The position numbers and the translations under genes were made by a program. Below the pieces are notes generated by a model. The model did no database searches, was not told the origin of the DNA, and saw only the letters and a program-made list of their open reading frames with translations. A stretch of 64,000 nt of DNA from Domibacillus indicus (GTDB taxonomy: Bacteria; Bacillota; Bacilli; Bacillales; Domibacillaceae): NCBI RefSeq assembly GCF_023715895.1, contig NZ_JAMBOO010000004.1, positions 310,001-374,000 on the forward strand, written 5' to 3'. The first letter of the stretch is position 1. Each line of letters starts with the position of its first letter. Shown one piece after another: positions 1 through 64,000 of this stretch.

Positions 1-2
1 AA

Positions 3-131
3 GCATACGACAAAATGTCCAAAGCTTCTAATCCATATGGAGACGGGGAAGCATCACGGCGCATTTGTGATGCAATTCGCTATTATTTTGGAGTGGATCC
101 AAACAAGCCGGAACGGTTTGAAGTAAAATAA
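3..131 (+). CDS. mnaA: UDP-N-acetylglucosamine 2-epimerase, C-terminal end (partial)
   Basis: Only the last 42 codons are in the window. They read in frame from base 3 to TAA at 129-131 and contain the NPYGDG segment followed by RRICDAIRYYFG, typical of the C-terminus of non-hydrolysing UDP-GlcNAc 2-epimerases (family knowledge). The enzyme interconverts UDP-GlcNAc and UDP-ManNAc in the cytoplasm. In B. subtilis mnaA lies just upstream of the atp operon, and the same order is seen here. UDP-ManNAc would feed the tagA and wecC products encoded about 40 kb downstream. A strong hairpin terminator follows, so the gene is separated from the atp operon. Confidence 0.85.
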   Translation, partial: AYDKMSKASNPYGDGEASRRICDAIRYYFGVDPNKPERFEVK

Positions 132-135
132 GAAG

Positions 136-169
136 AAAAAAGTCGTCGCAAATAGCGGACGACTTTTTT
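136..169 (+). terminator. Rho-independent terminator after mnaA
   Basis: An inverted repeat of AAGTCGTC and GACGACTT encloses a short loop and is followed by a run of T. It sits 5 bases after the mnaA stop codon. Confidence 0.85.
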
Positions 170-261
170 CTATTCTACATAAATGTTCGGAAAAAAATGA
201 AAAAAGTATGAGCATTTTGTGAAATATGTACATGATAACTTGAGTTTTCGTTCCCAACACA

Positions 262-290
262 TTGACATTGAAAAAGCCCTATTGTATGCT
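262..290 (+). promoter_or_regulatory. SigA-type promoter of the atp operon
   Basis: TTGACA (262-267), a 17-base spacer and TATGCT (285-290) match the vegetative consensus closely. It lies about 95 bases before the first gene of the operon and after the mnaA terminator, so it is the likely operon promoter. Confidence 0.8.
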
Positions 291-383
291 AACAAAGGGT
301 AAGGACAATGGGTTTTATACATAGTGTAACCGTTTTTTTTCTGGTTCTTTTTTCGCCAATTTACTGAATCAGCGAGGTGCGGG

Positions 384-599
384 ATGAACAACAAAACGCC
401 ATTCCGATCCATAGCCATTTACACCACAATACTTACCCAGCTTGCTGGCTCTATGCTAATTGGCATTTTCGGGGGCCTTGCTCTTGATAAACGGTTGAGT
501 ACTATGCCCCTCTTTTTAATTGTCGGACTGCTGGCAGGCCTTTTTGCAGGCGTTTATGCAATGTTCCGTACCCTTCATTATTTCAATTCAGGAGACTAG
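384..599 (+). CDS. atpZ: AtpZ/AtpI-family small membrane protein
   Basis: A 71-residue protein with two hydrophobic helices (about residues 14-32 and 41-60) and the GxxxGxxLDKR loop typical of the AtpZ/AtpI group. It is the first gene of the ATP synthase operon, preceded by GAGGTG. In alkaliphilic Bacillus, AtpZ and AtpI form a membrane complex linked to Mg2+ uptake and synthase assembly (known for the family). This role is inferred here from family and position only. Symbol usage differs between genomes. Confidence 0.75.
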   Translation: MNNKTPFRSIAIYTTILTQLAGSMLIGIFGGLALDKRLSTMPLFLIVGLLAGLFAGVYAMFRTLHYFNSGD

Positions 600-605
600 C
601 CATTT

Positions 606-1725
<1,120 letters not shown>

Positions 1726-1782
1726 TATATCTAGCTGCTTGGAAATGAATCTTTTCCAAGTAAATCAAGCTTTTAATAATAA

Positions 1783-2010
<228 letters not shown>

Positions 2011-2104
2011 TAAACACGCTTTCGAAGCGGTTTTGACAAATGGACGCACATGCCTTTATCTAGTTATACCCAAGAAGCCGGTTTTACAACGACAATTAAA
2101 CATT

Positions 2105-3392
<1,288 letters not shown>

Positions 3393-3433
3393 ACCAAATC
3401 AGAAGCAAAATACACTTTACAAAAAGAAATTGA

Positions 3434-4954
<1,521 letters not shown>

Positions 4955-4962
4955 GAGCAGAA

Positions 4963-4999
4963 GAAGGGCGGTACCGTCTCATCGGACGTCCGCCCCTTC
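4963..4999 (+). other. Hairpin between atpA and atpG
   Basis: GAAGGGCGG (4963-4971) can pair with CCGCCCCTTC (4990-4999) with one bulge. No T run follows, so it is more likely an RNA stability or spacing element than a terminator. Confidence 0.45.
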
Positions 5000-5028
5000 C
5001 TGCGTTATCAAACACAAAAGGGTGGTGA

Positions 5029-5895
<867 letters not shown>

Positions 5896-5927
5896 ATTAA
5901 AAATGGGCGGTTTACGTCCCGACATAG

Positions 5928-7364
<1,437 letters not shown>

Positions 7365-7387
7365 TATAGGGATCAGGAGGTTAAGTT

Positions 7388-7795
7388 ATGAAGACATTTA
7401 ACGTCAATATCGTCACTCCTGACGGTCCGGTCCTCGATACAACGGTTGAACTCCTTAGTGCAAGAGCACAAAGCGGTGACCTCGGTATCATGGCCGGCCA
7501 CGTCCCGATGGTCGCTCCCTTACAAATCGGTGTAGTCCGGTTAGTAACAGGCGGCAAGCAATCGGAATTGGTCGCTATCAGCGGCGGCTTTCTCGAAGTT
7601 CGTCCGGATCAGGTAACGATATTAGCGCAGGCTGCTGAAAAAGGGGAAAACATCGACCTTTCCCGTGCACAAGAAGCCCAGCGTCGTGCTGAGCAGCGGC
7701 TTCAAGACAACCAGGATAACGTCGATTTTAAACGTGCCGAATTGGCATTGAGACGTGCGATAAACCGCATCAATGCTTCTCAAGGCAATTTATAA
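7388..7795 (+). CDS. atpC: ATP synthase subunit epsilon
   Basis: 135 residues: an N-terminal beta-sandwich ending near residue 85 ([17 protein letters not shown]) and a C-terminal two-helix hairpin that can inhibit ATP hydrolysis. It is the last gene of the operon, preceded by CAGGAGGT and followed at once by a strong terminator. Confidence 0.95.
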
Positions 7796-7839
7796 GAAAA
7801 AAGCTGTCCGTCGCCTGGCGATTGTGACAGCTTTTTTTC
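7796..7839 (+). terminator. Terminator of the atp operon
   Basis: AAGCTGTC (7801-7808) pairs with GACAGCTT (7826-7832 region) and is followed by seven T. Confidence 0.9.
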
Positions 7840-7944
7840 TTATTATAGGAAAGAAAAGGGTTATGGTTTTTTGAGCTGCGCCTGCATTACGCAGCACATG
7901 CCTCGTTAGATCAGCAGCTTTCAAATGACGGTGAACCACTCGTG

Positions 7945-7973
7945 TTGCAGGCTGCTATCACCTCTTGTATACA
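7945..7973 (+). promoter_or_regulatory. SigA-type promoter before the DUF1146 gene
   Basis: TTGCAG (7945-7950), a 17-base spacer and TATACA (7968-7973), 31 bases before the ATG at 8005. It lies downstream of the atp terminator, so the small membrane protein gene has its own start. Confidence 0.65.
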
Positions 7974-8004
7974 ATCACAATATATTAAATTAAGGAGAAA
8001 TCAT

Positions 8005-8238
8005 ATGATTGAATCATTTGGACAGGAAGCACTGTTCAGTATGTTTCTCAGCCTTTTTTGCATCGGCTTGTCATTTTGGGCGCTGCAGTCGCTCCGGCTT
8101 GACCAGCTTTTTCGCAAAAACCAGGTGGCAAGGGCAAGAATGCTGTATTTGCTGCTTTCCATTGCAATCGGATCTGCCGTCAGCAGCTTCTTTTTAAACT
8201 ATCTGCAGTGGGCCCGCCAGCTTCCTTTACTGTTTTAA
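8005..8238 (+). CDS. ywzB: DUF1146-family small membrane protein (YwzB-like)
   Basis: 77 residues from the ATG at 8005, which follows AAGGAGAAA. There are two hydrophobic helices (about residues 8-25 and 47-68) around a basic segment RLDQLFRKNQVARARMLY. The FWALQ-LR-D pattern and position between atpC and murA match the DUF1146 family. The function is unknown. An upstream in-frame ATG at 7942 lacks a ribosome binding site and lies across the promoter. Confidence 0.75.
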   Translation: MIESFGQEALFSMFLSLFCIGLSFWALQSLRLDQLFRKNQVARARMLYLLLSIAIGSAVSSFFLNYLQWARQLPLLF

Positions 8239-8514
8239 GCACGGGTATATGTAGGATACTTGCCTTTTTGGGGAAAATCATTTAAATTGGATGAAGACAA
8301 TTTGTGAAAAAACAAGCAATTTAGGTTTGTTCTCTCATTAGGCGGGAAAACAAAAAAAGGCGCCTCTTTTGAAATTTTTCACAAAGTCTCTACAAATTGT
8401 GAGGAATTTCCCTTGTTAAACAAACAATTTGAATGGTAAACTTTAAGAAGTTTTGTCGAAGTTACGAAAAGACATTGGACAGGACTGGCACGTCAGTCCA
8501 CTGATTTGAATATG
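8239..8514. other. Gene-free region upstream of murA with inverted repeats
   Basis: No convincing gene on either strand. TTTGTGAAAAA (8301-8311) is the reverse complement of TTTTTCACAAA (8375-8385), and ACAATTTGT (8297-8305) that of ACAAATTGT (8392-8400). An AGGCG/CGCCT pair lies between them (8340-8366). In B. subtilis a YwmB-type gene lies near here; none is seen. Confidence 0.5.
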
Positions 8515-8520
8515 TATAAT
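8515..8520 (+). promoter_or_regulatory. Candidate -10 box of murA
   Basis: TATAAT lies 26 bases before the murA TTG, in ATGTATAATAG. No good -35 sits at 16-18 bases, so the promoter may be weak or activator-dependent. Confidence 0.4.
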
Positions 8521-8545
8521 AGAAAAGGACGCGGAGGGGAACAGT

Positions 8546-9835
8546 TTGGACAAAATTATCGTCCGCGGCGGCCGTCAATTGAACGGTACCGTCAAAGTTG
8601 AAGGAGCAAAAAATTCGGTGCTGCCGGTCATCGCAGCAACTATGCTTGCAGGAGAAGGAAAGTGTGTCATTCGTGACGTACCTACTTTATCCGATGTATA
8701 TACAATTAATGAAGTACTACGCCACTTAAATTGCGAAGTCACATTTGAAAACAATACCGTAACCGTTGATGCGACAAAAGAACTTCTTATTGAAGCGCCA
8801 TTCGAATACGTTCGTAAAATGCGTGCCTCTGTATTAGTAATGGGCGCACTTTTAGCACGAAATGGGAAAGCACGTGTGGCACTGCCGGGCGGCTGTGCCA
8901 TTGGTTCGCGTCCCATCGATCAGCACTTAAAAGGGTTTGAAGCAATGGGCGCCCGTGTTAAGGTAGAAAACGGTTTTATCGATGCTGAAACAGATGGACG
9001 CTTAAAAGGCGCAAAAATCTATTTGGATTTCCCAAGCGTTGGCGCAACTGAAAACATTATGACAGCTGCTGCGCTGGCAGAAGGGACAACGATCCTTGAG
9101 AACGCGGCGAAAGAGCCGGAAATCGTGGATCTTGCAAACTTAATCAACAAAATGGGCGGCAAAGTAATTGGTGCCGGTACAGAAACCATTCGGATCGAAG
9201 GCGTTGATGTCTTGACTGGTGCAGACCACGCCATCATTCCAGACCGTATTGAAGCAGGTACTTTTATGACAGCGGCAGCCATCACAGGCGGAAACGTGCT
9301 GATTGAAGGTGCTGTAGCAGAGCATATGTCTTCATTGATCGCTAAAATGCGTGAGATGGGCATCGAAGTCATTGAAGAAAGCAATGGCATTCGTGTAATC
9401 GGTCCTGAAAAAATGAAATCGGTCGATATTAAAACGATGCCGCATCCTGGCTTCCCAACAGACATGCAATCACAAATGATGGCTCTTATGCTGAAAGCAG
9501 AAGGAACAGGCGTCATTACCGAAACAGTCTTTGAAAATCGCTTTATGCATGTGGAAGAATTCCGCCGTATGAACGCAAATGCAAAAATTGAAGGCCGTTC
9601 TGTTATCATTGACGGTCCGTCTGATTTGCAGGGAGCAGAAGTAGCGGCAACAGACTTACGTGCTGCGGCAGCATTGATTATCGCAGGTCTTGTGGCTGAC
9701 GGCTATACACGCGTTACAGAACTAAAGCATCTTGATCGTGGATACGTGAATTTCCATGGCAAGCTTGCGGCACTTGGTGCGGATATCGAGCGCGTATCAG
9801 AAGCAGCAGAAACACCAGTCGCGGTGAAAAGCTGA
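8546..9835 (+). CDS. murA: UDP-N-acetylglucosamine 1-carboxyvinyltransferase
   Basis: 429 residues. The enzyme transfers enolpyruvate from phosphoenolpyruvate to UDP-GlcNAc, the first committed step of peptidoglycan synthesis. Cys117 in GGCAIGSRP is the active-site cysteine and fosfomycin target. The AKNSVLP motif near residue 21 carries the substrate-binding Lys-Asn pair. The start is TTG, placed by GGAGGGG 7 bases upstream. It corresponds to the MurAA copy next to spoIID in B. subtilis. Confidence 0.95.
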
Positions 9836-9856
9836 ATTTATCTTTATTTTTTTATG

Positions 9857-9886
9857 AAAACCGTCTGCAGATGCAGGCGGTTTTTT
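9857..9886 (+). terminator. Terminator of murA
   Basis: AAAACCG-T-CTGCA and TGCAG-G-CGGTTTT form a near-perfect stem followed by T. Confidence 0.9.
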
Positions 9887-9893
9887 ATGTTCG

Positions 9894-9920
9894 GTCATAA
9901 TCATTATAGTCGTGCATATC
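9894..9920 (+). promoter_or_regulatory. Candidate SigE promoter of spoIID
   Basis: GTCATAAT (9894-9901), 13 bases, then CATATC resembles the SigE consensus (TCATATT, CATACA). SigE control is known for spoIID in B. subtilis. Confidence 0.5.
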
Positions 9921-9949
9921 CCTTTTTATACAGCAAGGAGGGAAATTTG

Positions 9950-10879
9950 TTGAAAAAGCCGTTTTTCGCTTTTTTACTGATCGTCGTTACAGCTATTGCG
10001 ATTCCAGCTGCCGGCCTGTGGCTGACGGACGGACAAAAGACGGCGCCAAAGAAGGAGGAGAAAGAGCCGACTGTAGAGGTTATTCGGTCTGACACGCAAA
10101 AAACTGAATCTGTTCCGCTTGAGGAGTATGTGGCAGGAGTAGTAGCAGCTGAAATGCCGGCTTCTTTTGAGAAAGAAGCGTTAAAAGCCCAGGCTGTCGC
10201 TGCACGTACTTTTATTTTAACGGAAACGCTGAAAGGTCAGGACGTAACGGATACAGTAGACGACCAGGTATTTAAAGATGAAGATGACCAGAAAAAAATG
10301 TGGGGAGCCGATTTTAAGAAAAACAAAGCGAAGATTGAAGAGGCTGCAGATGAAACAGAAGGGGAAGTACTCGTTTATGATGGACAACCAATTACAGCTG
10401 CGTTTTTTTCCTCTGGCAATGGACAGACGGAAAATGCTGAAGAATACTGGCAATCAGCAACCCCCTATTTAATCAGTGTCGCGAGTCCATGGGATGAATC
10501 CGCCCCTAATTTCAAACAAGAACTCGTTCTGACCAAACAAGAAGTAGAGGAAAAGCTGGATGTGTCTCTGCCTTCATCGGGGGAAGTCGGTACGGTAATA
10601 GATAAAACAACTGGCGGGCGTATCGGCAGCATTTTGATTGACGGCCAATCATTTACAGGCCGGGAAATAAGAGAAGCCCTTGGCCTGCCTTCTGCGGACT
10701 TTGACATGACGGTTAAAGGCAGCGATGTGATCGTAGAAACAAAAGGATATGGACACGGAGTGGGGATGAGCCAATACGGAGCTAACGGGATGGCGAAAGA
10801 AGGGAAAAACTACAAGGATATTACAGCCCATTATTATCCGGGTGCTCAAATAGCAGATGTTCAATCTTTCTTAAAATAA
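9950..10879 (+). CDS. spoIID: Stage II sporulation protein D (lytic transglycosylase)
   Basis: 309 residues from the TTG at 9950, chosen because AAGGAGGG lies 8 bases upstream; the longer reading frame begins inside the murA terminator. An N-terminal membrane helix (about 5-25) anchors it in the mother-cell membrane. The SpoIID/LytB domain contains the catalytic Glu68 in AAEMPASFEKEALKAQAVAA and a C-terminal YGHGVGMSQYGA motif. It cleaves septal peptidoglycan during engulfment, working with SpoIIM and SpoIIP, and its activity is balanced by the SpoIIQ zipper encoded nearby. Confidence 0.93.
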   Translation: MKKPFFAFLLIVVTAIAIPAAGLWLTDGQKTAPKKEEKEPTVEVIRSDTQKTESVPLEEYVAGVVAAEMPASFEKEALKAQAVAARTFILTETLKGQDVTDTVDDQVFKDEDDQKKMWGADFKKNKAKIEEAADETEGEVLVYDGQPITAAFFSSGNGQTENAEEYWQSATPYLISVASPWDESAPNFKQELVLTKQEVEEKLDVSLPSSGEVGTVIDKTTGGRIGSILIDGQSFTGREIREALGLPSADFDMTVKGSDVIVETKGYGHGVGMSQYGANGMAKEGKNYKDITAHYYPGAQIADVQSFLK

Positions 10880-10883
10880 ACGA

Positions 10884-10912
10884 AAAACACGTCCGCATTT
10901 ACTGCGGACGTG
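10884..10912 (-). terminator. Terminator of the VanZ-like gene, overlapping its 3' end
   Basis: CACGTCCGC (10888-10896) and GCGGACGTG (10904-10912) form a perfect stem. Read on the minus strand it is followed by GTTTTTCG. The stem includes the last codons of the minus-strand gene and may also stop the convergent spoIID transcript. Confidence 0.7.
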
Positions 10913-11333
10913 TCCATTCACCGAAGCCTGCCAGCCAGCGGCCGATACGTGATTTGCGCTCGAAATAAAAATAATTAACGGCTAAAAATGCAATCGTAAC
11001 ACCGGTTACGTCTTTGACTGCATCAATAAGCGTAGCTGACCGGTACGGTACGAATGCTTGATGAATTTCGTCAGTCAGTCCGTAAAAAGAAGCAAACATT
11101 GCTGCAGCCAGGCTGGTAAGCGGCGTCAGCTTTCCATTTGCTAAAAGAGCAAGCACAATCAGGCCGTACAAAATGGCAAATTCAACAAGGTGAAGTGATT
11201 CTTTTATAAATAAGTCTACTTTATTATTCGGTAAATCCATAATAGTATCGTGCGGAAGCCCTGACATGATCCAAATAGCAATCATATATAAAACAGGTAG
11301 TCCCGTCATTAAAAACCGAATTCCTTTTTTCAC
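10899..11333 (-). CDS. VanZ-like family membrane protein
   Basis: 144 residues with four hydrophobic segments and the VanZ signature: HLVEFAILYGL, then YGLTDEIHQAFVPYRSATLIDAVKDVTG. The start is taken as the GTG at 11333, because GGAGGT is 7 bases before it; the GTG at 11339 lies directly on that site. VanZ proteins are linked to low-level teicoplanin resistance and envelope functions, but the molecular role of such homologues is not known. It is transcribed toward spoIID. Confidence 0.75.
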   Translation of the reverse strand: MKKGIRFLMTGLPVLYMIAIWIMSGLPHDTIMDLPNNKVDLFIKESLHLVEFAILYGLIVLALLANGKLTPLTSLAAAMFASFYGLTDEIHQAFVPYRSATLIDAVKDVTGVTIAFLAVNYFYFERKSRIGRWLAGFGEWTRPQ

Positions 11334-11437
11334 TTCCACACCTCCATCTCCCTCTTTGATTTTACCATTCCAACGCAGTGAGAACCTTTATGATTGTGGC
11401 GTTTTTCGTACGATTTAGGGAATTTTATGGCATAAGT

Positions 11438-11466
11438 GTATAAAAAAACATCTGCCTGTCCAAAAT
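11438..11466 (+). promoter_or_regulatory. Candidate SigF promoter of spoIIQ
   Basis: GTATA (11438-11442), 15 bases, then GTCCAAAAT fits the SigF pattern with one mismatch. SigF control of spoIIQ is known in B. subtilis. The implied leader is very short. Confidence 0.5.
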
Positions 11467-11485
11467 GGTTGTCGAGGTGATGACT

Positions 11486-12142
11486 ATGAAAGAGGGCGGC
11501 AAAAAAACACTCCCCCCAAAATTAAAAGACTTCTTTATGAAGCGGCGGGCACTGCCTGTGATTTATCTTGCTTGTGCTATTTTATTGATTTCCAGTCTTA
11601 TGTTTTACGAAGTAATGAAGCCTGAAAAGAAAGAGGATGCGGCTGTGTTTGATCAGCCGGCAGAAAGCGTGAATGGCACTGTCGAGACGGAACAGATGAT
11701 CATGCCAGTTGTAGAAGGAGCGATTGCGAAAACCGCTTTTTACGATTCGAAAGCAAAAGCAGCCCAGCAGGAAGAAGCGCTTGTTGTATTTAACGACACC
11801 TACTACGAAAGTACGGGTGTAGACTATGCGCTTGAAAATGGAAAAACCTTTGCCGTATCCGCACCGCTTTCCGGAACGGTTACGGATGTACGGGAAGATG
11901 CATTCATTGGGAATTACATTGAAATTGACCATGGCAATGGGGCAGTCAGCACATTCCAATCGATCAAGGATATTCAAGTGAAAAAAGATGACAAGGTCAG
12001 CCAGGGACAAAAAATTGGCGAGGCCGGACGCAGCATTCTCAACGAATCAGCGGGTATTCACGTTCACTTTGAAATGACCAAAGATGGCGACCTGATAAAT
12101 CCATCCGCGCTCTATGGAAAGGCCGTCAGTGAATGGAAATGA
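11486..12142 (+). CDS. spoIIQ: Stage II sporulation protein Q
   Basis: 218 residues from the ATG at 11486, which follows GAGGTGA by 5 bases. A short basic cytoplasmic tail, one membrane helix (about 24-44) and a LytM/M23 fold ending in IHVHFEMTKDGDLINPSALYG. SpoIIQ is made in the forespore and its domain docks with SpoIIIAH across the intermembrane space to drive engulfment and form the feeding channel. The N-terminal metal ligand of active M23 enzymes (HxxxD) is replaced by GNYIEID, so it is probably catalytically inert, as known for the Bacillus protein. Confidence 0.92.
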   Translation: MKEGGKKTLPPKLKDFFMKRRALPVIYLACAILLISSLMFYEVMKPEKKEDAAVFDQPAESVNGTVETEQMIMPVVEGAIAKTAFYDSKAKAAQQEEALVVFNDTYYESTGVDYALENGKTFAVSAPLSGTVTDVREDAFIGNYIEIDHGNGAVSTFQSIKDIQVKKDDKVSQGQKIGEAGRSILNESAGIHVHFEMTKDGDLINPSALYGKAVSEWK

Positions 12143-12169
12143 ATATTTCCCAGGGAATGCGCATACTGT
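12140..12169 (+). promoter_or_regulatory. Candidate SigE promoter of spoIIID
   Basis: ATATT (12143-12147), 14 bases and CATACTGT (12162-12169) match SigE elements. The promoter overlaps the last bases of spoIIQ. Confidence 0.6.
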
Positions 12170-12263
12170 TAGTAAAAAGAAATGGGTCTACTTTCATTCG
12201 ATGAAACCTATGGCCGAACCATTCGACACCACTCATCCCGTTTCCGCTGAAGGAGGCGTGTGC

Positions 12264-12515
12264 GTGCGCGAATACATCAAAGAAAGAGCGCTGAAGGCCG
12301 GGAAATATATCGTGGAAACAAACAAAACGGTCCGGGACATTGCAAAGGAATTCGGCATTTCAAAAAGCACCGTCCATAAAGATCTAACGGAACGGCTGCC
12401 GAATGTAAACCCGGAGCTGTCCGCTCGTGTCGAGCATATTTTGCACTATCATAAATCTGTCCGGCACCTGCGGGGAGGAGAAGCGACTAAACAAAAGTGG
12501 AAGCGGTCTGTTTAA
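12264..12515 (+). CDS. spoIIID: Sporulation transcriptional regulator SpoIIID
   Basis: 83 residues from the GTG at 12264, placed by GAAGGAGG and by the conserved N-terminus REYIKERALKAGKYIVE. The helix-turn-helix is TVRDIAKEFGISKSTVHKDL, followed by the basic C-terminal tail HKSVRHLRGGEATKQKWKR that contacts DNA. SpoIIID activates or represses many mother-cell genes between SigE and SigK. It ends about ten residues earlier than the B. subtilis protein. Imperfect repeats of its 3' end follow downstream. Confidence 0.93.
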   Translation: MREYIKERALKAGKYIVETNKTVRDIAKEFGISKSTVHKDLTERLPNVNPELSARVEHILHYHKSVRHLRGGEATKQKWKRSV

Positions 12516-12710
12516 CACTCAATGTCAATATGACTTTGGGCGCTGGCTGCTGAAGCTAAGATGAAGCAAAAGCGAAAGCAGCCCATGTAAGCTCGACTGG
12601 CATCAGCAGCATCAGCAGAGCGGTATTCTTGGACGCACAGCTGATGATACTTATGACTTCGAGACTGGCTGCTGGAGTCAAGATGAAGCAAAAGTGGAAC
12701 TGGCCTGTCT
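12478..12710. repeat. Imperfect direct repeats downstream of spoIIID
   Basis: Two diverged copies of a block of about 55 bases start at 12531 and 12654, sharing CTGGCTGCTG and AAGATGAAGCAAAAG. A weaker third match is the spoIIID 3' end itself (12478-12522, with ACAAAAGTGGAAGCGGTCTG). The interval 12516-12774 has no start codon with a usable reading frame and looks like decayed duplication. Confidence 0.55.
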
Positions 12711-12774
12711 GGGCTCACACAGCACAAATTGGGAACTGACATTCAAATGTTCTGATTGTTGAAACCTAATACTA

Positions 12775-12814
12775 AAAAAGGGCGTCTCTATTTTAAAAGA
12801 GCGTCCTTTTTTCA
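12775..12814 (+). terminator. Terminator downstream of spoIIID
   Basis: GGGCGTCTC and GAGCGTCC pair imperfectly across a 10-base loop, with A run before and T run after. Confidence 0.7.
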
Positions 12815-12933
12815 TGGTTAAAAACGAATATTCATTGTCCATACTTTCCTAAATATATGGTAAAATAGATATTTGGAGCAAAAAAGCTACTTTCATATAA
12901 GCATAGATAAAGCATATTCAGGGGGAATAAAGC

Positions 12934-13938
12934 ATGTTATCAAGGGATATTGGAATTGATCTTGGCACAGCTAACGTTTTGATTCACGTAAAAGGACAAG
13001 GGATTGTACTAAACGAACCATCTGTTGTCGCACTCGACCGAAGCACAAATAAAGTGCTTGCAGTAGGAGAAGAAGCTTATCAAATGGTCGGCCGGACACC
13101 GGGCAATATCGTAGCCATTCGTCCGCTTCGCGATGGAGTCATTGCCGATTTTGATGTAACCGAATCGATGCTGAGGCACTTTATTAATAAACTAAATGTA
13201 AAAGGCTTTCTATCAAAGCCGCGTATTTTAATTTGCTGCCCGACACAAATTACGGCGGTAGAGCAAAAAGCCATTCGTGAAGCAGCGGAAAAAAGCGGAG
13301 GAAAAACCGTTTATCTGGAAGAAGAGCCGAAGGTGGCAGCTGTTGGCGCCGGCATGGATATTTTTGAGCCGAGCGGAAACATGGTAATTGACATCGGCGG
13401 CGGTACGACGGACGTAGCGGTTTTGTCGCTGGGTGCGATTGTTACAGCTGAGTCGATTAAAGTGGCCGGCAACACATTTGACGCTGACATTATGAACTAT
13501 GTGAAAAAGCAGTACAAGCTCTTGATTGGTGAGCGGACAGCAGAAGCGATTAAAATCAACGTCGGAACGGTATATCCAGGTTCACGCAATGAAGAAATGG
13601 AGATTCGTGGGCGTGACATTATGACGGGACTGCCGAAGATTTTAACGATTACTTCTGTAGAAATTGAAGGGGCATTGCGTGAATCTGTCGCACAAATTGT
13701 CCAGGCATCTAAAAATGTGCTTGAGCAGACACCTCCTGAATTGTCTGCTGATATTATCGACCGTGGTGTGATGCTGACAGGCGGCGGAGCTCTTTTGCAC
13801 GGCATCGACCAATTAATGGCGGACGAATTAAAGGTACCGGTATTTGTGGCCGAGAACCCAATGGACTGTGTAGCCATCGGCACAGGTGTTATGCTTGAGA
13901 GCATGGACCGGATTTCTTCCAAAAAAAGAAAAATATGA
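12934..13938 (+). CDS. mbl: MreB-like rod-shape protein Mbl
   Basis: A 334-residue actin fold with phosphate-1 DLGTANVLIHVKGQGIVLNEPSVVA, phosphate-2 DIGGGTTDVAVLSLG and an adenosine loop LTGGGALLHGID. It polymerises on the membrane and directs cylindrical wall synthesis. Gene order spoIIID-mbl-flhO-flhP is that of B. subtilis, which points to Mbl and not MreB. GGGGGAA precedes the ATG. Confidence 0.93.
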   Translation: MLSRDIGIDLGTANVLIHVKGQGIVLNEPSVVALDRSTNKVLAVGEEAYQMVGRTPGNIVAIRPLRDGVIADFDVTESMLRHFINKLNVKGFLSKPRILICCPTQITAVEQKAIREAAEKSGGKTVYLEEEPKVAAVGAGMDIFEPSGNMVIDIGGGTTDVAVLSLGAIVTAESIKVAGNTFDADIMNYVKKQYKLLIGERTAEAIKINVGTVYPGSRNEEMEIRGRDIMTGLPKILTITSVEIEGALRESVAQIVQASKNVLEQTPPELSADIIDRGVMLTGGGALLHGIDQLMADELKVPVFVAENPMDCVAIGTGVMLESMDRISSKKRKI

Positions 13939-13940
13939 AC

Positions 13941-13980
13941 AAATAAAGCTGCTTTTTATAAGCAGCTTTATTTATTTTCC
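13941..13980 (+). terminator. Terminator of mbl
   Basis: AATAAAGCTGCTT and AAGCAGCTTTATT form a perfect 13-base stem with a 4-5 base loop, followed by TTATTTT. Confidence 0.9.
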
Positions 13981-14033
13981 CTCAAACTGTCTATTTTTCT
14001 TATTATTTTCTGTTAATGCAGGGGGTGCCATTG

Positions 14034-14039
14034 TATAAT
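14034..14039 (+). promoter_or_regulatory. Candidate -10 box of the flhO operon
   Basis: TATAAT in TTGTATAATG lies 41 bases before the flhO TTG. No convincing -35 or SigD element (TAAA, GCCGATAA) was found. Confidence 0.4.
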
Positions 14040-14079
14040 GAAGACGGCATCTATTGCTAAAAAAATTGAGGTGAAAAAG

Positions 14080-14880
14080 TTGTTTAAAGGGTTTTACACT
14101 GCTGCCTCAGGCATGATTGCCCAGCAGCGGCGCACTGAAATTTTAACGAACAACATGTCAAATGCGAATACACCGGGCTACAAAGCAGACCAGACGAGTG
14201 TAAGAGCTTTTCCGGAAATGCTTTTAAAGCGGATGGATAAAACATCTATACCGGTCGAAAATAAATTAAATGTGCCGCTTGAGCCGCAAATCGGCGCGCT
14301 CAATACTGGCGTCTACTTACAAGAAACAATGCCTAATTTCCGTCAGGGTGACGTTCGGGAAACAGGGCTGAAAACAGATCTCGCTTTACAGGGAGAGTCT
14401 GTTTTCTTTGCCGTTCAAAACGGAGCCGGTGAACCGCGCTATACAAGAAATGGGAATTTTACACTGGATTTGGAAGGATACTTAACAACAGCCTCTGGCT
14501 TCTACGTACAGGATACAGAAGGACGCCGTATTCAGCTGTCTTCTGATCAATTTGAAGTAGACAGCTCAGGCCAAATCACGGAAAATGGACAGCGGGTAGC
14601 ACAAATCGGTGTTGCCTATGCCGAAAACCCAAATGATTTAATGAAAGAGGGAGACGGCCTGTACCGAATTGACGGAGCAGCTCTTCCAAATGCGTTCGAG
14701 AGCGAGGATGCCGTGTTTTCTATTCAGCAGGCGGCCCTAGAAGGTTCAAATACGGATACAGCTCGAACGATGACCGATATGATGACAGCTTACCGTTCAT
14801 TTGAAGCAAACCAGAAGGTGCTGACTGCTTACGACCGCAGCATGGAAAAAGCGGCGAACGAGATCGGGCGCGTAACGTAA
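14080..14880 (+). CDS. flhO: Flagellar hook-basal body protein FlhO
   Basis: 266 residues from TTG at 14080, since TTGAGGTG lies upstream and the N-terminus then reads FKGFYTAASGMIAQQRRTE as in the family. The N-terminal rod motif ILTNNMSNANTPGYK and the C-terminal helix MMTAYRSFEANQKVLTAYD are complete. FlhO and FlhP form the distal rod of the flagellar axial structure. The gene is followed by flhP after 13 bases. Confidence 0.9.
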   Translation: MFKGFYTAASGMIAQQRRTEILTNNMSNANTPGYKADQTSVRAFPEMLLKRMDKTSIPVENKLNVPLEPQIGALNTGVYLQETMPNFRQGDVRETGLKTDLALQGESVFFAVQNGAGEPRYTRNGNFTLDLEGYLTTASGFYVQDTEGRRIQLSSDQFEVDSSGQITENGQRVAQIGVAYAENPNDLMKEGDGLYRIDGAALPNAFESEDAVFSIQQAALEGSNTDTARTMTDMMTAYRSFEANQKVLTAYDRSMEKAANEIGRVT

Positions 14881-14893
14881 AGGAGAACGCAGA

Positions 14894-15682
14894 ATGAACA
14901 GAACTATGATCAATGCGGTGAATACGATGTCACAGCTTCAAAAAAAGATGGACGTAACGAGCAATAACATCGCGAACATCAATACAGCAGGATACAAACG
15001 AAGCGAAGCCACGTTTGCCGATTTGATTCATCAGCAGGCCAATAATATGGAACCTCAAAGCGAAGACGCAGGAAGACTGACGCCATCTGGCCTCCGTCTT
15101 GGAGTCGGTGCCCAGATGGCGCAGGCACAAATGGTTGGAACGCAGGGTACGCTGCAGCAGACAGGACGCACATTGGATATTGCCCTATCCAAGCCGAATC
15201 AGTTTTTTAAAGTGCTGGTAGAGGATGAGCAGGGCAACAACCGCGTACATTACACACGAGACGGCTCGTTTTCTGTGACACCGGCTGGCGGAGGCAATGT
15301 GATGCTCGTCACATCGGAAGGATACCCAGTGCTTGATGAACGGGATAACCCGATTGTGCTGCCTGAGAATGAAATGGAAAACCAGGCAGGGACCCTGGTT
15401 GGGCTCGTCCAGGTAGACAAGCCGCAATTTTTAGAGCGGGCGTCCCAAAATCTGCTTGTGCTGCCGGAGAACCCGGCCACAGCCGAAAATCAAATTCTGC
15501 GTAATTTGAGTACGGCTGAGCGCCAGCAGGCGGGTATTCAAACAGGGGCCCTTGAAATGTCCAATGTTGACTTTTCAAAAGAAATGAGCGACCTGATGAT
15601 TACCCAGCGCTCTTATCAATTTCAATCAAAGGCGATTTCAATCGCTGATCAAATGCTTGGCTTAATTAACGGGGTCAGATAA
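14894..15682 (+). CDS. flhP: Flagellar hook-basal body protein FlhP
   Basis: A 262-residue paralogue of FlhO with N-terminal motif VTSNNIANINTAGYKRSEA and C-terminal MITQRSYQFQSKAISIADQM. It is a rod or hook-adapter component exported by the flagellar type III system. AAAGGAGAA precedes the ATG. It forms an operon with flhO and probably also with the next two genes. Confidence 0.9.
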   Translation: MNRTMINAVNTMSQLQKKMDVTSNNIANINTAGYKRSEATFADLIHQQANNMEPQSEDAGRLTPSGLRLGVGAQMAQAQMVGTQGTLQQTGRTLDIALSKPNQFFKVLVEDEQGNNRVHYTRDGSFSVTPAGGGNVMLVTSEGYPVLDERDNPIVLPENEMENQAGTLVGLVQVDKPQFLERASQNLLVLPENPATAENQILRNLSTAERQQAGIQTGALEMSNVDFSKEMSDLMITQRSYQFQSKAISIADQMLGLINGVR

Positions 15683-15698
15683 AGGGGAAGGATTAATT

Positions 15699-15902
15699 GT
15701 GACAAATGGATTGAAGCGGACAAAACAAACCCGCCTTACCCCCCTTGGCAGATTTGTTTTGTCATTGTTTTTCATTGTCCTGACCGCCATTATCGGTGCG
15801 CTGATTGGATACAGTATTATCGGGAGTGGAAACCCGATCGATGTATTTAAATGGGACACGTGGATGAATTTATATGACGTAGTCGTAAACAGTCTTTTTT
15901 AA
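15699..15902 (+). CDS. EpuA-type small membrane protein
   Basis: 67 residues with a basic N-terminus and one membrane helix (about 18-40), followed by [27 protein letters not shown]. This GYxxIGxGNPxDVxxxxTW pattern fits the EpuA family, often misnamed RNA polymerase subunit beta. The start is GTG with AAGGGGAAGG upstream. Function is unknown. It lies between flhP and fabZ and is likely cotranscribed with them. Confidence 0.7.
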
Positions 15903-15915
15903 GGTGGGTGCTAGT

Positions 15916-16335
15916 ATGGATATTCGTGAAATTAAAGAAACAATTCCGCATCGCTATCCGTTTCTGCTTGTAGACCGGATTCTTGAGGTCGAGGAAGGAA
16001 AGCGTGCGGTCGGCATTAAAAACGTGACTGCTAATGAAGAATTTTTTAATGGTCATTTTCCGGACTATCCGGTTATGCCGGGCGTATTAATCGTGGAAGC
16101 ACTGGCGCAGGTAGGTGCAGTCGCGATGTTGAAAAAAGAAGAAAACAAAGGCCGTCTTGCTTTTTTCGCCGGCATCGACAATTGCCGGTTTAAACGGCAG
16201 GTTGTTCCGGGTGACCAGCTTCGCCTTGAGGTGGAGATGACACGCCTGCGCGGCTCGATTGGAAAAGCAAAAGCGACAGCGACAGTAGACGGCGAGCTTG
16301 TTTGTGAAGCTGACCTAATGTTTGCTCTAGAATAG
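15916..16335 (+). CDS. fabZ: 3-hydroxyacyl-[acyl-carrier-protein] dehydratase
   Basis: 139 residues, the normal length. The hot-dog fold carries His47 and Glu61 in [20 protein letters not shown], the catalytic pair. It dehydrates beta-hydroxyacyl-ACP in fatty acid elongation. ATG at 15916 is chosen over GTG at 15904 because TAAGGTGGGTG lies just upstream. Confidence 0.95.
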
Positions 16336-16340
16336 GAGAA

Positions 16341-16380
16341 AGCGGTGCTGCCATTTTTTATATGGCAGTACCGTTTTTTA
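16341..16380 (+). terminator. Terminator of fabZ
   Basis: CGGTGCTGCCAT pairs with ATGGCAGTACCG across a T-rich loop, followed by six T. Confidence 0.9.
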
Positions 16381-16489
16381 TTTTATACTTGTGCCCCTTT
16401 TATAAAAAAACGGATATTTTGACCAATTGCGGGAAACAATACATCACGTAAGAGGATCAATTCTACAGAAATGAAAGGGGCTTTTTTAG

Positions 16490-16822
16490 ATGAATGCAAA
16501 GTTATTTAAATTAGTGGGCGGTTCTTTGCTTGCGACAATGATTTTAGCTGGGTGCGGCGGCGGCCAGGATGAGGAAGAGCAGCAGGAGGATCAGCAGGAA
16601 CAGCAGGATAATGGCACCGATACACAAAATGAAAATGATGTGATGGATGGCGAACAGGATATAGAGGAAGATGTGAATGAAGGCGAGCAGGATTTGGAAG
16701 AAGGCGTAGATCAAGGTGAACAGGGTGTAGATCAAGGAGAGCAGGATCTGCAAGAGAACATTGATGAAGGTCAGAATGAGCTCGAAGATAACGGAAACAA
16801 CAACAATAACAACAACCAATAA
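16490..16822 (+). CDS. Small acidic lipoprotein with low-complexity repeats
   Basis: 110 residues. A lipobox LAGC (Cys22) follows a hydrophobic signal, so the protein should be lipid-anchored outside the membrane. The mature part is almost only Glu, Gln, Asp, Asn and Gly, with a degenerate unit of about seven residues (GEQDLEE, GVDQGEQ, GVDQGEQ, DLQENID) and an Asn-rich tail. No folded domain is recognisable. The unit may form a helical stalk or bind cations, which is inference. GAAAGGGG precedes the ATG. Confidence 0.75.
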   Translation: MNAKLFKLVGGSLLATMILAGCGGGQDEEEQQEDQQEQQDNGTDTQNENDVMDGEQDIEEDVNEGEQDLEEGVDQGEQGVDQGEQDLQENIDEGQNELEDNGNNNNNNNQ

Positions 16823-16825
16823 TCA

Positions 16826-16866
16826 AAAGAAAGCATCGGGCGCCAGGTCTCCGATGCTTCTTTTAT
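16826..16866 (+). terminator. Terminator of the acidic lipoprotein gene
   Basis: AAGCATCGG and CCGATGCTT form the stem, followed by CTTTTA. Confidence 0.8.
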
Positions 16867-16960
16867 GAACAAAAAATTTTGTCACCGGTTCAAAAGTATG
16901 ATAGAGTATAAGAGTTATTATTCTAAAGAAGTCAATGAGGCTATTTCTAGGAGGTACCTA

Positions 16961-17544
16961 TTGGCAATGTCCATCTTAAGTGGTTTATCACACGGTATTA
17001 AAATTAGCATTACCCGTTCTATTACAACGGCGTTTGAACAATATATGGCCAATATCATGTGGGAGGAAGAAGCTTATAGCCCCGCTGATTTCATGAAGGA
17101 ATGGCAGAGCTATATTCATAAGCATGCTTCCTGGTATCATGATGTGCCGGACGATGTGAAAAACGATCCGCGGTTTCATGAAGAGCTGGCTGGTAAAATC
17201 AATCAAGTCGTCGCAAAAATTTTCTCGGAAGAACCAACAGCCGAGCAAATTGAGACATTGAATGCACAGCAGGAAAAGCTTGGAACCGATTACGATTTCT
17301 CATGTAAAGCGGAAGCCCGTTTTTATATTGATTTTTTAAATGAATACGAAAAAAAAAAGCCGAAGGGCTAAGTCCGGCCGATGAACAGGACTTAGCACTG
17401 GCTTCGCTGCTGTATGCCGAGGTGTATGATGAAAATCTGCCGATGCAGTCATACACAAAACAGGATATCTCTTATATTATCCAGCTGCTTCAGCAGACGC
17501 TTCAAACTGGCCAGGACGGACTCCGGTCGGATATTATTCATTGA
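16961..17544 (+). CDS. Unknown protein encoded in two frames joined at A AAA AAG (possible -1 frameshift)
   Basis: The first frame runs from TTG 16961 (GGAGG six bases upstream) to TAA 17369-17371, giving 136 residues. A coherent second frame follows without a gap: from GCC at 17359 it reads AEGLSPADEQDLALASLLYAE and continues for 61 codons to TGA 17542-17544. The frames meet at ten consecutive A (17349-17358) then G. In the first frame this is A AAA AAG, the slippery heptamer of E. coli dnaX, and a -1 slip leads exactly into the second frame. The joined product would be about 190 residues, mostly helical, with no recognised family. Alternatives are a homopolymer sequencing error or a recent inactivating mutation. 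Confidence 0.65.
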
Positions 17545-17547
17545 TTG

Positions 17548-17579
17548 AACGCTTCCCCTTAAAGGGAGGCGTTTTTTTA
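17548..17579 (+). terminator. Terminator between convergent genes
   Basis: AACGCTTCCCC and GGGAGGCGTT flank a short loop and are followed by seven T. It lies just after the second-frame stop at 17544, supporting that frame as real. Confidence 0.85.
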
Positions 17580-17996
17580 TTGCTCTACTTTAGGGCGGCT
17601 GTGGAGAGCTTCTGTAAACGCCTCAAGCAGCTTTTCTCCAGAAAGGCCTTCTTTTACAAGAGAATGAAGAACCTGCTTGGCATATTCGTTTCGCATCTGG
17701 CGCAGCTGTGCATCAAATAAAATACTTGTACCGTTCTCCAAAAGCTCGAAGGAACGGATCGATACGGTAAACATCGCCGGGTCATTGCCGCGATGTGAAA
17801 TGGCGACACGTGCCGTCAGCTGCTCATCCTGTTCGAAAGTACGGACCAGCTGTACATCTTCTTCTTGTAAAAAGAGCTCAATCAGCCATGAGCGCTGTTC
17901 ATCTTCACGGTTAATAATGAGGCCGTCCTGAAGCGGGACTGGAGTCATCTCTCCCTTTTTTTCGAAAAAAAAGGCTGCCACTTTAAAGGTTTTCAA
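17577..17996 (-). CDS. ywpF: YwpF-like protein
   Basis: 139 residues from TTG at 17996, reading KTFKVAAFFFEKKGEM; AGAGGAG lies upstream. The DGLIINREDEQRSWLIE block and C-terminal YAKQVLHSLVKEGLSGEKLLEAF match my memory of the YwpF family of Bacillus, and the position after fabZ agrees. The function is unknown; no membrane or signal segment is seen. In-frame GTG at 18005 is an alternative start but sits 2 bases from the ribosome binding site. An extension to 18173 is open but has no start signal. Confidence 0.65.
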   Translation of the reverse strand: MKTFKVAAFFFEKKGEMTPVPLQDGLIINREDEQRSWLIELFLQEEDVQLVRTFEQDEQLTARVAISHRGNDPAMFTVSIRSFELLENGTSILFDAQLRQMRNEYAKQVLHSLVKEGLSGEKLLEAFTEALHSRPKVEQ

Positions 17997-18188
17997 GTCG
18001 TTCACGCTCCTCTCAAGAAAGCGATTTATTAAAGAAAGTATAACAAGAATTAAACGAAAAATCATTTTTTGACCAAAAGGGATCGCTTCCATCAAACAGG
18101 AAAGAAAAATATTTCCCATAATTAAACCAAAAATGGGAAGAACATAAAGGAAATGAACTTTGTGTAAACCCATGTTTTTCCTTTATGC

Positions 18189-18231
18189 TAAAGCCAGCCC
18201 AAATTAGTGGGGTCTTCTGGCTGATTTTTTT
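18189..18231 (+). terminator. Terminator-like hairpin before the transposon
   Basis: AGCCAG-CCC and GGGG-CTGGCT pair imperfectly and are followed by GATTTTTTT. No gene ends directly upstream on this strand, so it may shield the element or be a remnant. The rest of 17997-18249 holds only the ywpF upstream region, with a candidate minus-strand TATACT at 18037-18042. Confidence 0.5.
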
Positions 18232-18249
18232 GTATTTGCTGCTTAGTAG

Positions 18250-18279
18250 TTGAAACATATGTTTCCTTTTTGATATAAT
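18250..18279 (+). promoter_or_regulatory. Promoter of tnpB
   Basis: TTGAAA (18250-18255), an 18-base spacer and TATAAT (18274-18279). The -35 overlaps the left-end palindrome. Confidence 0.65.
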
Positions 18280-18309
18280 TTATTTGTTAAATATTGGAGG
18301 TGGATTGAG

Positions 18310-19461
18310 ATGATGCTGAATTACCGCTTCGAAATTTTTCCGAATGAGGAACAAAAAAGTACCCTTCACTCATGGGTTGACCTCTGCCGCCAGCAGTATA
18401 ATTCCGCTCTTCTCGATAAACAAAGGGCCTATCAAAAAAACAAGAAAAACCTGACTAAATCTGAGCTTAGTGCCCTGTTAACCCGATCTAAGAAACACCA
18501 TCCATGTCTCAAAAAAATGCCTTCTCAGCCCCTTCAGGAAACACTGGACAGGCTGGGAAAAGCGTTTGATCAATTCTTTAAAAAAGAAGCCTGCTACCCT
18601 AAGGTGAAAAAACATAAAGACTACCATTCGATTACATTCACACAGTTTGGCATGAGTAAACAAAAAGATAAGAAAGGAAAAATTCATATCGTCCGGCGGG
18701 CCGTTTCCTTCGGAAAAGGAGGAAAGCTCCTCATTTCTAAACTGGGCTTAGTGGATATCCGCCTCCACCGGAAACTGGATGGCAAAGTCAAACAGGTGAT
18801 CATTAAGCGCCAGAATGGGCGCTGGTTTGCTATTTTCTGTGTCGAAAGACAGGCAGACCCGCCGCAGGCTGTCCATCAAGGCTCTAAAACAGCCGGTGTT
18901 GATGTCGGCATCAACAAATATGCCGTTCTGTCGAACGGCGAAGAAATTCTACACCCTGGTTTTCTCCGTAAGGAGGAGAAAAAGCTCAAGCGTGCCCAGA
19001 AGAAACTGTCGAGAAAGAAAAAAGGCTCCTCAAACTGGCAGAAACAAGCGGCCAGGCTGCAGAAGATTCATACGAAGGTGGCGAACCAGCGGAAGGATTT
19101 CCTGCATAAAACAGCGTTCCGCCTTTCAAATACCTACAGTGTCATTTGTGTAGAGGATCTGAACATCCGCAATCTGGTGAAAAACCGGAAAGTGTCCAAA
19201 TCAATTCATGATGCAGGCTGGGGACTGTTCCGCCAGTTTCTGGCGTACAAATGCGAGCGCAATGGCGGCCAGCTAGTCAAAGTGAAGCCGCATTTCACCA
19301 CCCAGGATTGTTCAGGCTGTGGAAAAAGGGTAAAAAAATCCCTTTCCGTCCGAACGCATGCCTGTCCGGATTGCGGTCTTGTGCTGGACCGTGACCATAA
19401 TGCCGCCTTAAACATTGAAAAAGCCGGGCTGGCCCAGATAGGGCTCATTCCGGCAAAATAA
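18310..19461 (+). CDS. tnpB: TnpB RNA-guided endonuclease (OrfB transposase-associated)
   Basis: 383 residues. The RuvC catalytic triad appears intact: Asp198 in GVDVGINKYAV, Glu282 in CVEDLNI and Asp362 in DRDHNAALNI. A zinc ribbon lies between the last two (Cys334, Cys337, Cys352, Cys355). The N-terminal half is basic with the usual helix-turn-helix and wedge regions. TnpB proteins are RNA-guided DNA nucleases that help tnpA-mobilised elements persist (known for ISDra2). Here tnpA is missing, so movement would need a helper. GGAGGTGG precedes ATG ATG. Confidence 0.9.
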   Translation: MMLNYRFEIFPNEEQKSTLHSWVDLCRQQYNSALLDKQRAYQKNKKNLTKSELSALLTRSKKHHPCLKKMPSQPLQETLDRLGKAFDQFFKKEACYPKVKKHKDYHSITFTQFGMSKQKDKKGKIHIVRRAVSFGKGGKLLISKLGLVDIRLHRKLDGKVKQVIIKRQNGRWFAIFCVERQADPPQAVHQGSKTAGVDVGINKYAVLSNGEEILHPGFLRKEEKKLKRAQKKLSRKKKGSSNWQKQAARLQKIHTKVANQRKDFLHKTAFRLSNTYSVICVEDLNIRNLVKNRKVSKSIHDAGWGLFRQFLAYKCERNGGQLVKVKPHFTTQDCSGCGKRVKKSLSVRTHACPDCGLVLDRDHNAALNIEKAGLAQIGLIPAK

Positions 19462-19590
19462 TTTCTTTACAACTGTAGGTCGAGGTCCCGCCCGAACAGT
19501 ATAAAACAACGCCTGTGGAGATGATGTAAGACCTTGTTCGGAAGAACAGGGCAGATATCGATGAAGCAGGAAAATCAATGAAGTCAGAGC
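19462..19590 (+). ncRNA. Likely omega/reRNA scaffold at the tnpB right end
   Basis: TnpB guide RNAs come from the 3' end of tnpB plus the right end of the element (known). Here CCGAACA (19492-19498) can pair with TGTTCGG (19535-19541), and the latter can instead form TGTTC-GGAA-GAACA (19535-19548). The final GATGAAGCAGGAA resembles scaffold ends of related elements. The usual last hairpin is not obvious, so the end may be truncated. Confidence 0.45.
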
Positions 19591-19761
19591 ATGTTTTTAA
19601 TGTCCCTGATAGAGATGCTCCATCAAATTGTGCAGCAATTAGTTGGAGAGGTTCACGTAACGGAAGTGCTTGTCCAGACGATTCGTTTTCTCAGTAAAAA
19701 GCAGGCTGACATGCAGACGGGTGAATCGCCCGGCGTCATTCAAACTGTACCGTTAATTTAG
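19591..19761 (+). pseudogene. Short open frame or gene remnant beside the transposon
   Basis: An open frame from ATG 19591 to TAG 19759-19761 reads MFLMSLIEMLHQIVQQLVGE and ends GVIQTVPLI, about 56 residues, amphipathic. There is no ribosome binding site. Further protein-like text follows in another frame (ERVIEDVIF, then GERIQRLEQQQQK to 19889) broken by stops. This looks like a decayed gene next to the insertion. I do not recognise the family. Confidence 0.4.
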
Positions 19762-19891
19762 ATGTGAATCATGACAGAATAAGTTGAACGTGTGATCGAA
19801 GATGTAATTTTTTAGCTAGGCAAAACAAAATCCATTATTTAACATATTGGAGAACGAATCCAAAGATTAGAACAGCAGCAACAAAAGTAAA

Positions 19892-19913
19892 GGGCAGCCC
19901 TCTTGGCTGCCCC
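19892..19913 (-). terminator. Hairpin downstream of the SNF2 gene
   Basis: GGGCAGCC and GGCTGCCC form a perfect stem; on the minus strand TTTACTTTT follows. It probably ends the ywqB-ywqA transcript. Confidence 0.6.
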
Positions 19914-19967
19914 AGTCCCTTCATATCCCCATAACGGCGCCCGCCGCGTACCCCGCCTGCCATTCCT

Positions 19968-22715
19968 CTAGCGCAGGGCGGGGTTTTTATCTAAAGTAAA
20001 CAATTCCGCAAGCTCCCGATCGGTCATGCTGGCAATAAAAGCACCGCTTTGAATAATTTCGCTGCTTGCCGCCTGCTTTGATTCAATCATGGCGTCAATT
20101 TTTTCTTCAATGGTGCCGGTCGTGATAAATTTATGAACGTGGACAAACCGGCTTTGCCCAATTCGATAAGCCCGGTCGGTTGCCTGGTTTTCAACGGCCG
20201 GATTCCACCAGCGGTCATAATGAATCACATGATTGGCCGCTGTTAAATTTAATCCTGTGCCTCCAGCTTTTAAAGAAAGAAGGAAGAAAGGAAATTCTCC
20301 GTTTTGAAACTGCATCACAAGCTTATCCCGCTCCTGCTTTGGCGTAGCTCCGTTTAAGAAGGGAACCTGAATGCCAAATGCCCCGGACAGCTCCCGCTGA
20401 ATCATTTCCCCCATTCCGATATACTGCGTGAAAATCAAGCAGGCTTCTCCTTGTTCATAAATATTACCGGCAAGCTCCATCAGCTTCTCCATTTTCGAAG
20501 CGCGTTCCTGCACATCTTCCGGGTCGTCTTCTTTTAAGTAAAGAGCCGGATGGCTGCACAGCTGTTTTAATTGATTAAGCAGACGGAGAATCAGGCCCCG
20601 GCGTTCAAAAGCGGTCAGCTGGCCGATTTGATCCATCGTTTCACGAACAGCCTGCTCATATAAAACAGCCTGCTCTTTTGAAAGAGGGCAGTATTCTTTT
20701 TGCTCGACTTTGTCCGGCAGACCCAGTGCCGCTTCCGGATCTGTTTTCGTCCGCCGCAGCAGAAACGGCCGGATTTTTGCTTGTAAAGCAGCCACTCGCC
20801 CGGCATCATGTTCTTTTTCGATCGGTGCCATGTATGTTTTTTGAAACTGTGCCAGAGTGCCGAGCCAGCCCCGGTTTGTAAAGTCAAAAATCGTCCATAG
20901 CTCAGATAAGCGGTTTTCCATCGGTGTGCCGGTCAGGGCAATGGCATGGCGGCTTTTCAGCTTCCGAACAGCACGTGACTGTTTTGTGCCGGCATTTTTA
21001 ATGTTTTGCGCTTCATCCAGTGCCACTGTATTCCATTCTATTTTTTCGAGCGTGTCAAAATCAGAGTGAACAAGTCCATATGTGGTCAGGACAACGTCCG
21101 CGTTTGCGATGCTTTCTAAAAATGCTTCACCGCGCGGCCGGTCTTTTCCATAGTAAAGCATCACGGATAAATCAGGTGAGAAGGCGGCAAGCTCACGCTG
21201 CCAGTTGCCAAGAACAGATGTCGGGCAAATAATCAGGGCAGGGGTTTCCGGGCGCTCTCTTTTTTCCACATGCAGCAAATAGGAAATAAGCTGAACAGTT
21301 TTCCCGAGTCCCATATCATCTGCAAGGCAGGCGCCAAAACCGCATTCCCTCAGGAAAAGCAGCCAGCTCATACCAGCCAGCTGATACGGGCGTAATTCTC
21401 CGTGCAGCTTCTTCGGCGGCGAAAGGAGAGGGATATCCGCACCGCTTTTAAGCCGGTCTACCATCGCTTGAAGCGAGCGGTTAAGGCGAATGTGCACACG
21501 CGCTGCATCATCCGGGTCCGCAAATTCCTGATTCAGCACATCCACCACAGTTAAGCCTTCCTGTTTGGCGCGCTCCATCAGTGTTTTAATTTTTCGGATC
21601 ACATCCGGGTCCAGATGAACCCAGCGGCCGTTCGCTTTCACAAGGCGCGAGCCGGCTTCAGCAAGCGCTAAAAATTCTTCTTCTGTCATTTCTGCGCCGC
21701 CAAGCGCCACTTTAAAATCAAAATCCAAAATAGCGTTCATGCCGACAAAGGACTGCTTATTGCTATCACGCACGTCTGCGGCAACGGAAACAGCCGCCGA
21801 GCGCACAGATTCCCACCAGGGAGGCAGCAGCACCGGTATACCGAGGGCGGTGAGTTTTTCACCACGGTCAGTTAAAAAGGTGATCGCTTCTTCCTCGGAT
21901 AAGAAACGTTTTAATTTGCCCTCATCATCAAGCTCCGGAAACAGACGAAGCCAGCGCCCAAGCTCTTCCTGCGCCGCTTCCAAAAACGGTTCTGCTGATT
22001 TCGGCAATTTTTTGTCCAGCTCATACACTTTTTCAGATGGCTTCCTGCGCAGTAAGATCGCCTCAAGCGTCCAGCTTCCGTCATCGGACTGCGGCTCGGA
22101 TAATCGCAGTCCCGGTTCGAAGGCAGCCGGCTCTCCGTCGGCCAGGTACTCCTTAAGCCGTTCCGCGTCAAAATAACGGTTCAGTTCATCCATCGTCAGC
22201 CGGGTGCCGACCGCATCGGTTACCGCTGTTATATTAGGATGTGCCTCCGAGGCAAGAGCGGGGAAAATCCGCTCTACAAACGACTGGCGGCTTTCACCAT
22301 AAATAGGTTCCCGCCAAAACGATTCGGCAAATTCATCGTATACCTCTTCCGGCACAGTCCATTGCACGCCATCCTCCTGAAAAGAAGGCATCACGTCAAA
22401 AACGGCTTCATAAAGAACAGGGGCGCATGCGAGGCTGAAATGGCCTGCTTCATCCCAATCAAAGCGGGCAAACCGGTTGAAATGCTCCGCTTTAAAAAGA
22501 GACGCCCATTCAAACGGCGTCAGCCGGACAGCCGGCTCTCCGTCTTGTGTAGCAATGGTCAGTTTTGTTCCGTAAAAGCTTTCCGCGTGTCCGCCGAACA
22601 GGAGACGCGTCCAAGAATCAAAAGGCAATGGCGCACCGTTCGCATCCATTGCCCACAAATAAAAAAAGCCTTGTTCAAATTGTGTAACAAGATGAACCGT
22701 TTTAAGATTAATCAT
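19968..22715 (-). CDS. ywqA: SNF2-family DNA-dependent ATPase (YwqA-like)
   Basis: 915 residues from ATG 22715. The N-terminal 400 residues are the bacterial SNF2-associated region. The ATPase core has motif I DDMGLGKT, motif II DEAQ, motif III LTGTPMENRLSELW, and in the C-terminal half LSLKAGGTGLNLTAANHVIHYDRWWNPAVENQATDRAYRIGQ in segments (motifs V-VI). Such proteins are translocases acting on DNA-protein complexes; the bacterial target is not well known. It overlaps the upstream partner gene by 8 bases, so the two are translationally coupled. Confidence 0.88.
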   Translation of the reverse strand: MINLKTVHLVTQFEQGFFYLWAMDANGAPLPFDSWTRLLFGGHAESFYGTKLTIATQDGEPAVRLTPFEWASLFKAEHFNRFARFDWDEAGHFSLACAPVLYEAVFDVMPSFQEDGVQWTVPEEVYDEFAESFWREPIYGESRQSFVERIFPALASEAHPNITAVTDAVGTRLTMDELNRYFDAERLKEYLADGEPAAFEPGLRLSEPQSDDGSWTLEAILLRRKPSEKVYELDKKLPKSAEPFLEAAQEELGRWLRLFPELDDEGKLKRFLSEEEAITFLTDRGEKLTALGIPVLLPPWWESVRSAAVSVAADVRDSNKQSFVGMNAILDFDFKVALGGAEMTEEEFLALAEAGSRLVKANGRWVHLDPDVIRKIKTLMERAKQEGLTVVDVLNQEFADPDDAARVHIRLNRSLQAMVDRLKSGADIPLLSPPKKLHGELRPYQLAGMSWLLFLRECGFGACLADDMGLGKTVQLISYLLHVEKRERPETPALIICPTSVLGNWQRELAAFSPDLSVMLYYGKDRPRGEAFLESIANADVVLTTYGLVHSDFDTLEKIEWNTVALDEAQNIKNAGTKQSRAVRKLKSRHAIALTGTPMENRLSELWTIFDFTNRGWLGTLAQFQKTYMAPIEKEHDAGRVAALQAKIRPFLLRRTKTDPEAALGLPDKVEQKEYCPLSKEQAVLYEQAVRETMDQIGQLTAFERRGLILRLLNQLKQLCSHPALYLKEDDPEDVQERASKMEKLMELAGNIYEQGEACLIFTQYIGMGEMIQRELSGAFGIQVPFLNGATPKQERDKLVMQFQNGEFPFFLLSLKAGGTGLNLTAANHVIHYDRWWNPAVENQATDRAYRIGQSRFVHVHKFITTGTIEEKIDAMIESKQAASSEIIQSGAFIASMTDRELAELFTLDKNPALR

Positions 22716-24009
22716 CCAACAGCCCGCCTTTTCTGCATTCTTCCTGAAACGCCCGCAGCCGCTTTGTTTCACCAAGGATCCATTCCAGCCAGCGGTCAAA
22801 TTCGTCCGTTTGTTTGAGTTTTTTATAAATCGTGCGCATCCGTTTCATAAACCGGACGGCTTTTTTATAAGAAGACCGGTTTTTTTCAGCAATAAAACCT
22901 CTAATTCCATGATGAAGAAGAGGAAGTGCCAGCTCGGGAGCTTCTTTTACGACACTTTTTAAGCCGGCCCGGTCAAGATCTGTAATATCGGCATCAATGA
23001 GCAGCTGTAAGTCCACCCATTCGGCATAGTCGCCGCGGCCAATCAAAAAGTAGCTGAGCGACACATAGCTAAACGGCAGCAGAGAGGTGTACAGCTCCTT
23101 TACTAAAAGGGGGGCAAGCTCAGACGCCTCATCCTCCTCGACAAGGCGGATCAGCTGCCGGACAAACAAGCGCCGGCTGTATTCATTTTCAATCGTAAGC
23201 AGGCCGTCCCGCGCAAGGGAAGCAGCGCCGCGAAGAACAGCTATAAAACGGCTGGATCTTTTTGACGCCTGCAGCCAGTGCAGAAAATAGGGAAAAATAT
23301 CCGCCGGCGCAGAAGCCGATTGGGCGATAAACTGCTCCATTTCACCAAGCAGATACAGCTGATGCAAAAAAGCGGCATGCTGTACCGTACTGCTGCCGGG
23401 TGCCGGGGCGATTCGCTCAAGCTCTGCTGTCCGCCACTCGGTTCTGGTAAAAAGGGATTCCCATAATAAGCGGTAAATATCAAGCCGTGCTGCCGGAAAT
23501 TGTTCAAAAGGAAAACCGAGCAGGCGCCCTGCATCCTGGCGCAGCTGTTCAATATACGATTCAAAAGCAAACGGCAGGGCACTGCCGGTCATTTTTGCAG
23601 CGTCATAGGCTTCATCGACAAAATAAAACAGCACATCATAAGCAGCCCGTTCTGCCACTTCCGGTGCGAGGGACGCTTCGTCCAGCTGGTCCGCCAGCGC
23701 CGAGAAGGAATAAAACGCCGCAAACAAACGAAAAAGAACAGCCCATTCCCGATCTGAGGGTGTTTTTTTGAGAAGCGCCTGGTAAAGCTCCTTTGCCGCA
23801 TACTCTGTCTGGTACGGCTCGGCCTTTATTGTTTGGGCTGAAAGACGGGTCCGAAAAGCAGACAGCACAAATTCCTTCCATTCGCCGGCAGAGGTTCCGC
23901 TTGAAGGAGCCGGCTTTAAATCGGAAGCCCGCATCACACCCGGAATGGAAAGCAAATCTGCCCGCTTTGGAGAAGATGAATCAGTAAACAGCGATTTCGC
24001 CTTCGTCAA
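22708..24009 (-). CDS. ywqB: YwqB-like partner of the SNF2 ATPase, without a SWIM zinc finger
   Basis: 433 residues from TTG 24009. The C-terminal part (HHGIRGFIAEKNRSSYKKAV, then RTIYKKLK and LRAFQEECRKG) resembles SWIM zinc-finger proteins encoded beside SNF2 genes in Bacillus. However the whole protein has a single cysteine near its end, so the CxC...CxH finger is absent. An ATG at 24048 lies inside a TATAAT box and cannot be used by that promoter; GAAAGGGTG before TTG 24009 supports the shorter form. A lost N-terminal domain is possible. Confidence 0.6.
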   Translation of the reverse strand: MTKAKSLFTDSSSPKRADLLSIPGVMRASDLKPAPSSGTSAGEWKEFVLSAFRTRLSAQTIKAEPYQTEYAAKELYQALLKKTPSDREWAVLFRLFAAFYSFSALADQLDEASLAPEVAERAAYDVLFYFVDEAYDAAKMTGSALPFAFESYIEQLRQDAGRLLGFPFEQFPAARLDIYRLLWESLFTRTEWRTAELERIAPAPGSSTVQHAAFLHQLYLLGEMEQFIAQSASAPADIFPYFLHWLQASKRSSRFIAVLRGAASLARDGLLTIENEYSRRLFVRQLIRLVEEDEASELAPLLVKELYTSLLPFSYVSLSYFLIGRGDYAEWVDLQLLIDADITDLDRAGLKSVVKEAPELALPLLHHGIRGFIAEKNRSSYKKAVRFMKRMRTIYKKLKQTDEFDRWLEWILGETKRLRAFQEECRKGGLLDD

Positions 24010-24046
24010 AATAGATGGCACCCTTTCGATTCTGTAAGATTCCTTC

Positions 24047-24052
24047 ATTATA
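24047..24052 (-). promoter_or_regulatory. -10 box of the ywqBA operon
   Basis: TATAAT read on the minus strand, in CGTGCTATAATG. The -35 is unclear (TTGCCT at 19 bases). It overlaps the upstream ATG of the reading frame. Confidence 0.5.
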
Positions 24053-24257
24053 GCACGAAACCGTCCTGGTTAGGCAAGGATAAGGAACATAAGTTCTAGT
24101 GTTTCTTCAATGTAACAAACATTACAAAAAAATTACATTTTTAGGGTAAAACTAATAAAATAGCGATTTGTCACGAAATATTTAAAAAAGAAATGTTTTT
24201 AGATTATATTTTCTATGCTAGACTTAGGTGGTAAATTTTAAGAAAGGAGGCAGAAAG

Positions 24258-25649
24258 GTGAAGAAACGGTTTTTCTTTGTCGTATTAGCGTTTATTTTGA
24301 CGGTTCCTCTGTTTAATTTTGGGCAAAATGCCAGCGCAGCAGGCTTCGTTGATGTTCCATACCGGGCGTCAAAAGAAGTCAATTATCTGGCGGAAGGGGG
24401 AATTGCCAACGGGTCGTCCGCAACAACTTTTGATTCAGAAAAAACGGTCACACGAGCCGAAGCGGCTGCTTTTATCGGGCGGGCACTTCAGCTTAATGGC
24501 ACACAACGTGAAACAAAATTTGTTGATGTCGGTTCAGGCAATTTCGCGTCAGGTTACATTCAGTCAGCTGTAGAAAAAGGCATCCTGTCCGGTTATGACG
24601 GGGGACGGTTTTTACCATATAAACAAGTAACACGCGGTGAAATGGCGGTTATGCTTTCGAAAGCATTCGGTTATTCATTTGGCGGTACTTTATCCGGTGC
24701 GGCAAAAGCCTTGATGTCCCGTGGTATTGCAGATGGAATGGCAGACGGTTCGTTTGGTGCATCTTATCAAATTAAACGGGTGGACTTTGCAGTATTTCTT
24801 GCACGGGCCATTGCTCCAACTTTCCGTACTGTTCAAACAGACGAATTTAAAAGAACGATGTGGACAAACACGGGCGATCTTAATGTTCGTTCAGGCCCAT
24901 CAACAGCATACGCATCAGTCGGAAAACTGGCGAAAGATGCACGTGTATCAGCAGCTCATTCAGTCGGAAACTGGACATACATCCGCTCCGGCACCATTGT
25001 TGGTTTTGTAAACTCTTATTATCTGCGCAGCACAGAAACAACAAGTGCTACGACAGCCGACCCGCGTCTGGCTGAACAAACGATTATTTTAGATCCAGGC
25101 CACGGCGGCAGTGATCCCGGTGCGATTGGCTTTGGTCTTCAAGAAAAAGATGTAGTGCTTACAACAGGCTTGAAAGTAAACAACCTGCTTAAAGGCACAC
25201 CATTTAATGTGAAAATGACGCGTTCGACAGATACATTTATTACGCTGGCGAACCGTGCCGCATTTGCAAGCAAAAATAACGGCGACATTTTCCTTAGCAT
25301 TCATGCCAATGCTGCTTCTGCAAGCGCATCTGGTACAGAAACATTTTACTCGGCTGCATCAAACAGCGAGAACGCAGCGGACAGCAAGCTGCTTGCAACA
25401 AAGGTACAAAGCCGTATGATCGCTGCGTGGAATTTAAACAACCGCGGCGTGAAAACAGCTGACTATTATGTATTAAAAAACAACACAGTGCCGGCTGCAT
25501 TGCTTGAGCTTGGTTTTATTACAAACAAAACCGACAATGACAAACTCAAGTCAGATTACTGGCTGAACGTGATGTCTAAAGCGATTTATAACGGTATTTT
25601 GGACTATTACAAAGCAAAAGGTTACAATGTAACGTCGCTTTATAAGTAA
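24258..25649 (+). CDS. SLH-anchored N-acetylmuramoyl-L-alanine amidase
   Basis: 463 residues from GTG 24258, chosen because AAGGAGG lies about 8 bases upstream. Order: signal peptide (1-28), three SLH domains (about 29-80, 85-138, 140-187; motifs TRAEAA, TRGEMA, KRVDFA), a bacterial SH3 domain (about 205-257, GDLNVRSGPSTAYASVG) and an amidase_3 domain (about 275-455). Zinc ligands His282 (DPGHGGSDPGA) and Glu296, the SIHANA motif and the catalytic Glu in LLELGFI are present. It should cleave the amide bond between MurNAc and L-Ala while bound to pyruvylated wall polymer. Confidence 0.92.
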   Translation: MKKRFFFVVLAFILTVPLFNFGQNASAAGFVDVPYRASKEVNYLAEGGIANGSSATTFDSEKTVTRAEAAAFIGRALQLNGTQRETKFVDVGSGNFASGYIQSAVEKGILSGYDGGRFLPYKQVTRGEMAVMLSKAFGYSFGGTLSGAAKALMSRGIADGMADGSFGASYQIKRVDFAVFLARAIAPTFRTVQTDEFKRTMWTNTGDLNVRSGPSTAYASVGKLAKDARVSAAHSVGNWTYIRSGTIVGFVNSYYLRSTETTSATTADPRLAEQTIILDPGHGGSDPGAIGFGLQEKDVVLTTGLKVNNLLKGTPFNVKMTRSTDTFITLANRAAFASKNNGDIFLSIHANAASASASGTETFYSAASNSENAADSKLLATKVQSRMIAAWNLNNRGVKTADYYVLKNNTVPAALLELGFITNKTDNDKLKSDYWLNVMSKAIYNGILDYYKAKGYNVTSLYK

Positions 25650-25699
25650 TAAAATAGGCCAATATATAAATAGAATATTCGATACACGCCGTGTACAAT

Positions 25700-25738
25700 A
25701 AAGAGGGGATCCCAAACAGGGCCTCTCTTTTTATTTTA
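25700..25738 (+). terminator. Terminator between the amidase and protease genes
   Basis: AAGAGG-GG...CCC and GGG-CCTCTCTT form the stem, followed by TTTTATTTT. The protease ribosome binding site starts 12 bases later, so the hairpin could also act on readthrough into the protease gene. Confidence 0.7.
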
Positions 25739-25762
25739 GTTTTGAAGAAAGAGGTGACCAAT

Positions 25763-27685
25763 ATGAAGGCTATAAAACTACCCGCTCTGGTTTTTGCAGC
25801 ATTCTTTTTATTTTTTCACACACCATCCTCGCCTAAAGCGGCGGTCCAGGACGGCAGGCAGGCCGTTATTATGTTTAAAAGCCAGGTAGACAAAGAGCTT
25901 TTGGAACAATTCTCCGAATCGGTTGACTACATATTTCAAGAAATCCCAGCGGCGTCCATTACCATAAGCGAGGCGCAGAGAAAAGCACTCCAAATGTCAC
26001 CGGAGGTTGAATCGGTTTCTTATGATATGCCGGTTCAGTCGTCTGCACAAACGATTTCGTACGGTTATGAAAAAGTGGGCGTGAAAAATATGGTGCCTTC
26101 TACATTAAAAGGAGCCGGCGTGAAAATTGGCGTACTGGATTCAGGCATTGACACACGGCATCCGGATTTGCAGAAAAGAGTGGTCGGCGGTACATGTACG
26201 ATGACGATCGTTGATCCCGCTGGATGTCCGGATTCTTACAATGACAATGCCGGGCACGGCACACATGTAGCAGGTATTATTGCAGCTAATAACAACACAT
26301 TCGGCACAATCGGGGTGGCCCCGGCGGCGAGCTTATATGCCATTAAAGTGCTCGATGAATACGGCGAAGGATCAACAAGCACATTGATTGCCGGAGTAGA
26401 ATGGGCGATTAAGCAGAAGCTGAATATTTTAAATATCAGTATTACGTCGCCTATTTATGAACCGGCGATGGAAGAAGTGATGCAAAAAGCATATGATGCC
26501 GGCATCTTAATTGTAGGGGCAGCCGGAAATACCGGGCCGCCTGTTTCAGGAAATGATTCATCGGTTGAATATCCAGCGAAGTTTGACAGTGTCATTGCGG
26601 TATCATCGATTGATGAGTATGACAAAATAGACAGCCAGTCTTCACTTGGTAAAGAAATTGAACTAACCGCACCGGGCGTAAAGATTTACAGCACGTATCC
26701 GGATTCCGATTACACAATGTCAAGCGGTACCTCTATGGCGGCTCCGTACGTATCCGGCATAGCCGCTTTATACAAAGAAAAGTATCCTGAAATGACAAAC
26801 AAACAGCTTCGCGCCCTGCTGCAGAAAAACGCGAAGGACTTAGGAGCAGCCGGCCGTGACCGTTATTTCGGCTTCGGTCTTGTACAGGCGGATAAAAATC
26901 CAATCAATCACGGTATTGAACTTCCTTATACAACGGACAGTAAAGGGAAGCTGACTGTTGATACGAGCGACCTTGTCGCCCGTTTCGGTACGTACAACGT
27001 ATACCGCGGTGATCAGCTAGTCGGCAAAAACAAAACGGCAGCAGAGTGGACAGACTACGCTTCAGCAGGCACAGTCAGCTACTATTTCCATCCGGTTGTA
27101 AACGGAGTGGAAGATGAAACATCGTTTACAACATTAAAAGCAACGATTGCGTCTCCACAAATTAAAGATTTGCTTTCTTCTAAATGGTATGACCGTTACG
27201 TAACGTACTTGAACCACGAGGGCATTATGACAGGCTTTACGGACGGCACTATTAAGCCGGAATCCAATATTACACGCGGGGAAGCAGCGATTTTAATCGG
27301 GAAATCACTCGGTTTAAACGGCACCCAGCGTGCAACATCGTTTAAAGATGTAACGGCAAATATCAGCTCGTCCGGCTACATTCAAAGCTTAGCAGACGCG
27401 GGTATTACAACGGGCTTTGGAGATGGATCTTTCCGTCCAGGCCAGCTGGTCACACGGGCTGAAATGGCCATCTTGATTTCAAAAGCTTATCAGATCAACC
27501 CGGCTTCAACGGGTACGTTAAAAGATATTACGGCAAGCATTACCGGCTATCAATATATTAACGGGGTAGCGGCAGCAGGCATTGCCGGCGGTTATGAAGA
27601 CGGTACATTCCGTCCGCATACCCATATGAACCGTGCGCAGTTTGCGACATTTTTAGCACGTGCCATCAACAGCGAATTGCGATAA
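25763..27685 (+). CDS. SLH-anchored subtilisin-like serine protease
   Basis: 640 residues from ATG 25763 (GAGGTGA upstream). Signal peptide (about 1-28), an I9-like propeptide (about 30-95), an S8 protease domain (about 100-380) with catalytic Asp in VLDSGID, His in GHGTHVAG and Ser in SGTSMAAP, a beta-rich linker, and three C-terminal SLH domains (about 470-640; TRGEAA, TRAEMA, NRAQFA). It is expected to be a surface protease, active after propeptide removal. The first two SLH repeats resemble those of the amidase and of the truncated gene at 48743. Confidence 0.92.
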   Translation: MKAIKLPALVFAAFFLFFHTPSSPKAAVQDGRQAVIMFKSQVDKELLEQFSESVDYIFQEIPAASITISEAQRKALQMSPEVESVSYDMPVQSSAQTISYGYEKVGVKNMVPSTLKGAGVKIGVLDSGIDTRHPDLQKRVVGGTCTMTIVDPAGCPDSYNDNAGHGTHVAGIIAANNNTFGTIGVAPAASLYAIKVLDEYGEGSTSTLIAGVEWAIKQKLNILNISITSPIYEPAMEEVMQKAYDAGILIVGAAGNTGPPVSGNDSSVEYPAKFDSVIAVSSIDEYDKIDSQSSLGKEIELTAPGVKIYSTYPDSDYTMSSGTSMAAPYVSGIAALYKEKYPEMTNKQLRALLQKNAKDLGAAGRDRYFGFGLVQADKNPINHGIELPYTTDSKGKLTVDTSDLVARFGTYNVYRGDQLVGKNKTAAEWTDYASAGTVSYYFHPVVNGVEDETSFTTLKATIASPQIKDLLSSKWYDRYVTYLNHEGIMTGFTDGTIKPESNITRGEAAILIGKSLGLNGTQRATSFKDVTANISSSGYIQSLADAGITTGFGDGSFRPGQLVTRAEMAILISKAYQINPASTGTLKDITASITGYQYINGVAAAGIAGGYEDGTFRPHTHMNRAQFATFLARAINSELR

Positions 27686-27688
27686 ACG

Positions 27689-27728
27689 AAACAGCATCCG
27701 ACATTAAATGACGGATGCTGTTTTTTAT
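27689..27728 (+). terminator. Terminator of the SLH protease gene
   Basis: ACAGCATCCG and CGGATGCTGT pair across an 11-base loop, followed by six T. Confidence 0.9.
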
Positions 27729-27991
27729 TTTGCTGAATTTTCAGTTTTATTTCAGAAACATGTCAATGTTACACGATCATAAAAAGAACAAAATAAATAC
27801 AGGATAAATAACGTCCATTCTCCTATTTTATGGTCAAAAAGCAACAAAAACCCCGTACTAGCAATGTCATGAAATGATATTTGAATGTAATAGAAACGTA
27901 ACCTATTTTTGGGTTTAAATTTGCTACAATAGTTTCAGTGAGAAAAAACACGAGAGAGAAATGATAGAAAGAGAAAAACTGGAGGTTTGAA

Positions 27992-29005
27992 GTGAACAGG
28001 TGTAAAAAAGCAATAACGGCTTTACTTGCCGCGGTCATGCTTTTGACTCTTTCCCCGCTGACATCGTTTAAAACGGAAGCGGCGTCTGTTGGAGAATCGA
28101 TCGTGGCTTATGGTAAAAAGTTTATGGGTGTCCCTTACGTCTTTGGAGGAACAACACCAAGTGGATTTGATTGTTCCGGCTTTACTCAATATATTTATCG
28201 CAACGCAGCAAATATTTCACTGCCAAGAACGGCAGAACAGCAATACAACGTTGGCACAGCAGTTTCAAAAAGCGATTTACAAGTAGGCGATCTTGTATTC
28301 TTCCAAAATACTTATAAAGCAGGGATTTCACACGTAGGTGTGTATGCCGGCGGCAATATGGTATTGAATGCAACATCAAGCCAAGGAATTGCGCTTGTTT
28401 CTCTTAGCAACACATATTGGGGACCAAGATACGCTGGCGCGAAACGCGTCATAAAAGAACCAGTTGTTCCATCTTGGTTTACAGATGTACCAACAACAGA
28501 TACAACATACACAGCGATCAAAACGCTGACAGATAAAGAAGTCATCAACGGCTTTGAAGATTACACATTCCGCCCGGACGCAAAAGTAACACGCGGACAG
28601 GCAGCGGCGATTATGAACCGCGTACTTGGCTTGAAGCCAGTTGTAATGAGCCACTTTACAGATGTACCGAAAACCTATCGTTTCGCTTATGATATTGCCG
28701 CGATTCGTGAAGCAGGCATCATCACTGGATTCGACGATAAAACGTTCCGTCCAGAAGCGGAAATGACAAGAAACGAAATGGCCGCTATTATCCAGCGCGC
28801 ATTCGACTTGCAAATGTCACAAACAGCAGCTGCAAGTGTTAGATATTCGGATATTCGTGCAGATCACTGGGCGTACGAAGGCATTGTAACAATGGCTTCA
28901 ATCGATAAAACGGGCCTTTTCGAAGGCGATAAGTTCTACGGAACACATCTTGCAACACGCGAAGCGTTTACGGTTGCAATTTATAATGCAACAAACGCTC
29001 AATAA
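27992..29005 (+). CDS. SLH-anchored NlpC/P60 cell-wall peptidase
   Basis: 337 residues, GTG start with GGAGGT upstream. Signal peptide (1-30), NlpC/P60 domain (about 32-150) with the catalytic Cys in GFDCSGFTQYIY and His in ISHVGVYAG, then three SLH domains (about 160-335; TRGQAA, TRNEMA, and a divergent third TREAFT). NlpC/P60 enzymes cut gamma-D-Glu to diamino acid bonds in peptidoglycan stems. A TACAAT box at 27925-27930 may be its promoter. Confidence 0.92.
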   Translation: MNRCKKAITALLAAVMLLTLSPLTSFKTEAASVGESIVAYGKKFMGVPYVFGGTTPSGFDCSGFTQYIYRNAANISLPRTAEQQYNVGTAVSKSDLQVGDLVFFQNTYKAGISHVGVYAGGNMVLNATSSQGIALVSLSNTYWGPRYAGAKRVIKEPVVPSWFTDVPTTDTTYTAIKTLTDKEVINGFEDYTFRPDAKVTRGQAAAIMNRVLGLKPVVMSHFTDVPKTYRFAYDIAAIREAGIITGFDDKTFRPEAEMTRNEMAAIIQRAFDLQMSQTAAASVRYSDIRADHWAYEGIVTMASIDKTGLFEGDKFYGTHLATREAFTVAIYNATNAQ

Positions 29006-29017
29006 GAAAGCAAATCA

Positions 29018-29049
29018 ACAGCCCCGGACCCTTACGCCGGGGCTGTTTT
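29018..29049 (+). terminator. Terminator of the NlpC/P60 gene
   Basis: CAGCCCCGG and CCGGGGCTG form a 9-base stem followed by TTTTC. Confidence 0.85.
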
Positions 29050-29112
29050 CTATATATATAGAAAGATAGGCAATAAAAGGCCACCAACTATTGAAGGGAG
29101 TTTCAATCTAGG

Positions 29113-31065
29113 ATGAAAAAAGCAGTTTCAATTGTGATGGCACTTGTATTACTATTCCCACTTCTGCCATTCCTAAACAGTAAAGTGCGGGCTGCAGATG
29201 ATGTAACCGGCATTACCCTTGAAAAAGAAATCCGCGCGGTCATTGCTGCTGGCGTAATGAGCGGATATGAAGATGGTACATACAAGCCTGCAAACAGCGT
29301 AACACGTGAAGAGTTTGCCACATTTTTAGCCCGTGCCCTCGAATTGCCGGCTGGACCGGCTATGTTTAATGACGTTTCGCCATCTGCAAAGCTGGCTCCT
29401 TACATTTATGCTGCAGCAGCGGCTGGCATTGTTAATGGCGGGTCGAACGGCAACTTCTCTCCGAAGATGACGATTACCCGTAAAGACATGGCGCTGATGA
29501 TCAGCAATGCCCTCGATTATTTGAAAAAAGAAGCGGTCTATGTGCAGCCTGATTTTACCGACATCGATAACTTAAGCTCCGCACACCGGATTGCGATCGG
29601 TAAAAGCGTCAACCTCGGCATTATTTCCGGTTATGGAGACGGCCGCTTTGGCCCGGAAGATAACGCACGCCGTGACGAGGCTGCTGCGTTTATTTACCGC
29701 CTGCTCGACGGGGATCTGCCAGAGCCGCCTGCAAAAGATTATCAAACAGCGAATATTGACAGCAGCGGAACGATCACACGCGCTCCGATGCCATACGAAT
29801 CGTTTGATCTCGCTAAACAGGCGATGACCAAAAGCGGTTCTGAGCTTGTTCTAAAGGACGGGAAAATTATTTACATGAAGAACTATGCGGGTCTTGTTTT
29901 CGCCAAGCCTGCAAGCAATGCGACAACGGTTTCCCTGTATACAGACCCGGCACTCACAAACAATAAAACGTATGTGACCGCATCGGCGATCGGAAGCAGC
30001 GGGATTTCCACTGAGCTGCAATATATTACGTCAACCGATTCCTATGTAAAAGTGTATCTTGGTGGAGAATATTATTATATGAAGCAGGCAGATGCCCGCC
30101 TTGTGCCATATGAAGGAGCGAAGGGAAGAGGATATTACGCTGTTTCCGGTGGTATGTTAGTTCACAACATTTATAATATTGATACAAATAAAACCGCTTC
30201 TTACACGGCTGGGCCGGCGCCTTCTTTTATGCAGGCAGGTTCAAAGTATTACAGCTGGGATGGCATTTCGTTTTATAATGCCAGCGGCAAGTCAGTCGGA
30301 CGCGCTTATCAATACTTCCAGTTCTTATCCGGCCGCTCTACAACGAGCTACACGGCTGCACAGCTGGACAGTTATATTAAACAAGCGCTCGCGGAACGTC
30401 AGGCTACCGGCCTTGCAAAATACGAGAATGCCACAACGAAAAGCAAGCTGATTGGCCTTGGCACGATCGCGAAAAAGATAGAAAGCCAGTATCACGTAAA
30501 TGCGCTTTTAATTGTCAGCATGGCGATTCATGAAAGTGACTACGGAATGAGCGACAAAGCACAGCTTTTAAACAATCTTTTCGGTATTGCCGTATATGAC
30601 TCTGATCCGAGCGGCGGAAAAGCGTTCCAGACGGTAGAAGAAGGCGTTGTCCATCTTGTTGACGCCTACTTTAAAGGTACAGCCGGTGACTGGCGCGGCG
30701 GCTACTTTACGCCAAATGACTGGCGTGCATACGGCGCAGCACCAGGCAACAAATCAAATGGTGTAAACGTCAAGTACGCGTCCGATCCATACTGGGGTGC
30801 GAAGCTGGCAGGACATATGTACAACGTTGACAAAGAAATGGGCGGCAAAGACTTCGGCCGTTACACTCTCGCTTTTACAAACAAAGCGGGCGTTCACGTA
30901 CGCGTCAGCGCGGGCGGAAGTGCCGTGTACACTTATAACTTAACGAGAATGCCTGTTACGATTACGCAGGCAGGCGACTGGATGCAGGTGATCTCTGACG
31001 TTCCAACTCGCACATCTGGATACCTTCAGCGAAGCGAAGTAAATATACTGCCGATTGCAAAATAA
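29113..31065 (+). CDS. SLH-anchored N-acetylglucosaminidase
   Basis: 650 residues. Signal peptide (1-27), three N-terminal SLH domains (about 30-200; TREEFA, TRKDMA, RRDEAA), a linker with SH3-like strands, a glucosaminidase domain (about 440-580) with the catalytic Glu in IVSMAIHESDYGMS and the LFGIAVYD motif, and a final SH3-type domain. It should hydrolyse the glycan strand. The closest Shine-Dalgarno candidate, GAAGGGAG, is 12 bases away. Confidence 0.88.
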   Translation: MKKAVSIVMALVLLFPLLPFLNSKVRAADDVTGITLEKEIRAVIAAGVMSGYEDGTYKPANSVTREEFATFLARALELPAGPAMFNDVSPSAKLAPYIYAAAAAGIVNGGSNGNFSPKMTITRKDMALMISNALDYLKKEAVYVQPDFTDIDNLSSAHRIAIGKSVNLGIISGYGDGRFGPEDNARRDEAAAFIYRLLDGDLPEPPAKDYQTANIDSSGTITRAPMPYESFDLAKQAMTKSGSELVLKDGKIIYMKNYAGLVFAKPASNATTVSLYTDPALTNNKTYVTASAIGSSGISTELQYITSTDSYVKVYLGGEYYYMKQADARLVPYEGAKGRGYYAVSGGMLVHNIYNIDTNKTASYTAGPAPSFMQAGSKYYSWDGISFYNASGKSVGRAYQYFQFLSGRSTTSYTAAQLDSYIKQALAERQATGLAKYENATTKSKLIGLGTIAKKIESQYHVNALLIVSMAIHESDYGMSDKAQLLNNLFGIAVYDSDPSGGKAFQTVEEGVVHLVDAYFKGTAGDWRGGYFTPNDWRAYGAAPGNKSNGVNVKYASDPYWGAKLAGHMYNVDKEMGGKDFGRYTLAFTNKAGVHVRVSAGGSAVYTYNLTRMPVTITQAGDWMQVISDVPTRTSGYLQRSEVNILPIAK

Positions 31066-31067
31066 AA

Positions 31068-31105
31068 AGAAGCCCGCTCAGGCCATTGTCTGAAGCGGGC
31101 TTTCC
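31068..31105 (+). terminator. Terminator of the glucosaminidase gene
   Basis: AGCCCGCT-CAG and CTG-AAGCGGGCT pair with a bulge, followed by TTCCTT. Confidence 0.75.
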
Positions 31106-31116
31106 TTATCAATCCG

Positions 31117-31239
31117 TTATTGAGAAGGGGGCATCCAGTAAGATTCAATTCCAGTAAAGGAATCCGTCAAGTGATGGGCCACCTCTTTGTCTGCGTCTCC
31201 ATGGGCTAAAAATCCGTATAAGAAAGTGATCATTTTCAT
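31117..31239 (-). CDS. Small protein of 40 residues, unknown
   Basis: A short minus-strand frame from ATG 31239 to TAA 31117. It is preceded by AAAGGAG with 8-base spacing, which is ideal. The product begins MKMITFLYGFLAHGDADKEV and ends in IESYWMPPSQ. It has a short hydrophobic start and an acidic-basic middle, with no known motif. It lies alone between the SLH enzymes and the polymer genes. The good ribosome binding site is the main support. Confidence 0.5.
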   Translation of the reverse strand: MKMITFLYGFLAHGDADKEVAHHLTDSFTGIESYWMPPSQ

Positions 31240-31437
31240 CTAGAAAACTCCTTTCGAAATAAGATGTATGAAGAATGTATCTTAAATATAAAGTATGAAT
31301 AAAGAACAATCTCACTTTTTGTTAGTTTATCTTACACAGTTTCTTTCTGGGACGTTTTGGCAGATTGTCGCGCAAAAGAAGGAAATGGGGTAAAATAAAC
31401 GAGGAAATTTAATAGAAAACTGGGGTGTACGACGACT

Positions 31438-32955
31438 ATGTCTTTGAAAAAAACAGCGCTGTGGCTTGCCCTTTTTGCGCTTATTGTCAAGCTGTCCGGA
31501 TTTGTGCGTGAAAGTATTATGGCGTACAAATTCGGTGTCAGCAGCCAAACCGATGGTTACTTGCTTGCATTTTCTTTTATTACACTGGCGATTGCCATGA
31601 TTGCCGGAGGGTTTAATAACGTGTTCCTGCCGATGTATGTGAAAAACAGGCAGGCCAATCCAGAACGCACGGACCGGACGGCGAGTGCCATTATGAATGT
31701 CACGTTTCTTCTATTTATATTGATCTCTATTCTGGGCTACTTGTTTGCGCCCTGGTTCGTGCCGCTTATTTATGGAAACATGACCGAAGCAACAGCGGAA
31801 ACAGCCATTTCGATCACGCGGTTTTTCTTTGTATTTATGTCTTTTATCGCGTTAACGAGTATTTTAGATTCCTATTTACAGGGCCGGCGTATTTTTGTTC
31901 CATCGCAGGTGGCAAAGCTGCTGCAGACCGTCTTTGGGGTTTCATTCGCACTGCTTTTTGCCGATCAGTGGGGCATTGCCAGTCTTGCATACGGCTTTAT
32001 AGCCGGAACCATTTTAGGTATTTTCGTTCAATTTTATTACTTGTTTCGAACTGATTATCGGTGGAAGCCGGTGCTGTCCGGAGACAAAGAATTTCAGCAT
32101 TCCTTTCTTGTGCTGCTCGCACCGGCCATTCTCAGCTCGGTTGTCGGGCAGATCAATGTATTTGTGAATAAAAGCTTTGCTTCCGGCATTGGGGAAGGAC
32201 CGGTTACATATTTAAACAATGCCCAGCTGCTTTCCTCGATTCCGCATACGATTTATGCGACAACGATTGCGGTGATTATCTTTACGCTTTTGGCTGAACA
32301 GATCGATGACCGTCCGCGGTTTCAAAACACCTTTTTCAGCGGCATGCAAATTTCATTGCTTACGCTGGCGCCCATTGCGGCTGGTCTTTGGGTTGTAGGG
32401 GAGCCGGTACTGTCTTTTATTTTTGAACGGGGAAAATTCACCTCAGCAGATACACATCGTACATACGTGGCGCTTGTGTATTATTTGCCGACGATTGTGA
32501 CGCAGGGGATGCAGTATATTGTTGCCAAAGCGTTGTATGCACAGGGGAAAACAAAAACCGTTTTTCGTATCAGTGTATTTACCATCGCGATTAACGCTTT
32601 GCTTAACTGGCTGTTTATTGGGCCATTCGGCTATCCGGGTCTGGCACTGACCACCTCTATTGTGTCTCTTTATTACTTAACAACCTGTACCGTATTTGTA
32701 TACAAAGACTTTGATAAGTCAGAGCCTGCCCGCCTGATCGGACTGTTAATTCGGACAGCTGTTGTAACGGCGTTTATGGCGGTACCGCTTTATTTCGTTC
32801 GCCCGTTTATTGAAGATTTGTACTCTCTTTGGCAGCTGGTGATTCTTGTCCCAATCGGCGCTGCCCTTTATGTGGCCGGCCTGTTCCTTTTTTACAAGGA
32901 AGGATTCCGAAAGCTGCTTAGCCTGGTGAAACGAAACAAAGGAGCGCTGTCGTGA
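31438..32955 (+). CDS. MurJ/MviN-like lipid-linked glycan flippase
   Basis: 505 residues with about 14 hydrophobic segments. The N-terminal LSGFVRESIMAYKFGVSSQTDGYLLAF and SILDSYLQGRR match the MurJ/MviN branch of the MOP exporters. It starts the polymer gene group and overlaps the next gene, so it may flip the SCWP repeat and not lipid II. That substrate choice is inference. ATG 31438 is preceded by GGGGTG. Confidence 0.8.
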   Translation: MSLKKTALWLALFALIVKLSGFVRESIMAYKFGVSSQTDGYLLAFSFITLAIAMIAGGFNNVFLPMYVKNRQANPERTDRTASAIMNVTFLLFILISILGYLFAPWFVPLIYGNMTEATAETAISITRFFFVFMSFIALTSILDSYLQGRRIFVPSQVAKLLQTVFGVSFALLFADQWGIASLAYGFIAGTILGIFVQFYYLFRTDYRWKPVLSGDKEFQHSFLVLLAPAILSSVVGQINVFVNKSFASGIGEGPVTYLNNAQLLSSIPHTIYATTIAVIIFTLLAEQIDDRPRFQNTFFSGMQISLLTLAPIAAGLWVVGEPVLSFIFERGKFTSADTHRTYVALVYYLPTIVTQGMQYIVAKALYAQGKTKTVFRISVFTIAINALLNWLFIGPFGYPGLALTTSIVSLYYLTTCTVFVYKDFDKSEPARLIGLLIRTAVVTAFMAVPLYFVRPFIEDLYSLWQLVILVPIGAALYVAGLFLFYKEGFRKLLSLVKRNKGALS

Positions 32956-34454
32956 GAAAAGCGCTGCTTCTTTTGCTGGCTGTGATCATCATGGCTGGCT
33001 GTACAGAAACGAAGGAAGAAGAGCCGGCAGACAGGGCGGAAATCCCGCTCGGCAGCCGGACACTCGTCTTGGAAGCAGAAGGGCTTCGGCTGGAGCAGAA
33101 ATTTCAACCAGAGGGACTTGACTCGCTTTACAAAGACACGGTTTATAAATTGGACGCTCAGTCTGCGAGTATTACCGTCCGGGTGCGCAAGCTGAATAAC
33201 GGCGACCGTTTTGTAATGACACGGCTAAGCGGGAAAGGGACGATAAAAGCAACAATCTCGATTCCGGGTGCGGACGATTATTATATGGTAGACTGGACGA
33301 AGGACATGCCGGTGCGTGAGCACAATAAAGTGACCGGTGTCGATCCGACCAAGCCGCCTGTAGGGATCCTCCGCTACACGAAGAATCACGAGTTTATGAA
33401 CGAGCTTGTGATGAGCCATTCGTTTACATCAAAAGAACTGACAGAATTGTACGGGAGCGGACGGGAAAGCCGGCTGCACGAGCTGCTTGCCGAAAAAAAC
33501 ACCGTCACTCATTCCAAAAAAGGGGTTCAGTTTGAATTAACGTCGGAACGGGACCAAATGGCTGACCAGTGGTTTTTGCTGGCCGAACATCCGCTTTTTG
33601 ACGAAAGCAGCCATTTAAATGACTGGATTACGTTTCAAAAAGAACACTATAAAGAAGTAAACAACTGGTTTGCGGTAGACGGGCCGATGAAAAAACTGCC
33701 CTGGTCTGTTGAACCTTTTACAAAAGACGGCTACGGACTTTATTTAGGTACAATGGTCGAAAAAGAAGCAATTGACCGTTTTTTTAGAGACCAAGACCGT
33801 TATTTTTATGATTTAACCGTGCAGTCTGCGGCAAATCTGTGGACGTACCGTGCATCGCGTAATGACGTTATCTGGAAAACCGAATTTACAAGCACGTGGC
33901 TGAAGCAGAAGTATGATATTACCGCGCCCTATGTCGATACCCGCCATAATGAGCTCATCGCGTTGTATCTGCACCGGATCGGCAAGGAGCTCGGGGTGCC
34001 TGAGCTCGAAGCTGCACTCACGGATTATAGCGATTATTTGCTCAAATTAATCAGTATTGATAACATAGTGCCTGCGGAGAAGGGTTACTACCCGGCTGAT
34101 TACTACTCAACGCAGCAGGGTAAACAGTTTATCCATGCTTCGCTCAACCACTCACTCGGCGAAGCCAATATGTTTATCAAAGCGTACAAAGAAACGAAAG
34201 AAAAAAAATATTTATTGGCGGCCCGCAATATTCGCCAGGCAGTCGAGTCAACCGGCGAGAAATGGATTCGACCGAATGGCGATCTCTGGTATCAGATTAA
34301 CCGAGACGGCACATTCGACGGCGGAGACTATGAATTGCTGACGCTTTACGACCTGCGCCGCCACGAGAAGAATTGGAAAGAGCTGGGCGGAAAACCGAGT
34401 CCTATTTTGCAGAAATTGATTGAAAGTAAAGAACAGTATTTAAATTCAAAATAA
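32952..34454 (+). CDS. Lipoprotein with a glucuronyl C5-epimerase-like C-terminal domain
   Basis: 500 residues, GTG start overlapping the previous stop as GTGA. Lipobox MAGC (Cys17) gives a lipid anchor outside the membrane. The C-terminal half contains ASLNHSLGEANMFIKAY, ARNIRQAVESTGEKWIRPNG and DGGDYELLTLYDL, resembling the alpha/alpha-toroid of D-glucuronyl C5-epimerases. In this setting it may modify uronic acid residues in the wall polymer made with the wecC product. The similarity is by eye and the reaction is inferred. Confidence 0.6.
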   Translation: MRKALLLLLAVIIMAGCTETKEEEPADRAEIPLGSRTLVLEAEGLRLEQKFQPEGLDSLYKDTVYKLDAQSASITVRVRKLNNGDRFVMTRLSGKGTIKATISIPGADDYYMVDWTKDMPVREHNKVTGVDPTKPPVGILRYTKNHEFMNELVMSHSFTSKELTELYGSGRESRLHELLAEKNTVTHSKKGVQFELTSERDQMADQWFLLAEHPLFDESSHLNDWITFQKEHYKEVNNWFAVDGPMKKLPWSVEPFTKDGYGLYLGTMVEKEAIDRFFRDQDRYFYDLTVQSAANLWTYRASRNDVIWKTEFTSTWLKQKYDITAPYVDTRHNELIALYLHRIGKELGVPELEAALTDYSDYLLKLISIDNIVPAEKGYYPADYYSTQQGKQFIHASLNHSLGEANMFIKAYKETKEKKYLLAARNIRQAVESTGEKWIRPNGDLWYQINRDGTFDGGDYELLTLYDLRRHEKNWKELGGKPSPILQKLIESKEQYLNSK

Positions 34455-34461
34455 ATTTCGC

Positions 34462-34467
34462 TATAAT
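34462..34467 (+). promoter_or_regulatory. -10 box of gndA
   Basis: TATAAT in CGCTATAATGC, 39 bases before the chosen start, with a weak TTTAAA 17 bases upstream. Confidence 0.5.
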
Positions 34468-34505
34468 GCTTAATTAAGGGGAAAAAAGAAAGGATGGATT
34501 TCTTT

Positions 34506-35921
34506 ATGACAAAACAGCAAATTGGCGTAATCGGTCTTGCCGTAATGGGTAAAAACCTGGCGCTTAATATCGAAAGCAGAGGCTACTCAGTAGCAGTTTT
34601 TAACCGTTCTGCAGATAAAACGACCGCTTTCCTTCAGGAAGAAGCACAAGGCAAAAACTTCAAAGGCGCATACAGCGTAGAAGAATTTGTAAACTCACTT
34701 GAAAAACCGCGCAAAATTTTGCTCATGGTAAAAGCGGGTGCAGCAACAGATGCAACGATTGATTCTTTGAAGCCATACCTGGACAAAGGCGATATCATCA
34801 TTGATGGCGGAAACACGTTCTTCCAGGACACGGTACGCCGCAACAAAGAGCTTGCCGGCCTTGGCTTTAACTTTGTCGGCACAGGCGTATCCGGCGGTGA
34901 AGAAGGAGCGCTAAAAGGGCCTTCTATCATGCCAGGCGGACAGCGTGAAGCATTTGAACTTGTTCGCCCAATCTTTGAAGCGATCGCAGCAAAAGTAGAC
35001 GGTGAAGCATGTACTACATACATCGGTCCAGACGGCGCCGGCCATTATGTGAAAATGGTGCACAACGGCATCGAGTACGGCGATATGCAGCTGATCTCAG
35101 AAGCATACTTTATCTTGAAGCATGTAATCGGCCTGTCAACAGAAGAGCTTGCTGATACATTTGCTGAGTGGAACAAAGGCGAGCTTGACAGCTACCTGAT
35201 TGAAATCACAGCGGACATCTTCACGAAGAAAGATGACGAAACAGGCAAGGCGCTTGTAGACGTGATTTTAGACGCAGCCGGCCAAAAAGGAACAGGCAAA
35301 TGGACGAGCCAAAACGCGCTTGACCTTGGCGTTCCGCTTCCAATCATCACAGAATCTGTTTTCGCACGCTTTATTTCTGCCCTGAAAGAAGAGCGCGTAG
35401 AAGCAAGCAAGCAATTGAGCGGCCCTTCTCCGAAGGAAGTGGATTCAGATCAAAAGAAAGAATTGATCGAAGCAGTCCGCCAGGCGCTTTACATGAGCAA
35501 AATCTGCTCATACGCACAAGGTTTTGCACAAATGAAAGCTGCATCAGAAGAGTACGAATGGAACCTTCGCTACGGCGACATCGCGATGATCTTCCGCGGT
35601 GGCTGCATTATCCGTGCGCAGTTCCTTCAAAAAATCAAAGAAGCGTTCGACCGCAACGCAGAGCTTCCAAACCTGCTGCTGGACGAATACTTCAAAGATA
35701 TCGTTCAAAATTACCAGACGTCGCTTCGTAAAGTCGTATCTCTTGCGATCGAAGCCGGTATCCCGGTTCCATCTTTCGCGAGCGCTGTAGCATACTACGA
35801 CAGCTACCGCACAGAAACACTGCCTGCGAACTTGATTCAAGCGCAGCGTGACTACTTCGGTGCGCATACGTACAAGCGTATTGACAAAGAAGGCACATTC
35901 CACACTGAGTGGATGAAATAA
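34506..35921 (+). CDS. gndA: 6-phosphogluconate dehydrogenase, decarboxylating
   Basis: 471 residues from ATG 34506; the ATG at 34494 sits too close to AAAGG. The NADP-binding site [15 protein letters not shown], the [11 protein letters not shown] substrate loop, the catalytic Lys in [18 protein letters not shown] and the C-terminal FGAHTY region are complete. It oxidises 6-phosphogluconate to ribulose 5-phosphate in the pentose phosphate pathway. It is a metabolic gene placed among surface polymer genes. Confidence 0.95.
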
Positions 35922-35931
35922 GAAATGACTG

Positions 35932-35964
35932 TACAGCCAGGGACTCGTCCCTGGCTGTTTTTTT
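35932..35964 (+). terminator. Terminator of gndA
   Basis: ACAGCCAGGGA and TCCCTGGCTGT form a perfect stem with a short loop and a T run. Confidence 0.95.
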
Positions 35965-35984
35965 GTGGGTTGGCTCGGCGCCTT

Positions 35985-36117
35985 GGGCCGGAAAATAAAA
36001 ATTTGGGCCGGAAAATAAAAATTTGGGCCGGAAAAATACCTGCCAGGGCCGGAAAAGAAGGATTCCGGCCCTGACCGATGAAAATCCGGCCTAAATGAAA
36101 AAATTCCGGCCCAAAAA
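35985..36117 (+). repeat. Palindromic repeat array 1 (GCCGGAAAA units, 20-21 bp period)
   Basis: Four forward GCCGG units start at 35987, 36007, 36027 and 36048. Three inverted CCGGC units start at 36065, 36086 and 36106. Most are embedded in GGGCCGGAAAA or its complement. Spacing is 20, 20, 21 then 21, 20 bases. Because the two halves mirror each other, the array can fold into one long interrupted hairpin with an apical CAGGGCCGGAA/TTCCGGCCCTG stem. Confidence 0.9.
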
Positions 36118-36196
36118 GACGAACTTTGTAAAGAAATTGTAAATACGAATCGCATGATCAGAAAACCATGTATGATAAAGGAGAAAGGAGAGAGAA

Positions 36197-37126
36197 ATGA
36201 GAAAATCGATTTTACACGCAAAGTTAATGGCGCTGGATAATCGCCTGATCCGGCCAAGAAAAGAAGTAAAAGAAGAGCTGGCAAGATGCGAGGCTGGTTT
36301 GGAAGGAGAAAGAAAATTGCTGTATTACCTATCCGAAATCGAAGGCTCTGCCAGAGTTCTTCATGATATACGCCTTCCTTTTTCCACGGGTTATACCCAT
36401 CTCCAAATGGATACCGTCGTAATTACACAGCAAATGATCTTCATTTTGGACGCCAAGCATTTTAGCGGACGCCTTGTTTTCGACCGTTTAACGAGGCAGC
36501 TGAGAAGAGGAAATGTCACATATAATGACCCCATTACACAGGTGGTTCGCCACAAGCGCGGATTAGAGCAGTGGCTGGATCAGCCAATCCCTATTATGGC
36601 TGCGGTCGTGCTAACCCACCCAAACGTCCGCATAGAAATCACTCCTCCGGATGCCTTTGATCATTCACTCATCCTCTATGCGCAGGAAATCCCCGCAAAA
36701 GTCCACGATTTTCTTCAGGATAAACAAACCATTTTAACCAAACCGCAAGTATACAAAATCGCCAGTGAGCTTGAACGGCACAACAAGCCCTATGATCCGG
36801 ATATCATGAAACAATTTCAGATTGAGCTTGGACACCTTTATACCGGCATCCAATGCCCGTATTGCCGATGCTGGTCGGTTGAACGCGTAAAAAGAAGATG
36901 GCTCTGCCGAAAGTGCAGCACTTCTTTAAAAAACCCGCATCTCCCGGCTTTGAAAGAATATGTGCGGCTGTTCGGCACAAAAGCGGTGAACAAACAAATC
37001 AGAGCCTTTACGGGCATCCAATCAGAATCAGTTGTTAAAAAATTATTGAGAAAGTGGGCCGTTGAAAAGAACGGAGATACAAAAGGGAGAGTATATCATC
37101 TGCCGGAAGAATGGAAATGGGAATAA
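36197..37126 (+). CDS. NERD-domain protein with zinc ribbon
   Basis: 309 residues. An N-terminal nuclease-related (NERD) domain (about 30-140) has GLEGERKLL, LHDIRLP, QMDTVVITQQMIFILDAKHFSG; the last Asp-x-Lys fits the restriction-endonuclease-like fold. A zinc ribbon follows (CPYC near 220, CRKC near 237) and a basic helical C-terminus (about 250-309) that could bind DNA. NERD proteins are linked to DNA processing, with no proven role in Bacillus. AAAGGAGAGAG precedes the ATG. Repeat arrays lie on both sides within 80 bases upstream and 16 bases downstream. Confidence 0.8.
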   Translation: MRKSILHAKLMALDNRLIRPRKEVKEELARCEAGLEGERKLLYYLSEIEGSARVLHDIRLPFSTGYTHLQMDTVVITQQMIFILDAKHFSGRLVFDRLTRQLRRGNVTYNDPITQVVRHKRGLEQWLDQPIPIMAAVVLTHPNVRIEITPPDAFDHSLILYAQEIPAKVHDFLQDKQTILTKPQVYKIASELERHNKPYDPDIMKQFQIELGHLYTGIQCPYCRCWSVERVKRRWLCRKCSTSLKNPHLPALKEYVRLFGTKAVNKQIRAFTGIQSESVVKKLLRKWAVEKNGDTKGRVYHLPEEWKWE

Positions 37127-37141
37127 ACTATGCAGTCTTGA

Positions 37142-37252
37142 GCCGGAAAAAAGAAGTTTGGGCCGGAAAATAACTCGCTTGAGCCGGAAAAAGAAAATAC
37201 CGGCCCTGGCAGACCAAAATCCGGCCCAAATGAAAAGTTTCCGGCCCAAACA
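37142..37252 (+). repeat. Palindromic repeat array 2 (GCCGGAAAA units, 20-21 bp period)
   Basis: Three forward GCCGG units start at 37142, 37162 and 37183. Three inverted CCGGC units start at 37200, 37221 and 37241. Spacing is 20, 21, then 21, 20. The unit sequence and layout are those of array 1. It lies between the convergent NERD and glycosyltransferase genes. Confidence 0.9.
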
Positions 37253-37284
37253 TGAAAAAAGCCTCCCATTAAAGGGAAGCTTTA
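37252..37284 (-). terminator. Terminator of the csaB-glycosyltransferase operon
   Basis: On the minus strand AGCTTCCC and GGGAGGCT form a stem followed by TTTTTTC. It abuts array 2. Confidence 0.8.
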
Positions 37285-38435
37285 TAAATCGACTCGTATT
37301 TTTCGGCAGCTGCCGTATGTGAGTACTCATCTTCAATTTTTTTCCGGGCAGCCGCCGCATACTGGGCGCCTTTTTCCGGATGATCCAGCAATTCGATCAT
37401 CGCGTCAGATAATTCTTCAACGTTTTTCTCTTCAACGAGGAGTCCATCGACGCCGTGGTTCACGATTTCTTTTAACCCGCCGACTGCGCAGGCGATCAAT
37501 GGTGAGCCGGAGCCCATCGCTTCAAGAGCCGAAATCGAAGTGGCTTCTTCTACACCGGCCGAGAATACGCTCGGTACAAGCACCACATCAGCCAATGCGT
37601 AATATTCTTTAATGACACTATGATCGACGGCACCAAGTAAGTGCACATTTTTCTCAATGCCGCGCTCTGCGATCAGGCGCTTCATTTCGTCCATCGCTTC
37701 ACCGGTTCCGGCAAAAATCAGCTGAGCGTTCGGGTATTTCTCCAGTACCGGCGGGAACGAAAGAATCGGATAAATAACCCCGTTTTTCTTTGTTAAGCGG
37801 CGCGGTACGAAGAAAACAGGCGCTGTTGCATCCACGCCGTGCTTCTGGCGGTAAGCCGCTTTGTTCTCGGAATCCGGTTTAAAGTCATCGACATTAATGA
37901 AGTTGCGGATCGCCGTTCCATCAATGCCGGCTTCTTTTTTTACGTAATTTTTAATACGGGTATCTACGGTAATGACCGCGCGTGTTTTCCGGTAGCCTTC
38001 ACGCTCGACTTCCATCAGCTTGTCCGCATGCTTCGAGCCTTCTGCGACCGAGCCTTTGGAAATCCCTTCATACGTTAAGTAGCCATGAACAGTTGTAACG
38101 GTCGGTAAGCCTGCATTAATAGAAGCGCGCGTCGCGAACACATCCTGCGCATTGACGATATCATACTTCGGGCAGTCCGGGCGCTTCAGCATTTCTTCTA
38201 GAAAAGCCTGGCGGCGCTCCAGCGTCCACACATAGCCGGCGCCAAGAGATGCTTTGTTTAAAAGAAATGATGGGCCGCGTGCGATAAAGTCACGCTTCCA
38301 TTTCGGCACATCGCTAAAAGACAGCGTATCAACCTCATGGCCGCGTGCTTCAAGGCCAATTTTCAATGTCGCCATATGCGTCGACAATCCGCCAAGATGC
38401 GGGTAATCATACGAAGTAGCAAGTAAAATTTTCAC
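37269..38435 (-). CDS. Family 4 glycosyltransferase
   Basis: 388 residues, GT-B fold. N-terminal SYDYPHLGGLSTHMATL is the acceptor-side glycine loop; the C-terminal half has FVPRRLTKKNGVIYPILSF and EATSISALEAMGSGSPLIACAVGGLKEI in segments, the EX7E-type donor site. It would add a sugar to the lipid-linked polymer precursor in the cytoplasm. It starts 2 bases after csaB ends, so the two form an operon. Donor and acceptor cannot be told from sequence. Confidence 0.88.
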   Translation of the reverse strand: MKILLATSYDYPHLGGLSTHMATLKIGLEARGHEVDTLSFSDVPKWKRDFIARGPSFLLNKASLGAGYVWTLERRQAFLEEMLKRPDCPKYDIVNAQDVFATRASINAGLPTVTTVHGYLTYEGISKGSVAEGSKHADKLMEVEREGYRKTRAVITVDTRIKNYVKKEAGIDGTAIRNFINVDDFKPDSENKAAYRQKHGVDATAPVFFVPRRLTKKNGVIYPILSFPPVLEKYPNAQLIFAGTGEAMDEMKRLIAERGIEKNVHLLGAVDHSVIKEYYALADVVLVPSVFSAGVEEATSISALEAMGSGSPLIACAVGGLKEIVNHGVDGLLVEEKNVEELSDAMIELLDHPEKGAQYAAAARKKIEDEYSHTAAAEKYESIYKASL

Positions 38436-38437
38436 GT

Positions 38438-39559
38438 TTATGATCTCCTTTTAGATCCGAACTTTTCTTTTAACAAGTCTAAATTCCGTAACGCTTCGCG
38501 GCGAAGCTCGACTACGTTTGGCGCGATCACCGCCTGTGCCTCTTTCTTATGGTCAAGCAGGTACAGCGCGTTTTCGAGCATTTTTTCCTGGTCGATTTCA
38601 CCAAGGCGGAATGAGTAATCCCACATGCCGGAGCGCTTCAGGAAGCTTTCCACTTTTTTATCGTAGCTGAGGCCAAGGTGCGGCACGTTTGACAGCGCGG
38701 CGAAAATAAGCGCGTGCAAACGCAGGCCGAACGTTAAATCCGAACGGCGGATAAAGTTTAAAAATTCCTCCGGTGAAAAATGAGAACCAAGCATCATCGT
38801 TTTGTCCGCATGCTTCATTTTAGACATGACATCTTCAGAAGCCGGCACGTCGTATTTTCCTTCCATCGGCACGAATACCGGTGTAACGCCGCGGCGTTCA
38901 ATCAGTTCATCGAGCACATACGCCATTTTTTCAATGTAGTCCGGATGGTCAAACCAAGGACGCACCGTTACGGCTACAATTTTCTCATCGCCTTTTAATG
39001 GAAGAGTGTTGTACGCAATATCTTCTTCCTTCGATTGAAACGCAAATACGATATCAGCCGTCACAACAGATTCCGGGCGGTTAACCCCTAATGAATGAAG
39101 GTAATCTTTCGAATACTGGTCACGCACCGTTACAAAGTCCGCCATGTTCGCAAATACCTTCATTAAAATTTTGCCCCATGTTGAGGTAACCGGTCCAATA
39201 CCTTGAGAGAAAAACATGACTTTTGCCCCGCAGAGTTTAGCCAAAAAGACAATTAGCAAATAATAAGGAAGCGGGCCGAATAAAAACTTCGTCGGATACG
39301 AATCCTGAAGCAGACCGCCGCCGCCGGAAATGAGCAGGTCGGCTTTACGGAGCGCTTTTACTTTTTCTTTATTGTCATGACGCCAGCCGCGGTAAAAGGA
39401 CTTTACGTTATGCTCTTTCGCTGTTTTGTCTGGTGACAGGGAAAACACCGTAATATCGGGATTGTCGAGCTCTGTGCGCAGATTATCGACAATCGACTTT
39501 AAAATCGCTTCATCGCCCGTGTTGCCAAGGCCATAGAAGCCGGAAATCACAATTTTCAA
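38438..39559 (-). CDS. csaB: Polysaccharide pyruvyl transferase CsaB
   Basis: 373 residues. The N-terminal GFYGLGNTGDEAILKSIV, then SGGGGLLQDSYPT and FFSQGIGPV, and C-terminal GLRLHALIFAALSNVPHLGLSYDKKV are characteristic of CsaB and the pyruvyl transferase fold. CsaB adds a 4,6-pyruvate ketal to ManNAc of the secondary cell wall polymer, the group recognised by SLH domains (known in B. anthracis and Paenibacillus). Its presence with many SLH proteins in the same window gives a consistent picture. Confidence 0.93.
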   Translation of the reverse strand: MKIVISGFYGLGNTGDEAILKSIVDNLRTELDNPDITVFSLSPDKTAKEHNVKSFYRGWRHDNKEKVKALRKADLLISGGGGLLQDSYPTKFLFGPLPYYLLIVFLAKLCGAKVMFFSQGIGPVTSTWGKILMKVFANMADFVTVRDQYSKDYLHSLGVNRPESVVTADIVFAFQSKEEDIAYNTLPLKGDEKIVAVTVRPWFDHPDYIEKMAYVLDELIERRGVTPVFVPMEGKYDVPASEDVMSKMKHADKTMMLGSHFSPEEFLNFIRRSDLTFGLRLHALIFAALSNVPHLGLSYDKKVESFLKRSGMWDYSFRLGEIDQEKMLENALYLLDHKKEAQAVIAPNVVELRREALRNLDLLKEKFGSKRRS

Positions 39560-39592
39560 AGGTTCTTCCTCCTCGAGAATATATCTTGTAAA

Positions 39593-39621
39593 ATTCTATC
39601 ACTTGTAACGTGTAGAGTAAA
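39593..39621 (-). promoter_or_regulatory. Candidate promoter of the csaB operon
   Basis: On the minus strand TTTACT, 17 bases, TAGAAT, then GAGGAGGAAG before the csaB start. Confidence 0.55.
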
Positions 39622-39754
39622 ATGTTTCTTGAAGCGGCGCGGGCTGAATCGAAAATCGACCGAAAAGTCCTAATTCCCTGCCAGAAAAAGAAGGGATGCC
39701 CTTTATTCGACAAAAAACCGGTTCATTCAACGGGATGCACCCTTTCCGAAAATC

Positions 39755-39763
39755 TGCTATACT
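39755..39763 (+). promoter_or_regulatory. Extended -10 promoter of the tagA operon
   Basis: TGCTATACT, an extended -10 with no clear -35, 41 bases before the tagA ATG. Confidence 0.55.
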
Positions 39764-39803
39764 AAGAAAATTGAAAGCAAACGGAATAGAGGCTGGTAAG
39801 AGA

Positions 39804-40523
39804 ATGAAGGAAACATATCTTGGCGTGGATGTCTCGCCTTTAACATATGACCAAATTATCGCATCCCTCCGCGAGCGTATGGAGAAGCAGCAGCAGTCGA
39901 CGATTATCGCGGTCAATCCGGAAAAAGTGATTGCCGCAAATCAAAACGACCAGGTAAAGCAGCTGATCAATTCGTCCACGTTTCAAATCGCGGACGGCGT
40001 CGGCATTCTTCTTGCGTCTAAATTAAAGGGAGGACGCATCACATCGCGTGTAACCGGTGTGGACATGATGGCCCGCCTGCTTCACTTTGCCGCAGAAGAA
40101 GGGCATCCGGTTTATTTTTACGGAGCGAAGGAAGAAGTTGTCACAAAAGCGATCGAAAATATAAAGAAAACAAATCCGGGACTTGTCGTTGCGGGATACA
40201 CGAACGGCTATGAAAAGAATGAAGAAGCACTAGTGCGCCGCATTCACGAAAGCGGTGCGCGCCTGCTGTTTGTGGCGCTTGGCAGCCCGAAGCAGGAGCT
40301 GTGGATTCAGCGCAATATGCCGAACCTGCCGAATGTTCTTGTGTTTCAAGGCGTCGGCGGAAGCTTTGACGTGTTCTCGGGAATGGTCAAGCGTGCACCT
40401 GCCGCATTCCGCAAAGCAGGGCTTGAATGGCTGTACCGTCTCGGCTCTGATCCGAAACGAATCAAACGCCAAATGAATTTACCGCGCTTTTTAGTGCGCG
40501 TGTTAATAACTAAAGGGAGATAA
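39804..40523 (+). CDS. tagA: WecG/TagA-family N-acetylmannosaminyltransferase
   Basis: 239 residues from ATG 39804, which matches the family's usual N-terminus (YLGVDVSPLTYDQII). Conserved blocks are TIIAVNPEKVIAANQN, IADGVGI with the catalytic Asp, RVTGVDMM, LFVALGSPKQELWI and GVGGSFDVFSG. It transfers ManNAc from UDP-ManNAc to undecaprenyl-PP-GlcNAc, making the linkage or repeat disaccharide that CsaB later modifies. It is followed by wecC after 3 bases. Confidence 0.92.
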   Translation: MKETYLGVDVSPLTYDQIIASLRERMEKQQQSTIIAVNPEKVIAANQNDQVKQLINSSTFQIADGVGILLASKLKGGRITSRVTGVDMMARLLHFAAEEGHPVYFYGAKEEVVTKAIENIKKTNPGLVVAGYTNGYEKNEEALVRRIHESGARLLFVALGSPKQELWIQRNMPNLPNVLVFQGVGGSFDVFSGMVKRAPAAFRKAGLEWLYRLGSDPKRIKRQMNLPRFLVRVLITKGR

Positions 40524-40526
40524 GTC

Positions 40527-41798
40527 ATGAAAAAATCAATCTGTGTTGTCGGCCTGGGCTACATTGGGCTTCCGACAGCGGTTATGTTTGCGAACCACGG
40601 CCATACGGTTTATGGCGTAGATGTAAATGAAAAAGCAGTCAATATGATTAACGAAAAGCAATTGCATATTGAAGAAAACGGCTTGCAGGAGCGTCTGGAA
40701 AAAGCGATCGATGCAGGTTTGTTCTCGGCTTCTACAAAGCCGCGCAAAGCAGACGTCTTTATCATTGCCGTACCATCTCCAATTATGCCGGACAAAACGG
40801 CGAACCTGGAATACGTACGCGAAGCGACCGCTTCTGTTGTGCCATACCTTGAAAAAGGCAACCTGGTGATTTTGGAATCAACGGTTCCGCCTCGTACGGT
40901 GCAGGATGTGATGATACCGGAGCTTGTGAAGTCAGGCCTTGAGATCGGCACAGAATTGTTTGTTTCTCACTCACCGGAACGCGTTATTCCTGGCCGCGTG
41001 TTTGAAGAGCTTGTGTCAAATGACCGGATCATCGGCGGCTACACGCCGGAATCGGCCCACCAGACAAAAGAGCTGTACAAATCGTTTGTAAAAGGGCAAA
41101 TGCACGAAACAGATGCCACAACGGCAGAGCTTGTGAAAGTCATGGAAAACACATACCGTGACATTAACATTGCGTTTGCGAACGAGCTGGCAAAACTGGC
41201 AGAGACTCTTGGCGTTAACATTTGGGAAGCGATTAAGCTTGCCAACTACCACCCGCGTGTAAACGTGCATGAGCCAGGTCCTGGTGTTGGCGGCCACTGC
41301 ATCGCGGTTGATCCGTGGTTCTTAGTCGAGCTTGCGCCGGAAACCGCACAAATGATTCATCTTGCACGTAAGACAAACGACGGCATGCCGGGCTACACAG
41401 CTCAAATGACAGCGAGCATTTTGGACGCGAAAGGCATTAAAGATCCGAAAGTGGCCGTATTTGGCCTTGCCTTCAAAGGCAACATTGACGATATGCGCGA
41501 AAGCCCGTCAATGGATGTGATTGAAGCAATGCGCGAACGCGGCATCGAGTTGAGCGCCTATGATCCGCATATTAAAGAAAACAATATTCCGGAGCAGGTG
41601 CAGTCGCAGGAAGAAGCACTGCAGGATGCATCGGCGATCCTAATCCTGACCAACCATAATAAATTTAAAGAGATTTACCCGACAACACTTTCGAATATGA
41701 AAAACAAAATCGTCATCGACACGAAAAACTGCATTGACCGCGCGACGTGGGAATCGGCTGGCTTTGACGTGTACGTGCTCGGCGATTCGAAAAACTAA
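40527..41798 (+). CDS. wecC: UDP-N-acetyl-D-mannosamine dehydrogenase
   Basis: 423 residues. NAD-binding [14 protein letters not shown], the ESTVPPRT loop, active-site Cys in [18 protein letters not shown] and C-terminal [16 protein letters not shown]. The [11 protein letters not shown] form is typical of the UDP-ManNAc branch and not of UDP-glucose dehydrogenases. It makes UDP-ManNAcA in two NAD-dependent oxidations, so the polymer probably contains an aminouronic acid. AAAGGGAGA precedes the ATG. Confidence 0.85.
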
Positions 41799-41812
41799 AG
41801 GGAGAGTTCGTC

Positions 41813-42688
41813 ATGAAAAAAGTACGCAAAGCCATTATTCCGGCAGCGGGGCTCGGCACCCGCTTTCTGCCGGCAACCAAAGCGATGCCGAAAGAAATGC
41901 TGCCGATTGTTGACAAGCCGACGATTCAATATATCGTCGATGAAGCAATCGCATCCGGCATTGAAGATATTATTATCGTAACCGGCAAAGACAAGCGTGC
42001 CATCGAAGATCATTTCGACTCCGCGCCGCTTCTCGAGCATAAGCTGGAAGAAAAGCAAAAGTTCGAGCTGCTGCAGGAAGTAAAGGACTCGGGCAAAGTC
42101 GATATTCACTACATCCGCCAAAAAGCGCCGCTTGGCCTTGGCCATGCCGTCTGGACGGCACGCAAGTTTATCGGTGACGAGCCGTTTGCCGTGCTGTTGG
42201 GGGATGATATCGTCCAGGCGGACAAACCGTGCCTCGGGCAGATGATCGAGCAATACGAAGAAACCGGCTCATCCGTGATTGGCGTGATGGAAGTGCCGCC
42301 GTCCGAAACGCACCGCTACGGCATTATCGACCCGTCTGAACAGGTTGGCCGCCGCTACAAAGTAAACAAGTTTGTGGAAAAACCGAAGCAGGGCACAGCG
42401 CCATCTAATATGGCGATTATCGGCCGCTACGTGTTTACGCCGGAAATTTTCAATTACCTGGGCGAGCTTGAAATCGGTGCAGGCGGAGAAATCCAGCTGA
42501 CGGACGCCATTGAAAAGCTGAATACGATTCAGTCTGTATACGGCTACGAAATTGACGGAAATCGCTATGATGTCGGTGAAAAGCAGGGCTTTGTGGAAAC
42601 GACGATTGAATTCGCCCTCCAGCGTCCGGACCTTCGGGAAGGACTGCTTGATTATATGGAACAAAAACTGCGGGAGTACCGGAAATGA
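41813..42688 (+). CDS. galU: UTP-glucose-1-phosphate uridylyltransferase
   Basis: 291 residues with the nucleotidyltransferase signature [21 protein letters not shown] in two parts, [15 protein letters not shown] and FVEKP. It makes UDP-glucose for polymer or glycolipid synthesis. AAAGGGAGAG precedes the ATG, and the stop overlaps the next start as ATGA. Confidence 0.93.
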
Positions 42689-43779
42689 AGCGTATTTTGC
42701 TTGCCGCGAACATGTACCCGAATGCCCAGTTTCCAAGCTACGGCGTGTTCGTGCAAAACACCGAGCGCATCCTGAAAAACGGCGGCTTTGAAGTCGACCG
42801 GGTTGTGCTTGAAAAAAAGACATCAAAAGCGGCGAAAGCCATTGGCTACGCATCGTATTATGCGAATCTCGTACGTCAAGGCATGTCCGGCCGCTATGAT
42901 GCTATCTATGTTCACTATGCGTCGCACAACGCACTGCCGCTGCTGCTTTTAAAGCGGTTAAAGCCTTCAGTACGCATTGTGACGAACGTTCACGGAAGTG
43001 ACGTCGTGCCGGAAGTGCCGTCCCAGGAAAAATACCAGCCATATGTGAAGCAGCTGCTTGAGCAGTCTGCGCTCATTATTACGCCGTCTCACTATTACGA
43101 ATCACTTGTAAAAGAAAAGTACGGCGTGCAGACACCCGTGGCTGTTTTCCCGTCCGGCGGCGTAAACAAAGACGTGTTTCATCCGAAGGAGCGGGCACAG
43201 GCGCTGTCCGAGCTCCAGTTGGATCCTTCTTACCGCTACATAGGCTATGTCGGCCGTTTGGACGTCGGCAAAGGCTGGGACCATTATTTGCATGCCATTA
43301 AGCGGTATGTGGATGAAAAACCGGATCACGGAACGAAATTTATCGCAGTCGGCTCCGGCAAAGATGAAGCGGCTTTTAAAGAGCTTGTGGCCGAGCTTGG
43401 CATCGGGGATGTGGTCATCCACTACCCATTAATGAAGCAATCCGGCCTTGCCAATGTGTATAATGCCGTGGAAGCCTTTGTGTTTCCGACGACGCGTAAG
43501 GGCGAAAGCCTCGGCCTTGTCGGCCTGGAAGCAATGGCGTGCCGCACGCCGATTATCGCCAGCGCGATCGGCGGCATTCTAGATTACGTGAAGCCAGGCG
43601 AAAACAGCTGGCTGTTCGAGCCGGGCAACCCGGAAGAGCTGAAAGAAGCCCTTCTTGCGTTTGACGACCTCCAGCAGGCGGAGCGCGACCGAGTCGCCGA
43701 AGCAGCGTATCAGACGGCGCTTGAATACGAAGAATCGGCTGTTCAGCCTAAATTAATTTCTATTTTTAAAGAATTGTAA
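42685..43779 (+). CDS. Family 4 glycosyltransferase
   Basis: 364 residues, GT-B fold. N-terminal [16 protein letters not shown], then [25 protein letters not shown], and the donor-site [20 protein letters not shown]. It ends the tagA-wecC-galU operon and is translationally coupled to galU. Probably adds a sugar to the SCWP precursor; specificity unknown. Confidence 0.88.
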
Positions 43780-43784
43780 TATTT

Positions 43785-43819
43785 TGCTCTGTCCCATTTA
43801 ACGGGACAGGGCTTTTTTT
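43785..43819 (+). terminator. Terminator of the tagA-wecC-galU operon
   Basis: GCTCTGTCCC and GGGACAGGGC form the stem with one wobble, followed by seven T. Confidence 0.9.
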
Positions 43820-44098
43820 ATGAAAAATTTTTTGTTGTAAAGGCAGTAAAGGTTTTCTGAAAATAGGAAAAAAAGCAGGGACGTGTTCTGTCTAATATAT
43901 TGAACGGATTGTCAAATAGATTAAGTGCAGGAAAGAAAAATAAGGAATTGTATAGAAGTAAAAACTAATAAATTCCATAAACGAGTAATTATAGTTTATT
44001 TTAATTCATTATGTTTATTTTACCTGTAATAATAGGGTATATGCTGTAAAGTAATTGTTATTTTTTCGTAGTATTTAGGTTATTTCATAAATTTGAAA

Positions 44099-44640
44099 AA
44101 GGAGGTTTTGTTACAAAGGGAAATCAGTGAAACAATTGGCATCACAGCAAAACGTAACACGAAGAGAAGCAGCCCTATGCTGGCGAGAGCATATGTGATT
44201 GGCACAACATAAAGAAAGAGGCTTACCGATGTATTAAACTGCTGCTAGCGGCTGTCAGTCCATTGTTGAAAGCGGAATCATATTCAGTGAAGATAAGGAT
44301 TTATTCGAAACGAAAGACCAGATCACACGCAGTAAATTTGCGGTTTTCCTTAATGGTTTTGTAAATATACACCTTAGTACCGACGTTTTAAGAAGGTAAC
44401 GGGCGGAGAGCTGCTTGATATAGAAGCTGCTGTTAACCGCGATTGAGAAGAGTTAAACAGATCTGTTCGCAGTACGAAACGACCACATGACTAATGACAC
44501 AAGCAGATATTGACCGTGGATACGTAGAAGTCATATTGACCGATAAAAGTCTTGGAGAGCGGCTGTTAGTCGGCCTGCTTTACAGTGTTAAAGGGCATGG
44601 AAGTTTATTTTATGTAAGTATTAGATTTTTAACCTTTTTA
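44099..44640 (+). pseudogene. Decayed SLH-domain gene upstream of the S-layer gene
   Basis: AAGGAGG (44099-44105) is followed by broken protein text. VTRREAA (about 44154-44174) continues in another frame as MLARAYVIGTT (44177-44209). After stops, SIVESGIIFSEDKDL then QITRSKFAVFLNGFVNI (about 44256-44368) is a clear SLH repeat. A third open piece, DIDRGYVEVILTDKSLGERL, lies at about 44510-44570. Frameshifts and stops separate the pieces, so the gene is inactive. The interval 43820-44098 is AT-rich with nothing recognisable. Confidence 0.75.
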
Positions 44641-44863
44641 TGGGAAAAAAGCTGATTTGGCGAGGCTTTTGTTGGACGAAAAAGCTTTTTTTGATGTCGT
44701 AAAAATATAACTAAATAATCATGAAAACGTGCCGATAATAACAAAGAACCATATGCAGAAGTTTAAGAGAATTGCAACATCGCTGTAATCTCTCAGCCTA
44801 TGCCCCGCCTGGTTTCAAAGGAGATATGCAACAAAAATGACAAATCTTATAGGGGAAAAAACT

Positions 44864-44892
44864 TTAATTTTACCTAGCATATGGTATATAAT
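44864..44892 (+). promoter_or_regulatory. Candidate upstream promoter (P1) of the S-layer gene
   Basis: TTAATT, 17 bases, TATAAT, about 306 bases before the S-layer ATG. The -10 is perfect and the -35 is weak. Confidence 0.5.
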
Positions 44893-45003
44893 GAATAAGC
44901 TATGAAACAAACTGGTTTTATTCGACAATTTATTTTCATTGTTTTTACAATAAGTTATCAAATATTACTTTTTGAATAAATTATGGAAATAAAGAAAAAC
45001 AGG

Positions 45004-45031
45004 TTGAAAAAACTTTCTTGTTTGATAGAAT
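45004..45031 (+). promoter_or_regulatory. Candidate downstream promoter (P2) of the S-layer gene
   Basis: TTGAAA, 16 bases, TAGAAT, about 168 bases before the ATG. S-layer genes often have several promoters and long leaders. Confidence 0.55.
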
Positions 45032-45198
45032 GTTACTTGAGTTACAAACATGTTAAATTCTCCTTGCAGTACATAATATTTCATCCTGTGAGAAAAACAG
45101 TAAATAACTCAGACTTATGTCATAAGGAACAATCAGCTTACCTGCTGTTTGATTTCATAAAAAAACCACAACCACACAAAACGGGAGGAACTAATTAC

Positions 45199-47985
45199 AT
45201 GGCTTACCAACCAAAGTCTTATCGTAAATTCGTTGCCACAGCAGCAACAGCTACTCTAGTAGCAACTGCAGTAACACCTGCTTTCGCAGCAGAAACAGGC
45301 GCTGCAGCATCTTTCACAGATGTACCAGAGCGTTATAAAGAAGCAGTTGACTACCTAGTAGATAACAAAATCACGCTTGGTGTTTCTGAGGATAAATTCG
45401 GTACAACTCAATCAATCAAACGTGTTGATGCAGCAGTGATGATTGCAAAAGCACTTGAAATTGAAATCGCTGACCGTCCAGATTCTGGTTTCACAGATGT
45501 ACCAGAGCGTGCAGTAGCTTATGTTGATGCACTTAAAGCAGAAGGCATTATCAATGGTAAAACTGCCACTACTTTTGGTTCAGAGCAAAGCATTACTCGT
45601 GGTGAGATCGCTTTGATTCTTGCTAATGCATATGATTTGAATGGAACTTCTGACAAGCAGTTCTCTGACGTTTCTTCACGTTATGCAGATGCAGTAGAAG
45701 CACTAGTAGCAGCTGGTATTACTAAAGGTAAAACAGACACTACTTTTGGTACAACTGATGCAATCACACGTGGTGAGTTCGCAATTTTCTTGCATCGTGC
45801 AGAACTACTTCCTATCGAAAAAACTCCAGCGGTAACAAGTGCAAGTGCGGTTGCTGGACAAGAAGCAGTAACAATCTCTGGTAAAGTTGCGAATGCATCA
45901 ACAGCTTCTATCGTTATTTTAGACAGCAATGGCCAAGAAGTTTATGATCAAGATGTAACTGTATCTGAAGATGGTTCTTTCACTCGTACTATCAATCTTC
46001 CTGTGGGCAACTACGTATATGAAGTGCGTGCGATCGAAGGCGAAGAAGTATCTGAAGTAAAAGCAGGCAACTTCTCTGTAACAGCACTTAATGCTGAAGT
46101 AGTAAGTGCAAATGCGGCTAATGCTAAAGAAGTAAAAGTTGTATTTAACAAAGCCGTGGACAAAACAACTGCTGAAAACCCGGCTAACTACACAGTAGCT
46201 ATTACTGGAGCAACTGCACCAGTATCAGGTCTTACTGCTGATCTTCAAGCAGATGGCCGCACAGTTATCTTAAGCGCTGCTGGTGGAGCAGACATTTTCA
46301 CAAACGGTAACGCTTATACTGTTGAAGTGAAAAATGTTCTTTCAAAAGATCTTTCAAAAGTAGTAGATTTCAAAACTGCAACTCTTAACTATTTTGATAA
46401 TACTGTTCCAACTGTGGTATCGTCTGAGCTTAACGGTTCTAATGTACGTGTCTATTTCAATGAACCAGTAACTAATGTTACATTGAAGGTAGACGGAGGT
46501 GTAGTGTTACCATCAAGTTCAACTCTATCTTCAACTAATGTAGATGGTCAGTACTATGTTGAAGTTCCTGCAACAACAGACACTTCAAAAGCAGGTAATC
46601 ATAGTGTAACTGTATACGGTGCAACAGACGGCGACGGTAATACTTTACAAGTTTCAGCGACTCAATACACTGTATTAGCTGACACAGTAGCACCTTCTGT
46701 AGTAAGCGTAACACCTGAATCTTCAAATGTATTTGATGTAAAGGTAAGTGAGAAGCTTGCTGTAGTACCAACATTTGAAGTTAAAAAAGGTGGAGTTATC
46801 TTCCCAATTACAGCAACTAATGTTGCAGTAGATCCAGATGATCCAACAGGCTTAACTTACGAAGTAACTGTTCCAACAACTGGTACAGGTGGCTACAATT
46901 TATATGGCACTAATGAAAATACCGCTGCTCTTTCTGTAAAAATTACAAATATTAAAGATAACTCAAATCTTACAGGTGCAGAGTATAATGGTACTGTTAC
47001 TTTAACTAAAGATGCAGTAGGACCAAAAGTTCTAAGTGCAAATACGAATACAGTTTCTGCTAGTGGAGTTATTTCTGTTAAATTTGATGAAAATATTTCA
47101 CTTGTAGATGCATCTAAAGTAAAAGTTTACAAAAATGGTATCTTGCTATCTGCAACACCAAGTGTAACTGGTCCTACTGATACTCTTACTATTACACTTC
47201 CATCTACAGAAGCTGGCACAGTTGCTACTTACAACGTACGACTAGAGCCAGGGGCAGTCGAAGATGCTTCGGGTAATGATAATGTTACTTTAGCAACAAC
47301 AGCAGCATACACAGACTCAACTAAGATTGCTGCGACAGTAACAACACCTGCTACTAACCAGTTCCAAGTTGCTTATGCTTCTACAACTGACTTGACTACA
47401 AGTGCTACGTCAGCATCTAACTATACATTAGATGGTAAGCCACTTCCAACTGGTACTACTCTTGATTTTGCTGGTGATAAAAAGACAGTTCTTATTACTT
47501 TACCAACTGAAACAGTGTCTACATCAACAGCAGGCATCCTGCAAATTTCTAAAAATGTTGTAAATACTGCTGGTCAATATGTAGCAAATGCCGATGATAC
47601 ACTTGAAGGTGGTTCTGTAACACTTACTGACAATGTGAAACCAGTACTACAGTCTGGTAAATTCGTTGATGCTGATACCAATAACCGCGCAGAAAGCGTT
47701 GAATTGACATTCAGTGAAAACGTATCAGCTACAGCAGCTAATGATTTTGAATTCACTGTAAACGGTGCTAAAGTTACACCTGACACAGTAACAGTTTCTG
47801 GTGGAAAAGTAGTAGCAGCATTCACTACTACTGCTAACCAGGTAAATACTGCTCAAGCATTGGTAGTTAAAGTTCTTCCAACTGCTGATCAAACTGGTGG
47901 AACTGGTCAAGTAATGGATACTCAAGATGCAGCAGGTAACAAACTTACTGCAAGCACTACAATCACTGTTAACACAGTAAAATAA
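45199..47985 (+). CDS. Main S-layer protein with three N-terminal SLH domains
   Basis: 928 residues from ATG 45199, preceded by GGGAGGA; the open frame extends upstream to 44983 but that is leader. Signal peptide ends near residue 31 (TPAFAA). SLH domains at about 39-90, 98-148 and 155-204 (KRVDAA, TRGEIA, TRGEFA). The remaining 700 residues are repeated Ig-like beta domains with Big-type motifs such as VVFNKAVDKTTAENPANYTV. No cysteine is seen. Codon and base use is more AT-rich than in neighbours, with many GCA, GTA and ACT, consistent with very high expression. It should assemble the surface lattice. Confidence 0.9.
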   Translation: MAYQPKSYRKFVATAATATLVATAVTPAFAAETGAAASFTDVPERYKEAVDYLVDNKITLGVSEDKFGTTQSIKRVDAAVMIAKALEIEIADRPDSGFTDVPERAVAYVDALKAEGIINGKTATTFGSEQSITRGEIALILANAYDLNGTSDKQFSDVSSRYADAVEALVAAGITKGKTDTTFGTTDAITRGEFAIFLHRAELLPIEKTPAVTSASAVAGQEAVTISGKVANASTASIVILDSNGQEVYDQDVTVSEDGSFTRTINLPVGNYVYEVRAIEGEEVSEVKAGNFSVTALNAEVVSANAANAKEVKVVFNKAVDKTTAENPANYTVAITGATAPVSGLTADLQADGRTVILSAAGGADIFTNGNAYTVEVKNVLSKDLSKVVDFKTATLNYFDNTVPTVVSSELNGSNVRVYFNEPVTNVTLKVDGGVVLPSSSTLSSTNVDGQYYVEVPATTDTSKAGNHSVTVYGATDGDGNTLQVSATQYTVLADTVAPSVVSVTPESSNVFDVKVSEKLAVVPTFEVKKGGVIFPITATNVAVDPDDPTGLTYEVTVPTTGTGGYNLYGTNENTAALSVKITNIKDNSNLTGAEYNGTVTLTKDAVGPKVLSANTNTVSASGVISVKFDENISLVDASKVKVYKNGILLSATPSVTGPTDTLTITLPSTEAGTVATYNVRLEPGAVEDASGNDNVTLATTAAYTDSTKIAATVTTPATNQFQVAYASTTDLTTSATSASNYTLDGKPLPTGTTLDFAGDKKTVLITLPTETVSTSTAGILQISKNVVNTAGQYVANADDTLEGGSVTLTDNVKPVLQSGKFVDADTNNRAESVELTFSENVSATAANDFEFTVNGAKVTPDTVTVSGGKVVAAFTTTANQVNTAQALVVKVLPTADQTGGTGQVMDTQDAAGNKLTASTTITVNTVK

Positions 47986-48041
47986 GTTTAACCCAGTAGA
48001 GTAGCGGTAGAGCATTCCGTTCACACTAAGGTGTTAAATTT

Positions 48042-48079
48042 CGAAAATAAGAAGCCCTTTAAAGGGCTTCTTATTTTTT
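48042..48079 (+). terminator. Terminator of the S-layer gene
   Basis: AATAAGAAGCCCTTT and AAAGGGCTTCTTATT form a 15-base perfect stem with no extra loop bases, followed by T. Confidence 0.95.
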
Positions 48080-48742
48080 ATGAAAAGAGATAATGAGGTT
48101 TTTTATATATTATTTAAAAGAAAATTACCAATGAAGTCGGTAAAGATAGATTTTTAAAGCAGAGATAACATATTGAATAAGTAATCAGGGTATATTGAGG
48201 GGATGTTTATCTATAATCCATGTGGATAATAATTTTATTAAAAAAAGAGCATTAAGGTGATCAGTGATAAGAAAAATCATATTTTAGAAAAGTATTGTAT
48301 TTTCGATATTCTCTAACCACCGAATTGATATACATAATGTCATGTAAAGTGGTTTAGCTTATTCATTTTTACTATTTGAGATAGCATTAAAATAATGTCT
48401 ATAACTTCCCTGCTTCAATCTTATTAAAGTTGAAAAGTGTCTACTCTATGTGTGGTTAAAGAGAATTCAGGAATAGGAGATTCAAGTGGATAATTATAGT
48501 GAAAGAAAACTTCTATATTGCAGTTGGAATAAAGAAGTATATTATTAAGCTATTAATAATGCAGTTACCTAAATATAATTAATATTTCTGAGCCGGTAGG
48601 TACAGTCTATTAAGGGGAGTGTCTATTGGCTTTTTATATTTGACGAATTGTAATATTAAGTGCAACCCTAGAAAGAAGAATTGTTTAGAGAAATATTAGT
48701 AAATGGGATTAATTTGAAGAATACGTTTGAATTAAACAGGCA
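48080..48742. other. AT-rich gene-free region after the S-layer gene
   Basis: No frame with start, ribosome binding site and protein-like content on either strand. Stops are frequent. It probably once held the 5' end and promoter of the SLH gene that follows. Confidence 0.6.
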
Positions 48743-49744
48743 GGGAAAAAGGCGGCGGCATTCAGTGATTTAAGTGAAAGCCAGCGCTTTTACAAAGAAA
48801 TGATGTATTTAGAAGGTAAAGCAATTATTTCCGGTTACCCGGATGGGACGTTTCAGCCCGATGGACAGGTAACCAGAGCTGCGGCGGCGATTATGATCGG
48901 GCGGGCATTAGGGCTTGATGGAACTCAGAAAGCGACCCAATTCTCAGATGTAGGAGTCGATCAAAAAGCGAGTGGCTATATTGCTTCGGCAGCGAGCCGC
49001 GGTATTATCAGCGGCTATCCGGACGGAAGCTATCATCCGAACGAAGCGGTGACACGGGGACAAATGGCGATCTTTTTATCAAGAGCATTCGGTCTCACGA
49101 AAGAAGCAACGGCTCCTTTTACAGACGTATCCTCTTCTATGGCCAGCTATCCGCATATTAAAAGAATTATAGCTGAAAATTTGACGTCCGGTTACGAAGA
49201 CAATACATTTCGTCCAAATGTAAAAGTCACGCGCGCTCAATTTTCTGCTTTTTTGGCAAGAGCGTTAAACGATGACTTCAAAGTAGAACTACCGCCTGCC
49301 CCGGTAAGCTATTTAAAGGATAAAAGCAAAACATACTATTATGATTCCGATGATATGGGCAGCTACTCTTATAAATTCTCAGGCCGAAAATACTTTGAGT
49401 GGAATCTGTGGGATGTATATGGAGGAAGCAAAAACACTTACTCCATTGTAGAGAAAGAAGACAGCAAAGGCTATTACTTTGGCTATCCTGAATCAGAATC
49501 ATGGATGATGTTAAAATATCCGGTTAAAGTGGGCCAAAAATGGAGTATTGGTTATCAAGGGTTTGTGCATACATATGAAATTACGTCTACCACAAAAACG
49601 ATCATAACAAGGGCCGGAACGTTCCGCAATGTGATTGAAGTAACCGCGGATGATGGCGGAGTAGATTATTATGCACGAAATGTTGGTTTAATTAAAGTGA
49701 TTTTTGAAGGAATTACAAAAGTAGAGCTGATCAAAATTCAATAA
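48743..49744 (+). pseudogene. 5'-truncated SLH protein gene with shared C-terminal module
   Basis: The first SLH repeat begins before any start codon: the frame reads GKKAAAFSDLSESQRFYKEM upstream of ATG 48800, with a stop at 48728-48730. No signal peptide or ribosome binding site is present, so the exported protein cannot be made normally. Three SLH domains (TRAAAA, TRGQMA, TRAQFS) are followed by a module of about 140 residues (from 49310) with YFGYPESESWMMLKYPVKVGQ and VDYYARNVGLIKV, the same module as in the SH3 proteins at 57576 and 62821. An internal start at ATG 48797 or 48800 would give a cytoplasmic product. Confidence 0.7.
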
Positions 49745-49753
49745 TTGCCAGTC

Positions 49754-49789
49754 AAAAAGCGGGTTCCGCCAAGGAGCCCGCTTTTTTTG
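49754..49789 (+). terminator. Terminator after the truncated SLH gene
   Basis: AAAGCGGGTTCC and GGAGCCCGCTTT pair with one wobble and end in seven T. Confidence 0.9.
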
Positions 49790-49945
49790 TCTCAAGAAAA
49801 CAAAGAAGGAAAGAAGAAAGTATGGTAAAATACATAAAGCAGGGATCAAAAGCTATCCTTGTTTTTGAATGATCATATCCATACAGGCAAGTATAAATAG
49901 ATTGAAATTGTAAAAAGGCTGCTTCCATTCAGCAGCAAAGCAAGG

Positions 49946-49984
49946 AAGGCAGAGAGCCAAACAAAAGCTCTCTGCTTCTTTTTG
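49946..49984 (+). terminator. Terminator-like hairpin in the helicase leader
   Basis: GCAGAGAGC (49949-49957) and GCTCTCTGC (49967-49975) form a perfect stem followed by TTCTTTTT. It ends 55 bases before the helicase start. A second hairpin, GCTGCT/AGCAGC, lies upstream near 49920-49936. This may be an attenuator or the end of a small RNA. Confidence 0.6.
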
Positions 49985-50038
49985 CTCAAAGGCAGGCAAG
50001 ATAACCTTGAAGGAATATAGTAAGCAGGTGAACACATA

Positions 50039-53000
50039 GTGCAAACGAGCTTGAAAACGTATCGATGTCCACTGACACTGACGAATAGAGCAAAAGATAA
50101 AATGCGGGAGCTCGGGCTGGGGGAGCACTCGTTTTTTTCGTTGGACGCGTCTTTTACCGTTTATATAGAAAAGTATCCGCCGTCTGCGGACCGGCTTCTG
50201 TCTGTTGCGTTGTTTTTTGATAACCATGCCAATAAACAGCTGGCGGCAGCGAGCGGCAATGCGGTCATTGTCCTGCACTGTGTAGCGGAGAAAGACCGGT
50301 TTATTGCAACAAATGTAACGGCGCGTGCCCCTCATACACCGGTGCAGACGAACTGGCGCCGCCCGGCTTCGATTGCCTTTCAAGAAACGCGGCAGGAAAT
50401 GCCGCTTGATCTGCTTCGTGCCATTCACGACATGCCAGTCGCAAAGGAAAGCTCGGAGTATGTAAAAAAGCGGATTGCGAGCTGGGAAGGCTATTTGACG
50501 ATTCAGGAGCGGGACGCCGATATTCCGGATGTCACAGCGGGCTATGCGGGAATGACATTTAACGGCGACTTTAGCCGGGTGACGCTGACTGGCTGCCGAC
50601 TCAAGGAAGAGGAATGGAAGCTGCTCAAAGACTTAAGTGTGAAGTTTAGAGGGATGGACCAGGATGCCGGCAAGGTGCTGAGGGCAAACCGAGGCGCTGG
50701 GACGGTCGAAATTGAATTGAGCGGCCCGATGGCGGAACGCGCACGGAAGCAGCAGTTTACTACGGCGCAGAAAGAAGTAGTGTTCAGCAACTTTGCCACA
50801 CTCAGCCAGGTCAAGCGGCTGCGGCAGGGATTTAAGCATTTAGAAGACGGGCTTGCGGCCAATCCAGATTTGGAGCGGATTTTATTTGAGAAAAAGCCGC
50901 CGCTCAAGCCGCCGAAAAAGCTTGGTAACCTGCAGTTTCATAACCGGCTGAACGAGTTTCAAAGACGTGCGGTCACAGGAGCGATGGAGGCGGAAGACCT
51001 GTATGTGATTCAGGGGCCGCCGGGAACCGGGAAAACAACCGTGATTTCGGAAATCTGCCTGCAAAACGCGCGGGCAGGTCTGCGCACGCTGGTCGCCTCC
51101 CAGTCTAACCTGGCGGTAGACAATGCGTTAGGACGGCTGTTAGCTAATAAAGATATTCGCATTCTCCGGGTCGGCCGAACGGAAAGCATTGAAGAAGAAG
51201 GCAAAAAGTTTATTGAAGAAAACGTCGGCCAGTACTGGAAGGATCATACGTTCCACGAGGTATCCGCTCAATTTGAAGCGAGAAAAAAAAGAGAAGCAGA
51301 GCTTGAAGCGGAATGGGCGGAAAATGAACGGGAGCAGGAACGGCTAAAGCCTCTGTTGGCTCAAGCAGAAGCAGCCGTTGCCGAAAAAAAACAGGCAGCG
51401 ACCTTATACGAAGAAGGCCAGTCCTTTCTTGAGAACGAACAACAGCGGCTTCGGAAAGCGGAAGCCGAATTCCAGGCGCTGCAAAAGCGCGAAGAAGAAA
51501 TAGAACAGGCTCTCCGTCTATTAGCGGCGTCGATTGAAAGAGATGAAGTGTTTCTGGCAAGCGAACCGGGTCTTGGAGACATTCAACGTGAGTGGGAAGC
51601 TCTTCAAAAAGAAATCGAAGCACTCCATCATGCAGTGGCTTGTGAAAAACTCCAGGAAGAGATGGAGCGAAAAGGACAAGCGCTCCAGAAAGCAGCGGCT
51701 GATGAAGAACGGTACCTCCAGGTACAGCAACGAGCAGAAGCCGTTTATGCGAAAGCATCTGATGTGAAACGAATCGATGCGTTAAAGTGGATGATGCTCG
51801 AGCAAAATATTGAACGGTCTCCACGTATTGTGCAACTGTTGGAGGAACTCGATCATCTTCGTGGAGAAATGAATCAGCTGACGAAGCTGAAGGCGTACAA
51901 TGACCAGCTAAACAAAGCTGTTTCTTATATGGAAGGGCTGCTCGCAAGATACAACATACCTTTTGGAGAGCTGCAGCAGCGTGCCGGCCGAACCTCTTCT
52001 TCTCACTCTGCGGAGGAAATCGATGGGTTTTTAAATCGGTTAAGAGCGGTGTTAAAAAGCGGGCCGAACATCGATCCGAGACGGGGTGCAGAGTTTTTAG
52101 AAGGGCTTTATGTCCGCCGCCATTTCATCTGGCGAAGAGCGAAACGGCTGAAGCCTTATGAGGAATACAAGCAAAAAGCACAGGATACTTTCCTCTTTTT
52201 AAAGAGAAATGTGATCGAGCAGCTGAGCCGGAAGCAAGAAGAGGAAAGAGCAGCTTATGAATCACTTCGCCAAACACTCCACGGACAGCGGACAGAGCTT
52301 GAAGTACTTGAACAAAAATACAGGCAGATGGTGTCACTGGGCAAGCCGATTCCGAATGCGAAAGAAACACTCGACCAGCAGGAAACAAGAGCACTTCTTT
52401 TAGAAAAGAAAAAGCAGAAGCTCGAAGAAACGAAGCAGCGGATCGAAGAAGACCAGCGCGAACAAGCGCAAAAAGCCGCTGAAAGAGAAGTAGCAGCCCA
52501 GAGCCGTATGCAGACAGAAGCGCAAATGGAAGCACTGCAAAATACGATTCGAGAAAAAGAAGAAGAGCTGGCACCACTTCAAGCGATCCTGGATACCCAT
52601 CCAGAAGCAGAACATGAAGAGTTGCTAAAGCAAATGGCGAGTCTTTCTTTTACACGGGAATCACTCAAGCAGGAGCGGCAGCGCCTGCCGCTTTTTCAAT
52701 CGATTCAAGGAGAATGGCTGTCGCTTCTTCAAGAAGCGAGCGACCACGACCTGGATGAAATTCGCAAGCTGTATGTGAAGCATGCGAACGTAATCGGCAC
52801 AACCTGTGTGGCATCCGCGCGCAAGGATTTTATCGACAGCTATCCCGTTTTTGATGTGGTCATTATCGACGAAGTTTCAAAAGCGACGCCGCCGGAGCTG
52901 CTGCTGCCGATGCTGAAAGGAAAGAAAGTCATTTTAGTCGGTGACCATCACCAGCTGCCGCCGCTTTTAGGAAACGACACACTGGAAGAAACGTTGCAGG

Positions 53001-53815
53001 AGCTGGCGGAAGAAAACAAAGAGTTTGCCGGAAAAGCGGAGCTGAAAGGGCTGCTTGAGGAATCGCTGTTTGAACGCTTGTTTAAAAGCGTGCCGGACAC
53101 GAACAAAACGATGCTTGCCATTCAGTACCGCATGCACGAAAACATTATGGAAACCATTACGCCGTTTTATGAAGGTGAAAAAGACCGGCTTCAATGCGGT
53201 TTGACCGATTCGGATGCAGCGCGTGATCACCTCTTGGAATCGCCGCTTATCCGCCGAGACAATCATTTGCTGTGGCTCGATATGCCGAATGAGCCAGCAT
53301 TTTTCGAGGAACGCATGAAAGGCGGCAAAAGCTTGTACAACCCGGCGGAGCTACGGGAAATCGGTTCTTTGCTGAAAGAACTGGATGAAGCGACAGCGCA
53401 GGCCAAAGAAGCCGGCCGAATGAACGCGGAGGAAAAGAAAAGCGTCGGTGTGATCAGCTTTTACGGCGAACAGGTGAAAAAGCTGAACCGTCTTATTGAG
53501 CAGGAATTAGGGCTGCAGCACTTAACGATCCGGACGGGAACGGTGGACCGGTTCCAGGGCATGGAGATGGACGTCATTATCTTAAGTATGGTTCGGAATC
53601 ATCAAAACAAGCATGACGATATTGGCTTTGCCCGAGACTATCGCCGCCTGAACGTCGCCCTCTCTAGAGCGAGGGAGCTGCTCGTTTTAGTCGGCAGCAC
53701 GAAAATGTTTACCGAGCGAACGAAGCAGGTTTCAACAAGAAAGATGTATAAGCACGTATTAGAAACAGCTGAACGGCAAAACGGTGTACGCGTGCTTGAA
53801 GAAAGCAGAGGATAA
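50039..53815 (+). CDS. Large SF1 (UPF1-like) helicase with coiled-coil insertion
   Basis: 1258 residues, GTG start with AGGTGA upstream. After an N-terminal region of 300 residues comes Walker A GPPGTGKTT at about 326. A long charged coiled-coil fills about 400-860. Motif II IIDEVSKATPPELLLPML (Asp about 944), LVGDHHQLPPLL, motif IV QYRMHENI, motif V GTVDRFQGMEMDVIILSMVRN in parts, and motif VI LNVALSRARELLVL follow. Such proteins unwind or translocate on nucleic acid. The gene abuts a small partner gene after 5 bases. Its role is unknown; repair, RNA processing or phage defence are possible. Confidence 0.85.
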   Translation: MQTSLKTYRCPLTLTNRAKDKMRELGLGEHSFFSLDASFTVYIEKYPPSADRLLSVALFFDNHANKQLAAASGNAVIVLHCVAEKDRFIATNVTARAPHTPVQTNWRRPASIAFQETRQEMPLDLLRAIHDMPVAKESSEYVKKRIASWEGYLTIQERDADIPDVTAGYAGMTFNGDFSRVTLTGCRLKEEEWKLLKDLSVKFRGMDQDAGKVLRANRGAGTVEIELSGPMAERARKQQFTTAQKEVVFSNFATLSQVKRLRQGFKHLEDGLAANPDLERILFEKKPPLKPPKKLGNLQFHNRLNEFQRRAVTGAMEAEDLYVIQGPPGTGKTTVISEICLQNARAGLRTLVASQSNLAVDNALGRLLANKDIRILRVGRTESIEEEGKKFIEENVGQYWKDHTFHEVSAQFEARKKREAELEAEWAENEREQERLKPLLAQAEAAVAEKKQAATLYEEGQSFLENEQQRLRKAEAEFQALQKREEEIEQALRLLAASIERDEVFLASEPGLGDIQREWEALQKEIEALHHAVACEKLQEEMERKGQALQKAAADEERYLQVQQRAEAVYAKASDVKRIDALKWMMLEQNIERSPRIVQLLEELDHLRGEMNQLTKLKAYNDQLNKAVSYMEGLLARYNIPFGELQQRAGRTSSSHSAEEIDGFLNRLRAVLKSGPNIDPRRGAEFLEGLYVRRHFIWRRAKRLKPYEEYKQKAQDTFLFLKRNVIEQLSRKQEEERAAYESLRQTLHGQRTELEVLEQKYRQMVSLGKPIPNAKETLDQQETRALLLEKKKQKLEETKQRIEEDQREQAQKAAEREVAAQSRMQTEAQMEALQNTIREKEEELAPLQAILDTHPEAEHEELLKQMASLSFTRESLKQERQRLPLFQSIQGEWLSLLQEASDHDLDEIRKLYVKHANVIGTTCVASARKDFIDSYPVFDVVIIDEVSKATPPELLLPMLKGKKVILVGDHHQLPPLLGNDTLEETLQELAEENKEFAGKAELKGLLEESLFERLFKSVPDTNKTMLAIQYRMHENIMETITPFYEGEKDRLQCGLTDSDAARDHLLESPLIRRDNHLLWLDMPNEPAFFEERMKGGKSLYNPAELREIGSLLKELDEATAQAKEAGRMNAEEKKSVGVISFYGEQVKKLNRLIEQELGLQHLTIRTGTVDRFQGMEMDVIILSMVRNHQNKHDDIGFARDYRRLNVALSRARELLVLVGSTKMFTERTKQVSTRKMYKHVLETAERQNGVRVLEESRG

Positions 53816-53820
53816 GCAGA

Positions 53821-54561
53821 ATGAAGAAAACAATCGAAAAGCTGCGCGCAAACCTGCTCGAAAACCCGGCAGTGGAAATCAAAGAGTCAGCCGTGTGGCA
53901 GCTGCCGGTCATCACTTATGCCGTCACGTTTAAACGGGTGAAGCGGCTAAAGATGGATATTTTAATGAAAATGCTGCTGCTCGCGTTTAATCAGACCGAT
54001 ATCCGCCGGGCCGCAAACCTGGCTGAAATGCTGCTCGTCGAAGAGCTGTTTATTGAAGATTTAATTCAGAAAATGCTCAGGAGCGGCTCTATTCGGATGG
54101 AAAGAGAAGGCTACAAGCTGACAGAACGAGGCCAGGCACAGCTGGCAGAAGGCATTGTCGAAGAGGAAATGGGCGAAGAAGAAACATCACTTACCTACAG
54201 TCCGGTTCACGATGAGTTTTGGACGGCAGCCGAGGAGCAGGGAGCAAGCGAGCCGATTTACCGCTACCTGACCGAAAGGGAGATGACGGCAGAGCGTCTC
54301 TTACAGGTGCTCACTGAAGAAGATACGGAACGGGCAGACGAAGAATTTCAAACACCGGTATCAGCAGTAACCGGGTTTGAAGAGCAGCTTACTTCACACG
54401 TTTCCTGCCTGGAGTTTCGGCTGTACAACAAGGAGCAGGACGTTTTTTATGCGCGTGTCTGGAACACGCATCTTGAGCGCTGGGACGAAACGCTTGAAAA
54501 ACAAATCGAAGAGCAAGAACGGCTGGAATGGCGCGAAAAGTGGCTTCCAACCAACGAATAA
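53821..54561 (+). CDS. Partner protein of the helicase, unknown function
   Basis: 246 residues. The N-terminal part (about 25-100) is helical with DILMKMLLLAF, IEDLIQKMLRSGSIRME and GYKLTERGQAQLAEG, which looks like a winged helix. The middle is strongly acidic (EEEMGEEETS) and the C-terminus, EKQIEEQERLEWREKWL, is a charged helix. It starts 5 bases after the helicase stop, so the two proteins probably work together. I do not recognise a family. Confidence 0.65.
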   Translation: MKKTIEKLRANLLENPAVEIKESAVWQLPVITYAVTFKRVKRLKMDILMKMLLLAFNQTDIRRAANLAEMLLVEELFIEDLIQKMLRSGSIRMEREGYKLTERGQAQLAEGIVEEEMGEEETSLTYSPVHDEFWTAAEEQGASEPIYRYLTEREMTAERLLQVLTEEDTERADEEFQTPVSAVTGFEEQLTSHVSCLEFRLYNKEQDVFYARVWNTHLERWDETLEKQIEEQERLEWREKWLPTNE

Positions 54562-54594
54562 AGAGGGCGTCTTTAAGACAGCCCTCTTTTTTAT
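54559..54594 (+). terminator. Terminator of the helicase operon
   Basis: AAAGAGGGC and GCCCTCTTT flank a 12-base loop and end in T. Confidence 0.9.
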
Positions 54595-54722
54595 GGCCGG
54601 AAAAAGCGGATCAGGGCCGGATTATCGTCCGTAATGGCCGGAAAAAAGAGAATCCGGCCATCCTGCAAGCTTTTCCGACCCATATTTTTATTTTCCGGCC
54701 CAAACAAGGAGGTTTTCGGTCC
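54595..54722 (+). repeat. Palindromic repeat array 3 (GCCGGAAAA units, 20-21 bp period)
   Basis: Forward GCCGG units start at 54596, 54616 and 54637. Inverted CCGGC-type units start at 54654, 54675 (CCGAC), 54695 and a degenerate one near 54716 (TTTTCGGTCCC). Spacing is 20, 21, then 21, 20, 21. It fills the gap between the helicase terminator and the convergent SLH-CAP gene. Confidence 0.88.
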
Positions 54723-54723
54723 C

Positions 54724-55734
54724 TTACCTTGTAATAAACATTTGTGTATAGTACCGGTTATAAACCCCAACACCAATTTCTTTAAAATCCGGATTTAAAA
54801 TATTGCTTCGGTGTCCGGGACTGTTCATCCAGCCTTCCATCACAGCTTCTGCATCCGCATAACCAGCGGCAATGTTTTCACCGGCGGCTGAGTAACGAAG
54901 TCCAAAGTCTGTTAACATATCAAATGGGCTGCCGTATGTCGGGGAGTTATGGTCAAAATAACCCCGGTCGTGCATATCCTTTGATTTCGTCCGTGCAACA
55001 AAGCTGACGTCATTTGCCAGTTTAACAGGGGCCAGACCGTATTTCGCCCGCTCCTCGTTTACAAGCTGTCCGATCGCTTTTTCAGTGGCGTTCGGCACAA
55101 AGGAAGGATCAATCGTGTAGTCCGGTTTTTCATCCGTTCCTAAAAAGTTATCAATATTGAGCATGAAAATGGCCATTTGTCCGCGTGATACAATGCCGTC
55201 TGGATTGTACTGGTTATTGCCAACGCCGCTTGTCAGGCCATTGGCTGCCAGCGCATTAATATAAGAAGCGTAAGGATGAGAAGTGGGTACATCGGTAAAT
55301 GGCACATCAGGCGTTCCGCTTAACCCAAGAGCTCTTACAACAGTGCGGGCAAGCTCCGCGCGTGTCACTTTTGTATCCGGATAAAAACGATTGCCAAGTT
55401 CGAATACGTTCTGGTAAGCATAGTAGGCGATGTACGGAAAAGCAGCCTGGCTTGGGGCAACATCAGAATAAGGAAGTTTCGCATCTTCATAGCCGTCAAT
55501 GCCTTGAACACGCCCTAAAAAAATCGTACTCTGGGCTCGTGTTACCGGATCGTTTTGGCGGAATGTCCCATCAGGAAAACCGGCAATGAGCCCGCGGGTG
55601 GCCATTTCTTCTACGGCTTCGTACGCTTTTTCATTAGGATGTACATCCGGGAAGGCAGCGGCGTCTGCTGAGTGGTTCCAAAATGAGCCTGTCAAAAGCA
55701 GTCCGGTCAACAAAGTAGCTAACTTATTCTTCAT
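54724..55734 (-). CDS. SLH-anchored CAP-domain protein
   Basis: 336 residues. Signal peptide (1-26), three SLH domains (about 27-205; TRAQST, TRAELA, SRGQMA) and a CAP/SCP domain (about 220-336) with NEERAKYGLAPV, DMHDRGYFDHNSP, AGENIAAGYADAE and WMNSPGHRSNILNPDF. The two His and the Glu of the CAP cavity are present. Bacterial CAP proteins occur widely on spores and cell surfaces, with no settled activity. CGGAGGG precedes the ATG. The C-terminus ends 2 bases from array 3. Confidence 0.9.
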   Translation of the reverse strand: MKNKLATLLTGLLLTGSFWNHSADAAAFPDVHPNEKAYEAVEEMATRGLIAGFPDGTFRQNDPVTRAQSTIFLGRVQGIDGYEDAKLPYSDVAPSQAAFPYIAYYAYQNVFELGNRFYPDTKVTRAELARTVVRALGLSGTPDVPFTDVPTSHPYASYINALAANGLTSGVGNNQYNPDGIVSRGQMAIFMLNIDNFLGTDEKPDYTIDPSFVPNATEKAIGQLVNEERAKYGLAPVKLANDVSFVARTKSKDMHDRGYFDHNSPTYGSPFDMLTDFGLRYSAAGENIAAGYADAEAVMEGWMNSPGHRSNILNPDFKEIGVGVYNRYYTQMFITR

Positions 55735-55888
55735 TTTATTCCCTCCGTTTCTTGTTTATGTATTATCCTATAAAACAATACCCCGTCCCATGAATTTGTA
55801 AAAGTCAACCAGTTCATAAATCAGCGATATTCCGGTTGTTTTTTTCGTTTATCTATTTCATTTTATAAGAAATCTGCCGATAAACCTG

Positions 55889-55972
55889 TTAGGGTACAGC
55901 CGTAGAAATGCGGTGCCACAAAGCTACAGGGGCTAAAGCGGTAAGCCAGGCCAGCCAGCTGCCATGCCCTAA
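55889..55972 (+). promoter_or_regulatory. Likely c-di-GMP-I (GEMM) class riboswitch
   Basis: Outer stem TTAGGG (55889-55894) pairs with CCCTAA (55967-55972). Inside, CCGTA-GAAA-TGCGG (55900-55913) is a stem with a GNRA tetraloop, followed by CACAAAGCTACAGGGGCTAA and, near the 3' side, GCCAGCTGCC. This resembles the GEMM-I consensus (GNRA-capped P2, GACGCAAAGC junction, GGUUGCC-like 3' part). It ends shortly before the ribosome binding site of the SLH gene at 55994. The closely related cGAMP-binding variant cannot be excluded. Confidence 0.6.
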
Positions 55973-55993
55973 AGACAGAAGGAGGAACAGGGA

Positions 55994-57529
55994 ATGAAGA
56001 AAAAATGGACATCAGCCGTTGCAGCCGTGCTTGCAGCAGGCGTTATGTTTTCAGGAGAAGGAATCACGTTTGCAGCCCAGGCGGAGAGCACGCCGTACAA
56101 CGTGCTTGCGAGCAAAAAAGAAAATCAGGGACAAGCGCAGCAATTTAAATCAATTGATAAGCAGCTCGATAAAATCGAAGAAAAGCTGCTTCAATACAAA
56201 GAGAAAATGAACCAAATCAAGGAAGAAGAAAAGCAAGAGGAAAGCGATGAAACGGAAGCCGTTGTTCAGCCGGTAATGCCAACACCGACAGAAACACCAG
56301 CAGAAGAGCAGACACCAGCTTCAGATGAAACCGTGACAACAAGCGCTGATTCCGTTGAAGAAACAGAAACAGACAGCGATGACGATTCAACGGTAGAAGA
56401 AGGAACAGAAGAAGAACAGGTAGAAAAAGACCTTGAAGGTCAGCCAGGCTACCGCGGGAAGTTCGGCGCACTCGAAAACCGTTTGAACGCTGTTTCCAAG
56501 CAGGTCGCATCTCTTGCGTCAAAAGGAGCAGATGCAGCAGCAGTAGCGGAAAGACAAGCCCGCATTGATTCCTTAAAGAAGAACGTAGCAGCGGTTCTTG
56601 CATCCATCGGCCAAATTGAAAAAGAGGTTCAAGCGGAAATCAAAGCGGATAAAACCGTGAAGGAAAAAGCAGCGAAAAAAGGCGTCGCGCTGACAAAGAG
56701 CTGGACAATCAAGTTCAGCAAAAGCCTGGATGCAGACACATTGTCTACACTGGACCTTGTTGTGATGGATGCAGCGGGAAGCCTTGTAGAAACAACCTTT
56801 ACGTATTCCGACAAAACAAAATCAATCACGCTGACTCCGCTTCAGCCATACCAAAAAGGCGTAACATACACGCTTTACATCGGTAAAGGCATTGAAGGCG
56901 CAAACGGCATACCGCTCAAACACACGGTAAAAATGGATTTCACAACGACAACCGGCACAACCGCTGCGGCAAGCATCAAAGCAGCTGGGTTTTCTGATGT
57001 GTCGGACCGCTACCAGGAAGCAGTGCAGGCAATGGTCGACCAGGGGATTACATCCGGTGTTGGCGGTGGTAAGTTTGGCATCGATCAGCAAATTAAACGG
57101 GTTGATGCAGCTGTGATGCTGGCAAAAGCATTAAAGCTTGAGACAGGTTCTGCGCCAAGTGCAGGATTTAAAGACGTGCCAAAACGTGCGCAGGCAGCAG
57201 TCAACGCGCTTGTAAAAGCGGGCATTCTTTCCGGCAAAACAGCGACAACGTTTGGTGCCGACCAAACATTGACACGTGGGGAACTGGCGATTATTTTAAC
57301 GCGTGCGCTTAAACTGTCAGGGGATTCCACAACACTTGCATTTAAGGATGTGCCGGCACGCTATGAAGCGGCCGTGAAAGCGATGGTTGCCAACGGCATT
57401 ACAAACGGCAAAACAGCGACCGCTTTCGGCACAACGGATCCGGTTAAACGCGGCGACTTTGCGGTGTTCTTCCATAGAGCGCAGCAGCAGCCAGCGATCC
57501 AGGATTTAGAAGTAGTCGATATTTATTAA
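55994..57529 (+). CDS. SLH protein with coiled-coil, acidic region and Ig-like domain
   Basis: 511 residues, AAGGAGGAA upstream. Signal peptide (1-28), coiled-coil (about 50-80), an acidic Glu/Thr/Asp-rich stretch (about 80-150), a second helical region (about 155-230), a Big_5-like Ig domain (about 230-320) and three C-terminal SLH domains (about 330-500; KRVDAA, TRGELA, KRGDFA). The SLH set is close to that of the main S-layer protein but at the opposite end of the chain. Possibly a surface stalk or adhesin under riboswitch control. Confidence 0.85.
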   Translation: MKKKWTSAVAAVLAAGVMFSGEGITFAAQAESTPYNVLASKKENQGQAQQFKSIDKQLDKIEEKLLQYKEKMNQIKEEEKQEESDETEAVVQPVMPTPTETPAEEQTPASDETVTTSADSVEETETDSDDDSTVEEGTEEEQVEKDLEGQPGYRGKFGALENRLNAVSKQVASLASKGADAAAVAERQARIDSLKKNVAAVLASIGQIEKEVQAEIKADKTVKEKAAKKGVALTKSWTIKFSKSLDADTLSTLDLVVMDAAGSLVETTFTYSDKTKSITLTPLQPYQKGVTYTLYIGKGIEGANGIPLKHTVKMDFTTTTGTTAAASIKAAGFSDVSDRYQEAVQAMVDQGITSGVGGGKFGIDQQIKRVDAAVMLAKALKLETGSAPSAGFKDVPKRAQAAVNALVKAGILSGKTATTFGADQTLTRGELAIILTRALKLSGDSTTLAFKDVPARYEAAVKAMVANGITNGKTATAFGTTDPVKRGDFAVFFHRAQQQPAIQDLEVVDIY

Positions 57530-57535
57530 TGAATA

Positions 57536-57578
57536 AACGAAAGGAGCTGTCCCGGATAGGGCAGCTCCTTTTCGTTTA
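57536..57578. terminator. Bidirectional terminator between convergent genes
   Basis: AACGAAAGGAGCTGTCCC and GGGCAGCTCCTTTTCGTT form a long stem with A and T runs on both sides. A close relative lies at 62779-62820, next to the paralogous SH3 gene. Confidence 0.9.
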
Positions 57579-58292
57579 TTTTTTTGTCAGCTTGATTAAT
57601 TCAGAAGTCGTTTTACCATTGTAAGTGCCCTTAATAAAGCCAACGTTCGCCGCATAGTAGCTGACATAGCCATCATTTGATTTAATCGTCACAACACCCG
57701 TGAACTTGCCGGCTGCTGTCGTTAACGTGCCGCCGGTTCCTGTGATTTTATAAACGATGCTTTCATCAAAGGCATCGGTCCACGTTTTGCCGGTTTTGAT
57801 TGGGTAAGCAATTTCCATGTAGTATTCAGACTCCGGCCAGCCAATATAAAGCCCCTTATTGTTTTCATAGACGAGGTATGTGCCGCCAGCTGCACTGTCG
57901 CTCCATTGATCCCAGCCACTGTATTTACCTTTGTAAACACTTTTAGTTGTTTCACCACCTGATTTATACGTGTACACCTTCGTTTTGTCCATTAAGTAGC
58001 TGTACATACGCAGGTACTTCGATGAAACGTAGCCGCGTTTTCCTTTAAAGGCAATTTGGCTCCAGCCGCTCTTGGACTGTGAATAAACCGACACCGACAC
58101 ATTGTTTTTCAGTGAACCAATAACCTTATAGTTCGTTCCCGGGCCGCTTCGGACGTTCAACACACCGCTGTCAATGCTGACGTAGCCAACTTTTGCGCTG
58201 GCTGCATTTGATTTGGCGGGCTGCAGGCCGAGTGCAACAGAAAGAGCCAAAATAAAGGCCAAAGTAAAATAAACAAATTTGTTCTTTTTCAT
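57576..58292 (-). CDS. Secreted SH3-domain protein with shared C-terminal module
   Basis: 238 residues. Signal peptide (1-31), an SH3b domain (about 35-95; SGVLNVRSGPGTNYKVIG, GWSQIAFKGKRGYVSSKYL) and a C-terminal module of about 140 residues with GLYIGWPESEYYMEIAYPIK, TLTTAAGKFTGVV and VSYYAANVGFIKGTYNG. It is about 80 percent identical by eye to the protein at 62821. SH3b domains bind peptidoglycan; the module is unknown. It has no SLH domain. GGAGAATGAAG precedes the ATG, and TATAAT lies at 58323-58328 on this strand. Confidence 0.85.
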   Translation of the reverse strand: MKKNKFVYFTLAFILALSVALGLQPAKSNAASAKVGYVSIDSGVLNVRSGPGTNYKVIGSLKNNVSVSVYSQSKSGWSQIAFKGKRGYVSSKYLRMYSYLMDKTKVYTYKSGGETTKSVYKGKYSGWDQWSDSAAGGTYLVYENNKGLYIGWPESEYYMEIAYPIKTGKTWTDAFDESIVYKITGTGGTLTTAAGKFTGVVTIKSNDGYVSYYAANVGFIKGTYNGKTTSELIKLTKK

Positions 58293-58493
58293 TCTTCATT
58301 CTCCTTTATCGGTAATAGGAATATTATACTATGGTAGAATCGAATTTTCTCAGAAAAATGAAAAAAAGGAAAAAATAATAACAATGAATGGTTAGGTGTT
58401 TTTCCTTTTAAAGGAAATAAAGGTATGTAGAAGACTTTTTAACAATTTCATAAAAGAAAAACAAAACAAGGGATAACAGCCAGTTTGTTCTAA

Positions 58494-58578
58494 ATAAAGA
58501 AAAAGTATAGACGTTTTGTTCTTTATAAGATACTATTAATCTGTCATTTTTTTGAAAGAACAATTTGTTCTTTATACA
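58494..58578 (+). promoter_or_regulatory. Operator-like palindrome and half-sites before the pectin esterase gene
   Basis: AAAGAACAATTTGTTCTTT (58555-58573) is a perfect 19-base palindrome. Single copies of TTTGTTCT occur at 58494 and 58515, the latter extending to TTTGTTCTTTATA as in the palindrome. A weak promoter, TTGAAA (58552-58557), 15 bases, TATACA (58573-58578), overlaps the palindrome, so a repressor bound there would block it. The rest of 58293-58676 is AT-rich leader with no gene. Confidence 0.6.
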
Positions 58579-58676
58579 TAATATAACCAGCCAGTAAGTG
58601 AAGAGAATTCCATTAAAAAGAAGACTCTTTTCATGCTCAAAAGATAGAAGCTGAGTTGTGGGAGAGAGGTAACATA

Positions 58677-61600
58677 ATGAAAAAAGTATCACGATGGTCA
58701 ATAAGTGTGATTTTAGTGGCATCAGCTATATCCGGAAATATTGGAACAACAGCCCGGGCTGACGACACCTATTTGATGAATGATGATTTTGAAGGAGCAT
58801 CCTGGTCTTTAAATCCGACAGATGTGGCAACTGCCAGCTTAGGCCCCTACAATGTATCAGTGAGCAGCAATAAAGGGGCAGCATGGGCCTATAATGCACA
58901 AGACAATTACGCACAGATTACAAGCGATCCGCTGCGCGAAGGCAATCATGCGATCAAGCTGTACGACAATCAGGACGGGGCAGCGGATAAAGGCGGGGCA
59001 ACACGCATCTATAACCGAAGCTTTACTCCACAAACAGCAGGGAAAACGGTCATCACGGAGTTTGATTTTATGGCGGAAAAAGTGGGCTCAAGCACCCGGT
59101 TCCGCTTAACAAACGCCGGGATCAACACCGCCCTTGCGTCCCTTGAATTGGATGGAAAAGGACTCGTTTACCGAAAAGCAGATGGAACAACCGCTTCTTT
59201 GCTGCCGTCGGTTCAGGCCAGCACATGGTATCACGTAAAACTCGAAGTAGATATGACACGTGAAGTATACAGCGTGTTTGTGAGCGGGGGAGGCACAGCC
59301 GAACTGCGCGGCGAGCCATTCTACCAGAAAGTCACGGACTTTGGAAACATCGATATAAATACCGGAAACAGTTCGGTCTCAACACTTTACGTAGACAATA
59401 TTCAAGTATATAACCCGTCCATTGTGCCAGCGGCGCCAGCAGGGGTAAACGCAGAAGCAGGCAATACGCAGGTGAAGCTTTCCTGGGATCCGGCAAGTGA
59501 TGCTTCTTTCTATACGGTGAAAAGAAGTACATCGCCAGACGGGCCTTATACGACGGTTCAGTCGAATATAACGGATCTGACATTTCGGGATACAGGCTTA
59601 CAGAACGAAACAACCTATTATTATAAAATCAGCGGCGTAAACTCGGTCGGAGAAGGGGCGGGGTCGGCTGCGGTCAGCGTAACACCTTCTTCTGCTGTTC
59701 CACTGCCGCAAGCACCGGCAGGCATTTCCGCTTTATCACGAAATGCATCTATTAACCTTGCATGGGAAGCCGTGCAGGGGGCGGATTCTTATACAATCAA
59801 GCGCAGTACGTCACCGGACGGCCCATTTACAGAAGCAGCTTCAAACGTTACAACACCGTTCTATTGGGAAAAAGGGCTTAATAACGAAACAACCTACTAT
59901 TATAAAGTGCAGGCAAATGGGATAGGCGGACAGGGACCTGATTCAGAAATCATCTCTGTGACGCCGGCCGCCCCGCAGCTGCAGCCGACAAACGTGACGG
60001 CTCAATCTGGAGATCAGCGGGTTGACCTGGCCTGGAGTCCGGCTGAATCGGCTGGCTCTTACATCGTAAAAAGAAGCACAACAGACGGCGGACCCTATAC
60101 AACGGCAGGCAAAACGAGCTCGCTCTCTTTTACGGACACAGATGTTCAAAATGGCGGCCGCTATTACTACGTTGTAACAGCCGTTAATGGAACAAACGAA
60201 AGCATGATTTCAGACCAGGTAAAAGGAAATCCAGAGAAAGAAACGGCCGGAGCGCCAAAAGCGCCAGCTGGCTTCCAGGCAGAGACGGGCGATCAATCCA
60301 TCGAATTAACATGGGGAAAAAGTGAAGGAGCGTCTTTTTACACGGTGAAAAGAAGTGAAACGAGCGGCGGACCGTATACAACGGTAGCCGAAAAGCTGAC
60401 TTCTTCCTCTTATACAGATCCTGAAGCCGTAGAAGGAAAAACGTATTACTATGTTGTATCGGCATCGAATGAAAAAGGAGAAAGCCGCCTAGCTGATGAG
60501 CAGGCAGCGGAAGCCGCTCAGGTAATCCAGGTGGCGAAAGACGGAACAGGCGATTTTGACACAATCCAGGGCGCTGTTGATTCCATTCCAGCGGACAACG
60601 CAAAGCGTGTGGTCATCTCCATTAAAGACGGCCTTTATAAAGAAAAAGTATCTGTTACACAGCCGTACGTAAGCTTTGCCGGGGAAAGCCGCACCGGGAC
60701 CGTAATTGAATGGGACGATTACGGCGGCACAAACGGCCAGTCCGGAAATGTCGGCAGCACGTTTAAAAGCCAGACGGTCGGCGTAACGGGCAATTATTTT
60801 ACGGCCTCCAACCTGACGATTTTAAACAGCCGGGCGCCTCGTTCTGAATACGGGACGGCGGTCGCGCTATCGGTGAAAAGTGACCAGGCGGTATTTGAGC
60901 AAGTCAATATCCTTGGCCATCAGGATACCTTATATACAGGCAGCGGCAGACAATACTACCGGGATGCTTATATCGAAGGAGACGTAGACTTTATCTTCGG
61001 CGAGGCACCGGCCGTTGTCTTCGACAGAAGTGAAATACGCAGCGTAGGAACGAACGGATATGTAACAGCTGCGGCTCAGGCGAAAGAAAGCGATCCGGGT
61101 ATTGTCTTTTTAAACTCCCGCCTGACAAAAGCGGATTCCGCGACAAAGGTGTACTTAGGAAGACCGTGGAAAAATTATGCCGATACCACGTTTATTAATA
61201 CGTGGATGGATTCTCACATTATGGCGCAGGGCTGGTCAGAATGGTCCGGTAAACTGAACCATGAGCAGGCGAGCTATGCGGAGTATAACAGTACGGGACC
61301 AGGCGCCAATGCCAAAAGCCGCGTCAGCTGGTCGAAGCAATTAACTGCAGCCGAAGCGAGCGAATTGACTGTGCCGCGTATTTTTGAAGGCTGGAACCCG
61401 GCCCAAAAAACCGTGCCGCACTACAATGACGGGCAAGTAGAAGTAAAGCATGAAGTAAGCTTTTATACAGATAACGGCTCCGTTGTTCAAACACAAACGG
61501 TCGGTGATCAGGAAACAGCGGTAAAACCAGCTGATCCAGCAAAAGAAGGCTACACATTCGCCGGCTGGTATACGGATGAACAGGGACAAAATGCCTTTGA

Positions 61601-62756
61601 CTTCACACAGCCAGTGACAGGAGATCTTACTTTATATGCCCGCTGGGAACCAGTAACGGGAGAAATATCAGCGCCGGGAAAACCAGAAATAGAAGTGACA
61701 AAGGATACAATGGATGCAGCGGGTGATACAATCAAGCTGACAGCCCCAGAAGCAGCAACTGGAGCTAAGTTCATATTTACACCTGCTGCATGGGACGCTA
61801 TTAAAGCGGCTGAAAAAGATGTAACGCTGAACATAAACGGAGCTGCTGTCATAATTCCAGTGAAAAGCCTTCTTGCCATCAGCGAGGCCACAAATAACAA
61901 CACTACCGTGACCCTTGAAATGAAAGAAGCGAAAGATGAGAAAACAGATGCCGAATTTACATCAGATATCTTGAGCATCGAGGTTGTAGACAGCCGAACA
62001 AATCAAACAGTACCATCTGCCAGTGACCCGATCCGTATTGCGATAAGTATGGCGGACAATGCTTCTGCCGCTGTGCAGCAAGTTCAATTTGGTGCGTCAT
62101 ATAATGAAGAAACTGGTCAGTGGCAGTATGCAGGAGGCAAGCTTGAAGGCAGCGACTGGGTGATCGAAACAAGAAAGCTTACGTCCTTCGCTCTCCTCCA
62201 AAACAGCCGGACATTTGATGATATTCAGTTACATTGGGCACAGGCACCGATTGAGCAGCTGGCTTCCCGCTTTATCGTCTATGGAACATCAGACACAGAG
62301 TTCTCGCCGGATGAATCCGTGACACGTGCACAATTCACTGTATTGCTTGCCCGGATGCTGAATATCCCGACTACCGAATTAACAGGTACATTCAAAGATG
62401 TGACAGAACGCCAGGCCTGGTCTGCCGCTTATATTGAAGCAGCAGAGAGAACGGGTATTGTCAGCGGCTTCCCGGACGGAACCTTCCATCCGGGCCAGGT
62501 GATCACACGCCAGGAAATGGCTGCTATGATCGTTCGGGCCATGAAAGTAGAAAATCCGGACGTGATTCAAAGTACCGAGCCGCCGATTGTCTTTAAAGAT
62601 GCGAGTGGCATTAGTCCAAGATTCAAAGAGGAAATTCAAATCGCTGCCCGTGCCGGCTTGATCAAAGGCCGCAACAACGGAAACTTTGACCCGCTTTCAG
62701 ACGCGACACGTGCCGAAACAAGCGCGATTTTGTATCGGATTTTAACGAAGCAATAA
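58677..62756 (+). CDS. SLH-anchored pectin methylesterase, multidomain
   Basis: 1359 residues from ATG 58677 (GAGAGAGGT upstream). Signal peptide (1-28), a laminin-G-like region (about 29-245), four fibronectin type III domains (about 250-615), a CE8 pectinesterase domain (about 620-920), a Listeria-Bacteroides beta repeat (about 925-990, EGYTFAGWYTDEQGQNAF), a linker domain and three SLH domains (about 1180-1359; TRAQFT, TRQEMA, TRAETS). Catalytic residues are in place: GHQDTLY, VDFIFG and LGRPW. It should remove methyl groups from pectin at the cell surface. This suggests contact with plant material. Confidence 0.9.
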   Translation: MKKVSRWSISVILVASAISGNIGTTARADDTYLMNDDFEGASWSLNPTDVATASLGPYNVSVSSNKGAAWAYNAQDNYAQITSDPLREGNHAIKLYDNQDGAADKGGATRIYNRSFTPQTAGKTVITEFDFMAEKVGSSTRFRLTNAGINTALASLELDGKGLVYRKADGTTASLLPSVQASTWYHVKLEVDMTREVYSVFVSGGGTAELRGEPFYQKVTDFGNIDINTGNSSVSTLYVDNIQVYNPSIVPAAPAGVNAEAGNTQVKLSWDPASDASFYTVKRSTSPDGPYTTVQSNITDLTFRDTGLQNETTYYYKISGVNSVGEGAGSAAVSVTPSSAVPLPQAPAGISALSRNASINLAWEAVQGADSYTIKRSTSPDGPFTEAASNVTTPFYWEKGLNNETTYYYKVQANGIGGQGPDSEIISVTPAAPQLQPTNVTAQSGDQRVDLAWSPAESAGSYIVKRSTTDGGPYTTAGKTSSLSFTDTDVQNGGRYYYVVTAVNGTNESMISDQVKGNPEKETAGAPKAPAGFQAETGDQSIELTWGKSEGASFYTVKRSETSGGPYTTVAEKLTSSSYTDPEAVEGKTYYYVVSASNEKGESRLADEQAAEAAQVIQVAKDGTGDFDTIQGAVDSIPADNAKRVVISIKDGLYKEKVSVTQPYVSFAGESRTGTVIEWDDYGGTNGQSGNVGSTFKSQTVGVTGNYFTASNLTILNSRAPRSEYGTAVALSVKSDQAVFEQVNILGHQDTLYTGSGRQYYRDAYIEGDVDFIFGEAPAVVFDRSEIRSVGTNGYVTAAAQAKESDPGIVFLNSRLTKADSATKVYLGRPWKNYADTTFINTWMDSHIMAQGWSEWSGKLNHEQASYAEYNSTGPGANAKSRVSWSKQLTAAEASELTVPRIFEGWNPAQKTVPHYNDGQVEVKHEVSFYTDNGSVVQTQTVGDQETAVKPADPAKEGYTFAGWYTDEQGQNAFDFTQPVTGDLTLYARWEPVTGEISAPGKPEIEVTKDTMDAAGDTIKLTAPEAATGAKFIFTPAAWDAIKAAEKDVTLNINGAAVIIPVKSLLAISEATNNNTTVTLEMKEAKDEKTDAEFTSDILSIEVVDSRTNQTVPSASDPIRIAISMADNASAAVQQVQFGASYNEETGQWQYAGGKLEGSDWVIETRKLTSFALLQNSRTFDDIQLHWAQAPIEQLASRFIVYGTSDTEFSPDESVTRAQFTVLLARMLNIPTTELTGTFKDVTERQAWSAAYIEAAERTGIVSGFPDGTFHPGQVITRQEMAAMIVRAMKVENPDVIQSTEPPIVFKDASGISPRFKEEIQIAARAGLIKGRNNGNFDPLSDATRAETSAILYRILTKQ

Positions 62757-62778
62757 GCGGTGAGCATTAATTGAATAA

Positions 62779-62820
62779 ATAAAAGGAGCTGTCCTGAAAA
62801 ATGAGGACAGCTCCTTTTAC
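62779..62820. terminator. Bidirectional terminator after the pectin esterase gene
   Basis: AAAAGGAGCTGTCCT and AGGACAGCTCCTTTT form a perfect 15-base stem. It serves both convergent genes. Confidence 0.92.
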
Positions 62821-63543
62821 TTATTTTGCTGTGACTTTTATCAATTCAGAAATCGTTTTTCCGTTGTAGGTTTGCTTAATGATTCCCGTATTAGGTGCAT
62901 AATACATGATATAGCCTACGCTTGATTTAACGGTGACAACACCTCTGAACCTGCCAGCTGCGGTTGTCAGAATGCCGCCGGTGCCAGTAATTTTGTACGT
63001 CACTCCACTGCCTTCAAGGCCATCATCCCACGTTTTTCCTACCTTAATTGGATAAGCGATTTCCATATAGTATTCGGACTCCCGCCAGCCAATGTAAAGT
63101 CCTTTGTTGTTTTCATATACAAGATAAGTGCTGCCAGGGGATGTTTCCTGCCACTCATCCCATCCATTGTACTTGCCAATATAAGAGCTTTTAAATGTTA
63201 CACCATTTGCTTTGTACGTGTATACCTTCGTTTTGTCCATCAAGTAGCTGTACATGCGCAAGTATTTCGACGCAACGTAGCCGCGCTTGCCTTTAAAGCC
63301 AATTTCGCTCCAGCCTGACTTGGACTGCGAATAAACAGACACCGACACGTTGTTTTTCAGTGTACCAATGATTTTGTAGTTAGTTCCCGGACCGCTCCGA
63401 ACATTCAGAACGCCGCTCGTAATGCTGACATAGCCGATCTTTGCACTCGTTCCCGCTTCAGACCGGGCAGGATGAAATCCAAACAGGGCAGAAACCGCTA
63501 AAATGAAAGCAAAAGCAAAATACACTAATTTCTTCTTGTTCAT
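62821..63543 (-). CDS. Secreted SH3-domain protein, paralogue of the 57576 gene
   Basis: 240 residues with the same plan: signal peptide (1-31), SH3b domain (GVLNVRSGPGTNYKIIG) and the module with GLYIGWRESEYYMEIAYPIK, ILTTAAGRFRGVV and IMYYAPNTGIIKQTYNG. The two genes and their terminators are a duplication that flanks the pectin esterase gene. Divergence is concentrated in the module loops. TATAAT lies on this strand near 63575-63580. Confidence 0.85.
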   Translation of the reverse strand: MNKKKLVYFAFAFILAVSALFGFHPARSEAGTSAKIGYVSITSGVLNVRSGPGTNYKIIGTLKNNVSVSVYSQSKSGWSEIGFKGKRGYVASKYLRMYSYLMDKTKVYTYKANGVTFKSSYIGKYNGWDEWQETSPGSTYLVYENNKGLYIGWRESEYYMEIAYPIKVGKTWDDGLEGSGVTYKITGTGGILTTAAGRFRGVVTVKSSVGYIMYYAPNTGIIKQTYNGKTISELIKVTAK

Positions 63544-63776
63544 CCTTTATTCCCCTTTACGGTTGATAGGTACATTATACGTTAAAGCAAACGAAAGAAG
63601 ATCAAGAAAATAAAAGAAAATCACTCCATTAGAAGCAGAAAAAACGACAAAATATCCCAATAAATGCATTTTGAATAAAAAACTATTAATTGTAAAATTT
63701 ATATTTACAGACTTTTTATCTGGCTAAATGATAAAGAAACGGCATTTTATATTTGTGTTCAAGATTATAAAAGAAG
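63544..63776. other. AT-rich intergenic region
   Basis: Contains the promoter region of the SH3 gene and otherwise nothing recognisable. Confidence 0.5.
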
Positions 63777-63811
63777 AAGCCCACCATATCGGCAGGCTCC
63801 TTTCCATATCA
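63777..63811 (-). terminator. Terminator of the partial gene at the right edge
   Basis: On the minus strand GGAGCCTGCC and GGTGGGCTTC pair with wobbles around GATAT, followed by TTCTTTT. Confidence 0.55.
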
Positions 63812-63821
63812 AAAGTTCTTC

Positions 63822-63998
63822 TTATTTCAAGATCTCGTTCATCAAATCTTCTTTCATTTGCTTTTTAGCTGCTTCGTACGCTGTTTTAAATGACTCTGCT
63901 TCAGAGGCGCTGAAGCCGGCTTTTGTTAAAGCTGTTGTGAGTTGGGCGTAAAGTGTATTAAAATCCGCGTCTGTTTCAGCTTCTACTTTTGAAGCAAG
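63822..63998 (-). CDS. C-terminal end of an unknown helical protein (partial)
   Basis: 58 residues of an open minus-strand frame reach the right edge of the window and end at TAA 63822-63824. The sequence (LASKVEAETDADFNTLYAQL, then ASEAESFKTAYEAAKKQMKE) is alanine- and glutamate-rich and helical. No domain can be named from this fragment. Confidence 0.65.
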   Translation of the reverse strand, partial: LASKVEAETDADFNTLYAQLTTALTKAGFSASEAESFKTAYEAAKKQMKEDLMNEILK

Positions 63999-64000
63999 TG

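Follow-up and report, generated by a model that had tools for sequence, protein, structure and literature searches.

Phased intergenic repeat arrays accompany NERD-domain genes in Domibacillus and other Bacilli and are candidate recognition sites of predicted nucleases

Described repeat systems and the array locus of Domibacillus indicus

STAR, BOX, bcr and other Gram-positive intergenic repeats are short repeats dispersed between genes; we know of no NERD link and no two-turn mirror geometry among them. The sites of the site-specific DNA-binding proteins in the MatP/matS and parS/parC systems are regionally clustered, and MatP and ParB/ParR are not nuclease-domain proteins. Iteron systems have private specificity. 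PMC6090056 describes six 12-mers with a spacing of 10 or 11 bp in the V. cholerae ori2, and PMC2817692 describes RAYT/REP systems (REPtron, REPIN), in which a nuclease-type gene is flanked by its own repeats, relatives of these repeats are dispersed between genes, and the repeat sequence is gene-specific.

The arrays reported below share these three features with RAYT/REP, which is the closest system in logic, and come closest to iterons in geometry; they belong to neither, failing a tested defining feature. Unlike RAYT/REP, with its Y1 HUH enzyme (Transposase_17) and its single imperfect palindrome with a GT(A/G)G head, the accompanying protein is matched above the Pfam cut-off by NERD (PF08378) alone, the units are mostly non-palindromic 8-mers, and they stand in arrays of 3 to over 30 units phased at 20/21 bp. 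As in the iterons of plasmid and chromid Rep proteins, head-to-tail sites recur roughly every two helical turns next to the gene of the presumed reader protein, whereas the NERD protein is no Rep initiator and the arrays are chromosomal and at many places; no origin function was seen for them, many sites lying away from dnaA. Regional clustering is shared with MatP/matS and parS/parC, from which the arrays differ in that several unit systems coexist. No description of NERD genes with such arrays was found in open-access PMC texts, and the three arrays belong to a large bacterial system, apparently undescribed, in which genes for a nuclease-like protein have private repeat arrays.

The window, a stretch of 64,000 nucleotides from D. 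indicus (NZ_JAMBOO010000004.1, positions 310,001 to 374,000), contains three unstranded arrays of the unit GGCCGGA(A/T), a few copies of which are mutated, arranged in mirrored halves. Array 1 (35986..36111) has four forward GGCCGGAA units (20, 20 and 21 bp apart) and three inverted units (21 and 20 bp apart), with forward GCCGGA at 35987, 36007, 36027 and 36048 and inverted TCCGGC at 36064, 36085 and 36105 in the unit scan. Arrays 2 (37141..37246) and 3 (54595..54700) each have three forward and three inverted units. In array 2, spaced 20, 21, 16, 21 and 20 bp, the forward units are at 37142, 37162 and 37183, and the inverted half consists of one ACCGGC followed by units at 37220 and 37240; array 3, a dispersed array 17 kb from the NERD gene, has forward units at 54596, 54616 and 54637, and inverted units at 54653 and 54694 with a mutated TCCGAC between them. 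The preliminary description had given three or four forward units followed by three or four inverted ones, which stands for the forward halves (4, 3 and 3) and has to be corrected for the inverted halves, which always number three and never four; its spacing of 20 or 21 bp between unit starts is true within every half, and the 16 bp spacing across the centre had gone unmentioned. When arrays 1 to 3 are aligned, their three possible helices share one register. The window contains 11 copies of the 9-mer GCCGGAAAA where 1.1 would be expected, and none of 100 shuffles reached 11. A c-di-GMP-I riboswitch (Rfam RF01051, 57.3 bits) also lies in the window at 55883-55966, just upstream of the ORF 55994-57529.

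That arrays 1 and 2 flank a gene for a nuclease-domain protein had been missed in the preliminary description and proved to be the key to the system. The gene (36197..37126, plus strand, 309 aa) was assigned by Pfam PF08378 (E 3.5e-16, residues 34-140, 60.1 bits against a curated cut-off of 22.1) and by orthologues in the same setting. The NERD nuclease-related domain (36296..36616, plus strand) contains E38, D72, D85-x-K87 and Q101; in 17 aligned sequences E38, D72, K87 and Q101 do not vary and either D or E occupies position 85. These are putative active-site residues of the PD-(D/E)xK type. Farther along the plus strand lie the zinc-ribbon cysteines C220, C223, C237 and C240 (36854..36916), invariant in 17 aligned sequences and in a part with weak likeness to ribosomal L37Ae (E 0.015), and a C-terminal HTH-like region (residues about 248-292, 36938..37072), which is recognised by its conservation, has no Pfam match and is presumed to be the unit-reading domain; a structure model, which shows three helices there and has a mean pLDDT of 37.7, is unusable. 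In six orthologues (L258-L263) the residue that follows the presumed recognition helix, at position 285, varies in parallel with the unit: R accompanies GGCCGGA, G accompanies GGGCGGT and Q accompanies CGCCGRT. A known defence identity of the protein was considered and rejected, the only matches being weak ones to the MAD6 (34 bits, cut-off 460) and PglW models, as was a phage origin, the array DNA and the NERD protein having no match in phage records and none being confirmed in viral contigs.

The left neighbour of the locus is a 6-phosphogluconate dehydrogenase gene (gnd, 34494..35921, plus strand, assigned by Pfam), and the right neighbour is a glycosyltransferase gene (37269..38435, minus strand), at whose place G011 has an ORF of the same size. 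ORF translations identified a gnd-like ORF adjoining the NERD locus in G001, G003, G006 and G011, and the order gnd, array, NERD, array is conserved in these four genomes and in D. indicus, the unit in G001 and G003 differing from that of D. indicus, G006 and G011. In the one gene-less version of the locus that was compared, G008 (L118 9343-9448), the NERD gene is gone and one hybrid array joins the left flank of array 1 to the right flank of array 2, an arrangement that would most simply be explained by deletion or recombination between the two flanking arrays.

The array family in Domibacillus and the nature of its units

A covariance model (R1) built from eight D. indicus copies of the mirrored GGCCGGA form detected 15 array places in the D. 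indicus genome at E<=0.1, every place being matched on both strands (30 rows in all); the place on contig C66 is doubtful by eye. With stricter filters, R1 matched 11 of the 61 genomes searched, all from one genus (11 of its 12 members, D. indicus counted), and none of the 49 genomes outside it; this null result sets no limit on the system, because the model represents the mirrored GGCCGGA form and the filters were stricter. The arrays are part of a Domibacillus family with up to dozens of copies per genome. Few or no arrays were found in two Domibacillus genomes: G009 yielded one R1 match and has a distant NERD gene without an adjoining array, and G004 had no NERD match, no R1 match and no array in the 100 kb sampled. 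Single-unit hits in L008 and L009 appeared genic and were dropped as arrays; L009 1400-1650 (contig C95 of D. indicus) is a long tandem repeat of about 90 bp that contains TTCCGGCC and is apparently coding, not an array. A decayed array was seen at L011 1464-1545 (D. indicus contig C126, 64 kb), with its last inverted unit, by eye, inside the loop of an intrinsic-terminator-like hairpin.

The geometry was also searched without regard to the unit, in 1.05 Mb of DNA of the genus picked around earlier hits. The six-unit mirror 20,21,16,21,20 was found at 76 places with a score >=36, and a single mono-nucleotide shuffle of that DNA gave none with such a score. A grid of geometries had its maximum at an outer spacing of 20 and an inner spacing of 21 (79 places). 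Wider geometries and a few further loci brought the collection to 96 elements. The exact spacing 20,21,16,21,20 is that of 52 elements, and one (L084 9436) resembles a shifted register between two neighbours; many of the high-GC matches among those listed in a contig-wide mirror scan were chance mirrors. The units vary by species (GGCCGGA, GGGCGGT, GACCGGA, CGCCGRT and GGCGCAAT) while the geometry is constant. GGCCGGA or GGCCGAA predominate in G000, G006, G008, G010 and G011, and GGGCGGT in G001 and G003, alongside some GGCCGG forms; the unit is CGCCG(A/G)(T/A)A in G005 and GACCGGA in G007, and the 20 elements listed for G002 fall into three classes, GACCGGA (n = 10), CGCCGRTA-like (n = 8) and GGCGCAAT (n = 2). 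A fourth NERD paralog of G002, itself a Domibacillus genome, carries long, unmirrored direct GTGTGCAA arrays (L291 16600-18200), and the mirror form may therefore follow the NERD clade and not the genus.

Mirrored halves could form hairpins, and the preliminary description had proposed a long hairpin or structured RNA; the arrays might then be structured RNAs, or hairpins at gene 3' ends that terminate transcription or protect mRNA. Arrays 1 to 3 do fold strongly on both strands (z-scores -3.9 to -9.5), and few elements lie in divergent gaps, with 41 in convergent, 43 in tandem and 2 in divergent gaps (84 of 86 classed elements in the first two), against 70 convergent, 206 tandem and 93 divergent gaps (276 vs 93) among all gaps >=130 bp of the same DNA, those of the arrays included; seven further elements overlap a short predicted ORF and three lie at edges, by crude ORF calls. 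The centre of array 1 is terminator-like on the minus strand (36075-36042) and may act in termination from that side. Within arrays 1 and 2 the terminator scan scored two short stems as well; it placed further terminator-like hairpins separate from, and beside, these two arrays and found none around array 3; by eye, a hairpin with a T run is present near array 3, at about 54562-54595.

The hairpin explanation is very unlikely. Among 72 elements, mirrored partner units match at 6.685 of 8 bases and the five other arm pairings at 6.59-6.68, a difference per element of 0.056 +- 0.049 of 8, and no excess of compensatory change was found between paired arms for mirrored partners. Pairing outside the units (59 elements) exceeds expectation mainly 1-5 bases beside the innermost unit, with z 2.0-5.0 at five positions, and elsewhere at single positions only (z 2.1-2.3), the linkers otherwise pairing near chance. 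No Rfam match at gathering score was obtained at the window arrays, and many relatives of the system have direct arrays, which are unable to fold in this way. Since mirrored partners are no more alike than other units and there is little extra pairing, each unit behaves, for the most part, as a separate copy of the motif.

When orthologous arrays of three close species were compared, in three pairs that have one array (L114) in common, changes were seen at 6/144 positions within units and at 24/172 within linkers (p 0.003), their alignable flanks (36/238) having changed about as much as the linkers; in the pair L016/L116 the units were not slower (2/48 vs 3/59). Taken with the equal likeness of mirrored and other partners, the slower change of units than of linkers makes the units appear to be sites of phased protein binding, not parts of a conserved hairpin. 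The proposal of phased protein binding on one helix face is strengthened in the same way, the geometry staying constant while the unit changes. A-tract bending was rejected, the units of several relatives lacking A-tracts.

Phased arrays beside NERD genes across genomes

Association between NERD genes and arrays was measured by a phased-array score, taken for the best 8-mer at 20/21/41/42-bp phasing in 1.3-kb flanks, with each site counted once and a threshold of >=9. This score was reached at 24 of 36 discovery loci and 1 of 54 control tiles. Once the idea had been formed, it was also reached at 7/18 additional paralogs from genomes seen before, 16/18 NERD loci in seven unseen genomes of one family, 9/25 NERD loci of a class-wide sample that was likewise unseen, and 2/4 extra paralogs. 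Without merging of sites found on both strands, the counts for the unseen family and the class-wide loci were 16/18 and 10/25. Under a strict criterion, by which off-phase distances must yield less than half of the score, the five counts were 24/36, 7/18, 13/18, 8/25 and 2/4, with 0/54 for the control. Pooled unseen genomes gave 25/43 against 1/54 (p 1e-10), or 21/43 against 0/54 under the strict criterion (p 1e-9). The remaining loci of the five sets (12/36, 11/18, 2/18, 16/25 and 2/4) scored below 9, and NERD matches at E<=1e-20 were present in 23 of 151 class-wide genomes. The link between NERD genes and phased arrays is thus strong and general, not universal.

Outside Domibacillus, the DNA next to 22 NERD loci contains equal 8-mers at intervals of 20-21, 40-42 and 61-63 bp, with repeat distances of 20 (n = 74), 21 (n = 310), 41 (n = 624), 42 (n = 484) and 63 (n = 206) and few elsewhere, most of these counts being supplied by a handful of long arrays. 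At 18 chosen array loci, 436 of the 533 unit-to-unit distances of <=70 bp are 20 or 21. Arrays stand on both sides of the gene in D. indicus and at many other loci, and on one side only at some.

Different array-bearing NERD paralogs go with different repeat units. Among 29 array-bearing NERD loci of 11 genomes, 51 of 54 cross-comparisons were zero (mean 0.19, maximum 6, the maximum coming from two G002 words that overlap in sequence), as compared with own-flank values of 9 or more, which are high by construction. The 56 cross-comparisons of a previous set of 22 loci had a mean of 0.14 and a maximum of 5. Close orthologues have units in common, with GGCTCAAG in three genomes (proteins 80% identical), GAAGTTAC in two and CGCCTGAA in two. 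The 16 protein pairs that are >=60% identical share 6.1 of 8 unit bases and more distant pairs about 4, the overall correlation between unit likeness and protein likeness being weak (Spearman 0.13).

These observations bear on a further explanation, that the arrays are ordinary minisatellites generated by slippage and only coincidentally linked to NERD. Units are indeed gained and lost in 20-bp steps (the orthologue of array 3 in G008 has one unit more on the left and one fewer inside), and higher-order repeats exist, but a single period with different units in many families, beside one gene family and far above control, together with paralog-specific units that change more slowly, makes this extremely improbable.

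Correspondence between arrays and genes is incomplete in some genomes. Arrays are present in G008, where no match to NERD reached E<=1e-10. GGCCGGA arrays occur in G010, yet its single NERD match carries TGGCGCAA arrays; therefore arrays outlive, or do without, their gene. For GACCGGA, the unit of 10 of the 20 elements listed in G002, no NERD gene with exactly that unit adjoining was found, the nearest unit being GACCGGTA. In G024, the 1.3-kb flanks of the second NERD gene contain no array belonging to it, and an array of TAGACCGA, the unit of the other gene, lies 1.4 kb from this second gene.

Dispersal of the arrays and the proposed system

Dispersed arrays cluster near their genes. In D. 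indicus, 9 of the 15 array places are on contig C126, which holds the NERD gene and represents 8% of the genome, and in G024 an exact search placed 39 of 40 two-unit hits on one 571-kb contig, within about 210 kb holding both NERD genes. The complete chromosomes of G017 and G058, which start at dnaA, have many dispersed units in an exact two-unit search, with many sites away from dnaA; of 33 dispersed places, the half of the chromosome around the cognate gene contains 26 (p 0.0007) and the origin half 24 (p 0.014), counts in which neighbouring places are not independent (three lie within 20 kb in G058). Clustering is not clear for one G058 unit with just three dispersed places. A search with the G017 unit gave no hits in G019, which has no NERD match, or in G021 and G022, where NERD genes are present, and three in G013.

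Such clustering, seen in G024, G017, D. indicus and, for one unit, G058, would also be expected if the arrays were chromosome-domain organiser sites in the manner of MatP/matS, bound by NERD proteins for host segregation or repair and not for their own spread. This is unlikely, given that several independent unit systems occupy one chromosome, that NERD genes occur in so few class-wide genomes, and that arrays have been copied into unrelated flanks.

This copying is apparent from the linkers. Array pairs sharing linkers above a shuffled control numbered 26/36 in G003, 33/91 in G001, 41/171 in G006, 40/190 in G002, 11/45 in D. indicus and 7/36 in G011, a sharing that may partly reflect position-specific composition. 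The earlier statement that linkers differ while units are kept is accordingly borne out for the slower change of units and contradicted by the many within-genome pairs with linkers in common; the idea that the linkers of each copy are unique was discarded. On different contigs of G003, the arrays L103 9175 and L106 9713 are 0.84 alike, linkers included, with flanks at 0.53 and 0.45, and two L140 arrays are 0.88 alike; the 60-bp flanks of the L140 and L103/L106 pairs are at 0.45-0.57, which by our estimate is about the value for unrelated DNA in such gapped alignments. Some array pairs of G006 and G001 have flank in common too. Because linkers and units are shared while flanks are unmatched, at least some arrays have been copied as units, and the suggestion of a non-autonomous mobile element, made in the preliminary description, gains support.

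The arrays might accordingly be MITE-like elements moved by another enzyme, with NERD as a passenger and the phasing marking transposase sites at both ends. The mirror symmetry resembles joined transposon ends, and the copy numbers, the shared linkers and the L103/L106 pair fit such an origin. Weighing against it, no identical array copies were found (maximum likeness 0.89), several arrays have orthologues in other species, those elsewhere form long tandems in direct orientation, part of the linker sharing is perhaps compositional, and both the NERD link and the paralog-specific units are left unexplained, so that we regard this origin as improbable, about on a par with the organiser sites, the two being the chief rivals of the reading that follows.

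The best reading of the sequence comparisons is that these are recognition arrays of predicted site-specific NERD nucleases, with which they would spread. Probably, the arrays serve as platforms on which the NERD-zinc ribbon-HTH protein of the adjoining gene recognises multiple sites. The HTH-like tail would read a unit of about 8 bp, and the 20/21-bp spacing would set successive protomers on one face of the DNA, allowing cooperative binding. More speculatively, the PD-(D/E)xK domain might nick or cut DNA at or near the filled array, and unequal exchange or gene conversion during repair might expand arrays by 20-21-bp steps, keep their units alike while the specificity of the protein drifts, and seed new arrays. 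Cutting and repair at the arrays are suggested by the nuclease domain, the 20-bp unit steps, the concerted change of units, the copying and the regional spread. Nuclease and repeats could then form a self-maintaining system, comparable to REP/RAYT and with a different chemistry.

As for purpose, selfish or semi-selfish spread is given not quite an even chance, an estimate that the evidence of array copying raised; host chromosome organisation or repair seems unlikely, titration or autoregulation somewhat more so, and defence and any other purpose would each have only a slight chance. On a broader scale, the chance is less than even, though not small, that Bacilli harbour an unrecognised class of NERD-HTH nucleases with private DNA codes that bind, cut, build, homogenise and spread phased arrays, nuclease specificity and code co-evolving and several codes occurring per genome.

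With these arrays, a widespread nuclease-like domain gains testable candidate DNA targets, and the many natural pairs of protein and unit would let specificity change be read out. They offer a possible explanation for the phased intergenic repeats of these genomes, and may represent, in Bacilli, a selfish or chromosome-organising system of a new kind.
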